Below are positions 1 through 52,516 of a stretch of 52,516 nt of DNA, in pieces. The stretch's first letter is position 1; each line of letters begins with the position of its first letter. The position numbers were made by a program, and so were the translations under genes. The notes under the pieces are model-generated. The model saw nothing but the letters and a program-made list of their open reading frames with translations, searched no databases and was not told where the DNA came from. The DNA comes from a bacterium (GTDB taxonomy: Bacteria > Desulfobacterota_D > UBA1144): NCBI GenBank assembly GCA_002708105.2, contig PAOQ02000009.1:15678-68193 (forward strand), given 5' to 3'.

Positions 1-82
1 TCAGTATCATCGGCCTCTGAGGACTTAACTTCCGGGTTCGGAATGGAACCGGGTGTACCCCCTCCAGTGTGGCCACCTAGAA
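1..82 (-). rRNA. rrf: 5S ribosomal RNA, 3' end cut by the window edge
   Basis: The reverse complement reads as the 5' and middle parts of a 5S rRNA. It contains the universally conserved stretch around 'CCGAACCCGGAAGTTAAG' followed by 'GCCGATGATACTG', and begins with a 'CTAGGTGGCC' 5' strand typical of helix I. The last ~35 bases lie outside the window. The exact 5' end (about 80-84) is inferred. The gene directly upstream on the same strand is rpoD, not a 23S rRNA gene, so this copy is unlinked from a conventional rRNA operon as far as the window shows. Confidence 0.93.
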
Positions 83-88
83 TCTAAA

Positions 89-116
89 ATGGTATACAAA
101 AAAAAATTGATGTCAA
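89..116 (-). promoter_or_regulatory. possible sigma-70 promoter for the 5S gene
   Basis: On the minus strand a perfect TTGACA (plus 111-116) lies upstream of the 5S. Candidate -10 boxes are TACCAT (89-94, spacer 16) or TATACC (91-96, spacer 14). Either would start transcription at about position 82-84, which is the expected 5' end of the 5S. The -10 match is mediocre and the spacer is short in one case, so this is an inference supported mainly by position. Confidence 0.4.
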
Positions 117-122
117 TATCAA
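98..122 (-). terminator. possible weak intrinsic terminator after rpoD
   Basis: Minus-strand RNA downstream of the rpoD stop codon contains a 5-bp stem TTGAT/ATCAA with a 6-base loop (plus 107-122), followed directly by nine U residues. The stem is short and AT-rich, so it is weak. It overlaps the TTGACA proposed as the -35 of the 5S gene, so the two readings compete or the element does both jobs. Confidence 0.35.
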
Positions 123-132
123 AATTAAGTTT

Positions 133-1449
133 TTAATCCAAATAACTTAATACAGGTAATTTTCTAAGTTTTTTTAGCTTTTTTAATGCTTTTAGTTCAA
201 TTTGCCTTATTCTTTCTCGGGTTACATTAAACTCTTTACCAATTTCCTCTAAAGTAAAGGCTTGATCCTCATCTATTCCAAATCTTTTCTTAATAACTTC
301 TTTTTCTCTTTCACTAAGAACTTTATGCAAAGAGTCATTAATCATATCTTTCAATTCTTTGCTCTTAAACGAATCATATTGACTAGGTGTACTATCATCA
401 CCTACTGTATCCATTAAAGTTTGAGAGGATTCATCATCATTAATAGGAGAATCCAAAGCTATAGGATCCTTTGTAACCCTAAGAATTTTTTCTACCTTAC
501 TTAGGCTATAACTTGATTCTATTGCTAATTCAGATGTTGTAGGCTCTCGTCCAAGTTTCTGGACAAGCACTCTAGAGGCTGATCCAATTCTATTAATTTG
601 TTCAGTCATGTGGACAGGTATTCTTATTATCCTTGCTTGATCAGCCAGGGCTCTTGTAATAGCTTGTCGAATCCACCATGTCGCATAAGTAGAAAATTTA
701 TACCCTCTTTCATACTCAAACTTTTCTACTGCTCTTATCAATCCAATATTTCCCTCTTGAATCAAATCAAGAAAAGGGAGCCCCTTATTTGTATATCTTC
801 TTGCAATGCTGACAACTAATCTTAGATTCGACTCAACTAATTTTTTTTTCGAAACAACATAATTGAATTTTGCTTTCTTTAATTCATCTAGAAGAACTTT
901 TCCAAAATTTCCATTTTTAAGAAAAGTTACAAGAGATTTTAAAAAATCCGAGGAAAATTCAATTTTTAGCAATTCATCTTTTAGTAACTTCTTATCTTTA
1001 TTCATTAACTTTTTCTTTAATAGTGCATTTTCTATCACTTCAAAGACATTTACAATTCTTCTATTTAAGCTTTCACTTTTTGCATTTGGCGAGTTTAATT
1101 CATCTAAATCATATTCATTTGACTCAGCATTATATGAATCAGGCAAATAGTTTTCAGATAGATACTTTAGAAGATTTAAATCTGAAACCAAGGAATTACA
1201 TATAAAATTTTTGGCTATACTTAATTTTGAAGCAACATCTGTTTCTTCAGACTTTTTTAGTAATGAATGTAATGCAATAGTATTAAGATAACTTTTAACT
1301 GGATCATCCGTGGATTCCAATACTTTAATTGGTGCAGGTATTTCAAATTCCTTTTTTATTTTCTTATCTAACTTAATTTTTGGTAATATTTTATTAACAA
1401 AATGGGGGAGGAAACTTATAGCATTAGGGAGAGAAGTTTTATTAATCAT
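133..1449 (-). CDS. rpoD: primary sigma factor RpoD (sigma-70)
   Basis: Housekeeping sigma factor that directs RNA polymerase to -35/-10 promoters. Region 1.2 is visible near residues 48-85 ([11 protein letters not shown]), region 2 near 205-275 with [23 protein letters not shown] and [13 protein letters not shown], and region 4 near 385-425 with [12 protein letters not shown]. At 438 aa it is much shorter than the E. coli protein (613 aa) because region 1.1 and the large non-conserved insert are absent or minimal. The track starts at a GTG (1455), but AAGG sits directly against that GTG and 5 nt before the ATG at 1449, so I prefer 1449. It is the last gene of the rpsU-dnaG-rpoD operon, about 100 bp after dnaG. 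Confidence 0.97.
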
Positions 1450-1550
1450 ATGCACCTTCAGTGATTAATATTAACCAATTAATGGGATAATGGCTAAAAG
1501 TAGATAAGAAATTCTTCCAAAAAAGTCAATTTTTGCCTTATTTAATAGGG

Positions 1551-3311
1551 TTATAATAAGGTTTTCTCCTTTTCTATCAGATTTTTTAGTTCGTTGAGTA
1601 AGGACTTCTCTTCATTTTCCAATAGATCAACGTTTTTACTTAATTTTAAATTAATTACACGTTTCAAATCTTTAATAGAATTAAGTTCTATTTTCTTAAT
1701 ACAATCTTCGATCAACTTCTTCCTTAAAATAGATTCCTTTGGAATTTCAAATGGTGTAAATACTAAATCTGATAACATGCTACTAACGCCATCATCAGTA
1801 ATGGCCCCAATCAGAGTTGATGCGTCTGCATTAAGATTAGTATGTAAGATTTCTATAATTTCGTTATGAAAGTCAGTTTTTAAAACTTCTAAACATTTTT
1901 TAATCAATTGTTCATCTCTAGAATCAATAAATTCAATAAAAACTTTAATTATTACATCCTGAGGGCTAAGTATCCTATAACCTAAAACTAAATCTTCAGA
2001 AGAATCATTTTTAATAAATTCTTTATTTATTATGCTCTCAACTTTTACTTTTGAAATAGAAAAGGATGAAGCAAACTTATTAATAAATTCGTCTCTTTGA
2101 ATATAATTTTGTACATACTTTATTTTACCTACAAAGTTATCCACCACCTCATCTATGCTTAATTCTTTTTCTATTAACTTATCCTTTAAATAATCCATAT
2201 ACTCTTCCATTATAAGATTAGACTTCTTAGCCTTTTCAATGAAGTGATCTATTGTGTTAGTTTGAAGATATGAACATGGGTCTTCACCATTATCTAATCG
2301 CAAAGAGAAGACCTCTATTCCAAACTGATATAATGGTTCAATATTCTTAAATGATGAATCAATACCAGCTTTATCAGAATCATAACAAAGTATAACTTTA
2401 TTGGTTATCTTTTTAATTTCATTTGCATGATCTAAAGTTAATGCTGTTCCCATAGTTGCAACTACGTTATATAGACCACGCTTATTCATCATTAAGACAT
2501 CTGTATATCCCTCTACTATAAAAATATATTTTGGTTTTCTTCCGTTTAGCTTATTAAAATTATTTAATCCATATAGAATTTTACGCTTAGAGAAAATTTC
2601 TGATTCCTTTGAATTAATATATTTAGCTTTATCGTCACCAATCGTTCTACCAGCAAAAGCAAGGATATTTCCCTGCCTATTTTTTATAGGAAAAATTATT
2701 CTATTACGAAAAAAATCGTAAAAGTCCTTTTTGTTATCTTTGAGACTAATTAAACCAAGGGACAAAGCTATTTCTTTTAGCTCTTCCTTTTCCCCTATGG
2801 TTGAAGAGATTGTGTTCCAGCTATCGGGTGCAAATCCTAATGAGTTTTCTTGAATATCTTCTTTATCAAAGCCCCTTTCTTGGAGATATTTAATTGGCTT
2901 TGAATTTCTTTCATTATCAAGCAGGAATCTAGAAAAAAATTGAGAAATTTTATTGTTAAAATCATACATCTTTTTATTTAAAGTTTTATCTTTAACTGGT
3001 ACATAAGTATTTCTTGGAATTTTTATATTGAAAAAAATAGATAGTTCTTCTAAAGTTTCAGGATAAGTCAGGTTTTTGAATTCTTTTATAAATTGAATCA
3101 AATTCCCGCCTGCCTTGCAAACAAAGCAATGATACAAGCCCTTATCGTCACTTACTTGCATTGATGGAGTTTTGTCGTCATGAAAAGGACATAAAACTTT
3201 ATATCCACTTCCAGACTTTTTACATTCTGACCAGTTCTTATCTATATATTCTTTTAAGGATGTCTTACTTAGGATGTCGTCTTTGTCTGAGTATTTTTCA
3301 TATGATGACAT
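1551..3311 (-). CDS. dnaG: DNA primase DnaG
   Basis: Synthesises RNA primers for the replication fork, acting with the DnaB helicase. The N-terminal CHC2 zinc-binding domain is intact with C41, H44, C62 and C65 (CPFHDDKTPS ... HCFVCKAGG). The catalytic core carries FFRNRIIFPI and the Toprim signatures IFIVEGYTDVLMM and VILCYDSDKAG. The C-terminal ~150 residues are a divergent helicase-interaction domain. Length (586 aa) is normal for the family. It starts 9 bp after the rpsU stop, so it is co-transcribed in the classic macromolecular synthesis operon. Confidence 0.97.
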   Translation of the reverse strand: MSSYEKYSDKDDILSKTSLKEYIDKNWSECKKSGSGYKVLCPFHDDKTPSMQVSDDKGLYHCFVCKAGGNLIQFIKEFKNLTYPETLEELSIFFNIKIPRNTYVPVKDKTLNKKMYDFNNKISQFFSRFLLDNERNSKPIKYLQERGFDKEDIQENSLGFAPDSWNTISSTIGEKEELKEIALSLGLISLKDNKKDFYDFFRNRIIFPIKNRQGNILAFAGRTIGDDKAKYINSKESEIFSKRKILYGLNNFNKLNGRKPKYIFIVEGYTDVLMMNKRGLYNVVATMGTALTLDHANEIKKITNKVILCYDSDKAGIDSSFKNIEPLYQFGIEVFSLRLDNGEDPCSYLQTNTIDHFIEKAKKSNLIMEEYMDYLKDKLIEKELSIDEVVDNFVGKIKYVQNYIQRDEFINKFASSFSISKVKVESIINKEFIKNDSSEDLVLGYRILSPQDVIIKVFIEFIDSRDEQLIKKCLEVLKTDFHNEIIEILHTNLNADASTLIGAITDDGVSSMLSDLVFTPFEIPKESILRKKLIEDCIKKIELNSIKDLKRVINLKLSKNVDLLENEEKSLLNELKNLIEKEKTLL

Positions 3312-3320
3312 TTAATTACA

Positions 3321-3518
3321 TTAATATCTTGGTTTTCTAACTTTTTTATTCATCCTTTTTTTAGCGGCAAAGAGCTTCTTTTTTTTCGTTTCGCTAGGTT
3401 TTTCAAAATACTCTTTTTTCCTAGCATCAGTCAAAATACCACCCTTTTCAACTTGCCTCTTGAATCTTCTTAAAGCATTTTCTAAATTTTCATTACTTCC
3501 AACATATATTCCTGGCAT
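3321..3518 (-). CDS. rpsU: 30S ribosomal protein bS21
   Basis: Small basic ribosomal protein of the 30S subunit, involved in translation initiation. It begins MPGIYVGSNENLENALRRFK, matching the bS21 N-terminus, and ends in a Lys/Arg-rich tail (KKRMNKKVRKPRY). The track begins at an upstream TTG (3530), but the family start and the ribosome binding site GGAG 7 nt upstream both point to the ATG at 3518, giving 65 aa. First gene of the rpsU-dnaG-rpoD operon. Confidence 0.95.
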   Translation of the reverse strand: MPGIYVGSNENLENALRRFKRQVEKGGILTDARKKEYFEKPSETKKKKLFAAKKRMNKKVRKPRY

Positions 3519-3542
3519 ACAAATCTCCAATAAGTTAAAAAA

Positions 3543-3569
3543 CTTATATTAGTATCAATTTAATGTCAA
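3543..3569 (-). promoter_or_regulatory. sigma-70 promoter of the rpsU-dnaG-rpoD operon
   Basis: The minus strand shows a perfect -35 TTGACA (plus 3564-3569) and TATAAG (plus 3543-3548) as -10, separated by 15 bases. It sits in the only gap (55 bp) between tkt and rpsU, about 25 bp before the rpsU start. The spacer is slightly short, but both hexamers are strong. Confidence 0.6.
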
Positions 3570-3573
3570 GAAA

Positions 3574-5541
3574 TTAATTAGATAGTATTTTTAGAGCTTT
3601 TTTTACTATGCTATTTTTATTAATCTTAAAAAATTTATATAGTTCATCTTTTGGAGCACTTGCACCAAATGTTTCAATGGAAACAACATTTGAATAATCA
3701 TCAAAGAAGCTCTTCCATCCCAGAGAAAGTCCTGCCTCAACTGAAATAATCGGCGAATCTCCCAAATATTTCCTTCTTATACTTGCTGGTTGACTAAGGA
3801 ATTTATCTAAACAATTTACAGAAAGAACAGTTACATTTTTTCCTTTTTCTTTTAAAGCTTTGGCAGCAGAATATGCAATTTCAACCTCTGAACCAGACGA
3901 TAAAAGTGTCAAATCACGTATCTTTAAAGATCCATGAATTACCTGTGCTCCAATATTTATTAAATTTCTATCCAATTTATCTGGAAACCCATTAATAAAG
4001 TCTAAATTCTGACGACTCAAAGCAATCAAAGATGGACTCTCGGATGTGATTGCGTCAATCCAGGAATGAAATGTTTCATTAATGTCACAAGGTCTATAAA
4101 TTTTTAAATTTGGTATGGCTCTAAGACTTGCTAGATGCTCAACAGGTTGATGTGTAGGACCATCCTCACCAAGACCAATCGAGTCATGTGTCATTACATA
4201 AATAACTTTTATACCCATCATTGCCGATAATCTAATTGAGGGTCTACAATAATCAGAGAATACCAAAAAAGTCCCCCCATATGGTATAACTCCTTTATGA
4301 AGAGATAAACCATTCATAATTGATGCCATTCCATGCTCTCTAATACCATAATGTATATAATCGCCTGAATAATTTTTTGATGTGATATTGGACATTGATT
4401 TAATTTTAGTATTATTTGATGGAGTTAAATCTGCTGAACCCCCTATCAGTTGTGGAACATGAATTTTTAAAACTTCTAGCACTTTCTCACTAGCCTTTCT
4501 TGTTGAAACTTTCTTAACATCAATATTATTTTTTTTAAAATTTAAGAATAAATCCTCTAAAAACTTTTGAGAAAATTTAGGAGATAAATCTGAATTAAAA
4601 TCTCTTTTTAAATTACTTTTACTCAAATTTGACTCCCATTTTAGTCTTATACTCTTTGATCGAGAACCTGCTTTACGCCATTTCTTTAATATAGAAGGTG
4701 GTATTTTAAAGGGTTCATAGTTCCATTTTAAATTCTTTCTTGTTTGAAGAACTTCTTCCTTTCCTAGCGCAGCTCCATGGCTTTTCTCAGAACCTTCTTT
4801 ATTAGGTGAACCATATCCGATTTTAGTTGAGCAAGCTATCATTGTAGGCTTTTTTGATCTTTGAGCGGTTTCAATCGCTCTCCTTATCTTGTTATGATTG
4901 TGGCCATCAATTTTAACATAATTCCAATTATAAGATTTAATACGTGATTCTGTGTTATCAGAAGTAGAAAGATTTGTTGGACCGTCTATCGATATTTTAT
5001 TATCATCAAAGAAAACTATAAGTTTATTAAGCTTTAAATGCCCAGCAAGACTTAATACTTCATGACTTAGTCCCTCCATTAAACATCCGTCTCCTACAAA
5101 GGCATAAGTAAAATGGCTTACTATTTCATCTCCGTACTTACTATTTTGTATTCTTTCTGCCAATGCCATCCCAACTGCATTTCCAAGTCCTTGAGCTAGA
5201 GGTCCTGTTGTAGTTTCAACACCTATTGTATGTTTGTACTCAGGGTGTCCTGGCGCCTTTGAGCCCAATCTTCTAAAGTTCATTATTTCTTTTAATGATG
5301 GCTCAGGATAACCTAATAAGTATTGCAGAGAATATATCAACATTGAGCCATGCCCATTAGATAAAACAAATCTATCTCGATCCGGCCAACTAGGTTTAGA
5401 TGAATCAAATTTTAAATACTCTTGAAATAATATTGTTGCAACATCGGCCATACCCATTGGCATCCCCGGATGACCAGAGTTAGCCCTTTCGACAGCATCA
5501 ATAGATAGAAATCTTAAAGCATTAGGAATTTTTAAGTCCAT
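3574..5541 (-). CDS. tkt: transketolase
   Basis: Thiamine-diphosphate enzyme that moves two-carbon ketol units between sugar phosphates in the non-oxidative pentose phosphate pathway. The N-terminal signature NSGHPGMPMGMADVA is near residues 20-35. The ThDP/metal motif GDGCLMEG (near 150) is followed by the Asn-containing FFDDNKISIDG. The pyrimidine-domain motifs are GGSADLTPSN, YGIREHGMASI and SIGLGEDGPTHQPVEH. Length 655 aa is standard. It is divergent from enolase and followed by the independently promoted rpsU operon, so it appears to be transcribed alone. Confidence 0.96.
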   Translation of the reverse strand: MDLKIPNALRFLSIDAVERANSGHPGMPMGMADVATILFQEYLKFDSSKPSWPDRDRFVLSNGHGSMLIYSLQYLLGYPEPSLKEIMNFRRLGSKAPGHPEYKHTIGVETTTGPLAQGLGNAVGMALAERIQNSKYGDEIVSHFTYAFVGDGCLMEGLSHEVLSLAGHLKLNKLIVFFDDNKISIDGPTNLSTSDNTESRIKSYNWNYVKIDGHNHNKIRRAIETAQRSKKPTMIACSTKIGYGSPNKEGSEKSHGAALGKEEVLQTRKNLKWNYEPFKIPPSILKKWRKAGSRSKSIRLKWESNLSKSNLKRDFNSDLSPKFSQKFLEDLFLNFKKNNIDVKKVSTRKASEKVLEVLKIHVPQLIGGSADLTPSNNTKIKSMSNITSKNYSGDYIHYGIREHGMASIMNGLSLHKGVIPYGGTFLVFSDYCRPSIRLSAMMGIKVIYVMTHDSIGLGEDGPTHQPVEHLASLRAIPNLKIYRPCDINETFHSWIDAITSESPSLIALSRQNLDFINGFPDKLDRNLINIGAQVIHGSLKIRDLTLLSSGSEVEIAYSAAKALKEKGKNVTVLSVNCLDKFLSQPASIRRKYLGDSPIISVEAGLSLGWKSFFDDYSNVVSIETFGASAPKDELYKFFKINKNSIVKKALKILSN

Positions 5542-5642
5542 AATTTAAAATACATTATCTTAATACAAGATGAATTCAAATTTTTTTTATATCTTTTGTT
5601 GAAAAAAATTATTACTGATTTAAAATTCAAATACTTAATAAA

Positions 5643-6917
5643 ATGGCTAGGATAACTTTTTTAAAGGGCAGGCAAATTCTTGACTCCCGTGGTACGCCTA
5701 CTGTAGAAGTAGATATGTCACTCGATAATGGTCAAATATGTCGAGGCTCTGTGCCCTCTGGGGCCTCAACAGGTACTCATGAAGCAGTTGAATTGAGAGA
5801 CGGAAACAATGAATTTAACGGAAAAAGCGTTAATAACGCTGTACAAAATATAAACAAGGTAATTAAAAAAGAATCATTAAATTTAGATTTTAACTCCATA
5901 GAGAACTTTGATAATTTTCTTATTGATTTAGATGGCACAAAAAATAAATCTAACTTGGGCGCAAATGCAATACTTGCTTGTTCAATTACCTTCCTAAAAT
6001 GTATGTCAAAGAATAACAATATGGAAGTTTATGAATATTTAAATAATGACGGAACCTTTACCCTTCCTGCTCCATTAATGAATATAATTAATGGTGGCGC
6101 TCATGCAAATAATGGATTAGACATTCAAGAATTTATGATTGTTCCAGGTGGATTTGATACATTTTCTGATTCTCTTAGAGCAGGAGTTGAAATTTTTCAA
6201 AATTTAAAAGAATTGTTAAATAATGATGGGCATTCAACAGCCGTTGGAGATGAAGGTGGTTTTGCACCAAACTTAAATACTAATGAAGAAGCATTAGTAT
6301 ACATATCAAATGCTGTTGCTAATGCAGGATACGAGCTTGGTAAAGAGATCTTTTTTGCATTGGATGTAGCTGCATCGGAAATTTATGAAAATGGGAAGTA
6401 TAAAATTGATCAAAAATTAGTTTCTGTCGATGAAATATCTAACTACTACAATGAGCTGACAAATAAATTTCCAATCATTTCAATTGAAGATCCACTTGAT
6501 GAGGACGACTGGGAAGGATGGACTAATCTTACAAAAATGATTGGTAATAATGTTCAACTCGTAGGTGATGATCTATTTGTTACTAATAACTCTAGACTAC
6601 AAACCGGTATTGATAAGCAGGCTGCGAATAGCATTCTAGTAAAAATTAATCAGATTGGATCAATTTCAGAGACTATTAAAGCAATTGAGCTTGCAAAGGA
6701 AAATAATTATTCTTATATAATTTCTCACCGTTCTGGAGAAACAGAAGATTCAATTATTGCGGATATAGCCGTTGCAACTAATTCAGGACAAATAAAAACA
6801 GGGTCATGCTCAAGAACAGATCGAACTTCAAAATATAATCAACTACTAAGAATTGAGGATTTCTTGGGTGAAAAAGGTAAATTCTCGAGATTAAACACTT
6901 TTAATAGTAGATTCTAA
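5643..6917 (+). CDS. eno: enolase (phosphopyruvate hydratase)
   Basis: Interconverts 2-phosphoglycerate and phosphoenolpyruvate in glycolysis and gluconeogenesis. Visible signatures are ILDSRGTPTVEVD at the N-terminus, GDEGGFAPN (catalytic Glu region), the metal-binding stretch ISIEDPLDEDDW, GDDLFVTN, the catalytic Lys within ILVKINQIGS, and SHRSGETEDS. Length 424 aa is typical. It is divergent from tkt across a ~100 bp gap and followed after 22 bp by leuC on the same strand, so some read-through into leuCD is possible. Confidence 0.97.
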   Translation: MARITFLKGRQILDSRGTPTVEVDMSLDNGQICRGSVPSGASTGTHEAVELRDGNNEFNGKSVNNAVQNINKVIKKESLNLDFNSIENFDNFLIDLDGTKNKSNLGANAILACSITFLKCMSKNNNMEVYEYLNNDGTFTLPAPLMNIINGGAHANNGLDIQEFMIVPGGFDTFSDSLRAGVEIFQNLKELLNNDGHSTAVGDEGGFAPNLNTNEEALVYISNAVANAGYELGKEIFFALDVAASEIYENGKYKIDQKLVSVDEISNYYNELTNKFPIISIEDPLDEDDWEGWTNLTKMIGNNVQLVGDDLFVTNNSRLQTGIDKQAANSILVKINQIGSISETIKAIELAKENNYSYIISHRSGETEDSIIADIAVATNSGQIKTGSCSRTDRTSKYNQLLRIEDFLGEKGKFSRLNTFNSRF

Positions 6918-6939
6918 TTAGGTATTATAATATCTTCAT

Positions 6940-8358
6940 ATGAGACCAAAAACACTTTTTGATAAAATATGGGAAACCCATATAGTGCACGAGGAAGCTG
7001 GGAAACCAACTCTTCTTTATATTGACCTACATCTAGTTCATGAAGTCACTTCACCACAGGCATTTGAGGGATTAAGAGAAGCAAAAAGAAAAATCCGAAG
7101 AACAGATAAAACATTTGCTACAATGGATCACAATGTTCCTACTATTGATAGAAACAATATAAAAGATCCAATTTCTGCGCAACAAATTGAAACACTTGAA
7201 AAAAACTGTAAGGAATTTGGGATTGAACTCTTTGATTTAGCAAGTCCTTATCAGGGTATAGTTCATGTCATTGGGCCTGAACAAGGATTAACAAAACCTG
7301 GTAGTACTATAGTTTGTGGTGATAGTCATACATCGACCCATGGTGCTTTCGGAGCTCTAGCTTTTGGAATTGGTACTAGTGAAGTTGAGCATGTTATGTC
7401 AACGCAATGCTTATGGCAAAACAAGCCTAAAACATTTGAGGTTCAAGTTAACGGTAAAAGACCCAAAGGAGTTACAGCTAAAGATATAATACTCAGTATT
7501 ATTGGAGAAATTGGAACAGCAGGTGCAACAGGATACGTTATTGAATACACTGGAGAAACTATCAGAAATTTATCCATGGAACAAAGGATGACCATTTGTA
7601 ATATGTCTATTGAAGGTGGAGCCAGAGCTGGGATGATTAGTCCAGATGAAATTACCTTGAATTATCTTAGAGATAAACCACGTATTAAAACCCTAAACAA
7701 TCTTGATTCTTTAATGGATGACTGGATTAAACTAGCGTCGGATGAGGGGGCACTCTTTGATGAAACTTTAAAGCTTGATGCTACTAAAATTGCTCCACAA
7801 GTAAGCTGGGGAACAAGTCCTGGTATGGTGACTGGCATAAATAACAAAGTACCGAATCCAAAAAACTTTGAAGACCCTGTTAAAAGAAAATCGATTGAAG
7901 ATGCTTTAGCTTACATGGGGCTACAAGCTGATACATCTATAGAGGATATAAAAATAGATACTGTATTTATTGGATCTTGTACAAATGGTCGAATTGAAGA
8001 TTTAATAGCCGCAAGCAAAATAATTAAAGGAAACAAGGTATCATCAAAAGTTAAAGCAATAGTAGTCCCAGGATCTCAAGTTGTTAAATATCAAGCTGAA
8101 AAACTTGGAATTGACAAAATATTTAAAGACGCAGGCTTTGAATGGCGTGAATCAGGATGTAGCATGTGCCTAGCAATGAATCCAGACAAATTATCCCCTG
8201 GTGAAAGAGCTGCAAGCACTTCGAATAGAAATTTTGAAGGTAGGCAAGGTAAAGGTGGCAGGACGCATTTGGTTAGTCCAACAATGGCTGCTGCTGCTGC
8301 AATAAATGGAAGATTTACAGATGTGAGATCATTCGATGTAGATTTAGGTGAGTATTAA
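6940..8358 (+). CDS. leuC: 3-isopropylmalate/(R)-2-methylmalate dehydratase large subunit
   Basis: Aconitase-family large subunit that isomerises 2-isopropylmalate to 3-isopropylmalate in leucine synthesis. In organisms with citramalate synthase the same enzyme usually also works on citramalate. The [4Fe-4S] cysteines are seen in FIGSCTNGR and in [12 protein letters not shown]. Other family motifs are [20 protein letters not shown] and the N-terminal KIWETHIV. 472 aa matches the long proteobacterial LeuC type. No clear Shine-Dalgarno precedes the ATG. It runs into leuD after 3 bp. leuA and leuB are not in the window. Confidence 0.96.
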
Positions 8359-8361
8359 TTT

Positions 8362-8952
8362 ATGGAAAAATTTCAAACTGTCATTAGTCGTCCTGCTCCA
8401 CTTGATTCTTCAAATGTTGATACAGATCAAATAATTCCTAAACAATTTCTCAAAAGAATTGAAAGAACTGGTTTTGGGCAATTCCTTTTTTTTGATTGGC
8501 GTTTTAATGATGATGGGTCAATAAATGAAAAATTTATTCTGAATGAAAAAAGATTTGAGGATTCAGAAATCCTTCTTTCACAAGAAAATTTTGGTTGCGG
8601 AAGTTCTAGGGAACATGCGCCTTGGGCGTTAAGGGATTATGGATTTAAAGTAATTATTTCAACCTCTTTTGCCGATATATTGTTTAATAATTGCTTTAAG
8701 AATTGTATTCTTCCGATTGTAATTACAGAAGAAAAATTAGATTATTTATTTAAATCCACTTTAGAATTTGAAGATTATCAAGTGAAAGTTGATTTAGAAA
8801 ACCTGATTTTAAGTGATAATAAAAATTTCACTGAAAAGCTAGATATTGATCCATATAGAAGAAAATGTTTATTAGAAGGGTTAGATGATATAGCTCTAAC
8901 GCTAATTCATGAGGATAAAATTACCTTATATGAAAAAGCATCTATAGAGTAA
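8362..8952 (+). CDS. leuD: 3-isopropylmalate/(R)-2-methylmalate dehydratase small subunit
   Basis: Small, swivelling-domain partner of LeuC that completes the substrate site. It has VDTDQIIPKQFLK near the N-terminus and ENFGCGSSREHAPWALRDYG in the middle, both diagnostic of the LeuD family. The 196-aa length and its position 3 bp downstream of leuC fit the usual two-subunit enzyme. The gap after it (~83 bp) separates this unit from rpoN. Confidence 0.96.
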   Translation: MEKFQTVISRPAPLDSSNVDTDQIIPKQFLKRIERTGFGQFLFFDWRFNDDGSINEKFILNEKRFEDSEILLSQENFGCGSSREHAPWALRDYGFKVIISTSFADILFNNCFKNCILPIVITEEKLDYLFKSTLEFEDYQVKVDLENLILSDNKNFTEKLDIDPYRRKCLLEGLDDIALTLIHEDKITLYEKASIE

Positions 8953-9035
8953 ACAGGAAAAAATTTCTAATCTAAATTCTTTAAATCTTAATACCATGTC
9001 GAATATTTAGGATAAAATATTAATATGGTTCTCAA

Positions 9036-10364
9036 ATGGTTAAATTAAAGTTAAAACAAAAATTAAAGCAGATTCAAAAAGGATATTTAAGTCTTGAGTC
9101 CAAACTTTTTATTAAATTAATAAAACTTAATATCGAAGAAATTAATGAGTTATTAGAAAAAGAAATAGTTGAAAACCCATGTTTAGACGAAATCGAAATA
9201 AAAGATCTAGCCTCCAACAAAGCATCAAACGAAAGCATTGATGAGATTAACAATGAAGAAATAGTTCAATACGATGATAATAATATCTCCGCCTATTTAA
9301 TTAAACAAATAAAACATCTTGATTTGCTTGATAAGGATAAAATTATATTAGCTTGTTTTGCTTATTTGTTAGACGATAAAGGGTTCTTGCAGTATACAAA
9401 CAACGAATTAAAAGAAATTCTAAAAACTCAAGAAAAAATAGATATAGATGAAAATGAAATTGAAAAGATAATACTTAGTGCTCAAAATATCTTAGATCCT
9501 CCCGGTATAATGGCCAGGGATGTAAAAGAATCATTAAAAAAACAATTAAAACTTTCAAATAATGAAAATAGTCAAATCTGCACCACTATTATTAATCAAT
9601 TCCTTCATGAGCTAAGCAAAAAGGACTATAAAGTAATTGCCAAATCATTACAAACTTCAATATCAAGGATAAGAAAATGTGTTCAAGATATAACAGAGCT
9701 AAACATGAATCCAGCAAATATTTTCTATAGAAGCCAAAGAAATAATAGAAATCCTGAACCTGAAGCTCATGTTTATAAGCAAAACAATCAATTAGTTGTT
9801 CAAATAAACAAAGGAAGAAAAAAACTACAAATCTCAAACTACTATAAAAATATGCTCAAATCAAAAGTTGGTATAGACAAGGAAGTTAAAGAATATTTAA
9901 AAGAAAAAATTAGTGCTGGAACTTTACTTTTGAAGACAATCAACGAGAGAGAAGATATATACAGAGAGGTAGTGAATATGGTTGTACAAATTCAAAAAGA
10001 CTATATTTTAAAAGGTGATAGATTCCTTAAGCCATTGAAACTTTCAGATATAGCTTCCGAAGTAGGTGTCCATGAATCAACAATTAGCAGAATAACAAGT
10101 AATAAATACATAAGGACACCAAACGGAATAATTAATATGAAATCATTTTTTATAAATAAGCCCAATAAAGAATCTGGCCAATCCTCAATAGCAATTAGAG
10201 ACATTATTTTAGAAATTATAAGTAATGAAAACAAAAACACCCCTTTTTCTGACTTAGAATTAAAAGAAATATTAGAAAAAAGAAGGATAATAATATCAAG
10301 AAGAACTATTGCAAAATACAGAAATATACTTAGAATACCTTCATCTAGCAAAAGAGGAAAATAA
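9036..10364 (+). CDS. rpoN: RNA polymerase sigma-54 factor RpoN
   Basis: Alternative sigma factor recognising -24/-12 promoters and needing an AAA+ activator for open complex formation. The N-terminal activator-interacting region I is present (LKLKQKLKQIQKGYLSLESK, then VENPCLDE) but has few glutamines. The core-binding region follows, then an HTH (SDIASEVGVHESTISRITSNKY), and the C-terminus ends in a clear RpoN box (SRRTIAKYRNILRIPSSSKR). 442 aa is in the usual range. No sigma-54 activator gene occurs in the window. The stop overlaps the ptsN start (TAATG), indicating translational coupling. Confidence 0.95.
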   Translation: MVKLKLKQKLKQIQKGYLSLESKLFIKLIKLNIEEINELLEKEIVENPCLDEIEIKDLASNKASNESIDEINNEEIVQYDDNNISAYLIKQIKHLDLLDKDKIILACFAYLLDDKGFLQYTNNELKEILKTQEKIDIDENEIEKIILSAQNILDPPGIMARDVKESLKKQLKLSNNENSQICTTIINQFLHELSKKDYKVIAKSLQTSISRIRKCVQDITELNMNPANIFYRSQRNNRNPEPEAHVYKQNNQLVVQINKGRKKLQISNYYKNMLKSKVGIDKEVKEYLKEKISAGTLLLKTINEREDIYREVVNMVVQIQKDYILKGDRFLKPLKLSDIASEVGVHESTISRITSNKYIRTPNGIINMKSFFINKPNKESGQSSIAIRDIILEIISNENKNTPFSDLELKEILEKRRIIISRRTIAKYRNILRIPSSSKRGK

Positions 10365-10819
10365 TGGAATTAAGTTCGCTACTAAACTCTAACCAAATCT
10401 TTCTTCAACTTAAATCAGCAGAGAAGGAACAGTTTCTTGAAAATTTTATATCTATGCTTTCAACTCAAGAAAAAACATTAAATCAATCCATTATAAAAGA
10501 TTTAATAATTAAGCGTGAGAATTTATGTAGTACTGCCCTTGATAATCATGTAGCAATACCACATGCAAAAATTCCTGGAATTGATAAAACCTATATAAGT
10601 CTTGCAACCTGTCCTGAAGGGATAGAGTTTGGTTCTATCGACGGAAAAAAGACAAAAATATTAATACTAATTCTACATCCTGAAGAAATCGGTAATCGAC
10701 ATTTAGAAATACTGAAGTCTGTTTCTGTTTTATTTACTAAAGAAAATGTAATAAATGAAATTCTAAACTTCGATAATTCGCAAAAATTAATTGAATATAT
10801 AAAACATAATGAACAATAA
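10364..10819 (+). CDS. ptsN: nitrogen-regulatory PTS EIIA component (EIIA-Ntr)
   Basis: Regulatory phosphoprotein of the PTS-Ntr chain, homologous to fructose/mannitol EIIA domains. The phosphorylatable histidine is H67 in NHVAIPHAKIPGIDK. The C-terminal half contains KTKILILILHPEEIGNRHLEIL, typical of the family. 151 aa is the usual stand-alone size. It overlaps rpoN by 1 bp upstream and hprK by 11 bp downstream, so the three are one transcriptional unit. Such proteins usually signal nitrogen/potassium status rather than transport sugars. That role is inferred here. Confidence 0.92.
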   Translation: MELSSLLNSNQIFLQLKSAEKEQFLENFISMLSTQEKTLNQSIIKDLIIKRENLCSTALDNHVAIPHAKIPGIDKTYISLATCPEGIEFGSIDGKKTKILILILHPEEIGNRHLEILKSVSVLFTKENVINEILNFDNSQKLIEYIKHNEQ

Positions 10820-11279
10820 GCCTATAAGTAAGCATGGGGTCTTAATAAACCTCTTAAATAAAGGGGTACTAATAATAGGTAGAAGTGGTTTAGGAAAAAG
10901 TGAGTGTGCGGTCGAACTTTTATATAAAGGTGCTTTCCTTGTAGCAGACGATGTAGTATTAATTCAAAATATTGAAAATAAGCTTATTGGTGAGTCTCCC
11001 GAAACAATAAGGAATTTAATAGAAATCCGTGGAATTGGAATTATCAATGTAAAAGATATATTTGGGGAAGAATCTATTATAAAAAGAAGTAGTATAGATC
11101 TTATGATTGAACTAGTAGATTTTGATAAAGATTATAGCTACGAAAGACTAGGATATGATAAAAGCTATATTGAAATTCTTAATTGTAAAATACCTCATAT
11201 GAAGATACCAGTAAGTCCAGGAAGGAATTTATCGACTTTGATATCAATTGCGGTAAAGAAGACAATTTTAGAAAGTTAA
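10809..11279 (+). CDS. hprK: HPr kinase/phosphorylase, catalytic domain only
   Basis: Phosphorylates (or dephosphorylates) a serine on HPr-like PTS carriers. Residues 8-35 (HGVLINLLNKGVLIIGRSGL) lead into the P-loop GRSGLGKS at 24-31. Next come the acidic active-site region FLVADDVV, the signature EIRGIGIINVKDIFGE, and a C-terminal loop IPVSPGRNLSTL. All match the kinase domain of full-length HprK. At 156 aa the ~130-residue N-terminal domain is missing, as in the short alphaproteobacterial forms, although the motif wording resembles the long forms. It overlaps ptsN by 11 bp. No ptsH is visible, so its substrate must be encoded elsewhere. Confidence 0.88.
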   Translation: MNNKPISKHGVLINLLNKGVLIIGRSGLGKSECAVELLYKGAFLVADDVVLIQNIENKLIGESPETIRNLIEIRGIGIINVKDIFGEESIIKRSSIDLMIELVDFDKDYSYERLGYDKSYIEILNCKIPHMKIPVSPGRNLSTLISIAVKKTILES

Positions 11280-11316
11280 TTTTGTAATAAATAATAATTA
11301 TATTAAAATTAATAAA

Positions 11317-11712
11317 ATGTTTAACATACTAATTATTACTCATGGTAATTTATGTGAGGAATTGAAGTCTTCTTTAGAATTTGTTTTAGGAGAAAAAAGC
11401 CTGAATAATATCTTTACTATTAGTATAGATAAGGATTCAAGAGAATTTGAAGTCTACGCGAATAGAATATCAAACTACATCACCGATGAACAAGAATTAA
11501 TAATTTTTACTGATATGTTCGGAGGGACCCCATCGAATATTAGCTTAAGTTTCTTTAAAAGGGATGAGGTTGAGATTATATCAGGTGTTAATCTTCCAAT
11601 GCTGGTCAAGGCCTGTACAATAGAAAAGTATGAATCTTTTGAAGAAGCAGTTAATATAATAAAGAATTCAGGTCAGGAAAATATTATTGTAGCAGGAGAC
11701 TTAAATTTTTAA
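11317..11712 (+). CDS. mannose-family PTS EIIA component
   Basis: Small phospho-carrier domain of the mannose PTS family. The phosphorylatable histidine is H9 in IITHGNLCEEL, and the second signature is IIFTDMFGGTPSNISL. At 131 aa it is a single EIIA domain without an attached EIIB, and no EIIB/C/D genes are present. It therefore more likely belongs to a regulatory phosphorelay with ptsN and hprK than to a sugar transporter, as in many proteobacteria. It lies 37 bp after hprK and 2 bp before the next gene. Confidence 0.88.
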   Translation: MFNILIITHGNLCEELKSSLEFVLGEKSLNNIFTISIDKDSREFEVYANRISNYITDEQELIIFTDMFGGTPSNISLSFFKRDEVEIISGVNLPMLVKACTIEKYESFEEAVNIIKNSGQENIIVAGDLNF

Positions 11713-11714
11713 CC

Positions 11715-12038
11715 ATGTCACAGTTAGATCATAATAGAGTTTTAGAAGAGTGGAGTAAAATTTTTCTTGTTAACCAATTTGAAGATTGGTCTTTAGATAT
11801 CTCATCAGAAATTAAAGAAGATTTTGCAACAATTGCGTTATTCTTAGATTATAAAACTGCTAAATCAGCAGGTGAGGAAAAAGAAGTTTTTGAAGGAATT
11901 AAAAAGGCTTCATTAATAATATTAGATTTTCTTGAAATACAAATCATTGAGAATCCAGAGGAAAAGAAAATTCAACTAATCCGAAAAGAATCATCTAGAG
12001 TTAGAGATGAAAAGCTTGCTAAAGAAATTTGGGGATGA
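11715..12038 (+). CDS. uncharacterised 107-aa protein in the PTS cluster
   Basis: I do not recognise a family. The protein is short, charged and probably mixed alpha/beta: an N-terminal amphipathic stretch (LEEWSKIFLVNQFEDW), a hydrophobic centre (ATIALFLDY, KKASLIILDFLEI) and a Lys/Glu-rich C-terminus (KKIQLIRKESSRVRDEKLAK). There is no signal peptide, transmembrane helix or cysteine. It begins 2 bp after the EIIA gene and its stop overlaps the next start by ATGA, so it is almost certainly translated as part of the operon. A partner role in the phosphorelay is possible but only inferred from position. Confidence 0.72.
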   Translation: MSQLDHNRVLEEWSKIFLVNQFEDWSLDISSEIKEDFATIALFLDYKTAKSAGEEKEVFEGIKKASLIILDFLEIQIIENPEEKKIQLIRKESSRVRDEKLAKEIWG

Positions 12039-12820
12039 AAAATGTATTTTCTAAATTTAAAGGCTTTATCCTGGATCTCGATGGCGTAATTTACCTTGAT
12101 AAGCAGCTTATACCCTTTTCGAAAAAATTTATTGATTATCTTAATAAAGAGGATAAAAGATACGTATTTCTTACTAATGATTCCTCTCTTTCACCTAAAG
12201 CATACTCTAAAATACTTAACAAACTAGGAATAAAATGTACCGAAAAACAAGTAGTAACCCCAATAACAAATTTTATTGAAATCCTTAGAAAAGATTCTTT
12301 AATGAATGATCAGATCATGGTTTTTTCTAGTAAGCAATTGAAAAACTTTATTAAAAAAGAAAAAATTAAAATTATAGACAACCCATCAAGATATAAAGAT
12401 TCGAAGAGCATTCTTGTCTCTGGAAACATTAACTTTAACTATAAAGATCTTATGTATGCATCACTATGCGTTCAAAATGGTGCAAAATTATATGCTACTA
12501 GCATTGATAATAGTTATCCAACGGCTTTAGGAAATGTTCCTGCAACAGGCTCCTTAATTGCCGCAATCAAAAAGACCTTCCCCACTCCGGTTACCAATCT
12601 TGGTAAGCCATCAAAAAAAATTTTTAAATTAGCTCAAGAAAGGCTTAATATTAAAAAATCTGAAATATTAATGATTGGTGATAATCTAAAAACTGATATC
12701 GCAGGTTCAAATTCATTTGGAATAAAAAGCGCCTTAGTTACTTCTGGAAAAACTTCTCTTCAATCAGCAAGAAATTCTAAAATAAAGCCGGACTTTATTC
12801 TAAAGAATCTTAAGATTTAG
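12035..12820 (+). CDS. HAD-superfamily hydrolase, NagD-like (class IIA)
   Basis: Probable sugar- or nucleotide-phosphate phosphatase. HAD motif I is FILDLDGVIYL (residues 12-22), motif II VFLTNDSS, a class-IIA cap lies in between, and motif IV is ILMIGDNLKTDIAGS near the C-terminus. The YATSIDNSYPT region and the ~260-aa size match the NagD/4-nitrophenylphosphatase group. The track starts at TTG 12029. I prefer the ATG at 12035, which overlaps the upstream stop (ATGA). The last 11 bp overlap the convergent ccr gene. Substrate unknown. Confidence 0.85.
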   Translation: MKNVFSKFKGFILDLDGVIYLDKQLIPFSKKFIDYLNKEDKRYVFLTNDSSLSPKAYSKILNKLGIKCTEKQVVTPITNFIEILRKDSLMNDQIMVFSSKQLKNFIKKEKIKIIDNPSRYKDSKSILVSGNINFNYKDLMYASLCVQNGAKLYATSIDNSYPTALGNVPATGSLIAAIKKTFPTPVTNLGKPSKKIFKLAQERLNIKKSEILMIGDNLKTDIAGSNSFGIKSALVTSGKTSLQSARNSKIKPDFILKNLKI

Positions 12821-14036
12821 TTCCCTGAACCAGGCAGACCATCTTACCAGAATGTTTATTTTCATACATTAATTGATGTGCTTTTGGAATCTCATCATAA
12901 TTAAAAACTTCAGAGACGACTGGGTTAATTAAACCCTGATGGACCAATTCATTTGCCCTTATACATTCTAAAGCATTTGCAAAGTGGGATCCTAAAATAT
13001 CCTTCTGCAGCATCCAGAGATATCTAACGTCAAATGAACAGTCATATCCGGAGGTTCCAGCGCATATAACTACTCTTCCAAACTTCTCGCAAACAAAAAC
13101 ACTAGCAGGAAACGTTGTTTCTCCGGGGTGTTCAAATATAACATTTGGACTTTTTCTTTCTCCAAGAATTTCCCATATTTTTTTCCCAAAATTCTTCATC
13201 TCTTTAAATCTTGCGGCAGTCTGTTCTTCCGTTTCATTTTTTCTATAAGCTAAATTAGGAAAATCTTTTCTATTTATAACTCCTACAGCACCTAAATCCT
13301 CACACATTTTAAATTTATCCTGAGAGGAAACAACTGCAACGGCTTTAGCTCCCATCATCTTGCATATTTGTAAAGCAAAAACACCTAGGCCACCAGCTGC
13401 ACCCCAAACAAGAACAACTTCGCCCGGTTGAATATTTGCTTTTGTAATCAGCATTCTATAAGCAGTAAAATAGCACAAAGCATATGAGGCAGCATCTTCC
13501 CAATTTAAATGTTTTGGTTTTTTTAATATTTGTTGTGCTTGAACCTTAGTAAACTGAGCAAAACATCCATTTGGAGTTTCATATCCCCATATCTGAGCTT
13601 TTTTGCTGACCATTGGATCGTAACTAATAAAGTCCCCACTTGATTGAGTCATGTTTGAATGAGGCTCTTCACTTTCAACTCCACAGTGGATAATTACCTC
13701 ATCACCCTTCTTCCAACTTTTAACATTTGAGCCCACATCCCAGACTATCCCGGAACAATCACTTCCAGCTATATGTAAATCTTGTTTATGCACATCTAAA
13801 ACTGATATAGGCTCACCGAGACCAGCCCAAACACCATTAAAGTTAATTCCAGTTGCAACAACTAATACAAGTACATCATTTGGTCCACACTCCGGAACAG
13901 GTAACTCCTCTTCCTGGAAAGATTTCATGGGCTCCCCATGTCTTTCCTTTCTAATTACCCAAGCTCTCATCTTCTTAGGTTTAAAATTAATATCCTCTGG
14001 TATTACTCCTATTGGTAATGGATCTGAATAACTCAT
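12810..14036 (-). CDS. ccrA: crotonyl-CoA carboxylase/reductase
   Basis: Medium-chain dehydrogenase/reductase that reductively carboxylates crotonyl-CoA to ethylmalonyl-CoA with NADPH and CO2. Diagnostic stretches are INFNGVWAGLGEPISVLDVH, IAGSDCSGIVWDVG and IWGYETPNGCFAQF. The Rossmann motif is VWGAAGGLGVFALQ, followed by VIFEHPGETTFPASVFV and GSHFAN, whose histidine lies where the CO2-binding His is expected in characterised enzymes. 408 aa is close to family length. A good RBS (AGGAG) precedes the ATG. No ethylmalonyl-CoA mutase, epimerase or meaA-like gene is adjacent. It may serve acetate assimilation or supply extender units. Confidence 0.9.
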   Translation of the reverse strand: MSYSDPLPIGVIPEDINFKPKKMRAWVIRKERHGEPMKSFQEEELPVPECGPNDVLVLVVATGINFNGVWAGLGEPISVLDVHKQDLHIAGSDCSGIVWDVGSNVKSWKKGDEVIIHCGVESEEPHSNMTQSSGDFISYDPMVSKKAQIWGYETPNGCFAQFTKVQAQQILKKPKHLNWEDAASYALCYFTAYRMLITKANIQPGEVVLVWGAAGGLGVFALQICKMMGAKAVAVVSSQDKFKMCEDLGAVGVINRKDFPNLAYRKNETEEQTAARFKEMKNFGKKIWEILGERKSPNVIFEHPGETTFPASVFVCEKFGRVVICAGTSGYDCSFDVRYLWMLQKDILGSHFANALECIRANELVHQGLINPVVSEVFNYDEIPKAHQLMYENKHSGKMVCLVQGTKS

Positions 14037-14049
14037 AAAAAACTCCTTT

Positions 14050-15057
14050 CTATAAAACTAAACTCATAGCATCTCTAATAAGCTCAAGATTTTTACTTGC
14101 TTGTTCTTGTGCTCTTTTTGAACCCTCAATGATTATATCTAAAATTTCGCTCTTATTCTTTAAAATTTCACTTCTTTTTTCTCTTATCGGACCTAAAAAT
14201 TGGTTGATATTTTTAACTAATGAATCTTTAACCTCTACGTCACCTATTTTACCTTTTTTGTACCTATCTTTAAAATCATTCAACTCCTCTAAATTATTAT
14301 TAAAAATATCATGATAAATAAATACAGGGTTACCTTCCACCTTTCCAGGCACATCCGCGCTAGTTCTATTTGGATCAGTAAACATCTTCATAACTTTCTT
14401 TTTTACAGTAGCTTCTGAGTCGCACAAATAAATTGAATTATTTAAAGATTTACTCATTTTACCCTGTCCATCAGTTCCCACAAGCCTGGACACTTTGCTT
14501 ATTAAAGGCTCAGGTTCATTTAAAATATTTTTATATGTAGAATTAAATCTCCTACCAATCTCCCTAGTGAGTTCAACATGACTTAGTTGATCTTCTCCCA
14601 CTGGAACAACTGAAGCGTTAAAAGCTAAAATATCTGCTGACATTAAAACAGGATATGAAAGCAAGCCTAAAGAATAATTTTCACTTAAATTCATAGCAGC
14701 TATTTTTTCCTTTAAAGTAGGAATTCTTTGGATTCTAGGAACTGAACAAAGCATAGAAAGTAAAACTGCTAGCTCGGAAATTTCTGGAATCCTAGATTGA
14801 AGATAGAAGCAAGACTTATTCGGATCTAATCCTACCGATATCCAATCAATCACCAATTCAAAAATGTTTTCTTTTAATGAATCGACTTTATCTTGATGAG
14901 TTGTAAGCATATGCAGGTCTGCAATTAAAAAGAAGCAATCATAAGTATCCTGAAGCTTAATTCTATTCTCAAGTGTCCCAACATAATGACCCAAATGTAG
15001 ATTTCCTGTTGGCCTATCACCAGTAACTAAAATTTTACTTTTGTTTTTATCATTCAT
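14050..15057 (-). CDS. trpS: tryptophanyl-tRNA synthetase
   Basis: Class I aminoacyl-tRNA synthetase charging tRNA-Trp. The HIGH-type motif is in [15 protein letters not shown] at residues 15-30 and the KMSKS motif in [33 protein letters not shown] is the tRNA synthetase signature next to the active site. 335 aa is the usual bacterial length. It is on the minus strand just upstream of ccrA (13 bp gap), possibly co-transcribed. It faces away from trmH across a 51 bp divergent gap. Confidence 0.96.
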
Positions 15058-15108
15058 AAATTTATAATTAAATAGGATATCTTACGTTTTATAATAAGAA
15101 AATATATT

Positions 15109-15780
15109 ATGAAAAAAATATCAATAAAAAAACTAAAACCCTTGTTGACTATTAGCAGAATAGAAAGAATAGATAAAGTACTTTCTAAAAGGACCAAGGG
15201 GATATCTGTTCTTCTAGAGGATATTTATCAAGGCCATAATATAAGTGCTGTGCTAAGAACATGTGACAATCTTGGAATACAAAATATATATGTAATACAA
15301 GATTCTAATAAAATTAATCTTTCAAAAGGTATTTCACTAGGGTCTGAAAAATGGGTGACTCTAAAGATAAAAAAAATAAACCAAACAAAATCTGCTTTTG
15401 TTAAAAAGCTAAAGAAAGAAGGATTTAAACTAATATCTACAGTTCCGCCGTCGAAGAAGAAATCGGTATCTTTAGAAGATTTTAAAATTAAAAGGAAAAT
15501 GATTATAGCTTTTGGTAATGAAGAAAAGGGTCTCAGTGAAGAGATACTTAGTGAATCAGATTCATTTATCAATATCCCCATGGATGGGTTCAATGAAAGC
15601 TACAATATTTCTGTTTCCTGCGCTATTATAATGAATCAACTCATATCTCAAGCAAAAGAAAAGAATAAATTAATCTATTTAAATAAAAAGGAAATGAATG
15701 ATCTAAGATTAGAATGGTATATAAAATCGATTAGAAATTCATCAAAAGTTATCAAAAATTTAATGAAAGAAAATCCATGA
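15109..15780 (+). CDS. trmH: SpoU-family tRNA (guanosine-2'-O-)-methyltransferase, TrmH-like
   Basis: SPOUT-class RNA 2'-O-ribose methyltransferase. Motif 1 is VLLEDIYQGHNISAVLRTCD with the catalytic Arg. Motifs 2 and 3 are IIAFGNEEKGLSEE and INIPMDGFNESYNISVSCAI, which form the knotted SAM site. The order and the C-terminal basic helix (LRLEWYIKSIRNSSK) resemble TrmH, which makes Gm18 in tRNA, more than the rRNA enzyme RlmB. Its gene lies next to a tRNA cluster but on the opposite strand. Substrate is inferred from similarity only. Confidence 0.85.
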   Translation: MKKISIKKLKPLLTISRIERIDKVLSKRTKGISVLLEDIYQGHNISAVLRTCDNLGIQNIYVIQDSNKINLSKGISLGSEKWVTLKIKKINQTKSAFVKKLKKEGFKLISTVPPSKKKSVSLEDFKIKRKMIIAFGNEEKGLSEEILSESDSFINIPMDGFNESYNISVSCAIIMNQLISQAKEKNKLIYLNKKEMNDLRLEWYIKSIRNSSKVIKNLMKENP

Positions 15781-15825
15781 TTTTAGATCAACAATGAACA
15801 CTTTAAATTAAATATTATAAGATTG

Positions 15826-15900
15826 CGCGCCTGGAAGGACTCGAACCCTCGACCTCCAGAGCCGTAATCTGGCACTCTAATCCAACTGAGCTACAGGCGC
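15826..15900 (-). tRNA. tRNA-Arg (anticodon ACG)
   Basis: The reverse complement folds as a cloverleaf. Acceptor stem GCGCCTG pairs with CAGGCGC, the anticodon arm is CCAGA-TTACGGC-TCTGG giving anticodon ACG, and the T-loop is GGTTCGAGTCC. The 3' CCA is not encoded. The ACG wobble A is expected to become inosine through TadA. Confidence 0.97.
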
Positions 15901-15909
15901 ATTTTGATT

Positions 15910-15999
<90 letters not shown>

Positions 16000-16010
16000 A
16001 TAAAGTACTA

Positions 16011-17450
16011 TTATGGCTGATGAATTGGTAAAAATAAATCTGTAAAGTTTTTAACAGGAGTAAATAACGAGCTTGGTATTTCAACAAAGGTTGTATGCCA
16101 ATAATGCATGGATCCATTCCAAAGACCTGGAAGCTCAATAAACTGACAATCCCTACCACTTATTTCCCTTTTAACTTTCATCTTTAACAAATCTTCTGAA
16201 AAATTCTTTAAGTTAAATTTGTTACCCTGATAATCCTTTGTACAACATACCATTTCAACTGGGTTAAAATAAATATTACTTTCCCAAACCTTTCTTTGCT
16301 TCTCATCGTTAAAGTCAACTTGTGATTCTTCTACAATTTGTACGGACTCGGAATTTCCGTCGTATACCCAAAAAGGCTTCCCTCCCTTCGAGTTTTCATC
16401 TTTTATTACTCCACATACTCGTATTGGCTTATTAAGCATCTCAAGCACAAGATCAACCTTTTCTTCGATAGTTTTTCCTTTTAATTGTGATGGCAAAATA
16501 TGTTCAAGTTGATTAATCGAAGGTTCAAGTAATGAATAATTTCTTTCAGTAAAGGTTTGTATCATCATATCAAAATTCTTCTTTGTATTAAATGCAATAT
16601 TATACAAAGCCATAGAAACCTGGAATCTTAACTCTCTTGTTTTAGGCGAGATATTATCGATATTATTAATAAATATAAAATCTGCGTCTATATTATTTAA
16701 TCCTTCTAATAATGCACCATGACCAGATGGATGCGTATAGATGTCTCCATTTTTTTCTCTTATTAAATTATTATCCATATCAAGGCATATACTATTTGTA
16801 GATTTTAACTGAGTAATTAAATCATAATTTATTTCTAAGTTTTGATTTTGAAAAAAAATTGACTCCTTAATCTTAGAATCAAACTTATTATTTAATCCAT
16901 CTTGAACAGAAAAGTAAATTTTATCGTTTGTTATATCATCCAAAGAATTAAGCAAGAATTGTTCAAAAGGAGAAATGGAAGACTTGCCTATTTTATGAAA
17001 ATTAATCAATGCCTTTGGTTCGGATGATAAATTCATAAAATTTGCATCCAAGAGAATTTTTTCTAATTTATCGACATCTTTATTTTTAATAATTTCTTCT
17101 AAGTCAATATCATTACTTAAACAGCATTCTTCAATTTCAGAGAAAAAAGGAAGCAAATGAAGTTGAGAGAAAAACTCTTTAGAAAATTTATCAAAATTAA
17201 ACATTCTTGTTCCAGATCCTGAGGATGGAATGAACCTAGAAATAAATACTCCGGGCATGGGTGGGTTTGATTCAGAATTAATCCTTTTAATCTCGCTTGG
17301 TGACAATATTCCATCATTTTGGGTACAAGGTCTTATTAAAGTCAAAGTTTTAGGGCTTGAGTTGCCCGTAAGAAAATCAATTTGATTATCAACTGAATCC
17401 TTTGTAATCCCTTGTGAGGATAAAAAAACTAAATCTTTTTCATTCAACAT
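16011..17450 (-). CDS. DUF4301 family protein, putative nucleotidyltransferase-like
   Basis: I recognise the DUF4301 family, known mainly from Bacteroidetes. The N-terminus begins LNEKDLVFLSSQGITKDSVD, followed by the glycine-rich RFIPSSGSGTRMFNFDKF near residues 90-108. FSVQDGLNNKFDSKIKESIF and THPSGHGALLEGLNNIDADF come later. GSGTRM, GHGALL and the following FINNIDN resemble the nucleotide-sugar pyrophosphorylase fold, so I infer an NTP-transferase-like protein. No activity is established to my knowledge. The track starts at GTG 17453, but the ATG at 17450 is preferred. There is no obvious RBS. It sits between tRNA-Ser and tRNA-Asp on the same strand, which suggests acquisition into a tRNA cluster. 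Confidence 0.82.
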   Translation of the reverse strand: MLNEKDLVFLSSQGITKDSVDNQIDFLTGNSSPKTLTLIRPCTQNDGILSPSEIKRINSESNPPMPGVFISRFIPSSGSGTRMFNFDKFSKEFFSQLHLLPFFSEIEECCLSNDIDLEEIIKNKDVDKLEKILLDANFMNLSSEPKALINFHKIGKSSISPFEQFLLNSLDDITNDKIYFSVQDGLNNKFDSKIKESIFFQNQNLEINYDLITQLKSTNSICLDMDNNLIREKNGDIYTHPSGHGALLEGLNNIDADFIFINNIDNISPKTRELRFQVSMALYNIAFNTKKNFDMMIQTFTERNYSLLEPSINQLEHILPSQLKGKTIEEKVDLVLEMLNKPIRVCGVIKDENSKGGKPFWVYDGNSESVQIVEESQVDFNDEKQRKVWESNIYFNPVEMVCCTKDYQGNKFNLKNFSEDLLKMKVKREISGRDCQFIELPGLWNGSMHYWHTTFVEIPSSLFTPVKNFTDLFLPIHQP

Positions 17451-17465
17451 CACAAAAAAACTTTT

Positions 17466-17539
17466 CGGGGTCGACGGGATTCGAACCCGCGACCTCTGGC
17501 GTGACAGGCCAGCGTTCTAACCAGCTGAACTACGACCCC
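17466..17539 (-). tRNA. tRNA-Asp (anticodon GTC)
   Basis: Reverse complement cloverleaf. Acceptor GGGGTCG pairs with CGACCCC, the anticodon arm CTGGC-CTGTCAC-GCCAG gives GTC, and the T arm is CGGGTTCGAATCCCG. CCA is not encoded. It lies 7 bp downstream of tRNA-Val in the direction of transcription. Confidence 0.97.
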
Positions 17540-17546
17540 AAAAAAA

Positions 17547-17618
17547 TGGGCGCTACAGGATTTGAACCTGTGACATCTTCCTTGTAAGGGAAGCGCTCTC
17601 CCGCTGAGCTAAGCGCCC
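17547..17618 (-). tRNA. tRNA-Val (anticodon TAC)
   Basis: Reverse complement cloverleaf. Acceptor GGGCGCT pairs with AGCGCCC, the anticodon arm CTTCC-CTTACAA-GGAAG gives TAC, and the T arm is ACAGGTTCAAATCCTGT. CCA is not encoded. It lies just past the 3' end of lon and heads the Val-Asp-(DUF4301)-Ser-Arg series. Confidence 0.97.
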
Positions 17619-17655
17619 CGAATAGATTTTTATACTATATGCAGACAAGTAAATG

Positions 17656-20058
17656 TCAAGATAGGTTCAAAGGCTTCTCTGTTTCTGAAACCTCAACACC
17701 CAAAGGCATATCTGATAATACTGTATCTTTTAAAACTGCTTCTTCAGAGATAATGGCATGAGGTATAACATCATCCATATGACTTACAGAAACAATATTT
17801 ACATCCTTGAGAACCTCTTTAGGAATATCAGTTAAATCCTTTTCATTCTCTTTAGGAATTAATACAGTCTTTACTCCGCCTCTATGTGCTGCTAGAATTT
17901 TCTCCTTTAAACCACCTATAGGTAAAACCCTTCCTCTGAGGGTTATTTCACCAGTCATAGCTAGATCTCTTCTAACTTGCTTTTGAATTAAACCTGAAAG
18001 AATTGCTGTTGCCATGGCAATACCTGCCGATGGTCCATCCTTAGGTTGAGCCCCTTCAGGAACGTGAACATGTATATCAATTTTTTGATAGAAATTCCTA
18101 TCAAGTCCTAGTCTATGACCTCTAGAGCGAACATAACTCATTGCTGCTCTAGTTGACTCTTGCATAACTTCTCCTAGCTTTCCTGTAACAGTAAAATTAC
18201 CCTTACCAGGCACAATTGTGACCTCAATATTTAATAGCTCACCACCAACCTCTGTCCAAGCCAGACCAGTTGACATTCCTATTTGATCGCTGTCCTCTAT
18301 TTCTCCATGTTTAAACTTTGGAGACCCTAAAAGCTTTTGAACTACTTTTGGGGTTATATTTAATGAATAATCCTTACCATTTGTAACAACTTCCTTAGCT
18401 GTCTTTCTGCAAAGGGTTCCAAACTCTCTCTCAAGAGTTCTTACACCCGCCTCTCGAGTGTATCTCTGAATTGTGAAATTAACAGCCTTATCTGAAAATT
18501 TCACGTTGGAATCTTTGAGGCCATTATTCTCAAGTTGCTTGGGAATTAAATACTTTTTAGCAATTTTATTCTTTTCTAATTCTGTATAACCTGAGAGCTT
18601 TATGATTTCCATTCTATCTTGAAGAGCCCATGGAATCGTATGAAGAACGTTAGCAGTAGTTATAAATAAAACCTGTGATAAATCATAGTCAACTTCTAAA
18701 TAATGATCATTAAAAGTTGAATTTTGCTCAGGATCTAAAGCCTCAAGAAGAGCTGATGCAGGATCACCTCTAAAATCAGTTCCTACCTTATCTATTTCAT
18801 CAAGAAGGAAAACAGGGTTTTTTGACCCAGCTTTTTTCATCCCTTGAATAATTTTACCTGGCAAAGCTCCAATATAAGTTCTTCTGTGCCCTCTTATCTC
18901 AGCTTCATCTCTTACCCCACCTAAGGAAATTCTTACAAACTTTCTACCCATTGACCTGGCTACGGATTTAGCTAAAGAAGTTTTACCTACTCCTGGCGGT
19001 CCAACTAAGCACAAAATTGGTCCTTTTAATTTTTCAGTTAATGTTCTTACGGCTAAGAACTCAGTAATTCTTTCCTTCGGTTTTTCAAGACCGAAATGAT
19101 CTTCATCCAAGATTTCTTGTGCTTTTTCTAATGAAACTTCGTCTTCTGTTAAATCCGAGTTCCAAGGCAAGCTAACAAGCCAATCAATATAATTTCTAAC
19201 TACAGTTGCTTCGGCAGACATAGAAGACATACCCTTTAACTTTCTGATTTCTTTTTCAATTCTTTTCTTTATTTCCTCAGGAATGTCTTTAGTTTTTAAA
19301 GCCTCTTCAAATTCAATTATTTCGCTTTTCAAATCATCTTTATCTCCAAGCTCGCTTTGAATTGCCTTCATTTGTTCTGTTAAATAATATTCCTTTTGAG
19401 CCTTTTCCATTTGCTTCTTGACTCTATTTCTAATTTTCTTTTCAACTTGCAGAATTTCTAATTCTGATTGAATCTTTTCAAAAAGCATTTCAAGTCTTTT
19501 CGAACAATCTAAACACTCTAGAACTTCCTGTTTATCAGAAAGTTTAAACGTTAAATGAGATGCTATAGTATCAGATAACTTGCTTGCATCTTCGATAGCA
19601 GAAATTGTAACTAAAGTTTCAGTTGGAACCTTCTTGTTTAATTTTGTATAATCCTCAAAAGCTTCAATCAAACTTCTCATAATAGCATTTGTCTCAACAT
19701 CTGATTGATTATCTTCAACTAAATCCTCAACTTCTACATTGAAGAATTTATTTTCATCATCGAACCCTAATAGTTTTGCTCTGCTGACGCCCTCAACTAA
19801 TATTTTTACTGTTCCATCAGGAAGTCTTAACATTTGAACAATTGTTCCAATTGTTCCGATGTTATATATATCTTCAGGTCCTGGGTCATTTGTTTTTGCA
19901 TCAATCTGTGCCGAAAGTAAAATTTTCTTATCTGTCTTCATTGCTTCTTCTAAAGCTCTAATAGACTTTTCTCTTCCAACAAACAATGGGGCTACCATGT
20001 GGGGGAAAATTACTACATCTCTTAAAGGCAGTAATGGAAGTTTATATTTTGTACTCAT
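17656..20058 (-). CDS. lon: ATP-dependent protease Lon (La)
   Basis: Cytoplasmic AAA+ serine protease degrading misfolded and regulatory proteins. The N-terminal LON domain begins [15 protein letters not shown]. The AAA+ module has the Walker [14 protein letters not shown], Walker [11 protein letters not shown] and the R-rich [20 protein letters not shown]. The protease domain has the catalytic Ser in [14 protein letters not shown] and the downstream Lys region [17 protein letters not shown]. 800 aa is full length. A strong RBS (CGGAGG, 5 nt spacer) precedes the ATG. It lies ~117 bp downstream of clpX, in the common tig-clpP-clpX-lon order. Confidence 0.98.
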
Positions 20059-20175
20059 GAAATCCTCCGGAAGGCATTATTTAGATAAGTTAACCATTAA
20101 ATATCCTTTTGCAACAAAAAAACAAGAAAAAACTAAAAAAATGAGAGAAAAACTAAAAAAATAGACAAAAATAGC

Positions 20176-21456
20176 TTAATTTAGTGCAGTTTTAGAAGAT
20201 TTATTTTCAAAACTTAATATTGGTGACTTATTATTCATAATAACTTCTTCTGTTATTACGCATTTCTTTAAGCCATCTAATGTAGGTATATCGTAAATTA
20301 AGTCCAAAATTGAATTTTCAATAATTGATCTTAAACCTCTAGCCCCAGTATCTCTTTTAATAGCCTCTTTCGCTATACAAACTAAAGAATCCTTTGTAAA
20401 TTCTAACTCAACATTATCATTAATCTTAACTAATCTCTGGTATTGTTTCACTAAAGCATTTTTAGGTTCTGTTAAAATTCTTATAAGTGCTTCTTCTGTT
20501 AAGGTATTGAGATAGGTAATAACTGGAACCCTACCGATAAACTCAGGAATAAAACCAAAACTTACTAAATCTTCTGACTGGATTGATTTTAAGAAATCAT
20601 TGCTATCTAGCCTTTTTACATTTTGTTGTTCGTCTTTCTCAAATCCGATTGAATTTTTTCCAATTCTTTTTGCAATAATTTTATCAAGACCACTAAACGA
20701 ACCACCTAAAATAAATAGTATGTTGTTTGTATCAATTGGAATAAATTCTTGCTGTGGGTGTTTCCTTCCTCCTTTAGGTGGAACATTAACAACAGATCCC
20801 TCAATGATTTTTAATAAAGCTTGCTGGACACCTTCTCCAGAGACATCTCTAGTTATTGAAGGACTGTCTCCACTTTTCCTTGCAATTTTATCTATTTCAT
20901 CAATATAAATTATTCCCTTTTCAGCTTTCTTTACATCAAAATCTGACGCTTGCAATAAACTAACTAACATATTCTCAACATCCTCTCCCACATAGCCGGC
21001 TTCTGTATAGCAAGTAGCGTCTACAATTGTAAAAGGAACATTTAAAAATTTAGCAAGAGTTTGCGCTAATAAAGTTTTACCAGAACCAGTAGGACCTATT
21101 AAAAGAACATTGCTTTTTTGTATCTCTACATCGTCAGAATTATTTTTCTTACTTTTTGGTTGTTGATTGGCACTTATTCTTTTGTAATGATTATATACTG
21201 CAACAGATAAATATTTTTTTGCTTGGCTCTGATCAATGACATAAGAATCTAGTTGTCCATTTATTTCATGGGGTGGTGGAATATATTCTAAATCCTCTGG
21301 ATTAACCTGCTCGCTTTTTTCGTCTTCAATAATTTCGGTGCATAGATCAACACATTCATTGCAAATATAAGTTTGGGGACCCGCTATAAGTTTTTTAACT
21401 TCTTTTTGACCCTTACCGCAAAAAGAACAACTTAAATCATCTTTTGAAGTACTCAT
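20176..21456 (-). CDS. clpX: ATP-dependent Clp protease ATP-binding subunit ClpX
   Basis: AAA+ unfoldase feeding substrates into ClpP. The N-terminal zinc-binding domain has two CxxC pairs (CSFCGKG ... CNECVDLC). The Walker A is [15 protein letters not shown], the pore loop [11 protein letters not shown] and Walker [11 protein letters not shown]. The ClpP-docking IGF tripeptide is present in KNSIGFEKD, so the protein can in principle bind ClpP. 426 aa is normal. The ATG follows the clpP stop with no gap, indicating coupled expression. Confidence 0.98.
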
Positions 21457-22044
21457 CTATTTAACATCCTTTTGTGTAATTATATTATCTATAATTCCAT
21501 AATCCAATGCTTCTTTTGAAGTTTGATAAAAATTTCTTTGTATATCATTTTTTATTATATCCAATTTTTTATTTACATGTTTAGATAATATTTCAGCCAC
21601 AATCTCTTGTTTTCTTCTTGTTTCTTCCATTTCCTTTTCTAAATCATAGTATTGACCACCAAGCTCGGTACCAACTGAATGTAGCATTATCGTAGAGTTT
21701 GGAAGAGAATTTCTTTTATTCTTTGCACCAGCAGAAAGAAGCACTGCACCCATACTTGCGGCAAGCCCGAAGCATAAAGTACTTACATCTGGAGCGACAT
21801 ATTGAATTGCATCATAAATCCCTAAACCAGCTGTAACGCTTCCTCCTGGAGAGTTAATATAAATATTTATATCTTTCTTGCTGTCAACTGACTCGAGAAA
21901 TAGGAGTTGAGCAACAACTAAATTAGCAAGATTATCATCAATTGGTCCTCCAATAAATACAATCCTTTCATTTAACAGTCTAGAGTAAATATCAAAAGCT
22001 CTTTCTCCAGAGGAACTTTGTTCAACAACCATTGGTATAAACAT
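21457..22044 (-). CDS. clpP: ATP-dependent Clp protease proteolytic subunit ClpP with Ser-His-Asn triad
   Basis: Barrel-forming serine peptidase of ClpXP. The N-terminal [20 protein letters not shown] and the substrate groove [19 protein letters not shown] are standard. The nucleophile is S97 (LAASMGA) and the base H122 (IMLHSV). The third triad position, normally Asp in an ERD-type motif, reads QRNFYQT, so residue 171 is Asn (codon AAT). The usual HQP after the catalytic His is also changed to HSV. A Ser-His-Asn triad is known in Listeria ClpP1, where it lowers activity. The gene lies between tig and clpX and is the only clpP in the window. Confidence 0.96.
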
Positions 22045-22096
22045 AATTTGATTGTAATTGATGAGCGATTTTAGTCAATTAAGAAGAACACTTAAG

Positions 22097-23386
22097 TTAC
22101 TTTGTGACTTTTGGTTTTACCTCTTTGATTTTAGCTTCAGAAACCAAGAATCGAATAACTTTTTCATCAGTTAGTTTAACACGAACATCATCCATTAAAT
22201 TGTTATCTTTATAATATTTTTTAACTTTACTCACAGTTGTATTTTGAGATTTTGCGATAGAAGCTATAACTTGCTCTAATTCCTGATCGTCAACTGTAAT
22301 ATTTTCATTCTTAGAGATTTCTGCAAAAATCAGTGCTAATTTAACATTTCTTATTGCAGATTCTTTGATAAGATCTCTAGTTTTTTCATCCACTTCCTTA
22401 ATCTTTACTCCTTTCTCATTCATACGAGCTAAATATTCATTTTCTAATCTTTTTTCCTCATCATTTAAAAAAGACAGAGGAAATTCAAAATTATTATCAT
22501 CAATTAATTTATCGCCAATATTTTTTCTAAGTGAAGCTTCAGACTTTTCATTAGAGGACCTTTCTAAGTCAGAGGCAACCCTTTCTTCTAGTTTTTCCTT
22601 AGATTCAATTCCTAGCTTTTGAATAAAATCATCGTCTAAAGTAGGGACAACTTTCTTATAAATTTTATCTACAAAAACTTTACAAGTAACTTTTTTTCCT
22701 GCAGCTTCATCTATGGGAAAATCTTTAGGATAAGTAACATCAAAAACTTTTTCTTCTCCTACTTTCATTGTCTTAATCTCTTTTTCAATATCTGGAATAA
22801 GTGAATCATTACCCAATTCAATTAAAGCATTATCTCTAACTAGATCCTTAATAACGCTGCCATCAACTTCACCAGAAAAATTAATGGATAAAATATCATT
22901 TTTCTGAATCTTCTTTCTTTTCGTGACTTCCTCATTTGAAGCAAAGTTTATTAAAAGATTCTCTATCGCTTTATCTATATCTTTTTGATCTATTGAAAAG
23001 ACTTCCTTATCAACTTCCATAGCATTATAGTTTGATAATTTAATTTCAGGTATAAATTCGAAATCAAAAGAAAAAATAAAATTATTAGATTTATTAAAAT
23101 CTTTGAATTCAAGATTTGACGTTCTTACAATGTTAATCTTTTTCTCAAGAGCTAATGTTCTAAGATTAATGTTAATTATTCTAGTTTTAACTTCTTCTTC
23201 GATCTGATCTGTATATATTGATTCAACCACATCTATGGGAACTTTCCCTTTTCTAAAACCCTTCAAGTCGGCATCCTTTTGAAATAGCTTTACAACACTT
23301 AAATAAGTCTTGCTGACCTCATCCTTTTCAATATCAAAGAAAGCCTTTTTTTCTGTCGAACTTATTTCATCAATTTTAAAACTCAT
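22097..23386 (-). CDS. tig: trigger factor (ribosome-associated chaperone, PPIase)
   Basis: Binds near the ribosomal exit tunnel and chaperones nascent chains. The ribosome-docking motif is in LKGFRKGKVPIDVVE near residue 45. An FKBP-type PPIase domain occupies about residues 155-235 (DILSINFSGEVDGS ... FPIDEAAGKKVTCKVFV), followed by a long helical C-terminal arm. The track ORF (443 aa) begins inside the tRNA-Leu gene. The real start is the ATG at 23386, with GGAG 5 nt upstream and the family N-terminus MSFKIDEISSTEKKAFF, giving 429 aa. Confidence 0.96.
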   Translation of the reverse strand: MSFKIDEISSTEKKAFFDIEKDEVSKTYLSVVKLFQKDADLKGFRKGKVPIDVVESIYTDQIEEEVKTRIININLRTLALEKKINIVRTSNLEFKDFNKSNNFIFSFDFEFIPEIKLSNYNAMEVDKEVFSIDQKDIDKAIENLLINFASNEEVTKRKKIQKNDILSINFSGEVDGSVIKDLVRDNALIELGNDSLIPDIEKEIKTMKVGEEKVFDVTYPKDFPIDEAAGKKVTCKVFVDKIYKKVVPTLDDDFIQKLGIESKEKLEERVASDLERSSNEKSEASLRKNIGDKLIDDNNFEFPLSFLNDEEKRLENEYLARMNEKGVKIKEVDEKTRDLIKESAIRNVKLALIFAEISKNENITVDDQELEQVIASIAKSQNTTVSKVKKYYKDNNLMDDVRVKLTDEKVIRFLVSEAKIKEVKPKVTK

Positions 23387-23399
23387 ATTAACTCCATTA

Positions 23400-23481
23400 T
23401 GGGAGCGGGGGGACTCGAACCCCCACACCCGAAGGCGCTAGATCCTAAATCTAGTGCGTCTACCAATTCCGCCACGCTCCC
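23400..23481 (-). tRNA. tRNA-Leu (anticodon TAG)
   Basis: Reverse complement class II cloverleaf. Acceptor GGGAGCG pairs with CGCTCCC, the anticodon arm CTAGA-TTTAGGA-TCTAG gives TAG, the variable arm is CGCCTTCGGGTG, and the T arm is GGGGGTTCGAGTCCCCC. CCA is not encoded. It lies 13 bp upstream of the tig ATG, so tRNA and tig may share a transcript. Confidence 0.97.
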
Positions 23482-23549
23482 ATCAAAAAAATGTTTTTTT
23501 TTGAAAGGATAAATATACTGATTACATTATCTAAAATCAATCATACATA

Positions 23550-26141
23550 TTATGATGGCTCATAAACAACAATGGCTTTTTTTGCGTTATAGAGATACTT
23601 CTCAATAACTTTATTTACATCATCTGATGATATATTTTTAATTTTGGGAGAAAATCTGAATGGCTCATCTGATCCAAGACCAAAGAAGGATCCTTGTGCA
23701 ATTCTTGCATTAATACTTGAATTCCTCTGTAAAGAAATGTCATTCCTTCCAATTAAGTAATTCTTTGATCTTTCTATCTCAGTATTTGTAACTCCATTTC
23801 GAACTAGATTATCAATCTCTTTGTTAATAGCATCTATACTTTCGTCTTTTTTCTCAGGTGAACATCCAATGTAAACACCAAAATGGCCTATCGATGGAGA
23901 AGCACTGTAAAAAGATGACACTGTATACGCCAAACTTTTCTTATCTCTTAATTCCAAGAATAGCCTACCCCCCATCCCAGAAAGACATGAATTCATTACT
24001 TGAAATGCGTACTGATCATCAGATTCCATTGCTGGCGCATATGTTCCTATCATAATATGAGACTGTTGCTTATCGCCTAATTTAATTTGAAAAAATTTAT
24101 CCTCATCAATTGGGACAAATCGAAGATCTTGATTGATGTCGTTTGATTCAGAAAAATTAATTCCATAATTTAAACTTTTAACTAAATCCTCTAAATCAAA
24201 ATTCCCTACAGCGGAAATCAGTAAATTATTACTTCCTAGGAATTTATTATACGTATTTGCAATATCTATTCTAGATATTTTATTTAGACTTTCTTCTGTT
24301 CCATATTGATTCATTGAATATGGGTGGCCAGGAAATAAAATTTCATAAAATTTATCTGCCGCCAAAGCTGCATAATTTTGTTTTTTTCTATTCAAATAGG
24401 ACAATGTATCTCTTTTGACAATATCCAATTCGTTTTCTAAAAATAGTGGATTGCAAATAACATCTGAAAAAATTTGAACTAACTCGGTTAAGTTTGCACT
24501 TGGACCCAACAATTTTAATCCAATAGTATTTCTTCCTGAATAGCCCTCGATATCAGATGCCAAAAGCTCTGTTTTCATTGCTAGCTCATTCTTTGAATAG
24601 ACCTTAGAGCCTCTCTCGAACAGTTCAGATAAAAGGCTAAATTGCCCATTATTTTCTTTATCTTCATATCTAACTCCACCACTCGATACTGTTCTTAAAG
24701 AAAATAGTGGCGTCTTCTTATTTTGTAAGACCAAGAGGTCTATTCCAGAGTCTAACTTTAATAAAGTTGGCGTCTCATGAACTATTTTTGAAAAAGAATA
24801 ATCTTTAGAAATATATGATTTATAAATATCTTCTTTTGGTTTCAAAGTATTTTCAAAATTTTTTTTAATTATTTTAGCAATATAAGATTCTTCTATGGTC
24901 TTTGATTCTTTTGGGAATATTAAATTCAAGCTTAAATTATCAAGATTTAAATATTTCTTTGATACAGTTAATATTTCGCTAGGAGAAATGTCTTTTATTC
25001 TATTTAAATATTGTTCCTTAGAATTAAGATTTCCAGTTAACGACTGCAAATAACCTATAGACTGTGCTTGTCCTTGAACGGTTTCATTTTCATGCAAATC
25101 ATCAGAAATAATTGAATTTTTTGCTCTTTCAATATGACTGAGATCAAAATTAAGTGATGAAACTTCCATGATTTTTAAAATTATTTCTTTGATAGCATCA
25201 TCAAGATTCTCCTGTAAAAGGGTTCCGGTTATCATTGACAAACCAGAATGGCGCATAGAATAATTAACAGAATAAATTGATGTCACTAATGATAAGTTTT
25301 CCTTTAATTCCTTATTCAACAAAGAACTTGATCCACTTCCTAAGATATGGCTGATTAAATCCAAAACTGGCGAATCTTCGTTATCAGCTTCCTTAGATTT
25401 AAATGAAAAAGCAAAATAAACCTCATTTACTTCTCGGAAATCCATATTTATATTTAATTTTGAAATTTCTTTTTTCTCAATAAAATCAGGTTTATAAACT
25501 TTTTGTCTTCGAATTTTATTAAAAACTTTATTGATTTTTTCTTTAACTTCGCTCTTTTCAACTCCTGTAACGACTACTAAATGCATATTCTCGGCTTGAT
25601 ACCACTTATCATAAAAATTAATTACATCCGATCTCTTAAAACTTTTTACACTTTCAGGTGTACCAATAATAGGCAATCCATAATTAGAAGATGAAAAAGT
25701 ATTTTTAAACATCATTTCACTCAAACAATTAGATGGAGAATCTTTTCCTCTTTTTATTTCCTCTAAAATTACCTCTAATTCCTTTGAAAGTTCTTCTTTA
25801 TTAAAAGTTGCCTTACACATACATTCTGAAAGAATATCCAAACCTATATCAATAAACTGATTAGAAATGGTCGTGTAATAAACGGTTTCATCAAATGAGG
25901 TAAAAGCATTGACTTCACCACCATGAGCTTCAAGTTTTTTTGAAATTTCTCCAACTTTTAAATTATCAGTCCCCTTAAAGATCATATGCTCATGAACATG
26001 TGCAAGACCTCTTTCTTCATCATTCTCATAGGCAGAGCCTGTATTTACCCATACGAATATAGAGCTAACTGGAGAAAAAGGGTCTTCTTTTAAAAAGACC
26101 TTCAGCCCATTATCTAAATAAAATTTTTCTACGTCATTCAT
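23550..26141 (-). CDS. M16-family zinc peptidase (double-domain, pitrilysin-like)
   Basis: Zinc metallopeptidase of the inverzincin type. The N-terminal half carries HxxEH at 48-52 (LAHVHEHMIFKGT) and the distal glutamate region (ELEVILEEIKRGKD). A second M16 half follows from about residue 450 (VSSGGVRYEDKENNGQFSLL) without a zinc motif, as is usual for the non-catalytic half. A further family stretch is GMGGRLFLELRDKKSLAY. 863 aa fits the fused two-half form. No signal peptide is evident at the annotated start, unlike many periplasmic homologues, so a cytoplasmic location is likely. It lies 6 bp downstream of pssA. Confidence 0.92.
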   Translation of the reverse strand: MNDVEKFYLDNGLKVFLKEDPFSPVSSIFVWVNTGSAYENDEERGLAHVHEHMIFKGTDNLKVGEISKKLEAHGGEVNAFTSFDETVYYTTISNQFIDIGLDILSECMCKATFNKEELSKELEVILEEIKRGKDSPSNCLSEMMFKNTFSSSNYGLPIIGTPESVKSFKRSDVINFYDKWYQAENMHLVVVTGVEKSEVKEKINKVFNKIRRQKVYKPDFIEKKEISKLNINMDFREVNEVYFAFSFKSKEADNEDSPVLDLISHILGSGSSSLLNKELKENLSLVTSIYSVNYSMRHSGLSMITGTLLQENLDDAIKEIILKIMEVSSLNFDLSHIERAKNSIISDDLHENETVQGQAQSIGYLQSLTGNLNSKEQYLNRIKDISPSEILTVSKKYLNLDNLSLNLIFPKESKTIEESYIAKIIKKNFENTLKPKEDIYKSYISKDYSFSKIVHETPTLLKLDSGIDLLVLQNKKTPLFSLRTVSSGGVRYEDKENNGQFSLLSELFERGSKVYSKNELAMKTELLASDIEGYSGRNTIGLKLLGPSANLTELVQIFSDVICNPLFLENELDIVKRDTLSYLNRKKQNYAALAADKFYEILFPGHPYSMNQYGTEESLNKISRIDIANTYNKFLGSNNLLISAVGNFDLEDLVKSLNYGINFSESNDINQDLRFVPIDEDKFFQIKLGDKQQSHIMIGTYAPAMESDDQYAFQVMNSCLSGMGGRLFLELRDKKSLAYTVSSFYSASPSIGHFGVYIGCSPEKKDESIDAINKEIDNLVRNGVTNTEIERSKNYLIGRNDISLQRNSSINARIAQGSFFGLGSDEPFRFSPKIKNISSDDVNKVIEKYLYNAKKAIVVYEPS

Positions 26142-26147
26142 ATCAAA

Positions 26148-26924
26148 TCACAATGTTACTTTCTGGGAAGCTTTATACTTTACATGAAAATGCTTACCTA
26201 TTGAAAAAAATAAATAAGAGTAAAAAAGAATAAAAGAACCTATCTCTATATGAGTTAATATAGCAATCAGAATTATTGATGAAATAATCAAGGCATTAAA
26301 CTTCTTCATCTTATTCAAGAAGGTTTTCTTGGCAAACAATATATTGCTTACCATTAATAGTCCGATTATAGGAATAAATACAAGAAAAAAAGAACTTATT
26401 AATGAATGTGTAAATAGACTGAATTTATAATCTATAAGAACTAATGATATCAAGAGACCTGCTGCCATTGGACTAGGTAGACCTATAAAAGTTCTATCTT
26501 TTTCTTCCCCTGATAAAGTATTAAATCTAGATAATCTTAAAGCAACGCAAACTGAATAAAATATTACACACATTATTCCTAGGTTATTAAAAGACGATAA
26601 ATAAACTATATAAATTATCAGAGAAGGGGCAACTCCAAAGCAAACTAAATCAGATAAAGAATCATATTGTGCACCAAATTCAGAATCCTTATTTAAAAGC
26701 CTTGCAATTTTTCCATCAATAAAATCGATAAAAGCCGCAAGATATAAGAAAATACATGACCACCATATAGATTTTTCAGTTAGGAAAAAAGTTTCTATTC
26801 CCAGGAATTCACCGTCTACCAAAGGAAAAAGCTTGATTATATTAAAAATTGATAAGAGCCCTAATACCATTGCCAAGGTAGTTAAAAGATTGGGTATTAA
26901 TGAAATAATTCTTCTATTTTTCAT
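26148..26924 (-). CDS. pssA: CDP-diacylglycerol-serine O-phosphatidyltransferase
   Basis: Integral membrane enzyme making phosphatidylserine from CDP-diacylglycerol and serine. The CDP-alcohol phosphotransferase motif is present in pieces as IDGKIARLLNKDSEFGAQYD followed by SLSDLVCFG. About six to eight hydrophobic segments alternate with short loops (LLTTLAMVLGLLSIFNIIKL at the start). 258 aa is typical of the membrane-type Pss. Its start overlaps the psd stop by 4 bp (ATGA), so Psd and Pss are made together for phosphatidylethanolamine synthesis. Confidence 0.93.
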   Translation of the reverse strand: MKNRRIISLIPNLLTTLAMVLGLLSIFNIIKLFPLVDGEFLGIETFFLTEKSIWWSCIFLYLAAFIDFIDGKIARLLNKDSEFGAQYDSLSDLVCFGVAPSLIIYIVYLSSFNNLGIMCVIFYSVCVALRLSRFNTLSGEEKDRTFIGLPSPMAAGLLISLVLIDYKFSLFTHSLISSFFLVFIPIIGLLMVSNILFAKKTFLNKMKKFNALIISSIILIAILTHIEIGSFILFYSYLFFSIGKHFHVKYKASQKVTL

Positions 26925-27585
26925 TCTTCTGATAATTTCAAATCAACTTTATTATAAAGTATGGTTTCGCCGGCTACTACTTCATCTCCTGCTTTAAATT
27001 TTGTTGCATAATCAGAGGGTACATAAATATCAATTCTTGAACCAAATTTAATTATTCCAATTCTTTCGCCTAAATTAAGTGAATCACCTTTTGAAACGAA
27101 TGGAACAATCCTTCTTGCAATAAAACCAGCAAATAATATTAAAATAACATCGTCTTCATCCTTTGTTTTTAAATGAATATTAAGTCTTTCGTTCTCTATG
27201 CATTCATCAGAGTTAGCAAATTTAAATTTGCCTGGATAATATCTGGTTTCTAAAATTTCTGATGAAATTGGAGATCGTGCGATATGGCAATCAAAAATCG
27301 AAAGAAAAATGCATATTCTTTTCATCTTGCATTTTAGAAATTCTGTTTCTTCAACTGTATCAACGGAAATAATCTTTCCATCTGCAGGAGAAATAATTCC
27401 TTCTGTATTTGGAATAATTCGATCTGGATCTCTGAAGAAATGTACAATTAATAAAAAAGTTACTAGAAATAATATTGATAAGATAGATAACCCAAAGAAA
27501 GCGGTCCCAAGCCAACATATCAAAAAAGAAAGAAATATCGGTTTATAACCTTGGCTAGAAACAGTCCATTTGTAATCAATCTTCA

Positions 27586-27586
<1 letters not shown>
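26921..27586 (-). CDS. psd: phosphatidylserine decarboxylase proenzyme (short, type PSD-A)
   Basis: Pyruvoyl enzyme converting phosphatidylserine to phosphatidylethanolamine. The self-cleavage site is the Gly-Ser pair at about 182-183 within IIKFGSRIDIYVPSD, where Ser becomes the pyruvoyl group. An N-terminal hydrophobic hairpin (FLSFLICWLGTAFFGLSILS) anchors it to the membrane, followed by FFRDPDRIIP and SPADGKIISVD. 221 aa matches the short PSD-A form common with membrane-type Pss. It overlaps the ilvC stop by 1 bp (TGATG) and pssA by 4 bp. Confidence 0.93.
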
Positions 27587-28614
<1,028 letters not shown>

Positions 28615-29097
28615 TTATTTCTTTTTCTCTCTTGCTATTGAAACAAGTCCAGTTCTAGTAACTTCTTTAAGGCCTAGTGGTCTTAAAATTTCAACAAATG
28701 CTTCCAATTTATCTTTTGTACCAGTAAGTTCTAAGGCATAAGACTTAGGTCCTACATCAATTACATTTGATCTAAAGATGTCTGCAACTCTCAATACTTC
28801 AGATCGGCTAGTTTTAGTAGGTATAACTCTGGCTATTAGAAGTTCTCTTTGAATGCTTTCTGATTCAGACAAATCTACAACTTTTATAACATTTATCATA
28901 TTTTCAAATCTTTTAATGATTTGATCAATAATCCAGTCCTCTCCAGAGGTAACTAGAGTTAATCTTGAATATGATGGATTCTCAGTTTCAGCAACACATA
29001 GACTTTCTATATTAAAACCTCTTGCTGTAAACAAACCTGAGACGCGAGCTAAAACCCCTGGCTCATTATCTACTAAAATTGATATAATATGACGCAA
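28615..29097 (-). CDS. ilvH: acetolactate synthase small (regulatory) subunit
   Basis: ACT-domain regulatory subunit that activates the large subunit and gives valine feedback inhibition. The first ACT domain starts ISILVDNEPGVLARVSGLF and continues GFNIESLCVAETENP. The second half contains ELLIARVIPTKTSRSEVLR and PKSYALELTGTKDKLEAF. 160 aa is standard. The start codon is TTG (29097), supported by GGAG 7 nt upstream and by the family N-terminus RHIISILV. The small subunit looks fully intact, in contrast to its large-subunit neighbour. Confidence 0.95.
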   Translation of the reverse strand: MRHIISILVDNEPGVLARVSGLFTARGFNIESLCVAETENPSYSRLTLVTSGEDWIIDQIIKRFENMINVIKVVDLSESESIQRELLIARVIPTKTSRSEVLRVADIFRSNVIDVGPKSYALELTGTKDKLEAFVEILRPLGLKEVTRTGLVSIAREKKK

Positions 29098-29161
29098 TAA
29101 ATATCTCCTTTAAAGGGATTTATAATAAACTAATTTTAAACTATTTCTATATATTTGGTAA

Positions 29162-30712
29162 TTACATTATAACTTCTATCAGAATTAACCCTTTTAAATT
29201 TAGGGTTTTTTTAAGATTTGACTCTATTTTTGAATCAAAACTAAACTGATATGCTTTTGCCCCAAAAGACTCGGCTAATAGTTTAAAGTCAGGACCCTTA
29301 TATTTTAGATTTTTATTTGAAGATTTTTCATTTATAACTATTACTGTTAAGTCCAGTTTCTGCTCAAGAGCAACAATCATTTCTTGCATATTAAATTGAA
29401 AATTATTTCCACTAGAAATACTTACAACCTTATTTTTTGGTCTAGAGAACTTTGCTCCTATAGCTGCAGGAAATCCGTAACCAGGCGTACCATTACCACC
29501 AGAAAGAACGCTATTTTTATAATCATTAAATTTATAAAATTGTTGAAGATTTACATCATCATAACTAAAGTCAGAGCATAAAATGACATCATCGCCTAAG
29601 ATATCTGACAATTTTCTAAAAATAAAAGCCTTCTTATTTTTAGAAATTTCCTTATTTTCTTTCTTTACATTTTCATTTTTAAGGCCCTTTAAAAAGGAAT
29701 GGGTCCATTCAGTATTATATGGCCCTATATTCTTTAGCATAAAATCAATAAAATTTATTGAAGATATATTAATACTTAAATTATTTTTATCTGTTGAATC
29801 AAGTACTGTCTTATCGATATCAACAATTGTCATATTCTTCTTTAAAAGATCTTTTTTTCGTAAAATCTTTCTTATATCGCAACCAACGCTAATAAGATGA
29901 TCTGTTTCTTCAAGTAATTTACTTGAACTATATGAACCATGTGGTCCTACCATACCAAAGGAATCCTTACTATCAACCAATCCGAGGGACAACAAAGAAG
30001 TCAGTGATGGAATATTATATTTTTTTAAAAACAAAGAGATGTTCTTTTTATTTTCCTTATAACATGAACCTCGTCCAAATACCAAAAGTGGCTTTTTCGA
30101 CTGCAGTAATTTATTTTTAAAATCACTAAGAGATTTTTTTGGTGTTTTTGGATTTTCATTATAATTAGGAAGACTAACTTTTTTTGGCATAACATATTCG
30201 CTTTCACTGATTAAAACATCTTTAGGCATATCAACTAACACGGGACCTTTTCTTCCTGTATTTGCGATATGCAATGCTTCTGAAATTGCTTTTGGTAAAT
30301 CCTTAGTTTTTCTAACTAACGTATTATGTTTCGTGGTTGATCTTGTTATACCTATATGATCAGCTTCTTGAAAAGCATCACTTCCTAAGAAGGGAGTTGG
30401 TACCTGACCAGTGAGAATTAGCATAGGAACCGAATCCATGTAAGCAGTAGAGATTCCTGTAACAGTATTTGTTGCAGCAGGTCCAGAGGTACACAAAATT
30501 ATTCCTGGTAAACCGCTAGCTCTTGAAAAACCATCTGCCATGTGTGTAGCAGCTTGCTCATGTCTTGTTAAAATATGATTAATTTTTTTTGCGTACGACG
30601 GCATTACATCATAAATCTTTAAAACATAACCACCAGGTAAGCCAAAGATAGTTCTAATACCCAGATCATATAAAGATTCAAAAAAAATCTCTGCACCTAA
30701 AAGTTTTTTCAT
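29162..30712 (-). CDS. ilvB: acetolactate synthase large subunit, divergent, ThDP motif lost
   Basis: By its N-terminal half this is the AHAS large subunit, which condenses pyruvate with pyruvate or 2-oxobutyrate. ThDP-activating Glu52 is kept in LTRHEQAATHMADGF, and SGPAATNTVTGISTAYMDS and GSDAFQEADHIGITRS are normal. The C-terminal third is eroded. The cofactor motif GDGS is replaced by SGNN at about 434-437 (SISSGNNFQFNMQ). The following NN-x-x-x-G-M-V loop reads VINEKSSNKN and is shortened. The conserved tail is missing (516 aa versus about 560-590). The frame is open throughout. It is either a degenerate enzyme, a protein with a new role, or one complemented by another large subunit elsewhere. 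Confidence 0.85.
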   Translation of the reverse strand: MKKLLGAEIFFESLYDLGIRTIFGLPGGYVLKIYDVMPSYAKKINHILTRHEQAATHMADGFSRASGLPGIILCTSGPAATNTVTGISTAYMDSVPMLILTGQVPTPFLGSDAFQEADHIGITRSTTKHNTLVRKTKDLPKAISEALHIANTGRKGPVLVDMPKDVLISESEYVMPKKVSLPNYNENPKTPKKSLSDFKNKLLQSKKPLLVFGRGSCYKENKKNISLFLKKYNIPSLTSLLSLGLVDSKDSFGMVGPHGSYSSSKLLEETDHLISVGCDIRKILRKKDLLKKNMTIVDIDKTVLDSTDKNNLSINISSINFIDFMLKNIGPYNTEWTHSFLKGLKNENVKKENKEISKNKKAFIFRKLSDILGDDVILCSDFSYDDVNLQQFYKFNDYKNSVLSGGNGTPGYGFPAAIGAKFSRPKNKVVSISSGNNFQFNMQEMIVALEQKLDLTVIVINEKSSNKNLKYKGPDFKLLAESFGAKAYQFSFDSKIESNLKKTLNLKGLILIEVIM

Positions 30713-30740
30713 TCCGATTATTATATATTAATTTATAATT

Positions 30741-31397
30741 TTAACTAACAAAAGAAAAACTATTAAAAGGCATTAAGGGTGATCTTGTAAATATATGATT
30801 TTCAGGTTCTTTTAAATCTACTTTTGCTAGTGAGCTAGAATCAATGTTGTAATTAGAATCGTAATTCAATCCCGCTCTCCTATCAGAATATAGTGATTGA
30901 AGTTTCTTAGCACCAGTCCCAATAATCACTGAATCTTCAAAATCTACTGATTCAAGCTCATCGAATGTAATTTTAGAATTTTCTTCATACAATTTAATAT
31001 TATTATCAATTTTTTTGAATTTTCCGTAAGCAAACATATTATTTTTTAAGTCAAAAAGTGTCATTAAACTATCAAAATTTCCCTTATAAGAAAATCCATA
31101 AAGCAAAAAAGAGGAAATTCCATACACAGGAATCTTCTTAATAGACCCAATAGTATTTGCTGTAGCAATACCAACTCTCAATGAAGAGAGATTTCCTGGT
31201 CCTATATTAACTCTAACCTCTGATATATCATCAAACGTAGATAATCCTTTATCAAGAAGCTTGCGAATAAGTGGGGCTAAAAGCTCACAATGATTAGGTC
31301 TTTCGGAATTTATATTAAGAATCTCAACTATTTCTAATTCTTGTGACAGTGAAACACTGGTCAAATTTGATGAGGTTTCAATATTTAAAGACAACAT
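30741..31397 (-). CDS. tsaB: tRNA threonylcarbamoyladenosine biosynthesis protein TsaB
   Basis: ASKHA-fold pseudo-enzyme that scaffolds TsaD and TsaE for t6A formation at position 37 of ANN-decoding tRNAs. The N-terminus LSLNIETSSNLTSVSLS and the HCELLAPLIRKLL and NIGPGNLSSLRVGIATANTIG motifs are those of TsaB. The usual GPGSFTGLR is altered to GPGNLSSLR. 218 aa is normal. It lies 8 bp after recA and 28 bp before ilvB. tsaE is also in this window, but tsaC and tsaD are not. Confidence 0.9.
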   Translation of the reverse strand: MLSLNIETSSNLTSVSLSQELEIVEILNINSERPNHCELLAPLIRKLLDKGLSTFDDISEVRVNIGPGNLSSLRVGIATANTIGSIKKIPVYGISSFLLYGFSYKGNFDSLMTLFDLKNNMFAYGKFKKIDNNIKLYEENSKITFDELESVDFEDSVIIGTGAKKLQSLYSDRRAGLNYDSNYNIDSSSLAKVDLKEPENHIFTRSPLMPFNSFSFVS

Positions 31398-31405
31398 AAA
31401 ACAAA

Positions 31406-32437
31406 TTATTTAGAGCTAATTTTTTCTCTAACTTCTTTTTCAAGTTTAAGACCTAAGTCAGAATTAGCTTGCAAAAACTTTTGTGCATTATCTTTACCCT
31501 GTCCTATTCTTTCGCCAGAGTAGGAAAACCAAGCACCAGCTTTGTCGACAAGACCAAACTCAACTCCTAAATCTATTAATTCTCCAAATTTAGATATCCC
31601 TCTTCCAAAAATTATATCCATTTCAGCCTCGCGAAAAGGTGGAGCCACTTTATTTTTAACAACTTTTACACGAACTCTATTTCCAATGACATTCTCAGAT
31701 GTTTTCAAAGACGCAATACGCCTAACATCTAGCCTAACAGAACAATAAAATTTTAATGCGTTTCCTCCAGAAGTTGTTTCAGGACTCATATAAGAAGGTA
31801 CCCCTATTTTCATTCTAAGTTGATTTATAAAAATTACTGTTGTTTTTGATTTTGAAACAGTAGCAGTTATTTTTCTAAGAGCCTGAGACATTAATCTGGC
31901 TTGTAACCCAACATGTGTATCACCCATTTCACTATCAAGTTCTGCCTTCGGTGTTAAAGCTGCTACAGAATCAATTACGACCATGTCTACAGCTGAACTA
32001 CGTATTAACTGATCAACAATTTCAAGTGCTTGTTCTCCATAATCAGGCTGAGATATTAAAAGGTCTTCATTTTTAATCCCTAGGCCTTTAGCATATGTAG
32101 GATCAAATGCATGTTCTGCATCAACAAAAGCAGTTATACCCCCGCTTCGTTGAGTCTCGGCAATAGCATGAAGCGCAAGGGTGGTCTTACCGGAAGCTTC
32201 CGGTCCATAAACTTCTATAACTCTACCTCTTGGAAATCCACCTACCCCTAAAGCATGGTCTAAGGCAATAGAACCAGTTGATATTGATTGAACATTCTTA
32301 ACTGTCGATTCATTATCTAGGCGCATTATCGAACCCTTACCGAACTGTTTTTCTATAGTTGATATAGTTGCATCTAAAGCTTTTTGTTTATTTTCGTCAG
32401 CTTCTTTAGTTGGTGGTTTTTTCTTATTTTCTGCCAA
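31406..32437 (-). CDS. recA: recombinase RecA
   Basis: ATP-dependent strand-exchange protein for homologous recombination and SOS induction. The Walker A is GPEASGKTT (about 78-86). Further RecA signatures are [34 protein letters not shown], the L2-loop region [20 protein letters not shown] and [20 protein letters not shown]. 343 aa is near normal and the acidic C-terminal tail is reduced. The start codon is TTG (32437), well supported by AGGAG 7 nt upstream, with no in-frame ATG nearby. I see no clear LexA box in the 73 bp upstream of it. Confidence 0.98.
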
Positions 32438-32510
32438 ATAAATACTCCTCTATTTAAGCTATTAATTATAATTATACTAACATTATACTTAACTTAAACT
32501 ATTCTTCCTA

Positions 32511-33764
32511 TTAGTTTGATTTTAATAAGATCATCCTTCTAACCAGGTCTAAACTTGTAAGGCATGTTCTCAATTTGAACATATCTCTGGAACCAGGGAA
32601 AAAAAACTTTTTTACTAATGTTTTATCTTGATATGATATTCCAATGAAAACAGTTCCAACTGGCTTTTCCTTAGTTCCACCACCTGGACCGGCTATTCCT
32701 GATACAGCTACACTTAAATCCGCACTTGAAATATCCTTCGATTTATTAACCATCTCTCTCACACAACTTTGACTAACTGCTCCATATTTTAATAAAGTTG
32801 AACTTCTAATATTTAATATTTTCTCTTTTGATTTATTGCTATAAGTTGTAAATCCATACTGAAAACATTTAGAAGCTCCTGGAACATTCGTTATCATATT
32901 AGCCAACATTCCTCCAGTACAAGACTCAGCTGTAGTAATAGATATTTTTCTTTTATTTAAGATTTGAACTACCGTTTCAGCTAAAGAAACATCAGATTCT
33001 GAATAAACGTACATCCCTAACTCTTTTCTTACTTTTTTCTCTAAGATTAGATTTCTTTTCTTAGCCAGAGATAGTTTATTGTGAGATGAAATTAATCTTA
33101 TATGAATTTCATAATTATAAGGTCGATATCCAATATAATTATTTACAGAACTGTATTTTCTTATCTTTTCAGCTACCTGAGATTCAGATAATCCATATAC
33201 TCGAAGCATTTTGGAGAAAGTAATATTTGATTCTTTTGTCTTTTTATTCTTTAAATCTATGAGGAATGAATCCTTCAACATTGTTTTAAATTCTCTAGGA
33301 ACTCCGGGATAGAAATAAAATTTTGACCTTTTATTTTTAATAATAAATCCTGGGGCGGTACCTATAGAATTTTTTATTATTTTAGAACCTTCAGGAAACA
33401 ATGCTTGTTTTTTATTAAGCTTGCTATATTTCCTTTTTCTTGTTTTGAAAATTTTTTTTATTTTTATTTCTTCATTTTTGTTAAATACTAATTTTTTATT
33501 AAAAAAAGTAGATGCAGCCTCTCTAGTCAAATCATCATCTGTAGGACCGAGACCACCAGTAATTAATATATAATTTGATCTACTAGACGCAATTTCTAAC
33601 GCAGAAACTATATCCTTTTCATTGTCGCCTACACATTGTTGATAATTAACCTTAAAGCCCTTATCAAATACTTCTTTTGCTAGCGAAAAAAAGTTAGAAT
33701 CCTGAGTTACCCCCGATAACAATTCTTCACCAGTAGTTATAATTTCAATTGAATTCCTTTTCAT
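32511..33764 (-). CDS. cinA: CinA-family protein (MoCF-like domain plus NMN amidohydrolase domain)
   Basis: Two-domain protein of pyridine-nucleotide repair/recycling. The N-terminal MoCF-like domain has IITTGEELLSGVTQDSN and ILITGGLGPTDDDLTREA. The C-terminal CinA domain starts near residue 255 and has TTAESCTGGMLANMITNVPG, VSGIAGPGGGTKEKPVGTVF and the catalytic-type Ser/Lys region. That domain hydrolyses nicotinamide mononucleotide to nicotinate mononucleotide in studied cases. 417 aa is full length. It lies upstream of recA on the same strand (73 bp gap), a frequent cinA-recA association, and is divergent from the SDR gene. Confidence 0.93.
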   Translation of the reverse strand: MKRNSIEIITTGEELLSGVTQDSNFFSLAKEVFDKGFKVNYQQCVGDNEKDIVSALEIASSRSNYILITGGLGPTDDDLTREAASTFFNKKLVFNKNEEIKIKKIFKTRKRKYSKLNKKQALFPEGSKIIKNSIGTAPGFIIKNKRSKFYFYPGVPREFKTMLKDSFLIDLKNKKTKESNITFSKMLRVYGLSESQVAEKIRKYSSVNNYIGYRPYNYEIHIRLISSHNKLSLAKKRNLILEKKVRKELGMYVYSESDVSLAETVVQILNKRKISITTAESCTGGMLANMITNVPGASKCFQYGFTTYSNKSKEKILNIRSSTLLKYGAVSQSCVREMVNKSKDISSADLSVAVSGIAGPGGGTKEKPVGTVFIGISYQDKTLVKKFFFPGSRDMFKLRTCLTSLDLVRRMILLKSN

Positions 33765-33814
33765 ATAATATCCATATGATACCTTGAATATACAAATGTA
33801 ATACGTAAACTCTG

Positions 33815-33820
33815 TATAAT
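33815..33820 (+). promoter_or_regulatory. -10 box upstream of the enoyl-ACP reductase-like gene
   Basis: A perfect TATAAT lies 27 bp before the ATG at 33847 in the divergent cinA/SDR gap. No convincing -35 is found at 16-18 bp. A TTGAAT occurs at a 25-bp spacing, too far for standard use. The RBS AGGAG follows at about 33837-33841. Confidence 0.4.
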
Positions 33821-33846
33821 GAAAAAAAACTTTTTTAGGAGAAGAT

Positions 33847-34650
33847 ATGAAAATTAATAATTGGTTAGAAGGTCATTGGGCATTAATACTTGGCGCGTCT
33901 AGCGGTTTCGGAGGTGAAGTCTCAGAAAAACTCTCTGAATATGGAGTAAATATAATTGGGGTCCATTTAGACAGAAAAGGAACTATGCCAAATGTAGAAA
34001 AAATTATTTCTAAAATTGAAGCAAATGGATCAAAAGCAAAATTTTTTAATATTAATGCAGCTGATGAAGAAAAAAGAAATGAAGTATTAAATGAGGCTAG
34101 CAGCTTTCTAACTAATAGTGAAAAAAAAATAAAGATACTATTACATTCTTTAGCATTTGGCTCACTTAAACCTTATCTTAGCGATGATCCGTCATCTAAT
34201 GTCACACAGAAAAATATGGAAATGACAATGGATGTCATGGCTAATTCAATTGTTTACTGGACTCAAGGAATTGTAGAAAGATCCTTGTTTAGCAAGAACG
34301 GTAGAATTTATGGAATGACGAGTGCTGGTAGTAGAAAAATATGGCCCACTTATGGACCAGTATCCGCAGCAAAATCTGCACTTGAATCCCATATTAGACA
34401 AATAGCTGTAGAACTTGCGCCTCAAAGAATAACCGCCAACTCTCTATGTGCCGGAGTGACACTGACTCCTGCACTTGATAAAATTCCAGGAAATAATGAC
34501 ATCGTTGATCAAGCAACAAAAAACAATCCAAGCAATAGGCTTACGCTTACAAGTGATATTTCTGGAAGCATAATAGCGCTTTCACATCCTGGTGCTGATT
34601 GGATTACAGGAAATGTAATAATGGTAGATGGTGGAGAAGAATTAACTTAA
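33847..34650 (+). CDS. enoyl-ACP reductase-like short-chain dehydrogenase (FabI/FabL type)
   Basis: SDR-fold NAD(P)H oxidoreductase. The N-terminal nucleotide motif is LILGASSGFGGEVSEKL. The catalytic Tyr and Lys are spaced Y-x6-K in TYGPVSAAKSALE, as in FabI and FabL enoyl-ACP reductases rather than the Y-x3-K of classical SDRs. HSLAFGSLKPYL and the late GNVIMVDGGEEL fit the same group. 267 aa is normal. I therefore infer the last step of fatty-acid elongation, but a different acyl substrate is possible. The stop overlaps the cysS start (TAATG). Confidence 0.78.
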   Translation: MKINNWLEGHWALILGASSGFGGEVSEKLSEYGVNIIGVHLDRKGTMPNVEKIISKIEANGSKAKFFNINAADEEKRNEVLNEASSFLTNSEKKIKILLHSLAFGSLKPYLSDDPSSNVTQKNMEMTMDVMANSIVYWTQGIVERSLFSKNGRIYGMTSAGSRKIWPTYGPVSAAKSALESHIRQIAVELAPQRITANSLCAGVTLTPALDKIPGNNDIVDQATKNNPSNRLTLTSDISGSIIALSHPGADWITGNVIMVDGGEELT

Positions 34651-35993
34651 TGGATAAAGATTTATACATTTACAATTCACTAAACAATGAGAAAGAAAAA
34701 TTTGAACCTATTAATCCAAATCAGGTTTCAATATATGTGTGTGGACCCACAGTTTATAGTAGTTCTCACATGGGTCACGCTAGATCTGCTATTGTTTTTG
34801 ACTCAATAGTAAGATTTTTAAAATTTATTGGTTACAAAACTAGATATGTAAGGAATTTTACAGATATTGACGATAAAATCATTCAAAGAGCAAATGAAGA
34901 AGGAAAAACATCTGAAGAAATTTCAGAAAAGTATAAAGAAGAATATATTCAAGACATGAAAAATTTAGGCTGTGCCACTCCCGATTATCAGCCCTCTGTA
35001 TCTGAGAATATCCCAGAAATATTAAATCTGATAAATGAAATTTTAGATAAAGGTTATGGGTACGAAAAGGGAGGGGATGTTTATTTTAGCGTTAAAAAAT
35101 TTAGTAGGTACGGCGAACTTTCCAACCAAAGTATTGATGCAATCATTGAAAATACACGCTTAGAATTAAACCCAAATAAAGAGTATGATTTAGATTTTGC
35201 TTTATGGAAAAAAGCCAAAAAAAATGAGCCATATTGGGAAAGTCCATGGGGAAACGGTAGGCCTGGTTGGCACATAGAATGCTCTGCCATGAGTAGAAAA
35301 TATTTAGGTGAGAGTTTTGATATCCATGGAGGTGGAAGAGATTTAATTTTTCCGCACCATGAAAATGAAATTGCACAATCTGAATGTATCTCAAACCAAA
35401 AATTTGCCAACTATTGGATACATAATGGCTTAATAAATATCAACAAAGAAAAAATGTCTAAATCAATTGGAAACATTATCAATATCAAAGAAGGGTTAAA
35501 AGCTTGGAATAAAAATATTATTAGAATATTATTTTTAACTCACCATTATCGAACACCTGTTGATTTATCAGATAAAAAGTTAGAAGAAATAAAGAAAAGC
35601 CTTCTAAATCTAAAGAAGAAACTTAAAACAAACAATGCTACATCTAGTAATTTTAAAGAACTTTGGGTTTCAGCAATGCTCGATGACTTTAATACTGCAA
35701 AAGCCTTTGGTTATTACTTTAAATATATTAATGATGGAAAGTTATCAGATAAATCAGAAATTGAACTGAAAGAATTTGAGGAAACCATGGGCGTCTATGG
35801 ATGGAGAGATGAAATATTAGCATCAGATGAAATAGAAATAGTAAACAAAGACGAAATTGAAAAGATAATTCTCGAAAGAAATAAAGCTAGAGAAAATAAA
35901 GAATGGGAAAAAGCTGATTTACTGAGAGAAAAAGCAGAGAAGATGGGAATTAAATTGGTTGATAATCAAAATGGGACTACTTGGGAAAATTAA
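34650..35993 (+). CDS. cysS: cysteinyl-tRNA synthetase
   Basis: Class I synthetase charging tRNA-Cys. The zinc/active-site Cys is in IYVCGPTVYSSSHMGHARS with the HIGH-like HMGH. Further zinc ligands are in GWHIECSAMS and FPHHENEIAQSE, and the KMSKS loop is KEKMSKSIGN. 447 aa is slightly shorter than E. coli (461). The track extends the ORF upstream to a TTG (34599) inside the SDR gene. The family N-terminus and TAATG coupling put the start at ATG 34650. The 3' end abuts the convergent radical SAM gene without a single base between them. Confidence 0.96.
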   Translation: MDKDLYIYNSLNNEKEKFEPINPNQVSIYVCGPTVYSSSHMGHARSAIVFDSIVRFLKFIGYKTRYVRNFTDIDDKIIQRANEEGKTSEEISEKYKEEYIQDMKNLGCATPDYQPSVSENIPEILNLINEILDKGYGYEKGGDVYFSVKKFSRYGELSNQSIDAIIENTRLELNPNKEYDLDFALWKKAKKNEPYWESPWGNGRPGWHIECSAMSRKYLGESFDIHGGGRDLIFPHHENEIAQSECISNQKFANYWIHNGLININKEKMSKSIGNIINIKEGLKAWNKNIIRILFLTHHYRTPVDLSDKKLEEIKKSLLNLKKKLKTNNATSSNFKELWVSAMLDDFNTAKAFGYYFKYINDGKLSDKSEIELKEFEETMGVYGWRDEILASDEIEIVNKDEIEKIILERNKARENKEWEKADLLREKAEKMGIKLVDNQNGTTWEN

Positions 35994-36971
35994 TTAAACT
36001 CCAATAAGCTCTCTAGCTTTTGCTATAACAGGTGCCTGAGTCTCCCCTCTGCATCCAAACCAACATGTTGTACATTTAGTTTTAGTAAAATAATTTGGCT
36101 CATAATCCGTATAGTGACAAACTGCTGGCATTTCAGAACACCTTTTAATATGACCGTCCGGAGTAGCAGTTAAGAACGAAGACCCCGCATTACATGGTGG
36201 CCCATAGCCATTCTTGAAGAAAACTGGGATTTGACTTAAATAGTATTCGCTTGAAACAATTGTGTCTCCCCAGGCTTTCTTTAAAGAAATAAGTTCATTA
36301 ATTACCTGACTCACTTTTTTTATTTCATCATTTATAAAATGTTCATCATTATTAGCTTTCATTACTGAATAAGAGCTGAAAGATATATTAGCTCCCCATT
36401 CCTTTGCCTTCTTTGCCATATCAACTATCTGATGAAGATTATCATCCATAATAATTGTATTAATAGAAATAGTTCGTTTTAGTTCAGTAGATATTCTTGG
36501 TATCAGATCTGAAACATGACTCCATAAACCATTAACGCCTCGATTTTCAGAATGCCTATCACCTAAAAAATCTAAAGAAATAGCTATTTGATCTATTCCC
36601 GCATCATATAAAGCCTTAGCTTTATTCATATCAAGCAAATCACCTTTTGTTATAATTCCAGTATATGTAAAATATGAAGCGGATTTAATTTGTTTGATAA
36701 TCTCTACAATATCTTTCCTAAGCATTGGTTCTCCACCAGTTACCATAACAACTAATGGATTAATCTTTTTTATCAAATCAGTATAATCGTCTAGTCTTTC
36801 CTCATGCTGTGTTTGCCAATAATCACAAAAATCACACCGAGCATTGCATTTCTTTGTAACCTCTAGATTAACAAGCTTAGGTGAGTTAGTGATTTTTGTT
36901 TCAACTAGCTTTGATAAACCCAAAAAGGCAAAATTAAAAGATTCGATGTATGATTTATTTCTATCTAACAT
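35994..36971 (-). CDS. radical SAM protein with Cys-rich SPASM-like C-terminus
   Basis: The radical SAM cluster motif CxxxCxxC is C42-C46-C49 (TKKCNARCDFCDYWQ). Glycine-rich SAM motif VVMVTGGEPMLRKDI and DQIAISLDFLG complete the core. The last ~65 residues hold at least six cysteines (PPCNAGSSF, IKRCSEMPAVC, TKCTTCWFGC), consistent with one or more auxiliary Fe-S clusters as in SPASM/twitch proteins. 325 aa. No peptide substrate, cofactor pathway or partner gene is adjacent. Function is unknown. It could modify a peptide or be a housekeeping maturase of the HpnH/MoaA-like spread. It is single in orientation between two plus-strand units. Confidence 0.83.
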   Translation of the reverse strand: MLDRNKSYIESFNFAFLGLSKLVETKITNSPKLVNLEVTKKCNARCDFCDYWQTQHEERLDDYTDLIKKINPLVVMVTGGEPMLRKDIVEIIKQIKSASYFTYTGIITKGDLLDMNKAKALYDAGIDQIAISLDFLGDRHSENRGVNGLWSHVSDLIPRISTELKRTISINTIIMDDNLHQIVDMAKKAKEWGANISFSSYSVMKANNDEHFINDEIKKVSQVINELISLKKAWGDTIVSSEYYLSQIPVFFKNGYGPPCNAGSSFLTATPDGHIKRCSEMPAVCHYTDYEPNYFTKTKCTTCWFGCRGETQAPVIAKARELIGV

Positions 36972-37091
36972 ATTATTTTCTAGTAAACTAAAACATTTTT
37001 AATATCTACTAAAGGTGATTGTAATTTATTAATTTTTATAGTCAATTAAGGAAAATTCTTAACTTTTTGTTATTTTTTACATATTAATATT

Positions 37092-37104
37092 GGAATGACA
37101 TTCC
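37092..37104. promoter_or_regulatory. palindrome GGAATGACATTCC upstream of nnr, possible operator
   Basis: A perfect 6-bp inverted repeat around one central base lies 21 bp before the preferred nnr start, in the 154-bp divergent gap with the radical SAM gene, itself mostly featureless AT-rich DNA. The position suits a repressor or activator site, but there is no second copy in the window to support that. Confidence 0.3.
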
Positions 37105-37125
37105 TCTTGGTTTATGATTTCCAAT

Positions 37126-38691
37126 ATGAAGCTTGCTACATCTAATCAAATTAAACAGATCGATAAACTATCTACGTCAAAATATCATATTCCTAGTCAA
37201 ATTAGGATGGAAATTGCAGGAATTAAATCATATGAAATCGTTAAAAGAGAATATGCTCCAAGAAACACATTGATAGTAATTGGAACAGGTAATAATGGTG
37301 GGGACGGATTAGTGCTGGCCAGATACCTAAAGCTTAATGGATATAAATGCTCAATCTTAATAACAAAAACCTCAAAAATTCAATCTGGTGACTTTAAAAG
37401 TAATCTTTTAATGATTAAAAAACTAAAAATTCAAACAATAAAAGACTTAAAAAAAGTAAGATTTAAGGATTATGATCTAATTATTGACGGAATTTTTGGC
37501 GTCGGGCTAAATAGACCTTTAAATAATAAAATCTTGGATTTAGTTAAAAGGTTAAATAAAGAATCTACCCCTATATGTTCTCTGGATTTACCTTCAGGTT
37601 TGAATCCTGATAACGGTAAAACATATTCAGGCTCAATAGTTGCTGACACAACAATAACATACGACTTTGCAAAACCTGGCTTGGTAACAGATCCTGGTGC
37701 AAAGTTTAGTAAAAAAGTTTTTATCGTTAGCCTACCCACACCAAATGACTTAACGAAACAATTAAATACCTACTTTATTAATTCGAATTTTTTTACTAAC
37801 TTTTTTAGAGAAAGAAGTAAGTCATCAAACAAAGGTACATTTGGTCACGTATTGATAATTGGAGGATCAAAGAATATGTCAGGTGCAGTATTATTATCTG
37901 GACTAGCAGCTTATAAATCAGGAAGTGGGCTTGTAACTTTGTGTGTGCCAAGGAATATAAGTAGTAACTTAAAAAATAAAATTCCTGAGGCAATAATATT
38001 AGAAGTACCAAATTCTAGCGATTCTTCTACAATGGATGAGAATAAACTTTTTCCATTATTGAAAAAGAATATTAGAAAAGAGCCCTCATGTGTAGTAATA
38101 GGACCAGGTCTAGGTAATAGAAAAAATCTAATAAAAATTATCGAGGATTCTTTTAAGTTTTTTAACTGTCCTATTATTCTTGATGCAGATGGGCTTAACT
38201 TAATTTCTAATAATCCCAAAATATTAAAAAAATATAAGAATGATTTGATTATCACTCCTCATCCAGGTGAAATGTCCAAATTGTGCAATGAATCGATCAA
38301 ATCAATTCAAAGCAATAGAATTGAATTTGCACAGAAAATATCAAAAGACTTAAAATGCATTTCTGTTCTTAAAGGATTTAGAACTATATTGTCAGATAAA
38401 TCTGGAAAGACTTTCATTAATGGATCTGGAAACGAAGGTATGGCAACTGGTGGTATGGGTGATGCCCTAACTGGAATAATTGCTAGTTTCATAGGACAAG
38501 GATATTCAAGTATAGACTCAGCTATCTTAGGCGTTTTTCTTCATGGAAAGGCTGGCGACACTATAGGCTCAAAAATCTCGAAGCGTGGGATACTTGCATC
38601 TCAAATTATTAAAGAACTTCCTAATACTATATTATCATTGGAAAAAAACTCGCATTCCCCTAATCCGATATATAAAATTGAAAATGAATAA
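37126..38691 (+). CDS. nnr: bifunctional NAD(P)HX epimerase / ADP- or ATP-dependent NAD(P)HX dehydratase
   Basis: Repairs hydrated NAD(P)H. The N-terminal YjeF_N epimerase domain has IVIGTGNNGGDGLVLARYLK and DLIIDGIFGVGLNRPL, with CSLDLPSGLNPDNGK. From about residue 225 the ribokinase-like dehydratase domain has HVLIIGGSKNMSGAVLLSG, VIGPGLGN, LDADGLNLI, TPHPGEMSKL and the GMGDALTG nucleotide loop. About 521 aa, the usual fused length. The track start is ATG 37114. The ATG at 37126 (MKLATSNQIKQID) resembles family N-termini better. Neither has a strong RBS. It overlaps tsaE by 8 bp and begins the nnr-tsaE-lysC-cimA unit. Confidence 0.92.
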   Translation: MKLATSNQIKQIDKLSTSKYHIPSQIRMEIAGIKSYEIVKREYAPRNTLIVIGTGNNGGDGLVLARYLKLNGYKCSILITKTSKIQSGDFKSNLLMIKKLKIQTIKDLKKVRFKDYDLIIDGIFGVGLNRPLNNKILDLVKRLNKESTPICSLDLPSGLNPDNGKTYSGSIVADTTITYDFAKPGLVTDPGAKFSKKVFIVSLPTPNDLTKQLNTYFINSNFFTNFFRERSKSSNKGTFGHVLIIGGSKNMSGAVLLSGLAAYKSGSGLVTLCVPRNISSNLKNKIPEAIILEVPNSSDSSTMDENKLFPLLKKNIRKEPSCVVIGPGLGNRKNLIKIIEDSFKFFNCPIILDADGLNLISNNPKILKKYKNDLIITPHPGEMSKLCNESIKSIQSNRIEFAQKISKDLKCISVLKGFRTILSDKSGKTFINGSGNEGMATGGMGDALTGIIASFIGQGYSSIDSAILGVFLHGKAGDTIGSKISKRGILASQIIKELPNTILSLEKNSHSPNPIYKIENE

Positions 38692-39121
38692 TAAAATTAC
38701 TAATGCTTCTATAAACGAGACTAAAATTCTGGCAGATGAAATTTCTCTTAATATTAAAGATGGTGATTTAATACTTTTAAGCGGAGAAATGGGTTCAGGA
38801 AAGACGCAATTTGTTAGATTTCTTTGTGAGAGCTTAAATACAATAACATCCGTATCTAGCCCTAGTTTCCTAATATTAAATCAATATGAAACTAAGAATA
38901 GATTCAATATATTCCATTTTGATTTCTATAGACTTGCTGACGCTAGAGATTTAGAAGAAATAGGTTTTTTTGAAATACTTGACTCTAACCAAGGACTAAT
39001 GGTCATCGAATGGCCAAATAATTTTAGAAGTTTATTTTCTAAGAAAAAAAATATAATAGATATTTATTTTAATTTTATAAAGGATAATATAAATCTAAGA
39101 GATATTATAATTAAAGGATAA
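38684..39121 (+). CDS. tsaE: tRNA threonylcarbamoyladenosine biosynthesis ATPase TsaE
   Basis: P-loop ATPase that cycles the TsaB-TsaD complex during t6A synthesis. The Walker A is LLSGEMGSGKTQFVRF. Family motifs SSPSFLILNQYE, FHFDFYRLADARDLEEIGF and VIEWPNNF are all present. The track starts 99 bp upstream inside nnr. The proper start is ATG 38684 (MNNKITNASINETKILADEI), which overlaps the nnr stop and gives 145 aa, the normal size. It is followed by lysC after 8 bp. Confidence 0.92.
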   Translation: MNNKITNASINETKILADEISLNIKDGDLILLSGEMGSGKTQFVRFLCESLNTITSVSSPSFLILNQYETKNRFNIFHFDFYRLADARDLEEIGFFEILDSNQGLMVIEWPNNFRSLFSKKKNIIDIYFNFIKDNINLRDIIIKG

Positions 39122-39129
39122 AAAACAGT

Positions 39130-40353
39130 ATGGATTTAATAGTTCAAAAATATGGTGGTACTAGCGTAGGAAGTACTGAAAAAATTAAATATATTGCGAA
39201 AAATATCTCTAAATTAACGAAAAAGAATAAATCTATAGTTGTTGTAGTTTCAGCTATGGCAGGCGAAACAGATAGGCTAGATAAGATTACCAAGAAAATT
39301 TCTAAAATACCAAATGAAAAAGAATATGATCAAGTCATTTCTTCCGGAGAGAAAATATCAGCTGGTTTATTAAGCATTGCCCTTTTAGAAATCAAAACAA
39401 AAGCTGTTTCTTTGGATCCATCAAAATTTGATCTTTTAACAGATGATTTACATTCAAAAGCTAAAATATTATCAGTAGGTACAAAAAAAATAAAAAATCT
39501 TTTAAAAGAAGGTTTTGTTGTTGTGGTGCCAGGATTTCAAGGTATTAATTCTAAAGGTGATGTTACAACACTAGGAAGAGGCGGTTCAGATTTAACTGCC
39601 GTTGCACTTGCCTCAGCTCTTAAAGCAAGCCACTGTGAATTACTTAAAGATGACGTAGATGGTATTTATACTACCGATCCGAGACTTTACAAAGATGCAA
39701 AAAAAATAAATTATATCTCTTATCCTGAGATGCTAGAGATGTCTAGTTTGGGTTCAAAAGTATTGCAGGCAAAGGCAGTAGAGTATGCTAACAATTTAAA
39801 AGTAAAATTGTATGTAAAATCTACAAGTAAAACGACTAACAAAGGAACATGGGTTATGGATGAAAAAAGCATACCAATTAAAGAAAGAAAAATTATTACT
39901 GGTGTCACACATGATTTAAAACAATCAAAAATTACTGTTTCTGGTATTGAGGATGTACCTGGAGTTGCATCAAAAATTTTTAAACCTATAGGTGCTGCAG
40001 GAATTGTTGTAGATATGATTGTGCAAAATATTAGTATAGATAATAAAACTGATTTAACATTTACAATTCCAAAGGATGATTTAAACAAGACTGTAAAGAT
40101 TTTAAAGTCTAATAAATCAAAGATTAATTATAGAGAAATTATACAAGATAAAGAAATTGCTCTAATATCTATTGTAGGGGCAGGGATGAAAACTCATACT
40201 GGAATTGCTACTAGAATGTTTGATACTTTATCAAATGCGAAAATTAATATTAGTATGATAAGCACCTCTGAAATCAAAATCTCATGTGTAATAAATCAAT
40301 CAAAATGTAAAAAAGCTATCCAATATTTACACAAGGAGTTCAAGTTAGATTAA
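39130..40353 (+). CDS. lysC: aspartate kinase
   Basis: First step of the aspartate pathway to lysine, threonine, methionine and diaminopimelate. The N-terminal kinase motif is VQKYGGTSVGSTEKI. FQGINSKGDVTTLGRGGSDL and LKDDVDGIYTTDPR follow. Two C-terminal ACT domains (from ~265: ITVSGIEDVPGVASKIF and LISIVGAGMKTHTGIATRMF) imply feedback control by lysine and/or threonine. 407 aa is the monofunctional type. It is followed by cimA after 3 bp. Confidence 0.96.
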   Translation: MDLIVQKYGGTSVGSTEKIKYIAKNISKLTKKNKSIVVVVSAMAGETDRLDKITKKISKIPNEKEYDQVISSGEKISAGLLSIALLEIKTKAVSLDPSKFDLLTDDLHSKAKILSVGTKKIKNLLKEGFVVVVPGFQGINSKGDVTTLGRGGSDLTAVALASALKASHCELLKDDVDGIYTTDPRLYKDAKKINYISYPEMLEMSSLGSKVLQAKAVEYANNLKVKLYVKSTSKTTNKGTWVMDEKSIPIKERKIITGVTHDLKQSKITVSGIEDVPGVASKIFKPIGAAGIVVDMIVQNISIDNKTDLTFTIPKDDLNKTVKILKSNKSKINYREIIQDKEIALISIVGAGMKTHTGIATRMFDTLSNAKINISMISTSEIKISCVINQSKCKKAIQYLHKEFKLD

Positions 40354-40356
40354 TTT

Positions 40357-41925
40357 ATGTCAAAAAAAGTTTTAGCATATGATGTAACTTTAAGAGATGG
40401 GACTCAAGGGGAAGGTATATCTTTTTCTGTTAAAGATAAAATAAAAGTCAGCCACAAAATTGATGAATTAGGAGTTGAATACATTGAAGGTGGATGGCCA
40501 GGGTCAAATGAAAGAGATGAGGGATTCTTTAGAGAAGCAAAGAAACAAAGGTATGTAAATTCAAAAATAGTTGCATTTGGTAGCACTAGAAGAGCAAAAA
40601 GTACATGCGATGATGATTTGAATATACAGGCATTACTTCAAGCTGAAACACCAGCAGTAACAATTGTAGGAAAAACATGGGATTTTCATGTTTCAGAGGC
40701 ATTGAAAATAACAAATGAAGAAAACCTTCAATTGATATCTGATTCTATAGAATATTTATCGAATAGAACCGAAGAAGTTTTTTTTGATGCTGAGCATTTT
40801 TTTGATGGTTTTAAAGCAAATAAAGAATTTACTTTAAACTGTATTGATCTTGCTGTTGAAAGTGGTGCAAATGGTATTATTTTATGCGATACAAATGGTG
40901 GAACAACTCCATGGGAAATATATGATATTGTTGAAGAAGTTAAACAAAAGCATAAGAAAATAGTTCTAGGAATTCATACTCATAATGATTCGGGACTTGG
41001 AGTAGCTAATGCATTAGCTGCAGTTAGGGCTGGAGCAAATCAAGTTCAGGGAACAATAAATGGTTATGGTGAAAGATGTGGAAATGCTAACTTATGTACG
41101 ATTATTGCTAATCTTAACTTAAAGATGGGGATTAAATGCATAACAGACAAGAACCTAAAAAGACTATATGAGGTTTCAAATTACATTAGTGAATTAGCAA
41201 ACCTAGGTCATGATAGTAAGTCACCATTTATTGGTAGAAGCGCCTTTGCTCACAAGGGCGGCATCCATGTTAATGCAATTGTTAAAAACAATCTTACTTA
41301 TGAGCACATTAATCCTGAAGAAGTTGGAAACTCAAGAAGAATCTTAATTTCTGACTTAGCGGGAAAAAGCAATATCCTTTATAAGCTAAAAGAGTTAGGA
41401 ATAATAAAGGGGGTTTCTGATGATAATATCTCTGAAATATTATCCGAACTTAAAAAACTTGAGAATGTTGGATATGAATTTGAAGGAGTAGATGCTTCTT
41501 TTGAATTACTTGTAAAAACAATTTCAGGGCAATATAAACCAAAAATAGAGTTGATTGAAACTGAAATCAATACGAGACAAATTGTACCCTCAAACGAATC
41601 ATCTGCGAAAGTTGTATTAAAAATCGATGATGAAACTATCGAAAATACAGCCTCAGGCTCAGGACCTGTGAATGCATTAGATCTAGCGTTAAGAGGTGCT
41701 CTAACAGATAAATATTCTTTTCTAAATGAAGTTACACTTACTGACTATAGAGTAAGAGTTGTTGGAAGCAACAAAGGAACTGAGTCGCTTGTTAGAGTCA
41801 TTATTGAATCAAGCGATAAAGACAGCAGTTGGTCAACTATTGGTGTATCATCTGATATTGTGGATGCTAGCTGGAGAGCTCTTATTGATAGTATTGAATT
41901 TAAGCTTATGAAGATTTCTTCTTAG
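40357..41925 (+). CDS. cimA: (R)-citramalate synthase
   Basis: DRE-TIM metallolyase that joins acetyl-CoA and pyruvate to citramalate, opening the threonine-independent route to isoleucine. DVTLRDGTQGEGISFSVKDK and EYIEGGWPGSNERD match the Geobacter-type CimA rather than LeuA (GGWPGSN). The metal-binding HTHNDSGLGVANALAA and the NGYGERCGNANL loop follow. A C-terminal LeuA-dimer regulatory domain occupies about 390-520. 522 aa is normal. With leuCD and ilvC in the window it supplies 2-oxobutyrate. Its last 20 bp overlap the convergent merR-like gene. Confidence 0.93.
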   Translation: MSKKVLAYDVTLRDGTQGEGISFSVKDKIKVSHKIDELGVEYIEGGWPGSNERDEGFFREAKKQRYVNSKIVAFGSTRRAKSTCDDDLNIQALLQAETPAVTIVGKTWDFHVSEALKITNEENLQLISDSIEYLSNRTEEVFFDAEHFFDGFKANKEFTLNCIDLAVESGANGIILCDTNGGTTPWEIYDIVEEVKQKHKKIVLGIHTHNDSGLGVANALAAVRAGANQVQGTINGYGERCGNANLCTIIANLNLKMGIKCITDKNLKRLYEVSNYISELANLGHDSKSPFIGRSAFAHKGGIHVNAIVKNNLTYEHINPEEVGNSRRILISDLAGKSNILYKLKELGIIKGVSDDNISEILSELKKLENVGYEFEGVDASFELLVKTISGQYKPKIELIETEINTRQIVPSNESSAKVVLKIDDETIENTASGSGPVNALDLALRGALTDKYSFLNEVTLTDYRVRVVGSNKGTESLVRVIIESSDKDSSWSTIGVSSDIVDASWRALIDSIEFKLMKISS

Positions 41926-42625
41926 TTTTCATGTATTCATTGAGTGATACTTTAAATTCACTTTGAACTTTCTTACTAGCTTTTTTTATTGGCCCAACAA
42001 CCATATTATCGTATGTTTCAAAAGCTGAATCCTCAAGAATCTTATCTTTAGATGTTCGTGCTAATTTTAAACAAATCACTGTTATATAAAAGATTGACTT
42101 AAAAAGAGATTTTCTAGCTTCATTTACATTATATTTCTCTAAATGTTCATTAGATTTTAATAAAGCTGTGAAACCCTGACCAGCAAATAAAGTCATAATC
42201 TTTGATAATTCTTTAGAATTTTTTGTTTCTATTACACGAACAAGGGGAGCCTCTAATGCGGCTGATAATTGCTCTGGTCCTTCAGTTAAAACTTTTGCTA
42301 ATTCTTTTAGCTTATCTTTATCTTGAGTTTCTAACATTTCTTGTATTGAGTTCTTAACATAATCAAGCGCATAAGTATCTCTAATTTCGTCTATCTCTAA
42401 TCCTTTCTTTTTTAATTTCTTTATTTCAACAATTTTTTCAAGTGTATCTCTGGGATAAAGAATTTCTGGCGAAGATGAAGACGTAGAATCATCAACTTTA
42501 AATGTTGCCGGCGGTATTAAACCTAACTCCGAATACATACTGATAGTTTCTTTTGGATTTGGACCTAAATCTATCTTTTTTTTCTGAAGAGTTACTATCA
42601 AATTATGCAAAGTAATTTTTTTCAT
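41906..42625 (-). CDS. MerR-type DNA-binding regulator with long helical C-terminus
   Basis: The N-terminus resembles a MerR winged helix: ETISMYSELGLIPPAT, then LYPRDTLEKIVEIKKLKKKG and LEIDEIRDTYALDY. The classic YR wing is degenerate and a Ser-rich stretch (DDSTSSSSPE) lies inside it. The remaining ~150 residues are predicted mostly alpha-helical without cysteines or a known ligand domain. The track uses TTG 42628. The ATG at 42625 gives 239 aa. The 3' end overlaps cimA by 20 bp on the opposite strand. Target and signal unknown. Confidence 0.65.
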   Translation of the reverse strand: MKKITLHNLIVTLQKKKIDLGPNPKETISMYSELGLIPPATFKVDDSTSSSSPEILYPRDTLEKIVEIKKLKKKGLEIDEIRDTYALDYVKNSIQEMLETQDKDKLKELAKVLTEGPEQLSAALEAPLVRVIETKNSKELSKIMTLFAGQGFTALLKSNEHLEKYNVNEARKSLFKSIFYITVICLKLARTSKDKILEDSAFETYDNMVVGPIKKASKKVQSEFKVSLNEYMKTKKKSS

Positions 42626-42664
42626 CAATATAATTATTCTGCTATCAAAAATAAAGTCAAAATC

Positions 42665-43024
42665 TTATGCTATCTTTTGAGAGATAATACACACCCAACA
42701 ATCTGATTCTAAGGTCTTACCCCAAAAAGGAAGGTATGATTTCAGGGAAAACTCTTTACTCCTATATTTGAACAAAATATCTATTTTATTACTTGATATA
42801 ATCTTTGATATACAACTTTGACTTTTAGAAGTTGTTTTATTAAGTTTACTAAATCTTTGATCTAGGAAATAATCTTCAGGCTTATTAACCTCAATCATTA
42901 TATTATACTTAGACAAAAATAAATCATCACAATTAGGAAGGATAAATTTTTTATTTAATTCACCTCTTATATCTAAAAAACAATATTTTCTTCTATTAAA
43001 TGAATAATATTCAAACTGAATCAT
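42665..43024 (-). CDS. uncharacterised 119-aa protein downstream of coaX
   Basis: I do not recognise a family. The protein is rich in Tyr, Phe, Lys and Ser, with short hydrophobic beta-like stretches (YCFLDIRGEL, YNIMIEVNK, CWVCIISQKIA). There is no signal peptide or long transmembrane segment, and four cysteines are scattered (YCFL, LPNCDD, SQSCIS, SDCWVC), plus none in a CxxC pair. It starts right after the coaX stop, which argues for real co-expression. Base composition is like its neighbours. Confidence 0.6.
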   Translation of the reverse strand: MIQFEYYSFNRRKYCFLDIRGELNKKFILPNCDDLFLSKYNIMIEVNKPEDYFLDQRFSKLNKTTSKSQSCISKIISSNKIDILFKYRSKEFSLKSYLPFWGKTLESDCWVCIISQKIA

Positions 43025-43025
43025 T

Positions 43026-43781
43026 TTAATTAGTCTTTTTTATAAAATTTATTATTCCATTTAAAACTAAGCTTGAATGGTATTTATAATCTTTGAACTG
43101 TTCAATGAATATATTTGAAATACCACCTGTAATTAAAACTTTAAACTTCAACTGAGATGTTTTTTTAATCTCCCTTACAATTCCTTTAATCATTTCCGAT
43201 TGTCCGTTTAAAAAACCAGATGATAAACATTCAGAAGTAGATGCACCAATTAATTTTTTATCTAAAAGAATATTTTTCTTATTGATCATTGATGTATTCA
43301 TTATTAATGAATAATGTGCTATTAAGGCTCCTGGTAAAATCAGGCCTCCCTTGTGAGATAAATTCTTTTCCAGTATATCGATAGTAGTCGCAGTACCCAT
43401 ATCAATAATGATCAAATTACTCTTTGGATATAAGTAGTTGCCACCAAGGCAATTGAAAAATCTATCTAATCCTAAAGTATTAATTTTTTCATAACTAGAT
43501 TTAAAATTTTTAAAAACCCTTTTTTTTAGGAACTTTACCTTGATGCCTTTCAACAGACTTTTCAAAATACTTTCTATTAATGGTTCAATCTCGCGATTTA
43601 CACTTACTATATATACATATGTAACAAAATTTCTCAGTCTAATATGATTAATTTTAGATTTAAAATTTGACTTAAATACCTTCAGATTTGAGTAATCCAT
43701 AGAATGGACCTCTTCAATATAAGATCCATTGCTAATTGTAAATTTAAGACTTGAATTTCCACAATCAATTAAGAGATACAC
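43026..43781 (-). CDS. coaX: type III pantothenate kinase
   Basis: First step of coenzyme A synthesis, phosphorylating pantothenate with ATP in a K+-dependent ASKHA fold. The phosphate-1 motif is LLIDCGNSSLKFTI at the N-terminus. NTLGLDRFFNCLGG carries the GLDR pantothenate-binding motif, IIIDMGTATTIDIL follows, and GGLILPGALIAHYSLI is the C-terminal signature. 251 aa is typical. The start is GTG (43781), with no in-frame ATG nearby. It is divergent from the small-protein operon across ~67 bp. Confidence 0.92.
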   Translation of the reverse strand: MYLLIDCGNSSLKFTISNGSYIEEVHSMDYSNLKVFKSNFKSKINHIRLRNFVTYVYIVSVNREIEPLIESILKSLLKGIKVKFLKKRVFKNFKSSYEKINTLGLDRFFNCLGGNYLYPKSNLIIIDMGTATTIDILEKNLSHKGGLILPGALIAHYSLIMNTSMINKKNILLDKKLIGASTSECLSSGFLNGQSEMIKGIVREIKKTSQLKFKVLITGGISNIFIEQFKDYKYHSSLVLNGIINFIKKTN

Positions 43782-43796
43782 AATAGTATTATATCA

Positions 43797-43825
43797 TTGA
43801 CAAAGCTATTTATTTAGTATTCAAT
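43797..43825 (+). promoter_or_regulatory. possible sigma-70 promoter of the small-protein operon
   Basis: TTGACA (43797-43802) is perfect. Weak -10 candidates are TATTCA at a 15-bp spacer and TTCAAT at 17 bp. It sits in the divergent gap between coaX and the 68-aa gene, ahead of a strong GGAGG RBS. Confidence 0.4.
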
Positions 43826-43848
43826 TACCTTTTAAATGGAGGATTCTT

Positions 43849-44055
43849 ATGAATGATAAAATAGATAGAATTTGCTGGGATTGTCCAGACCAACCAGTTA
43901 ATAAATGGGAAGTTAAGACTGCTGAGAAAAAAAGAGAAGGTTGTTTATTTACAATTTCATGCTCTAAGTGCAGTAAAGAATCTCAAGTTTTTGGTTGGAT
44001 GATAGGCTGTGAATGCGATTCCTGTAAGAACCAAATGATTGGTGCGGCTAAGTAG
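43849..44055 (+). CDS. 68-aa cysteine-rich protein, possible zinc ribbon
   Basis: Eight cysteines in 68 residues: C9/C12 (ICWDCPD), C32, C38/C41 (SCSKCSK), and C54, C56, C59 (GCECDSCKN). Two or more CxxC pairs suggest a zinc ribbon or small Fe-S protein. The protein is otherwise hydrophilic and has no export signal, so it is probably cytoplasmic. The ATG follows an excellent RBS (GGAGG, 6-nt spacer) and a TTGACA. I do not recognise a named family. It leads two further tiny genes on the same strand. Confidence 0.75.
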   Translation: MNDKIDRICWDCPDQPVNKWEVKTAEKKREGCLFTISCSKCSKESQVFGWMIGCECDSCKNQMIGAAK

Positions 44056-44095
44056 ATAATATTAAATATAAAATATATTTTGGAGTTTATTTATA

Positions 44096-44263
44096 ATGGA
44101 TAATAGATCTATTGATAAGTTTGATTTAAGACTTAGAAGAAGATTTGAAGAAAACAAAGATTTATCTGCTGATGAAATCAAATCTTATACAGAATCTCTT
44201 GAAGACCAATCAGATAATATTGAAGAAATTGTTATTGAAGACGAAAATGTAACAGAGGAGTAA
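44096..44263 (+). CDS. 55-aa acidic protein, below the ORF-track cutoff
   Basis: Read directly from the sequence, an ATG at 44096 opens MDNRSIDKFDLRLRRRFEEN and closes after 55 codons at TAA 44261-44263. The first third is basic (LRLRRRF) and the rest strongly acidic, ending EEIVIEDENVTEE. GGAG lies 10 nt upstream. It fills the space between the Cys-rich gene and the next gene with almost no slack, supporting translation. There is no recognised domain. A polarised basic/acidic small protein could be an adaptor. Confidence 0.65.
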   Translation: MDNRSIDKFDLRLRRRFEENKDLSADEIKSYTESLEDQSDNIEEIVIEDENVTEE

Positions 44264-44268
44264 TTTGA

Positions 44269-44478
44269 TTGAAATTTGAATATAAAGTTTTAAATGTTTC
44301 AGATTTTATTCAGTTAGATGATTCTTCACATGAACTAAGAATTGAAGAAGGTGCTCAACAGAATAAGGTTAAAGAACACTCGGATATTACACAGACCAAA
44401 CTAAATGAGTTGGGTGAAGACGGATGGGAATTGATATCAATTACTAATCAAAGACTTTTCTTTAAGAAAGCCATGTAG
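44269..44478 (+). CDS. 69-aa DUF4177-like protein
   Basis: Begins KFEYKVLNVSDF and ends LNELGEDGWELISITNQRLF, the pattern (W/F-EYKV ... LNxLGxxGWELVxV) typical of DUF4177 small proteins of unknown function. The start codon appears to be TTG (44269), preceded by GAGGAG at a 9-nt distance that is also the end of the 55-aa gene. There is no ATG in frame. The stop lies 3 bp from the convergent 91-aa gene. Third member of the small-protein operon. Confidence 0.72.
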   Translation: MKFEYKVLNVSDFIQLDDSSHELRIEEGAQQNKVKEHSDITQTKLNELGEDGWELISITNQRLFFKKAM

Positions 44479-44481
44479 CTA

Positions 44482-44757
44482 TCAATCATCTTGTAAAATT
44501 TTTTCAATTTCTAAAGCTAAATCTTTATCTATCTTCTCAACATCTTTCCAACTATAAAAATTATTTTTAACATTCATTGCAATATTATTTAAATGAGCAT
44601 CATAAACTTTTTGAGCACCCTCTTCTGCCTGTCTTGCGTCCTCTTTTTCTGCATCAGATAAATCTTTGCCGAATTTTACTGATAACTGCTCTTTTTCGTC
44701 TTTCAGCTTAATCCATATATCTCTGAGCTGAACAATAATATTGGTTTTTGCATCCAT
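44482..44757 (-). CDS. uncharacterised 91-aa helical protein
   Basis: No family recognised. The protein is almost entirely charged and helix-prone (LRDIWIKLKDEKEQL, DAEKEDARQAEEGAQKVYDA, KIDKDLALEIEKILQDD), so a coiled-coil or helical bundle is likely. It has no cysteine, signal peptide or membrane segment. It lies 35 bp upstream-facing from the membrane-protein genes on the same strand and could be the last gene of that unit. Confidence 0.62.
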   Translation of the reverse strand: MDAKTNIIVQLRDIWIKLKDEKEQLSVKFGKDLSDAEKEDARQAEEGAQKVYDAHLNNIAMNVKNNFYSWKDVEKIDKDLALEIEKILQDD

Positions 44758-44792
44758 AAATATATATTACACTAATTATTAATTTTTAAATT

Positions 44793-47201
44793 TTACTTTA
44801 TTTTTCTTATTGATATCGCTCTTAAGTTTAGATCTGAATCAGTTTTCGTTTTTTTAAATATATGCACCCAGATCGCCTTTAATTTTCTTGCCGGTGCATC
44901 ATCCTTTAGAGAAAAAATAAAATTGTCCTTTTTCCTAAAATTTTTACCCCATTGAGTAATATTAAAATCAAAGTATTTTAAATTTGAATCAACTTCTTTA
45001 TTGCTAATAATCTTGATGCTATATTCCCCTTTTTTTAAGTCACTATGTATAGCAATCGATAAAACAGGTCCTACGTAATCTTTATCAATTAACATTTCAC
45101 CATTTTTCCATATAATTTCTGGATAGGTATTAATTTTATCATTTGAAAAGTAAAAGAATTCATTGTTCTGTAACCTTACAGGATCACATTCCATTTCTTC
45201 ATAACTACCCTTTTTATTTATCCGATTACTAATTAATGAACTATTTGTAGAGCATGGACTTGGAAAAATTCTTAGAATATTATTAATATCATCTTTTGTA
45301 ACTGTTTCTTTGGCAGTAATTTTATTTATTGGATTACCCTCAATAGGTGTAATTTTTAATGATTTATAATTTTGATTTACTAAACTAATATCAAAATAGG
45401 AGTATTCACCAAAATAAGAGTTTTCTTTACTTTCAACTAAGGGCTGCAAATTTAATTTCTTATCAAAATCATTTATCACGTTCACCCCATCATCAGCAAA
45501 ACCCTTTTTATTAACTATTATGCCCGTATAACCATAATATTTTGCATATTTAACCATATCTTCTAAATTCGAAACCATCGAACTTATTTGAGTATTGATT
45601 ACACACGCTGTTCCTTCTTTAAAAGCCATCCAACTAAATCTAGTTTTCTTATTAATCATTAAGTATGCCCATACGTCTCCATAAAAAGACCCATATGTAT
45701 GACGAGTTTCAGGGAAGCATCTATAAGGAATTTTTAAAATCATATCGTTATCATCTATTTTAGTGTTTAATTCATCATAAAATTGCTTTTGGGGTAAATA
45801 AACCGACTCTAAGTTGCCATATGGTGACTTGTTACCAAATGGAGAAGACAAGCCTCTAAAATCTAAAAGGGATAAAGCTATTATAGAAACAAAAAAAACA
45901 ACAAATAATCCTTTTGATACAACCGATAAGAAAAAATTTCTTCCAAAAATTGTCTCTTTAATTTTAGAGATATATTTAGCTCTAATTTTATCAAAAATAA
46001 TTGCACCAACTATTAATGATATACATCCAATCCAAGGAGTAACTCTGTAATGTGAGCCAAGGACCATAAAGTCAGTAAATAAATAAAATGCCGTTATTAT
46101 ACCCCCACGATAGAAAAGAATTAAAATGAAGATTAATAGGATTCCTAGAAATTTTATCTTTTTGCCATAACTATCTTTTACGTTTTTAAATGAATAAAAG
46201 ATTGCCGTACAAAACGAAAGAATCCCAATAATACCTAGATAAGAAGAAAGGAAATTTATCCTTATTTCCGTATTATCATTATATAGATCGCTTATAAATC
46301 TAAAGTAATTAATCAGATGGTCTGCTACAGGAACAAAGAATTCCACAATTGAAATCCCATAAACAGTTGAATGTGCAAAGTTTCTAGTCATATAATCATA
46401 GGTAAAATAACTATCAGATTTAAACATAATATGTGGATAAATATTAAAAATTAAAGTCAATATACCGATAAAGAAAAAAAATAGAAAAACTTTGAGTCTT
46501 GAATTATTTTTTTCAAATGAGAATAGTTCTCTGAAAATTATAAAAACTAGTACTAAGAAAAAATAAAAGGAATTATAAGCGCTAAGAGACATGCCGAGAA
46601 AAATTACTACAACTGCAATGAATATTTCCTTTTTTAAGAGAATGCTCTTTATAGATTGACTTGAGTAATCCTTATTCTGAAAATAAAAAACTAAACCTAT
46701 CAACAAAGGAATACCAACATTATTTATTTGAACCGATGTATGGATATGATGAACAGTTATAAATGGAATAAAAGCATATAAAGTTCCAAAACCAAGAGCA
46801 ATTAAAACCGATGTTTTAAAATAAAATCTTAGCGACAAATACATCATTAGTGCGCAGACCGGAAAAAGTGAATAATAATAAGTCTCATAAATTTCGAGTA
46901 TATTCGGTTTAAAAATACCAATTATGAAATAGTAAAGTCCAAGTACAGCTTGCCTCCAAGGCCAGAAGTCATGAGAAATACTTAAGGGTGCGCCCATGCC
47001 AGGATTTGCATATACTGAGCTAAAAATGCTCTCTTTAAATAATTTCATGTAAGTAAGTTCCCATGCAGCATCAGAATGAAGTGAATAATCTAAGAAATGA
47101 TTGCCAACCATATAGCCAATTAAAAAATAGGCAATAAAGGGAGAAAAGAGTATTGCAACTAATTCTTTTAAATTCGAAAAATTCTTTTCACCTTTAAACA
47201 T
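44793..47201 (-). CDS. large polytopic membrane protein, GT-C-like (paralogue 2)
   Basis: 802 aa. About 10-13 hydrophobic segments occupy residues 15-430, followed by a ~370-residue extracytoplasmic-type domain. The first loop carries HFLDYSLHSDAAWELTY and GMGAPLSISHDFWPWRQ, then later GSHYRVTPWI and EGTACVINTQISSM. A large acidic first loop with a following membrane bundle resembles GT-C glycosyltransferases/YfhO-like proteins, so a lipid-linked sugar transfer role is inferred, not shown. It is clearly paralogous to the gene just upstream, whose stop overlaps this ATG (TAATG). RBS GGAG at 7 nt. Confidence 0.8.
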   Translation of the reverse strand: MFKGEKNFSNLKELVAILFSPFIAYFLIGYMVGNHFLDYSLHSDAAWELTYMKLFKESIFSSVYANPGMGAPLSISHDFWPWRQAVLGLYYFIIGIFKPNILEIYETYYYSLFPVCALMMYLSLRFYFKTSVLIALGFGTLYAFIPFITVHHIHTSVQINNVGIPLLIGLVFYFQNKDYSSQSIKSILLKKEIFIAVVVIFLGMSLSAYNSFYFFLVLVFIIFRELFSFEKNNSRLKVFLFFFFIGILTLIFNIYPHIMFKSDSYFTYDYMTRNFAHSTVYGISIVEFFVPVADHLINYFRFISDLYNDNTEIRINFLSSYLGIIGILSFCTAIFYSFKNVKDSYGKKIKFLGILLIFILILFYRGGIITAFYLFTDFMVLGSHYRVTPWIGCISLIVGAIIFDKIRAKYISKIKETIFGRNFFLSVVSKGLFVVFFVSIIALSLLDFRGLSSPFGNKSPYGNLESVYLPQKQFYDELNTKIDDNDMILKIPYRCFPETRHTYGSFYGDVWAYLMINKKTRFSWMAFKEGTACVINTQISSMVSNLEDMVKYAKYYGYTGIIVNKKGFADDGVNVINDFDKKLNLQPLVESKENSYFGEYSYFDISLVNQNYKSLKITPIEGNPINKITAKETVTKDDINNILRIFPSPCSTNSSLISNRINKKGSYEEMECDPVRLQNNEFFYFSNDKINTYPEIIWKNGEMLIDKDYVGPVLSIAIHSDLKKGEYSIKIISNKEVDSNLKYFDFNITQWGKNFRKKDNFIFSLKDDAPARKLKAIWVHIFKKTKTDSDLNLRAISIRKIK

Positions 47202-49597
47202 TAATTTTCTCCCTGAATTCTCCTAATTGTTATAGATTTCAAATTAATATCATTTAATAACTGAATGTCTTTTCTTACAACAATAACTATAGGTTTTAAT
47301 CTGGTCCCCTTAACATTATTTACAAGTTCAAACTTCAATTTATTTTTTACAGAAAAACTATTTCCCCAATGAGTGGCATCAATAGATAAAGAATCAATAT
47401 CTAAAATTTTACCATTATTATCTTTTGGAATAACTTCATAGATTCCAGCATCGATATGACTAGATAAATGAACCGAAAGAATAGGTCCGATATATTGGCT
47501 CTTAACTTTGATCATCCCGTTGTCAGTATTAATTGTTGGGAAGGGTAAAATTCTATCGTCAACAAAATGAAAAAAATCTTTATTGTACAAAGAACGGCCA
47601 TCGCAATTATCTGAATTAAATTTACCAAACTCATCAAGTCCCTGAAGAGCTATAGTGCCTTCTTCGTCAACGCAGGGGCTTGGGAATATTTGTGATATTT
47701 CCTGAATTTCACTTCTACTAATAAAACTATCTTTTTTAATTAATATTTCATTAAGTGCGTCGCTTTCAATAGGGGTAATTTTTATTTTTGGGAACTCACT
47801 CTTTACTATAGTAATATCATAATATAAATAAGTTGAGTCAATTAATGGGGTTAAATTAAATTTTTCTTTAAGTTGGCTTGCAACACTATTTCCCTGATCA
47901 ATAAAACCTCTCTTTTCTAGTATTAATCCTGTATAGCCATAATACGTTGAATATTTAATCATCTTCATTACATCGTCAGACAACGAACTTAGCTGACTAT
48001 TGATACTGCATGCTGTTCCCTCAACTAATGACATAGCCGAGAATCGTGATTCCTTATTGATTAACAAATATGACCAAAGATTTCTGTAATTTGTTCCATA
48101 AATATCTTTTGTTTCTTGAAAACATACATAAGGAATTTGAAGTATCATGTCTTCATCACTGATAACTTGATTTAATTTTGTATAAAAATTTTTTTCATCT
48201 TCATATCTTTGGTCTTTCTTTGGAATATCCTTTTTATTAAAATATGGCCTAGTTCCTCTAAAATCCAACAAAGAAAATGACACAATTGATATTAAAATTA
48301 AGAATGAAATACCTTTTAAGTAGGGCTTAGTAAATTCCTTAACAAGAAAATTACTCCTCATGCTTTTGTTATATAAATAATCTAGAATCAATCCTCCGCT
48401 AATTAACGAGAGACATAGAACCCATGGAGTTATTCTATAATTCGACCCTAATACAAGAAGATCCGTATAAAGGTAAAAGGTTGTCAGCAATCCTCCTCTA
48501 ACAAATATTAATATCAGAAAAATTAATAGAGCTCCAATGAATGCAATTTTTTTTGGAAAAATACTTTCTGATTTATTTCTTTTGAAAAAAAATATTATTG
48601 AAACTATAAAAGAGGAAATACCAAAGATGCCTAGATATGAAATATTAAAAAACTCTCTAATTAGAGTTCCCTGGGAATAAAGCTGATTATAAAACTTAAA
48701 AGAATCAAATACATGATTCTTAATGGGGATAAAAAAATCAATAATAGAGACTGAATAAAGAGTTGTATGTACAAAATTCCTCGACATAAAATCAAAGATA
48801 AAATGAGATTGTGATTTAAAAGCTAAATGAGGTAAAACATTAAATAAAATTGCTAATAAATTAACTGTAATCAATAATGAGATTAAAATAATTCTATTGT
48901 AATCCCTTTCTGAACAAATAAATTGCCTAAGTAATATAAAAACAAGTAAAACTCCTGAGTAAAAAGCACTGAATAAACTCATTGTTACACTTCCAAAGAT
49001 AATTATTGAGGAAGCAATAAAAGTTTTTGATTTAAATATTTCGGAAATTTTGTAGGATTTAAGATCCTTAAAGTTTATATGAAACAACATGCCTAAAACC
49101 AAGGGCACCAGTATTGTTCCTGCTAAGACTGTAGCATGCTGAATATTATGAGAAAACATAAAGGGCATAAAAGGATAGATTAGACTTAATCCCAAAGAAA
49201 TAAGATTGGGAAGTTTAATAAAATGCCTTAATGATAAAAACATTGAAAGCGCTAAAATAGGAAAAAGTGAATAATAAAATATTTGATATATCTGAAATAT
49301 ATCTTTCTCAAACAAGCTTATAATAAAATAATAAGTTCCTATACCAATATTTCGCCAAGGCCAATAATTTTGATCAGAAACTAAAGGGGCACCCATTAAA
49401 GGATTATCAAATATATGGTTTGTAATACCTGAGACATATAGCTTTAAATAAGAAAGCTCAATTGTCGTGTCATAATTAGATAAAAAGATATAATCTAAGA
49501 AATGAATCCCGGCAATATATTTTATTAGCAAAAGCGAAATTACTGGAGCTAAAAAATAGCATATCTCGGTGCTATATTTACGAAAAAAGCTTTGCAT
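47201..49597 (-). CDS. large polytopic membrane protein, GT-C-like (paralogue 1)
   Basis: About 798 aa, with the same architecture as its downstream neighbour. An N-terminal helix is followed by HFLDYIFLSNYDTTIELSY and LMGAPLVSDQNYWPWRN. Many membrane helices reach to ~430, with GSNYRITPWV near their end. The soluble C-terminal domain has EGTACSINSQLSSL, KYSTYYGYTGLILEKRGF and IFPSPCVDEEG, each matched in the paralogue. The track uses GTG 49615. The ATG at 49597 aligns better with the paralogue's N-terminus, though neither has a clear RBS. It starts 32 bp after the photolyase gene. Tandem duplication is evident and the substrate is unknown. Confidence 0.8.
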   Translation of the reverse strand: MQSFFRKYSTEICYFLAPVISLLLIKYIAGIHFLDYIFLSNYDTTIELSYLKLYVSGITNHIFDNPLMGAPLVSDQNYWPWRNIGIGTYYFIISLFEKDIFQIYQIFYYSLFPILALSMFLSLRHFIKLPNLISLGLSLIYPFMPFMFSHNIQHATVLAGTILVPLVLGMLFHINFKDLKSYKISEIFKSKTFIASSIIIFGSVTMSLFSAFYSGVLLVFILLRQFICSERDYNRIILISLLITVNLLAILFNVLPHLAFKSQSHFIFDFMSRNFVHTTLYSVSIIDFFIPIKNHVFDSFKFYNQLYSQGTLIREFFNISYLGIFGISSFIVSIIFFFKRNKSESIFPKKIAFIGALLIFLILIFVRGGLLTTFYLYTDLLVLGSNYRITPWVLCLSLISGGLILDYLYNKSMRSNFLVKEFTKPYLKGISFLILISIVSFSLLDFRGTRPYFNKKDIPKKDQRYEDEKNFYTKLNQVISDEDMILQIPYVCFQETKDIYGTNYRNLWSYLLINKESRFSAMSLVEGTACSINSQLSSLSDDVMKMIKYSTYYGYTGLILEKRGFIDQGNSVASQLKEKFNLTPLIDSTYLYYDITIVKSEFPKIKITPIESDALNEILIKKDSFISRSEIQEISQIFPSPCVDEEGTIALQGLDEFGKFNSDNCDGRSLYNKDFFHFVDDRILPFPTINTDNGMIKVKSQYIGPILSVHLSSHIDAGIYEVIPKDNNGKILDIDSLSIDATHWGNSFSVKNKLKFELVNNVKGTRLKPIVIVVRKDIQLLNDINLKSITIRRIQGEN

Positions 49598-49629
49598 ACT
49601 TGAAGATATTACCACATTGAATTTATTGA

Positions 49630-51069
49630 TTAAGCTTTAATTCGAATAGTAGAGAATGCCTCTAAAGCTCTATCTCTGGAATCTCTAAGGTCAACAATAG
49701 GGTTTGGATATTCTTTTCCTAAAGTTATGTTTGCTGTTTCCAATATTTCAATTGGTGCATCCCAGGGGCTATATAAATATTTAATAGGTAAATCTTTTAA
49801 TTCGGGGACAAACTTTTTAATATATAATCCCTCGGGATCAAATCTACTACCTTGCATAACAGGGTTAAAAATTCTGAAATATGGAGCAGCGTCTGCACCT
49901 GAGCCTGCTACCCATTGCCAGCTCGCGCTATTGCTTGCCAAATCGGCGTCGATTAAACAATCCCAAAACCATTTCTCGCCCTCATGCCAATGCTGTAAAA
50001 GGTTCTTTACTAAAAAGGATCCCACTATCATTCTAACTCTATTATGCATATATCCTGTTTGCCAAAGCTCTCTCATCCCAGCATCAACTATTGGATATCC
50101 AGTTATTCCTTTTTGCCATTTTTCAATAAAGTTTTTATTTTCTTTCCAGGGAAAATTATCAAATTTTTTCTGAAGATTTTCCCTAGGTAATCCAGGGAAA
50201 TGATAAAGCAAATTGTAAGAAAATTCTCTCCAACCTAACTCACTTAAAAAATGGTCCAAATCAGTCTTTATATTCTTTATATCCTTTTTAGCTGAAGCCT
50301 TATACCAAACCTCATTTGGTGAAATTTCACCAAAATGAATGTGAGGTGAAAGCTGTGAAACATTTCTTTTAGAAGGAAAATTTCTACCTTCTTTATAACC
50401 CTGAAGGCCGTTCTCTAAAAAAGTATCTAATTTTTTATAGGCACCAATCTCGCCTGGATCCCATATTGCCTCCATTTGGTCATACCAATTATATTTCGGA
50501 AGTAAATCTAAATCGCCTAATTCTAAACTTTTAATATCATCGATAATCAAGGAATCTATATTCGGCTTTAATAAAGGCTCCCTGGGTGGACGGTGCATTA
50601 AACAACCCTTTTTATAAAAAGGGGTAAATACTTTATATGGTGTTTTATCAGACTTTAATATTTCCCATGGTTCCCATAGCAACGCAGAATTGAAAGTTTC
50701 TACCTCGATTCCTTTTTTAATAAAAAAATTCTTTATTTCTGTATCTCTTTTAATTCTCCATGGTTCATAGCATCTGTTCCAAAAAACTCCTTTAATATTA
50801 AACCTATCTACTAAATCATTTAAGATTTCTAAAGGATTTCCCTTATAAAAAGACAGTTTCTTATTAATGGTATTGCTTAGTTTATTCAAAGAATTATTAA
50901 GCCACCATCGACTAGCGGCACCAATTCTATCCTGTCCACTATTTATATCATCTAATATATACACAGGCAGTGTATTTTTATATTGTAAGGATTTAATTAA
51001 TCCTGGGTTGTCTGAAATACGTAAATCTTGTCTAAACCAAAAAATTGATATACCAGAATTATCACTCAC
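49630..51069 (-). CDS. phrB: deoxyribodipyrimidine photolyase
   Basis: FAD-dependent, light-driven repair of cyclobutane pyrimidine dimers. The N-terminal antenna domain starts ISIFWFRQDLRISDNPGL. The FAD-binding core has TGYPIVDAGMRELWQTGYMH, NRVRMIVGSFLVKNLL, WFWDCLIDADLASNSASWQW and ADAAPYFRIFNPVMQG, including the tryptophans of the electron-transfer chain. 479 aa is full length, class I. The start codon is GTG (51069). It is divergent from the AlkA-type gene across 56 bp, forming a small DNA-repair locus. This implies life in lit environments. Confidence 0.95.
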   Translation of the reverse strand: MSDNSGISIFWFRQDLRISDNPGLIKSLQYKNTLPVYILDDINSGQDRIGAASRWWLNNSLNKLSNTINKKLSFYKGNPLEILNDLVDRFNIKGVFWNRCYEPWRIKRDTEIKNFFIKKGIEVETFNSALLWEPWEILKSDKTPYKVFTPFYKKGCLMHRPPREPLLKPNIDSLIIDDIKSLELGDLDLLPKYNWYDQMEAIWDPGEIGAYKKLDTFLENGLQGYKEGRNFPSKRNVSQLSPHIHFGEISPNEVWYKASAKKDIKNIKTDLDHFLSELGWREFSYNLLYHFPGLPRENLQKKFDNFPWKENKNFIEKWQKGITGYPIVDAGMRELWQTGYMHNRVRMIVGSFLVKNLLQHWHEGEKWFWDCLIDADLASNSASWQWVAGSGADAAPYFRIFNPVMQGSRFDPEGLYIKKFVPELKDLPIKYLYSPWDAPIEILETANITLGKEYPNPIVDLRDSRDRALEAFSTIRIKA

Positions 51070-51125
51070 ATTAAGAATATAACTAATTTATGTTCAAAAT
51101 TATTTAATTAGCTAAAATATTAAAT

Positions 51126-51743
51126 ATGATTGAACCTGCTTATTGGAATCAAGCAAAAAAATATCTTTCAAAAAAAGATAAGAAATTAAATGAAATAATA
51201 AATTCATTCGATGGCCACTTGAAGTCTAAAAAGAATCCATTCTACTCACTATGTAAATCTATAATCGGCCAACAAATATCTGTTCAATCTGCTGAATCTG
51301 TATGGAAAAGACTATCAAAAAAATCCAAAAGAATTACTCCTATAAATATAAATAATCTAAAGAAGGATGAAATACGAAGCTGTGGAGTTACAAGACAAAA
51401 AACTGAATACTTAAAGCTCTTATCACAAAACTTTCTAAACAAGAATTTCTCCCCTTCAAAACTGAAAGCCTTAAATGATGAAGAAGCAATATTATACCTT
51501 TGCGAGAATAAAGGTATTGGAAAATGGACAGCTGAAATGTATTTAATTTTTAATCAAAATAGACAAAATATTTTTCCTATTCAGGACATTGGTTTGCTGA
51601 AAGCCATATCAAAAAACTACAATACTGATTATCCACCAGACAGTAAAAGTCTTGAAAGATTTAAAGCAAGATGGTCTCCATATTGCACAGTTGCAACTTG
51701 GTATATGTGGAGAAGTGTAGATCCTGTTCCAGTAGAATATTAG
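51126..51743 (+). CDS. DNA-3-methyladenine glycosylase II (AlkA-like HhH-GPD)
   Basis: Base-excision glycosylase removing alkylated purines. The core HhH-GPD motif is LCENKGIGKWTAEMYLIFNQ followed by FPIQDIGLLKAI with the catalytic Asp. PFYSLCKSIIGQQISVQSAE is the usual preceding helix pair, and RWSPYCTVATWYMWR closes the domain. 205 aa corresponds to the short Mag/AlkA type without the N-terminal AlkA domain. It is divergent from photolyase and its stop is 3 bp from the convergent CDGSH gene. Confidence 0.93.
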   Translation: MIEPAYWNQAKKYLSKKDKKLNEIINSFDGHLKSKKNPFYSLCKSIIGQQISVQSAESVWKRLSKKSKRITPININNLKKDEIRSCGVTRQKTEYLKLLSQNFLNKNFSPSKLKALNDEEAILYLCENKGIGKWTAEMYLIFNQNRQNIFPIQDIGLLKAISKNYNTDYPPDSKSLERFKARWSPYCTVATWYMWRSVDPVPVEY

Positions 51744-51746
51744 TGT

Positions 51747-51983
51747 TTAAAGTTGTGAATGAGAACCATCACATAAAACTTGATTGGATGTATTCTTACA
51801 ACCACAGAAATAAACTTTTTTAGATTCTGTAGCTTCATACTTTAGCGGTCTAAAATTTGTACCTTTATGAGAGCCATCACAAAAGGGCTGGCTCTCACTT
51901 AAGCCACAAGAGCAGTAATAATATGTTTTACCGCTTTCGACCTCTACCGGGAACGGGGATTTTTGGACAATTTTTGCTTCCAT
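51747..51983 (-). CDS. double CDGSH iron-sulfur domain protein
   Basis: 78 aa with two complete CDGSH units. Unit one uses C24, C26, C35 and H39 (YYCSCGLSESQPFCDGSHKG) and unit two uses C60, C62, C71 and H75 (YFCGCKNTSNQVLCDGSHS). Each three-Cys one-His set binds a redox-active [2Fe-2S] cluster in studied members, so the protein is expected to carry two clusters per chain. It has no export signal. Partner and pathway are unknown. It is convergent with the AlkA-type gene. Confidence 0.92.
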   Translation of the reverse strand: MEAKIVQKSPFPVEVESGKTYYYCSCGLSESQPFCDGSHKGTNFRPLKYEATESKKVYFCGCKNTSNQVLCDGSHSQL

Positions 51984-52067
51984 ATGTTTAAGTTAACCAT
52001 ATTTACAAAAAAATCAATACTTTAGGGTACTTATATGGACATCACAGGTCCATAATTAATACAAAAT

Positions 52068-52205
52068 CTAGTTTTCAGTCCCATCAATAACTCGAATTGT
52101 TATAATCTTATTATCAATATTCGAATATTGATAGGCCAGTTGAACATTAAGAAGCACCAGACTAATACCAATAATCCCTAATAGTAATTTATAAACTTTA
52201 TCCAT
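52068..52205 (-). CDS. 45-aa single-span membrane microprotein
   Basis: Too short for the ORF track. Read on the minus strand from ATG 52205 to TAG 52068 it encodes MDKVYKLLLGIIGISLVLLN followed by VQLAYQYSNIDNKIITIRVI and a short polar tail. One clear hydrophobic helix at about 6-24 has a positive N-terminus, suggesting N-in topology with the C-terminal 20 residues outside or periplasmic. GGAG lies 9 nt before the ATG. No family recognised. Confidence 0.58.
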   Translation of the reverse strand: MDKVYKLLLGIIGISLVLLNVQLAYQYSNIDNKIITIRVIDGTEN

Positions 52206-52291
52206 AACAAATGACTCCTTTAATTTTAAATCTAACGATTCTTTTAAAAATATAAATAGTTGTTAAAGAATAATATCATTCCCACTTACAA

Positions 52292-52391
52292 GTATAGGGG
52301 GAAAAAACCTCTTATACCACCTATTAATAGGGGCGAATATGAGGTCGTTTTTATTTTGAAGGGATTTCCTAGTTTTTACCTAGTAAAAACT
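52292..52391 (+). ncRNA. hairpin-rich non-coding stretch, candidate structured RNA
   Basis: Three inverted repeats follow each other within 100 nt in the ~229-base gap between the 45-aa gene and the partial gene at the edge. The first is a 10-bp stem GTATAGGGGG / CCTCTTATAC (two G-U pairs) closed by an A6 loop at 52292-52317. The second is the palindrome CCTATTAATAGG at 52320-52331. The third is a 9-bp perfect stem AGTTTTTAC / GTAAAAACT with a 3-nt loop at 52371-52391. The first stem pairs fully only as plus-strand RNA (the minus sense gives A-C mismatches). No known RNA family is recognised. Confidence 0.35.
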
Positions 52392-52434
52392 TTACTACTA
52401 ATGCATTTAAAAAAAAGTTTACATGTACCTTGTA

Positions 52435-52516
52435 TCAATCTTGGTCTCTTTTTAATTCTTCATATACTTTTTTTAACTTAAAAATCTTATCTTCAGATAC
52501 GGTAACAGCGGAGATA
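52435..52516 (-). CDS. C-terminal end of a gene entering from the right edge
   Basis: The minus strand is open from the window edge to a TGA at 52435-52437 and encodes ISAVTVSEDKIFKLKKVYEE followed by LKRDQD. The residue mix (charged, amphipathic helix) looks like genuine coding sequence rather than the adjacent AT-rich non-coding DNA. The start and most of the gene lie outside the window, so no function can be assigned. Confidence 0.45.
   Translation of the reverse strand, partial: ISAVTVSEDKIFKLKKVYEELKRDQD

Follow-up and report, generated by a model that had tools for sequence, protein, structure and literature searches.

In the SAR11 bacterium 'Candidatus Pelagibacter ubique' HTCC1062, the sole 5S rRNA gene and the 23S gene flank a 48-kb hypervariable island made up mainly of surface-polysaccharide genes, and the separation of the single 5S gene from 23S is conserved in wild populations (PMC2217521). 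Leptospira interrogans also has a single 5S gene that is physically separate from 16S and 23S, as recounted from earlier work in the portion of PMC3037291 that deals with these genes. Unlinked 16S–23S operons have been defined by a 16S–23S spacer of over 1500 bp, and unlinking has been tied to symbionts (PMC7761764). In Desulfallas gibsoniae, a stand-alone, oversized 5S gene is a displaced additional copy whose control elements are accidental (PMC7812874). For Candidatus Dadabacteria, a paper on genome streamlining refers to rRNA solely in connection with 16S phylogeny (PMC8115339), and the literature that we searched holds no description of a Dadabacteria 5S gene or rRNA operon or of the gene order rpoD-5S-purN, although mention elsewhere is possible. 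Here we show that, in the genomes analysed, the sole 5S gene of Dadabacteria has left the rRNA operon and has a fixed place between rpoD and purN.

A 5S rRNA gene between rpoD and purN

The window, by which we mean the whole 52,516-nucleotide stretch of DNA analysed (G000:C2:15678-68193), begins one base past an N at C2:15677, and the scaffold continues beyond it. The 5′ two thirds of a 5S gene occupy positions 1–80, and the remaining 37 bases at its 3′ end lie to the left of the window. The genes at this end are as follows.

Window 1-80, minus strand: 5′ part of the 5S rRNA gene (Rfam RF00001, 55.5 bits, truncated at the 3′ end by the window)
C2:15641-15757, minus strand: full 5S gene (Rfam RF00001, 89.4 bits, model positions 1-120)
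Window 133-1455, minus strand: rpoD, primary sigma factor, stop codon at 133-135 (ORF; Pfam PF04542, PF04539 and PF04545, sigma-70 regions 2, 3 and 4)
Window 1551-3311, minus strand: dnaG, primase (ORF, Pfam)
Window 3321-3530, minus strand: rpsU, ribosomal protein S21 (ORF, Pfam PF01165)
C2:15631-15026, minus strand: purN, 9 nt 3′ of 5S
Beyond purN, opposite orientation: aroF, identified by inspection of the sequence

The minus-strand order is thus rpsU, dnaG, rpoD, 52 nt, 5S, 9 nt, purN. The first-pass annotation had placed a 5S gene directly behind rpoD, on the strand of rpsU-dnaG-rpoD and about 50 bp from the rpoD stop codon, and the ORF, Pfam and Rfam evidence agrees with it on each point. 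The match covers the full length of the RF00001 model and, at 89.4 bits, exceeds the gathering score of 38. Its helices are conserved as paired, with compensatory changes in 12 of the 31 predicted pairs among 30 aligned relatives, and its single N falls in a variable helix (alignment column 81); a thermodynamic fold of 5S plus its tail was uninformative (z = -0.5).

The metagenome-assembled genome (MAG) that carries the window (G000; 908,595 bases in 24 contigs, 88% complete) has one 5S locus by Rfam search. We looked for 16S and 23S genes to the left, as had been suggested, and neither was detectable in a search of this 88% complete genome. The contig ends 15.6 kb past 5S, short of the position that 16S occupies in relatives, which is a likely reason for its absence, and the linkage of 5S was therefore judged in the relatives.

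Copy number and gene order across the class

The window's group comprises 58 genomes in eight families, which we take as the class Candidatus Dadabacteria, a class within Thermodesulfobacteriota in the NCBI taxonomy. Dadabacteria are known mostly as free-living organisms. There are several consistent features, with the proviso that the relatives are non-independent samples in all of these conservation counts. First, Rfam scans find 5S in 53 of the 58 genomes and in all 43 of the good ones, and 52 of the 53 with any match have a single locus, G000 among them (a second match in G002 belongs to the one locus, which is interrupted where a contig stops). Second, 5S is downstream of rpoD and on the same strand in 53 of 53 genomes, spanning six families. 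Third, purN is the next gene after 5S in 52 of these 53, the exception being G010, where a lysA-like gene takes its place. Fourth, the spacing between rpoD and 5S varies by family. The two are direct neighbors 32–52 nt apart in families f1, f5 and f7. In f4 and in two genomes of f2 they are separated by 146–401 nt, and in the remaining f2 and all f8 genomes by about 1 kb; the gap between 5S and purN in f1 is 9–11 nt. The ~1-kb insert, read in detail in G009 and G010 (f2) and G035 (f8), is an opposite-strand gene of the integrase family.

L085:2687-3565, L090:2709-3587 and L089:2707-3573, divergent from 5S: tyrosine-recombinase (Phage_integrase) gene, ~290 aa, between rpoD and 5S in f2 and f8; possibly a core protein of XerC/D type or the remnant of a mobile element

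G010 alone has a second, separate 5S copy (L065:2501-2617, G010:C85), which is without TTGACA and precedes, by ~290 nt, another sigma-70-like gene broken into two frames; the contig could be a contaminant.

A link between unlinked rRNA genes and reduced lineages had been raised for this locus, and it does not apply. The rpoD-linked 5S gene is present also in relatives with genomes of 2–4 Mb, and because these share the trait, genome reduction does not account for the detachment of 5S in the Dadabacteria lineage.

As a control, we analysed 31 5S loci in about two dozen genomes from other phyla, 27 of them with enough upstream sequence. In 24 of these 27 readable loci the end of a 23S gene lies 44–332 nt upstream of 5S, in line with the initial statement that 5S usually follows 23S, and none of the 27 has rpoD upstream. 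No 23S gene was present within 3.5 kb upstream at the other three (G073 and both loci of G079); these (L132, L153 and L157) are further unlinked 5S genes with other neighbors. The rpoD-5S arrangement is characteristic of the class within the sample reached, whose genomes of other phyla were taken without a focus on the nearest sister groups.

Predicted promoter and 3′ end of the 5S gene

Two promoter-like elements lie in the spacer between rpoD and 5S.

Window 111-116 (read 116 to 111), minus strand: −35 element TTGACA, conserved in relatives
Window 89-94 (read 94 to 89), minus strand: −10-like element TACCAT after a 16-nt spacer; relatives have TAAGAT, TAATTT or TAAATT there

The annotation had read this TTGACA and a weak −10 as placing the transcription start at the mature 5S end, and although TACCAT is indeed weak, conservation across the class lends weight to that proposal. 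Of 52 rpoD-linked loci, 50 have an exact TTGACA and two have TTGACT, whereas shuffled upstream regions contain it in 0.4 loci on average and three at most. It starts 36–41 nt before 5S, a nearly fixed place, and TAnnnT follows 16 nt past it in 51 of the 52 loci and 17 nt past it in G016. Most columns around TTGACA carry little information, and the −35 element is the best conserved feature of the spacer in six families. The elements thus have the −35/−10 form, the 16–18 nt spacing and the conservation in relatives that characterize a sigma-70 promoter. Scanning single sequences is no better than chance for the G000 window (two matches with 1.3 expected), and an 800-base scan gave three matches with 3.1 expected; the TTGACA of G000 is significant only because it is conserved across relatives. 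In genus g2 (G049–G052) and in f5 the TGA stop codon of rpoD lies inside the TTGACA, such that coding sequence and promoter overlap. A dedicated 5S promoter is a well supported prediction, and transcripts from it would begin only a few bases from the mature 5S end.

The same architecture is found at the other rRNA genes. In 14 relatives TTGACA is present 118–144 nt upstream of 16S, mostly with a 16-nt spacer and TAnnnT, and the separate 23S gene of f5 has a TTGACA-N16-TAnnnT of its own; in f5, a TTGACA promoter thus precedes 16S and 23S separately. By inspection, the G016 16S and 23S leaders each contain a TTCTTTGAnAACTGAAT stretch, which resembles a boxA antitermination site. The 5S unit has no room for boxA and, at ~120 nt, should presumably not need one.

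A further match to TTGACA-N16-TANNNT, sharing the architecture of the 5S and 16S promoters, is at window 17632-17659 (minus strand), directly upstream of a tRNA-Val/tRNA-Asp pair (17618-17465).

At the other end of the gene, a T-rich tail follows 5S in all families. The 12 nt after 5S are 54–86% T (family means) compared with 23–32% in the loci, and f8 typically has TTCTTTTTTTTT directly after the 5S terminal helix. A scan of G000 alone for hairpin terminators found none between rpoD and 5S or after 5S. The tail suggests termination at the 5S end, an idea that draws on base composition, the 5S terminal helix being a multiloop stem and not a classic terminator hairpin. With purN only 9–11 nt after 5S in f1, its transcript has to originate within or ahead of 5S unless it is almost leaderless, and its expression by read-through or from an internal start is possible.

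Transcription of the 5S gene

We propose that 5S is probably a stand-alone transcription unit, located after rpsU-dnaG-rpoD and before purN, with its own rRNA-type promoter and a U-rich end. RNA polymerase carrying sigma-70 would recognize TTGACA, the 16-nt spacer and TAnnnT and start exactly at the mature 5S 5′ end or slightly upstream, by a few bases, so that little 5′ processing would be needed. Transcription would then end or attenuate in the U-rich stretch directly past the 5S terminal helix. In the streamlined marine family to which the window belongs, where packing is tight, read-through from rpoD to 5S and from 5S to purN probably also occurs, in which case 5S would be released by processing at its ends and purN translated from a leader of ~10 nt. 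The like promoter architecture of 5S and 16S could keep the rRNAs in near equal amounts without a common transcript.

The first-pass annotation had left open whether 5S is transcribed independently or together with rpoD. It is conceivable that 5S comes mainly from an rpsU-dnaG-rpoD-5S-purN transcript from which RNases cut it, TTGACA being secondary. The genes share a strand, the f1 gaps of 32–52 nt leave no space for a terminator, purN is 9–11 nt behind, and no terminator was found between rpoD and 5S in G000. Nonetheless, we consider this unlikely as the main source of 5S. First, transcription of a sigma-factor operon would presumably hardly supply rRNA amounts. Second, no feature of the spacer is better conserved over six families than the −35 element. 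Third, in f2 and f8, two families with larger genomes, the loci read in detail keep the same 5S promoter despite the opposite-strand integrase gene between rpoD and 5S, which blocks simple co-transcription with rpoD and calls for a promoter of its own. The independent part of the original pair of options is thus the better supported, and in the compact families, which have no room for a terminator, some 5S is probably also made by read-through from rpoD.

The rpoD-5S-purN order might itself be regulatory, with formation of the 5S 3′ end setting the amount of purN. Here too 5S would come from its own promoter, and the purN message of the marine family would start inside or right behind 5S. We regard this as improbable; if true, a single short unit would tie together ribosome assembly, the main sigma factor and purine supply.

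Locations of the 16S and 23S genes

16S was detected in 33 genomes of the group and, where one contig carries both genes, it lies 23–195 kb from 5S and on the same strand every time (distances computed by hand). It is 23–24.5 kb downstream of 5S in G001 (24.5 kb), G002, G050, G051, G053 and G035 (23 kb), and about 44–195 kb from 5S in G031 (assuming a circle), G019, G025, G026, G032 and G016. In most genomes 23S adjoins 16S and comes after it, with tRNA-Ile and tRNA-Ala genes between the two in G001. Family f5 differs in that all three genes are apart. The single contig of G016 (1,162,547 bases) has 5S at C1:1144779, 16S at C1:948446 (minus strand) and 23S at C1:631119 (plus strand; loci L078, L104 and L055), and G015 agrees, with 16S and 23S on different contigs.

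In f1, ~24 kb of core genes lie between 5S and 16S; their order is the same in G001, G002 and G051, and G000 shares it as far as its contig reaches. We considered whether the similar 5S–16S distances of G001 and G035 reflect conserved synteny and rejected this, as only purN and aroF were found in common among the genes after 5S in f1 and f8; the likeness is probably coincidence. Directly upstream of the G001 16S gene (L103, G001:C3, 16S at 11037) and divergent from it are parA- and parB-like genes, which points to a location of the rRNA genes close to the origin of replication.

No 16S-23S-5S operon was found in any genome of the group in the scans made (23S was searched in two genome subsets), and whole-genome covariance scans found no 5S behind 23S in the relatives with a complete 23S gene and downstream flank. 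Other genes separate the two in the relatives, and there is no second, operon-linked 5S gene, the extra copy in G010 being beside another sigma-factor gene. It could be supposed that the rpoD-linked gene is a spare copy or pseudogene and that a working copy is behind 23S in an unassembled part of the genome, as the lack of 16S and 23S in the G000 MAG hides its own operon from view. This is very unlikely, however, being contradicted by those relatives in which the region behind 23S is complete and by the compensatory base pairs that the rpoD-linked gene retains, and the concern that a complete operon elsewhere would make this copy superfluous is answered in the same way. Chance joining of a 5S fragment to rpoD during assembly or binning, brought to mind by the N inside the G000 gene and by G002, in which a contig break falls in the same gene and the order spans two abutting contigs, is virtually untenable, as the order recurs in 52 other assemblies including the single-contig genomes G016 and G031, which refutes a misassembly at window positions 80–133.

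Comparison with other unlinked rRNA genes

Unlinked 5S genes are known already; what appears undescribed is that 5S has a fixed position and this promoter throughout a class, whatever the genome size. 5S is uncoupled from 23S over the whole class, in large and small genomes, with a promoter resembling that of 16S, and the class thus offers a way to test how 5S is kept in balance with 16S and 23S without a common transcript. The rpoD-5S-purN junction is also a candidate marker for the class.

The closest parallel is SAR11, which shares with these bacteria a streamlined marine planktonic life and a single 5S gene apart from 23S. It differs in three respects: the Dadabacteria 5S gene is upstream of 16S and joined to rpoD and purN; the f1 interval between 5S and 16S is ~24 kb of core genes in conserved order, unlike the SAR11 island; and large-genome relatives of the window share the trait. 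Leptospira resembles f5 (G016), with all three rRNA genes apart, but belongs to another phylum, and the passage of PMC3037291 on its rRNA genes does not report an rpoD-5S-purN placement there. As in unlinked 16S–23S operons, the rRNA genes of Dadabacteria would not be in one transcript, but the spacer definition (PMC7761764) ignores 5S, and most Dadabacteria, with 16S and 23S linked, would score as normal; surveys that score linkage on 16S and 23S only overlook such 5S genes. Unlike the unlinking tied to symbionts (PMC7761764), that of 5S is found here in a mostly free-living class. Finally, D. gibsoniae likewise has a 5S gene outside any rRNA operon, but the Dadabacteria gene is of normal size, is the only copy and has a conserved promoter.
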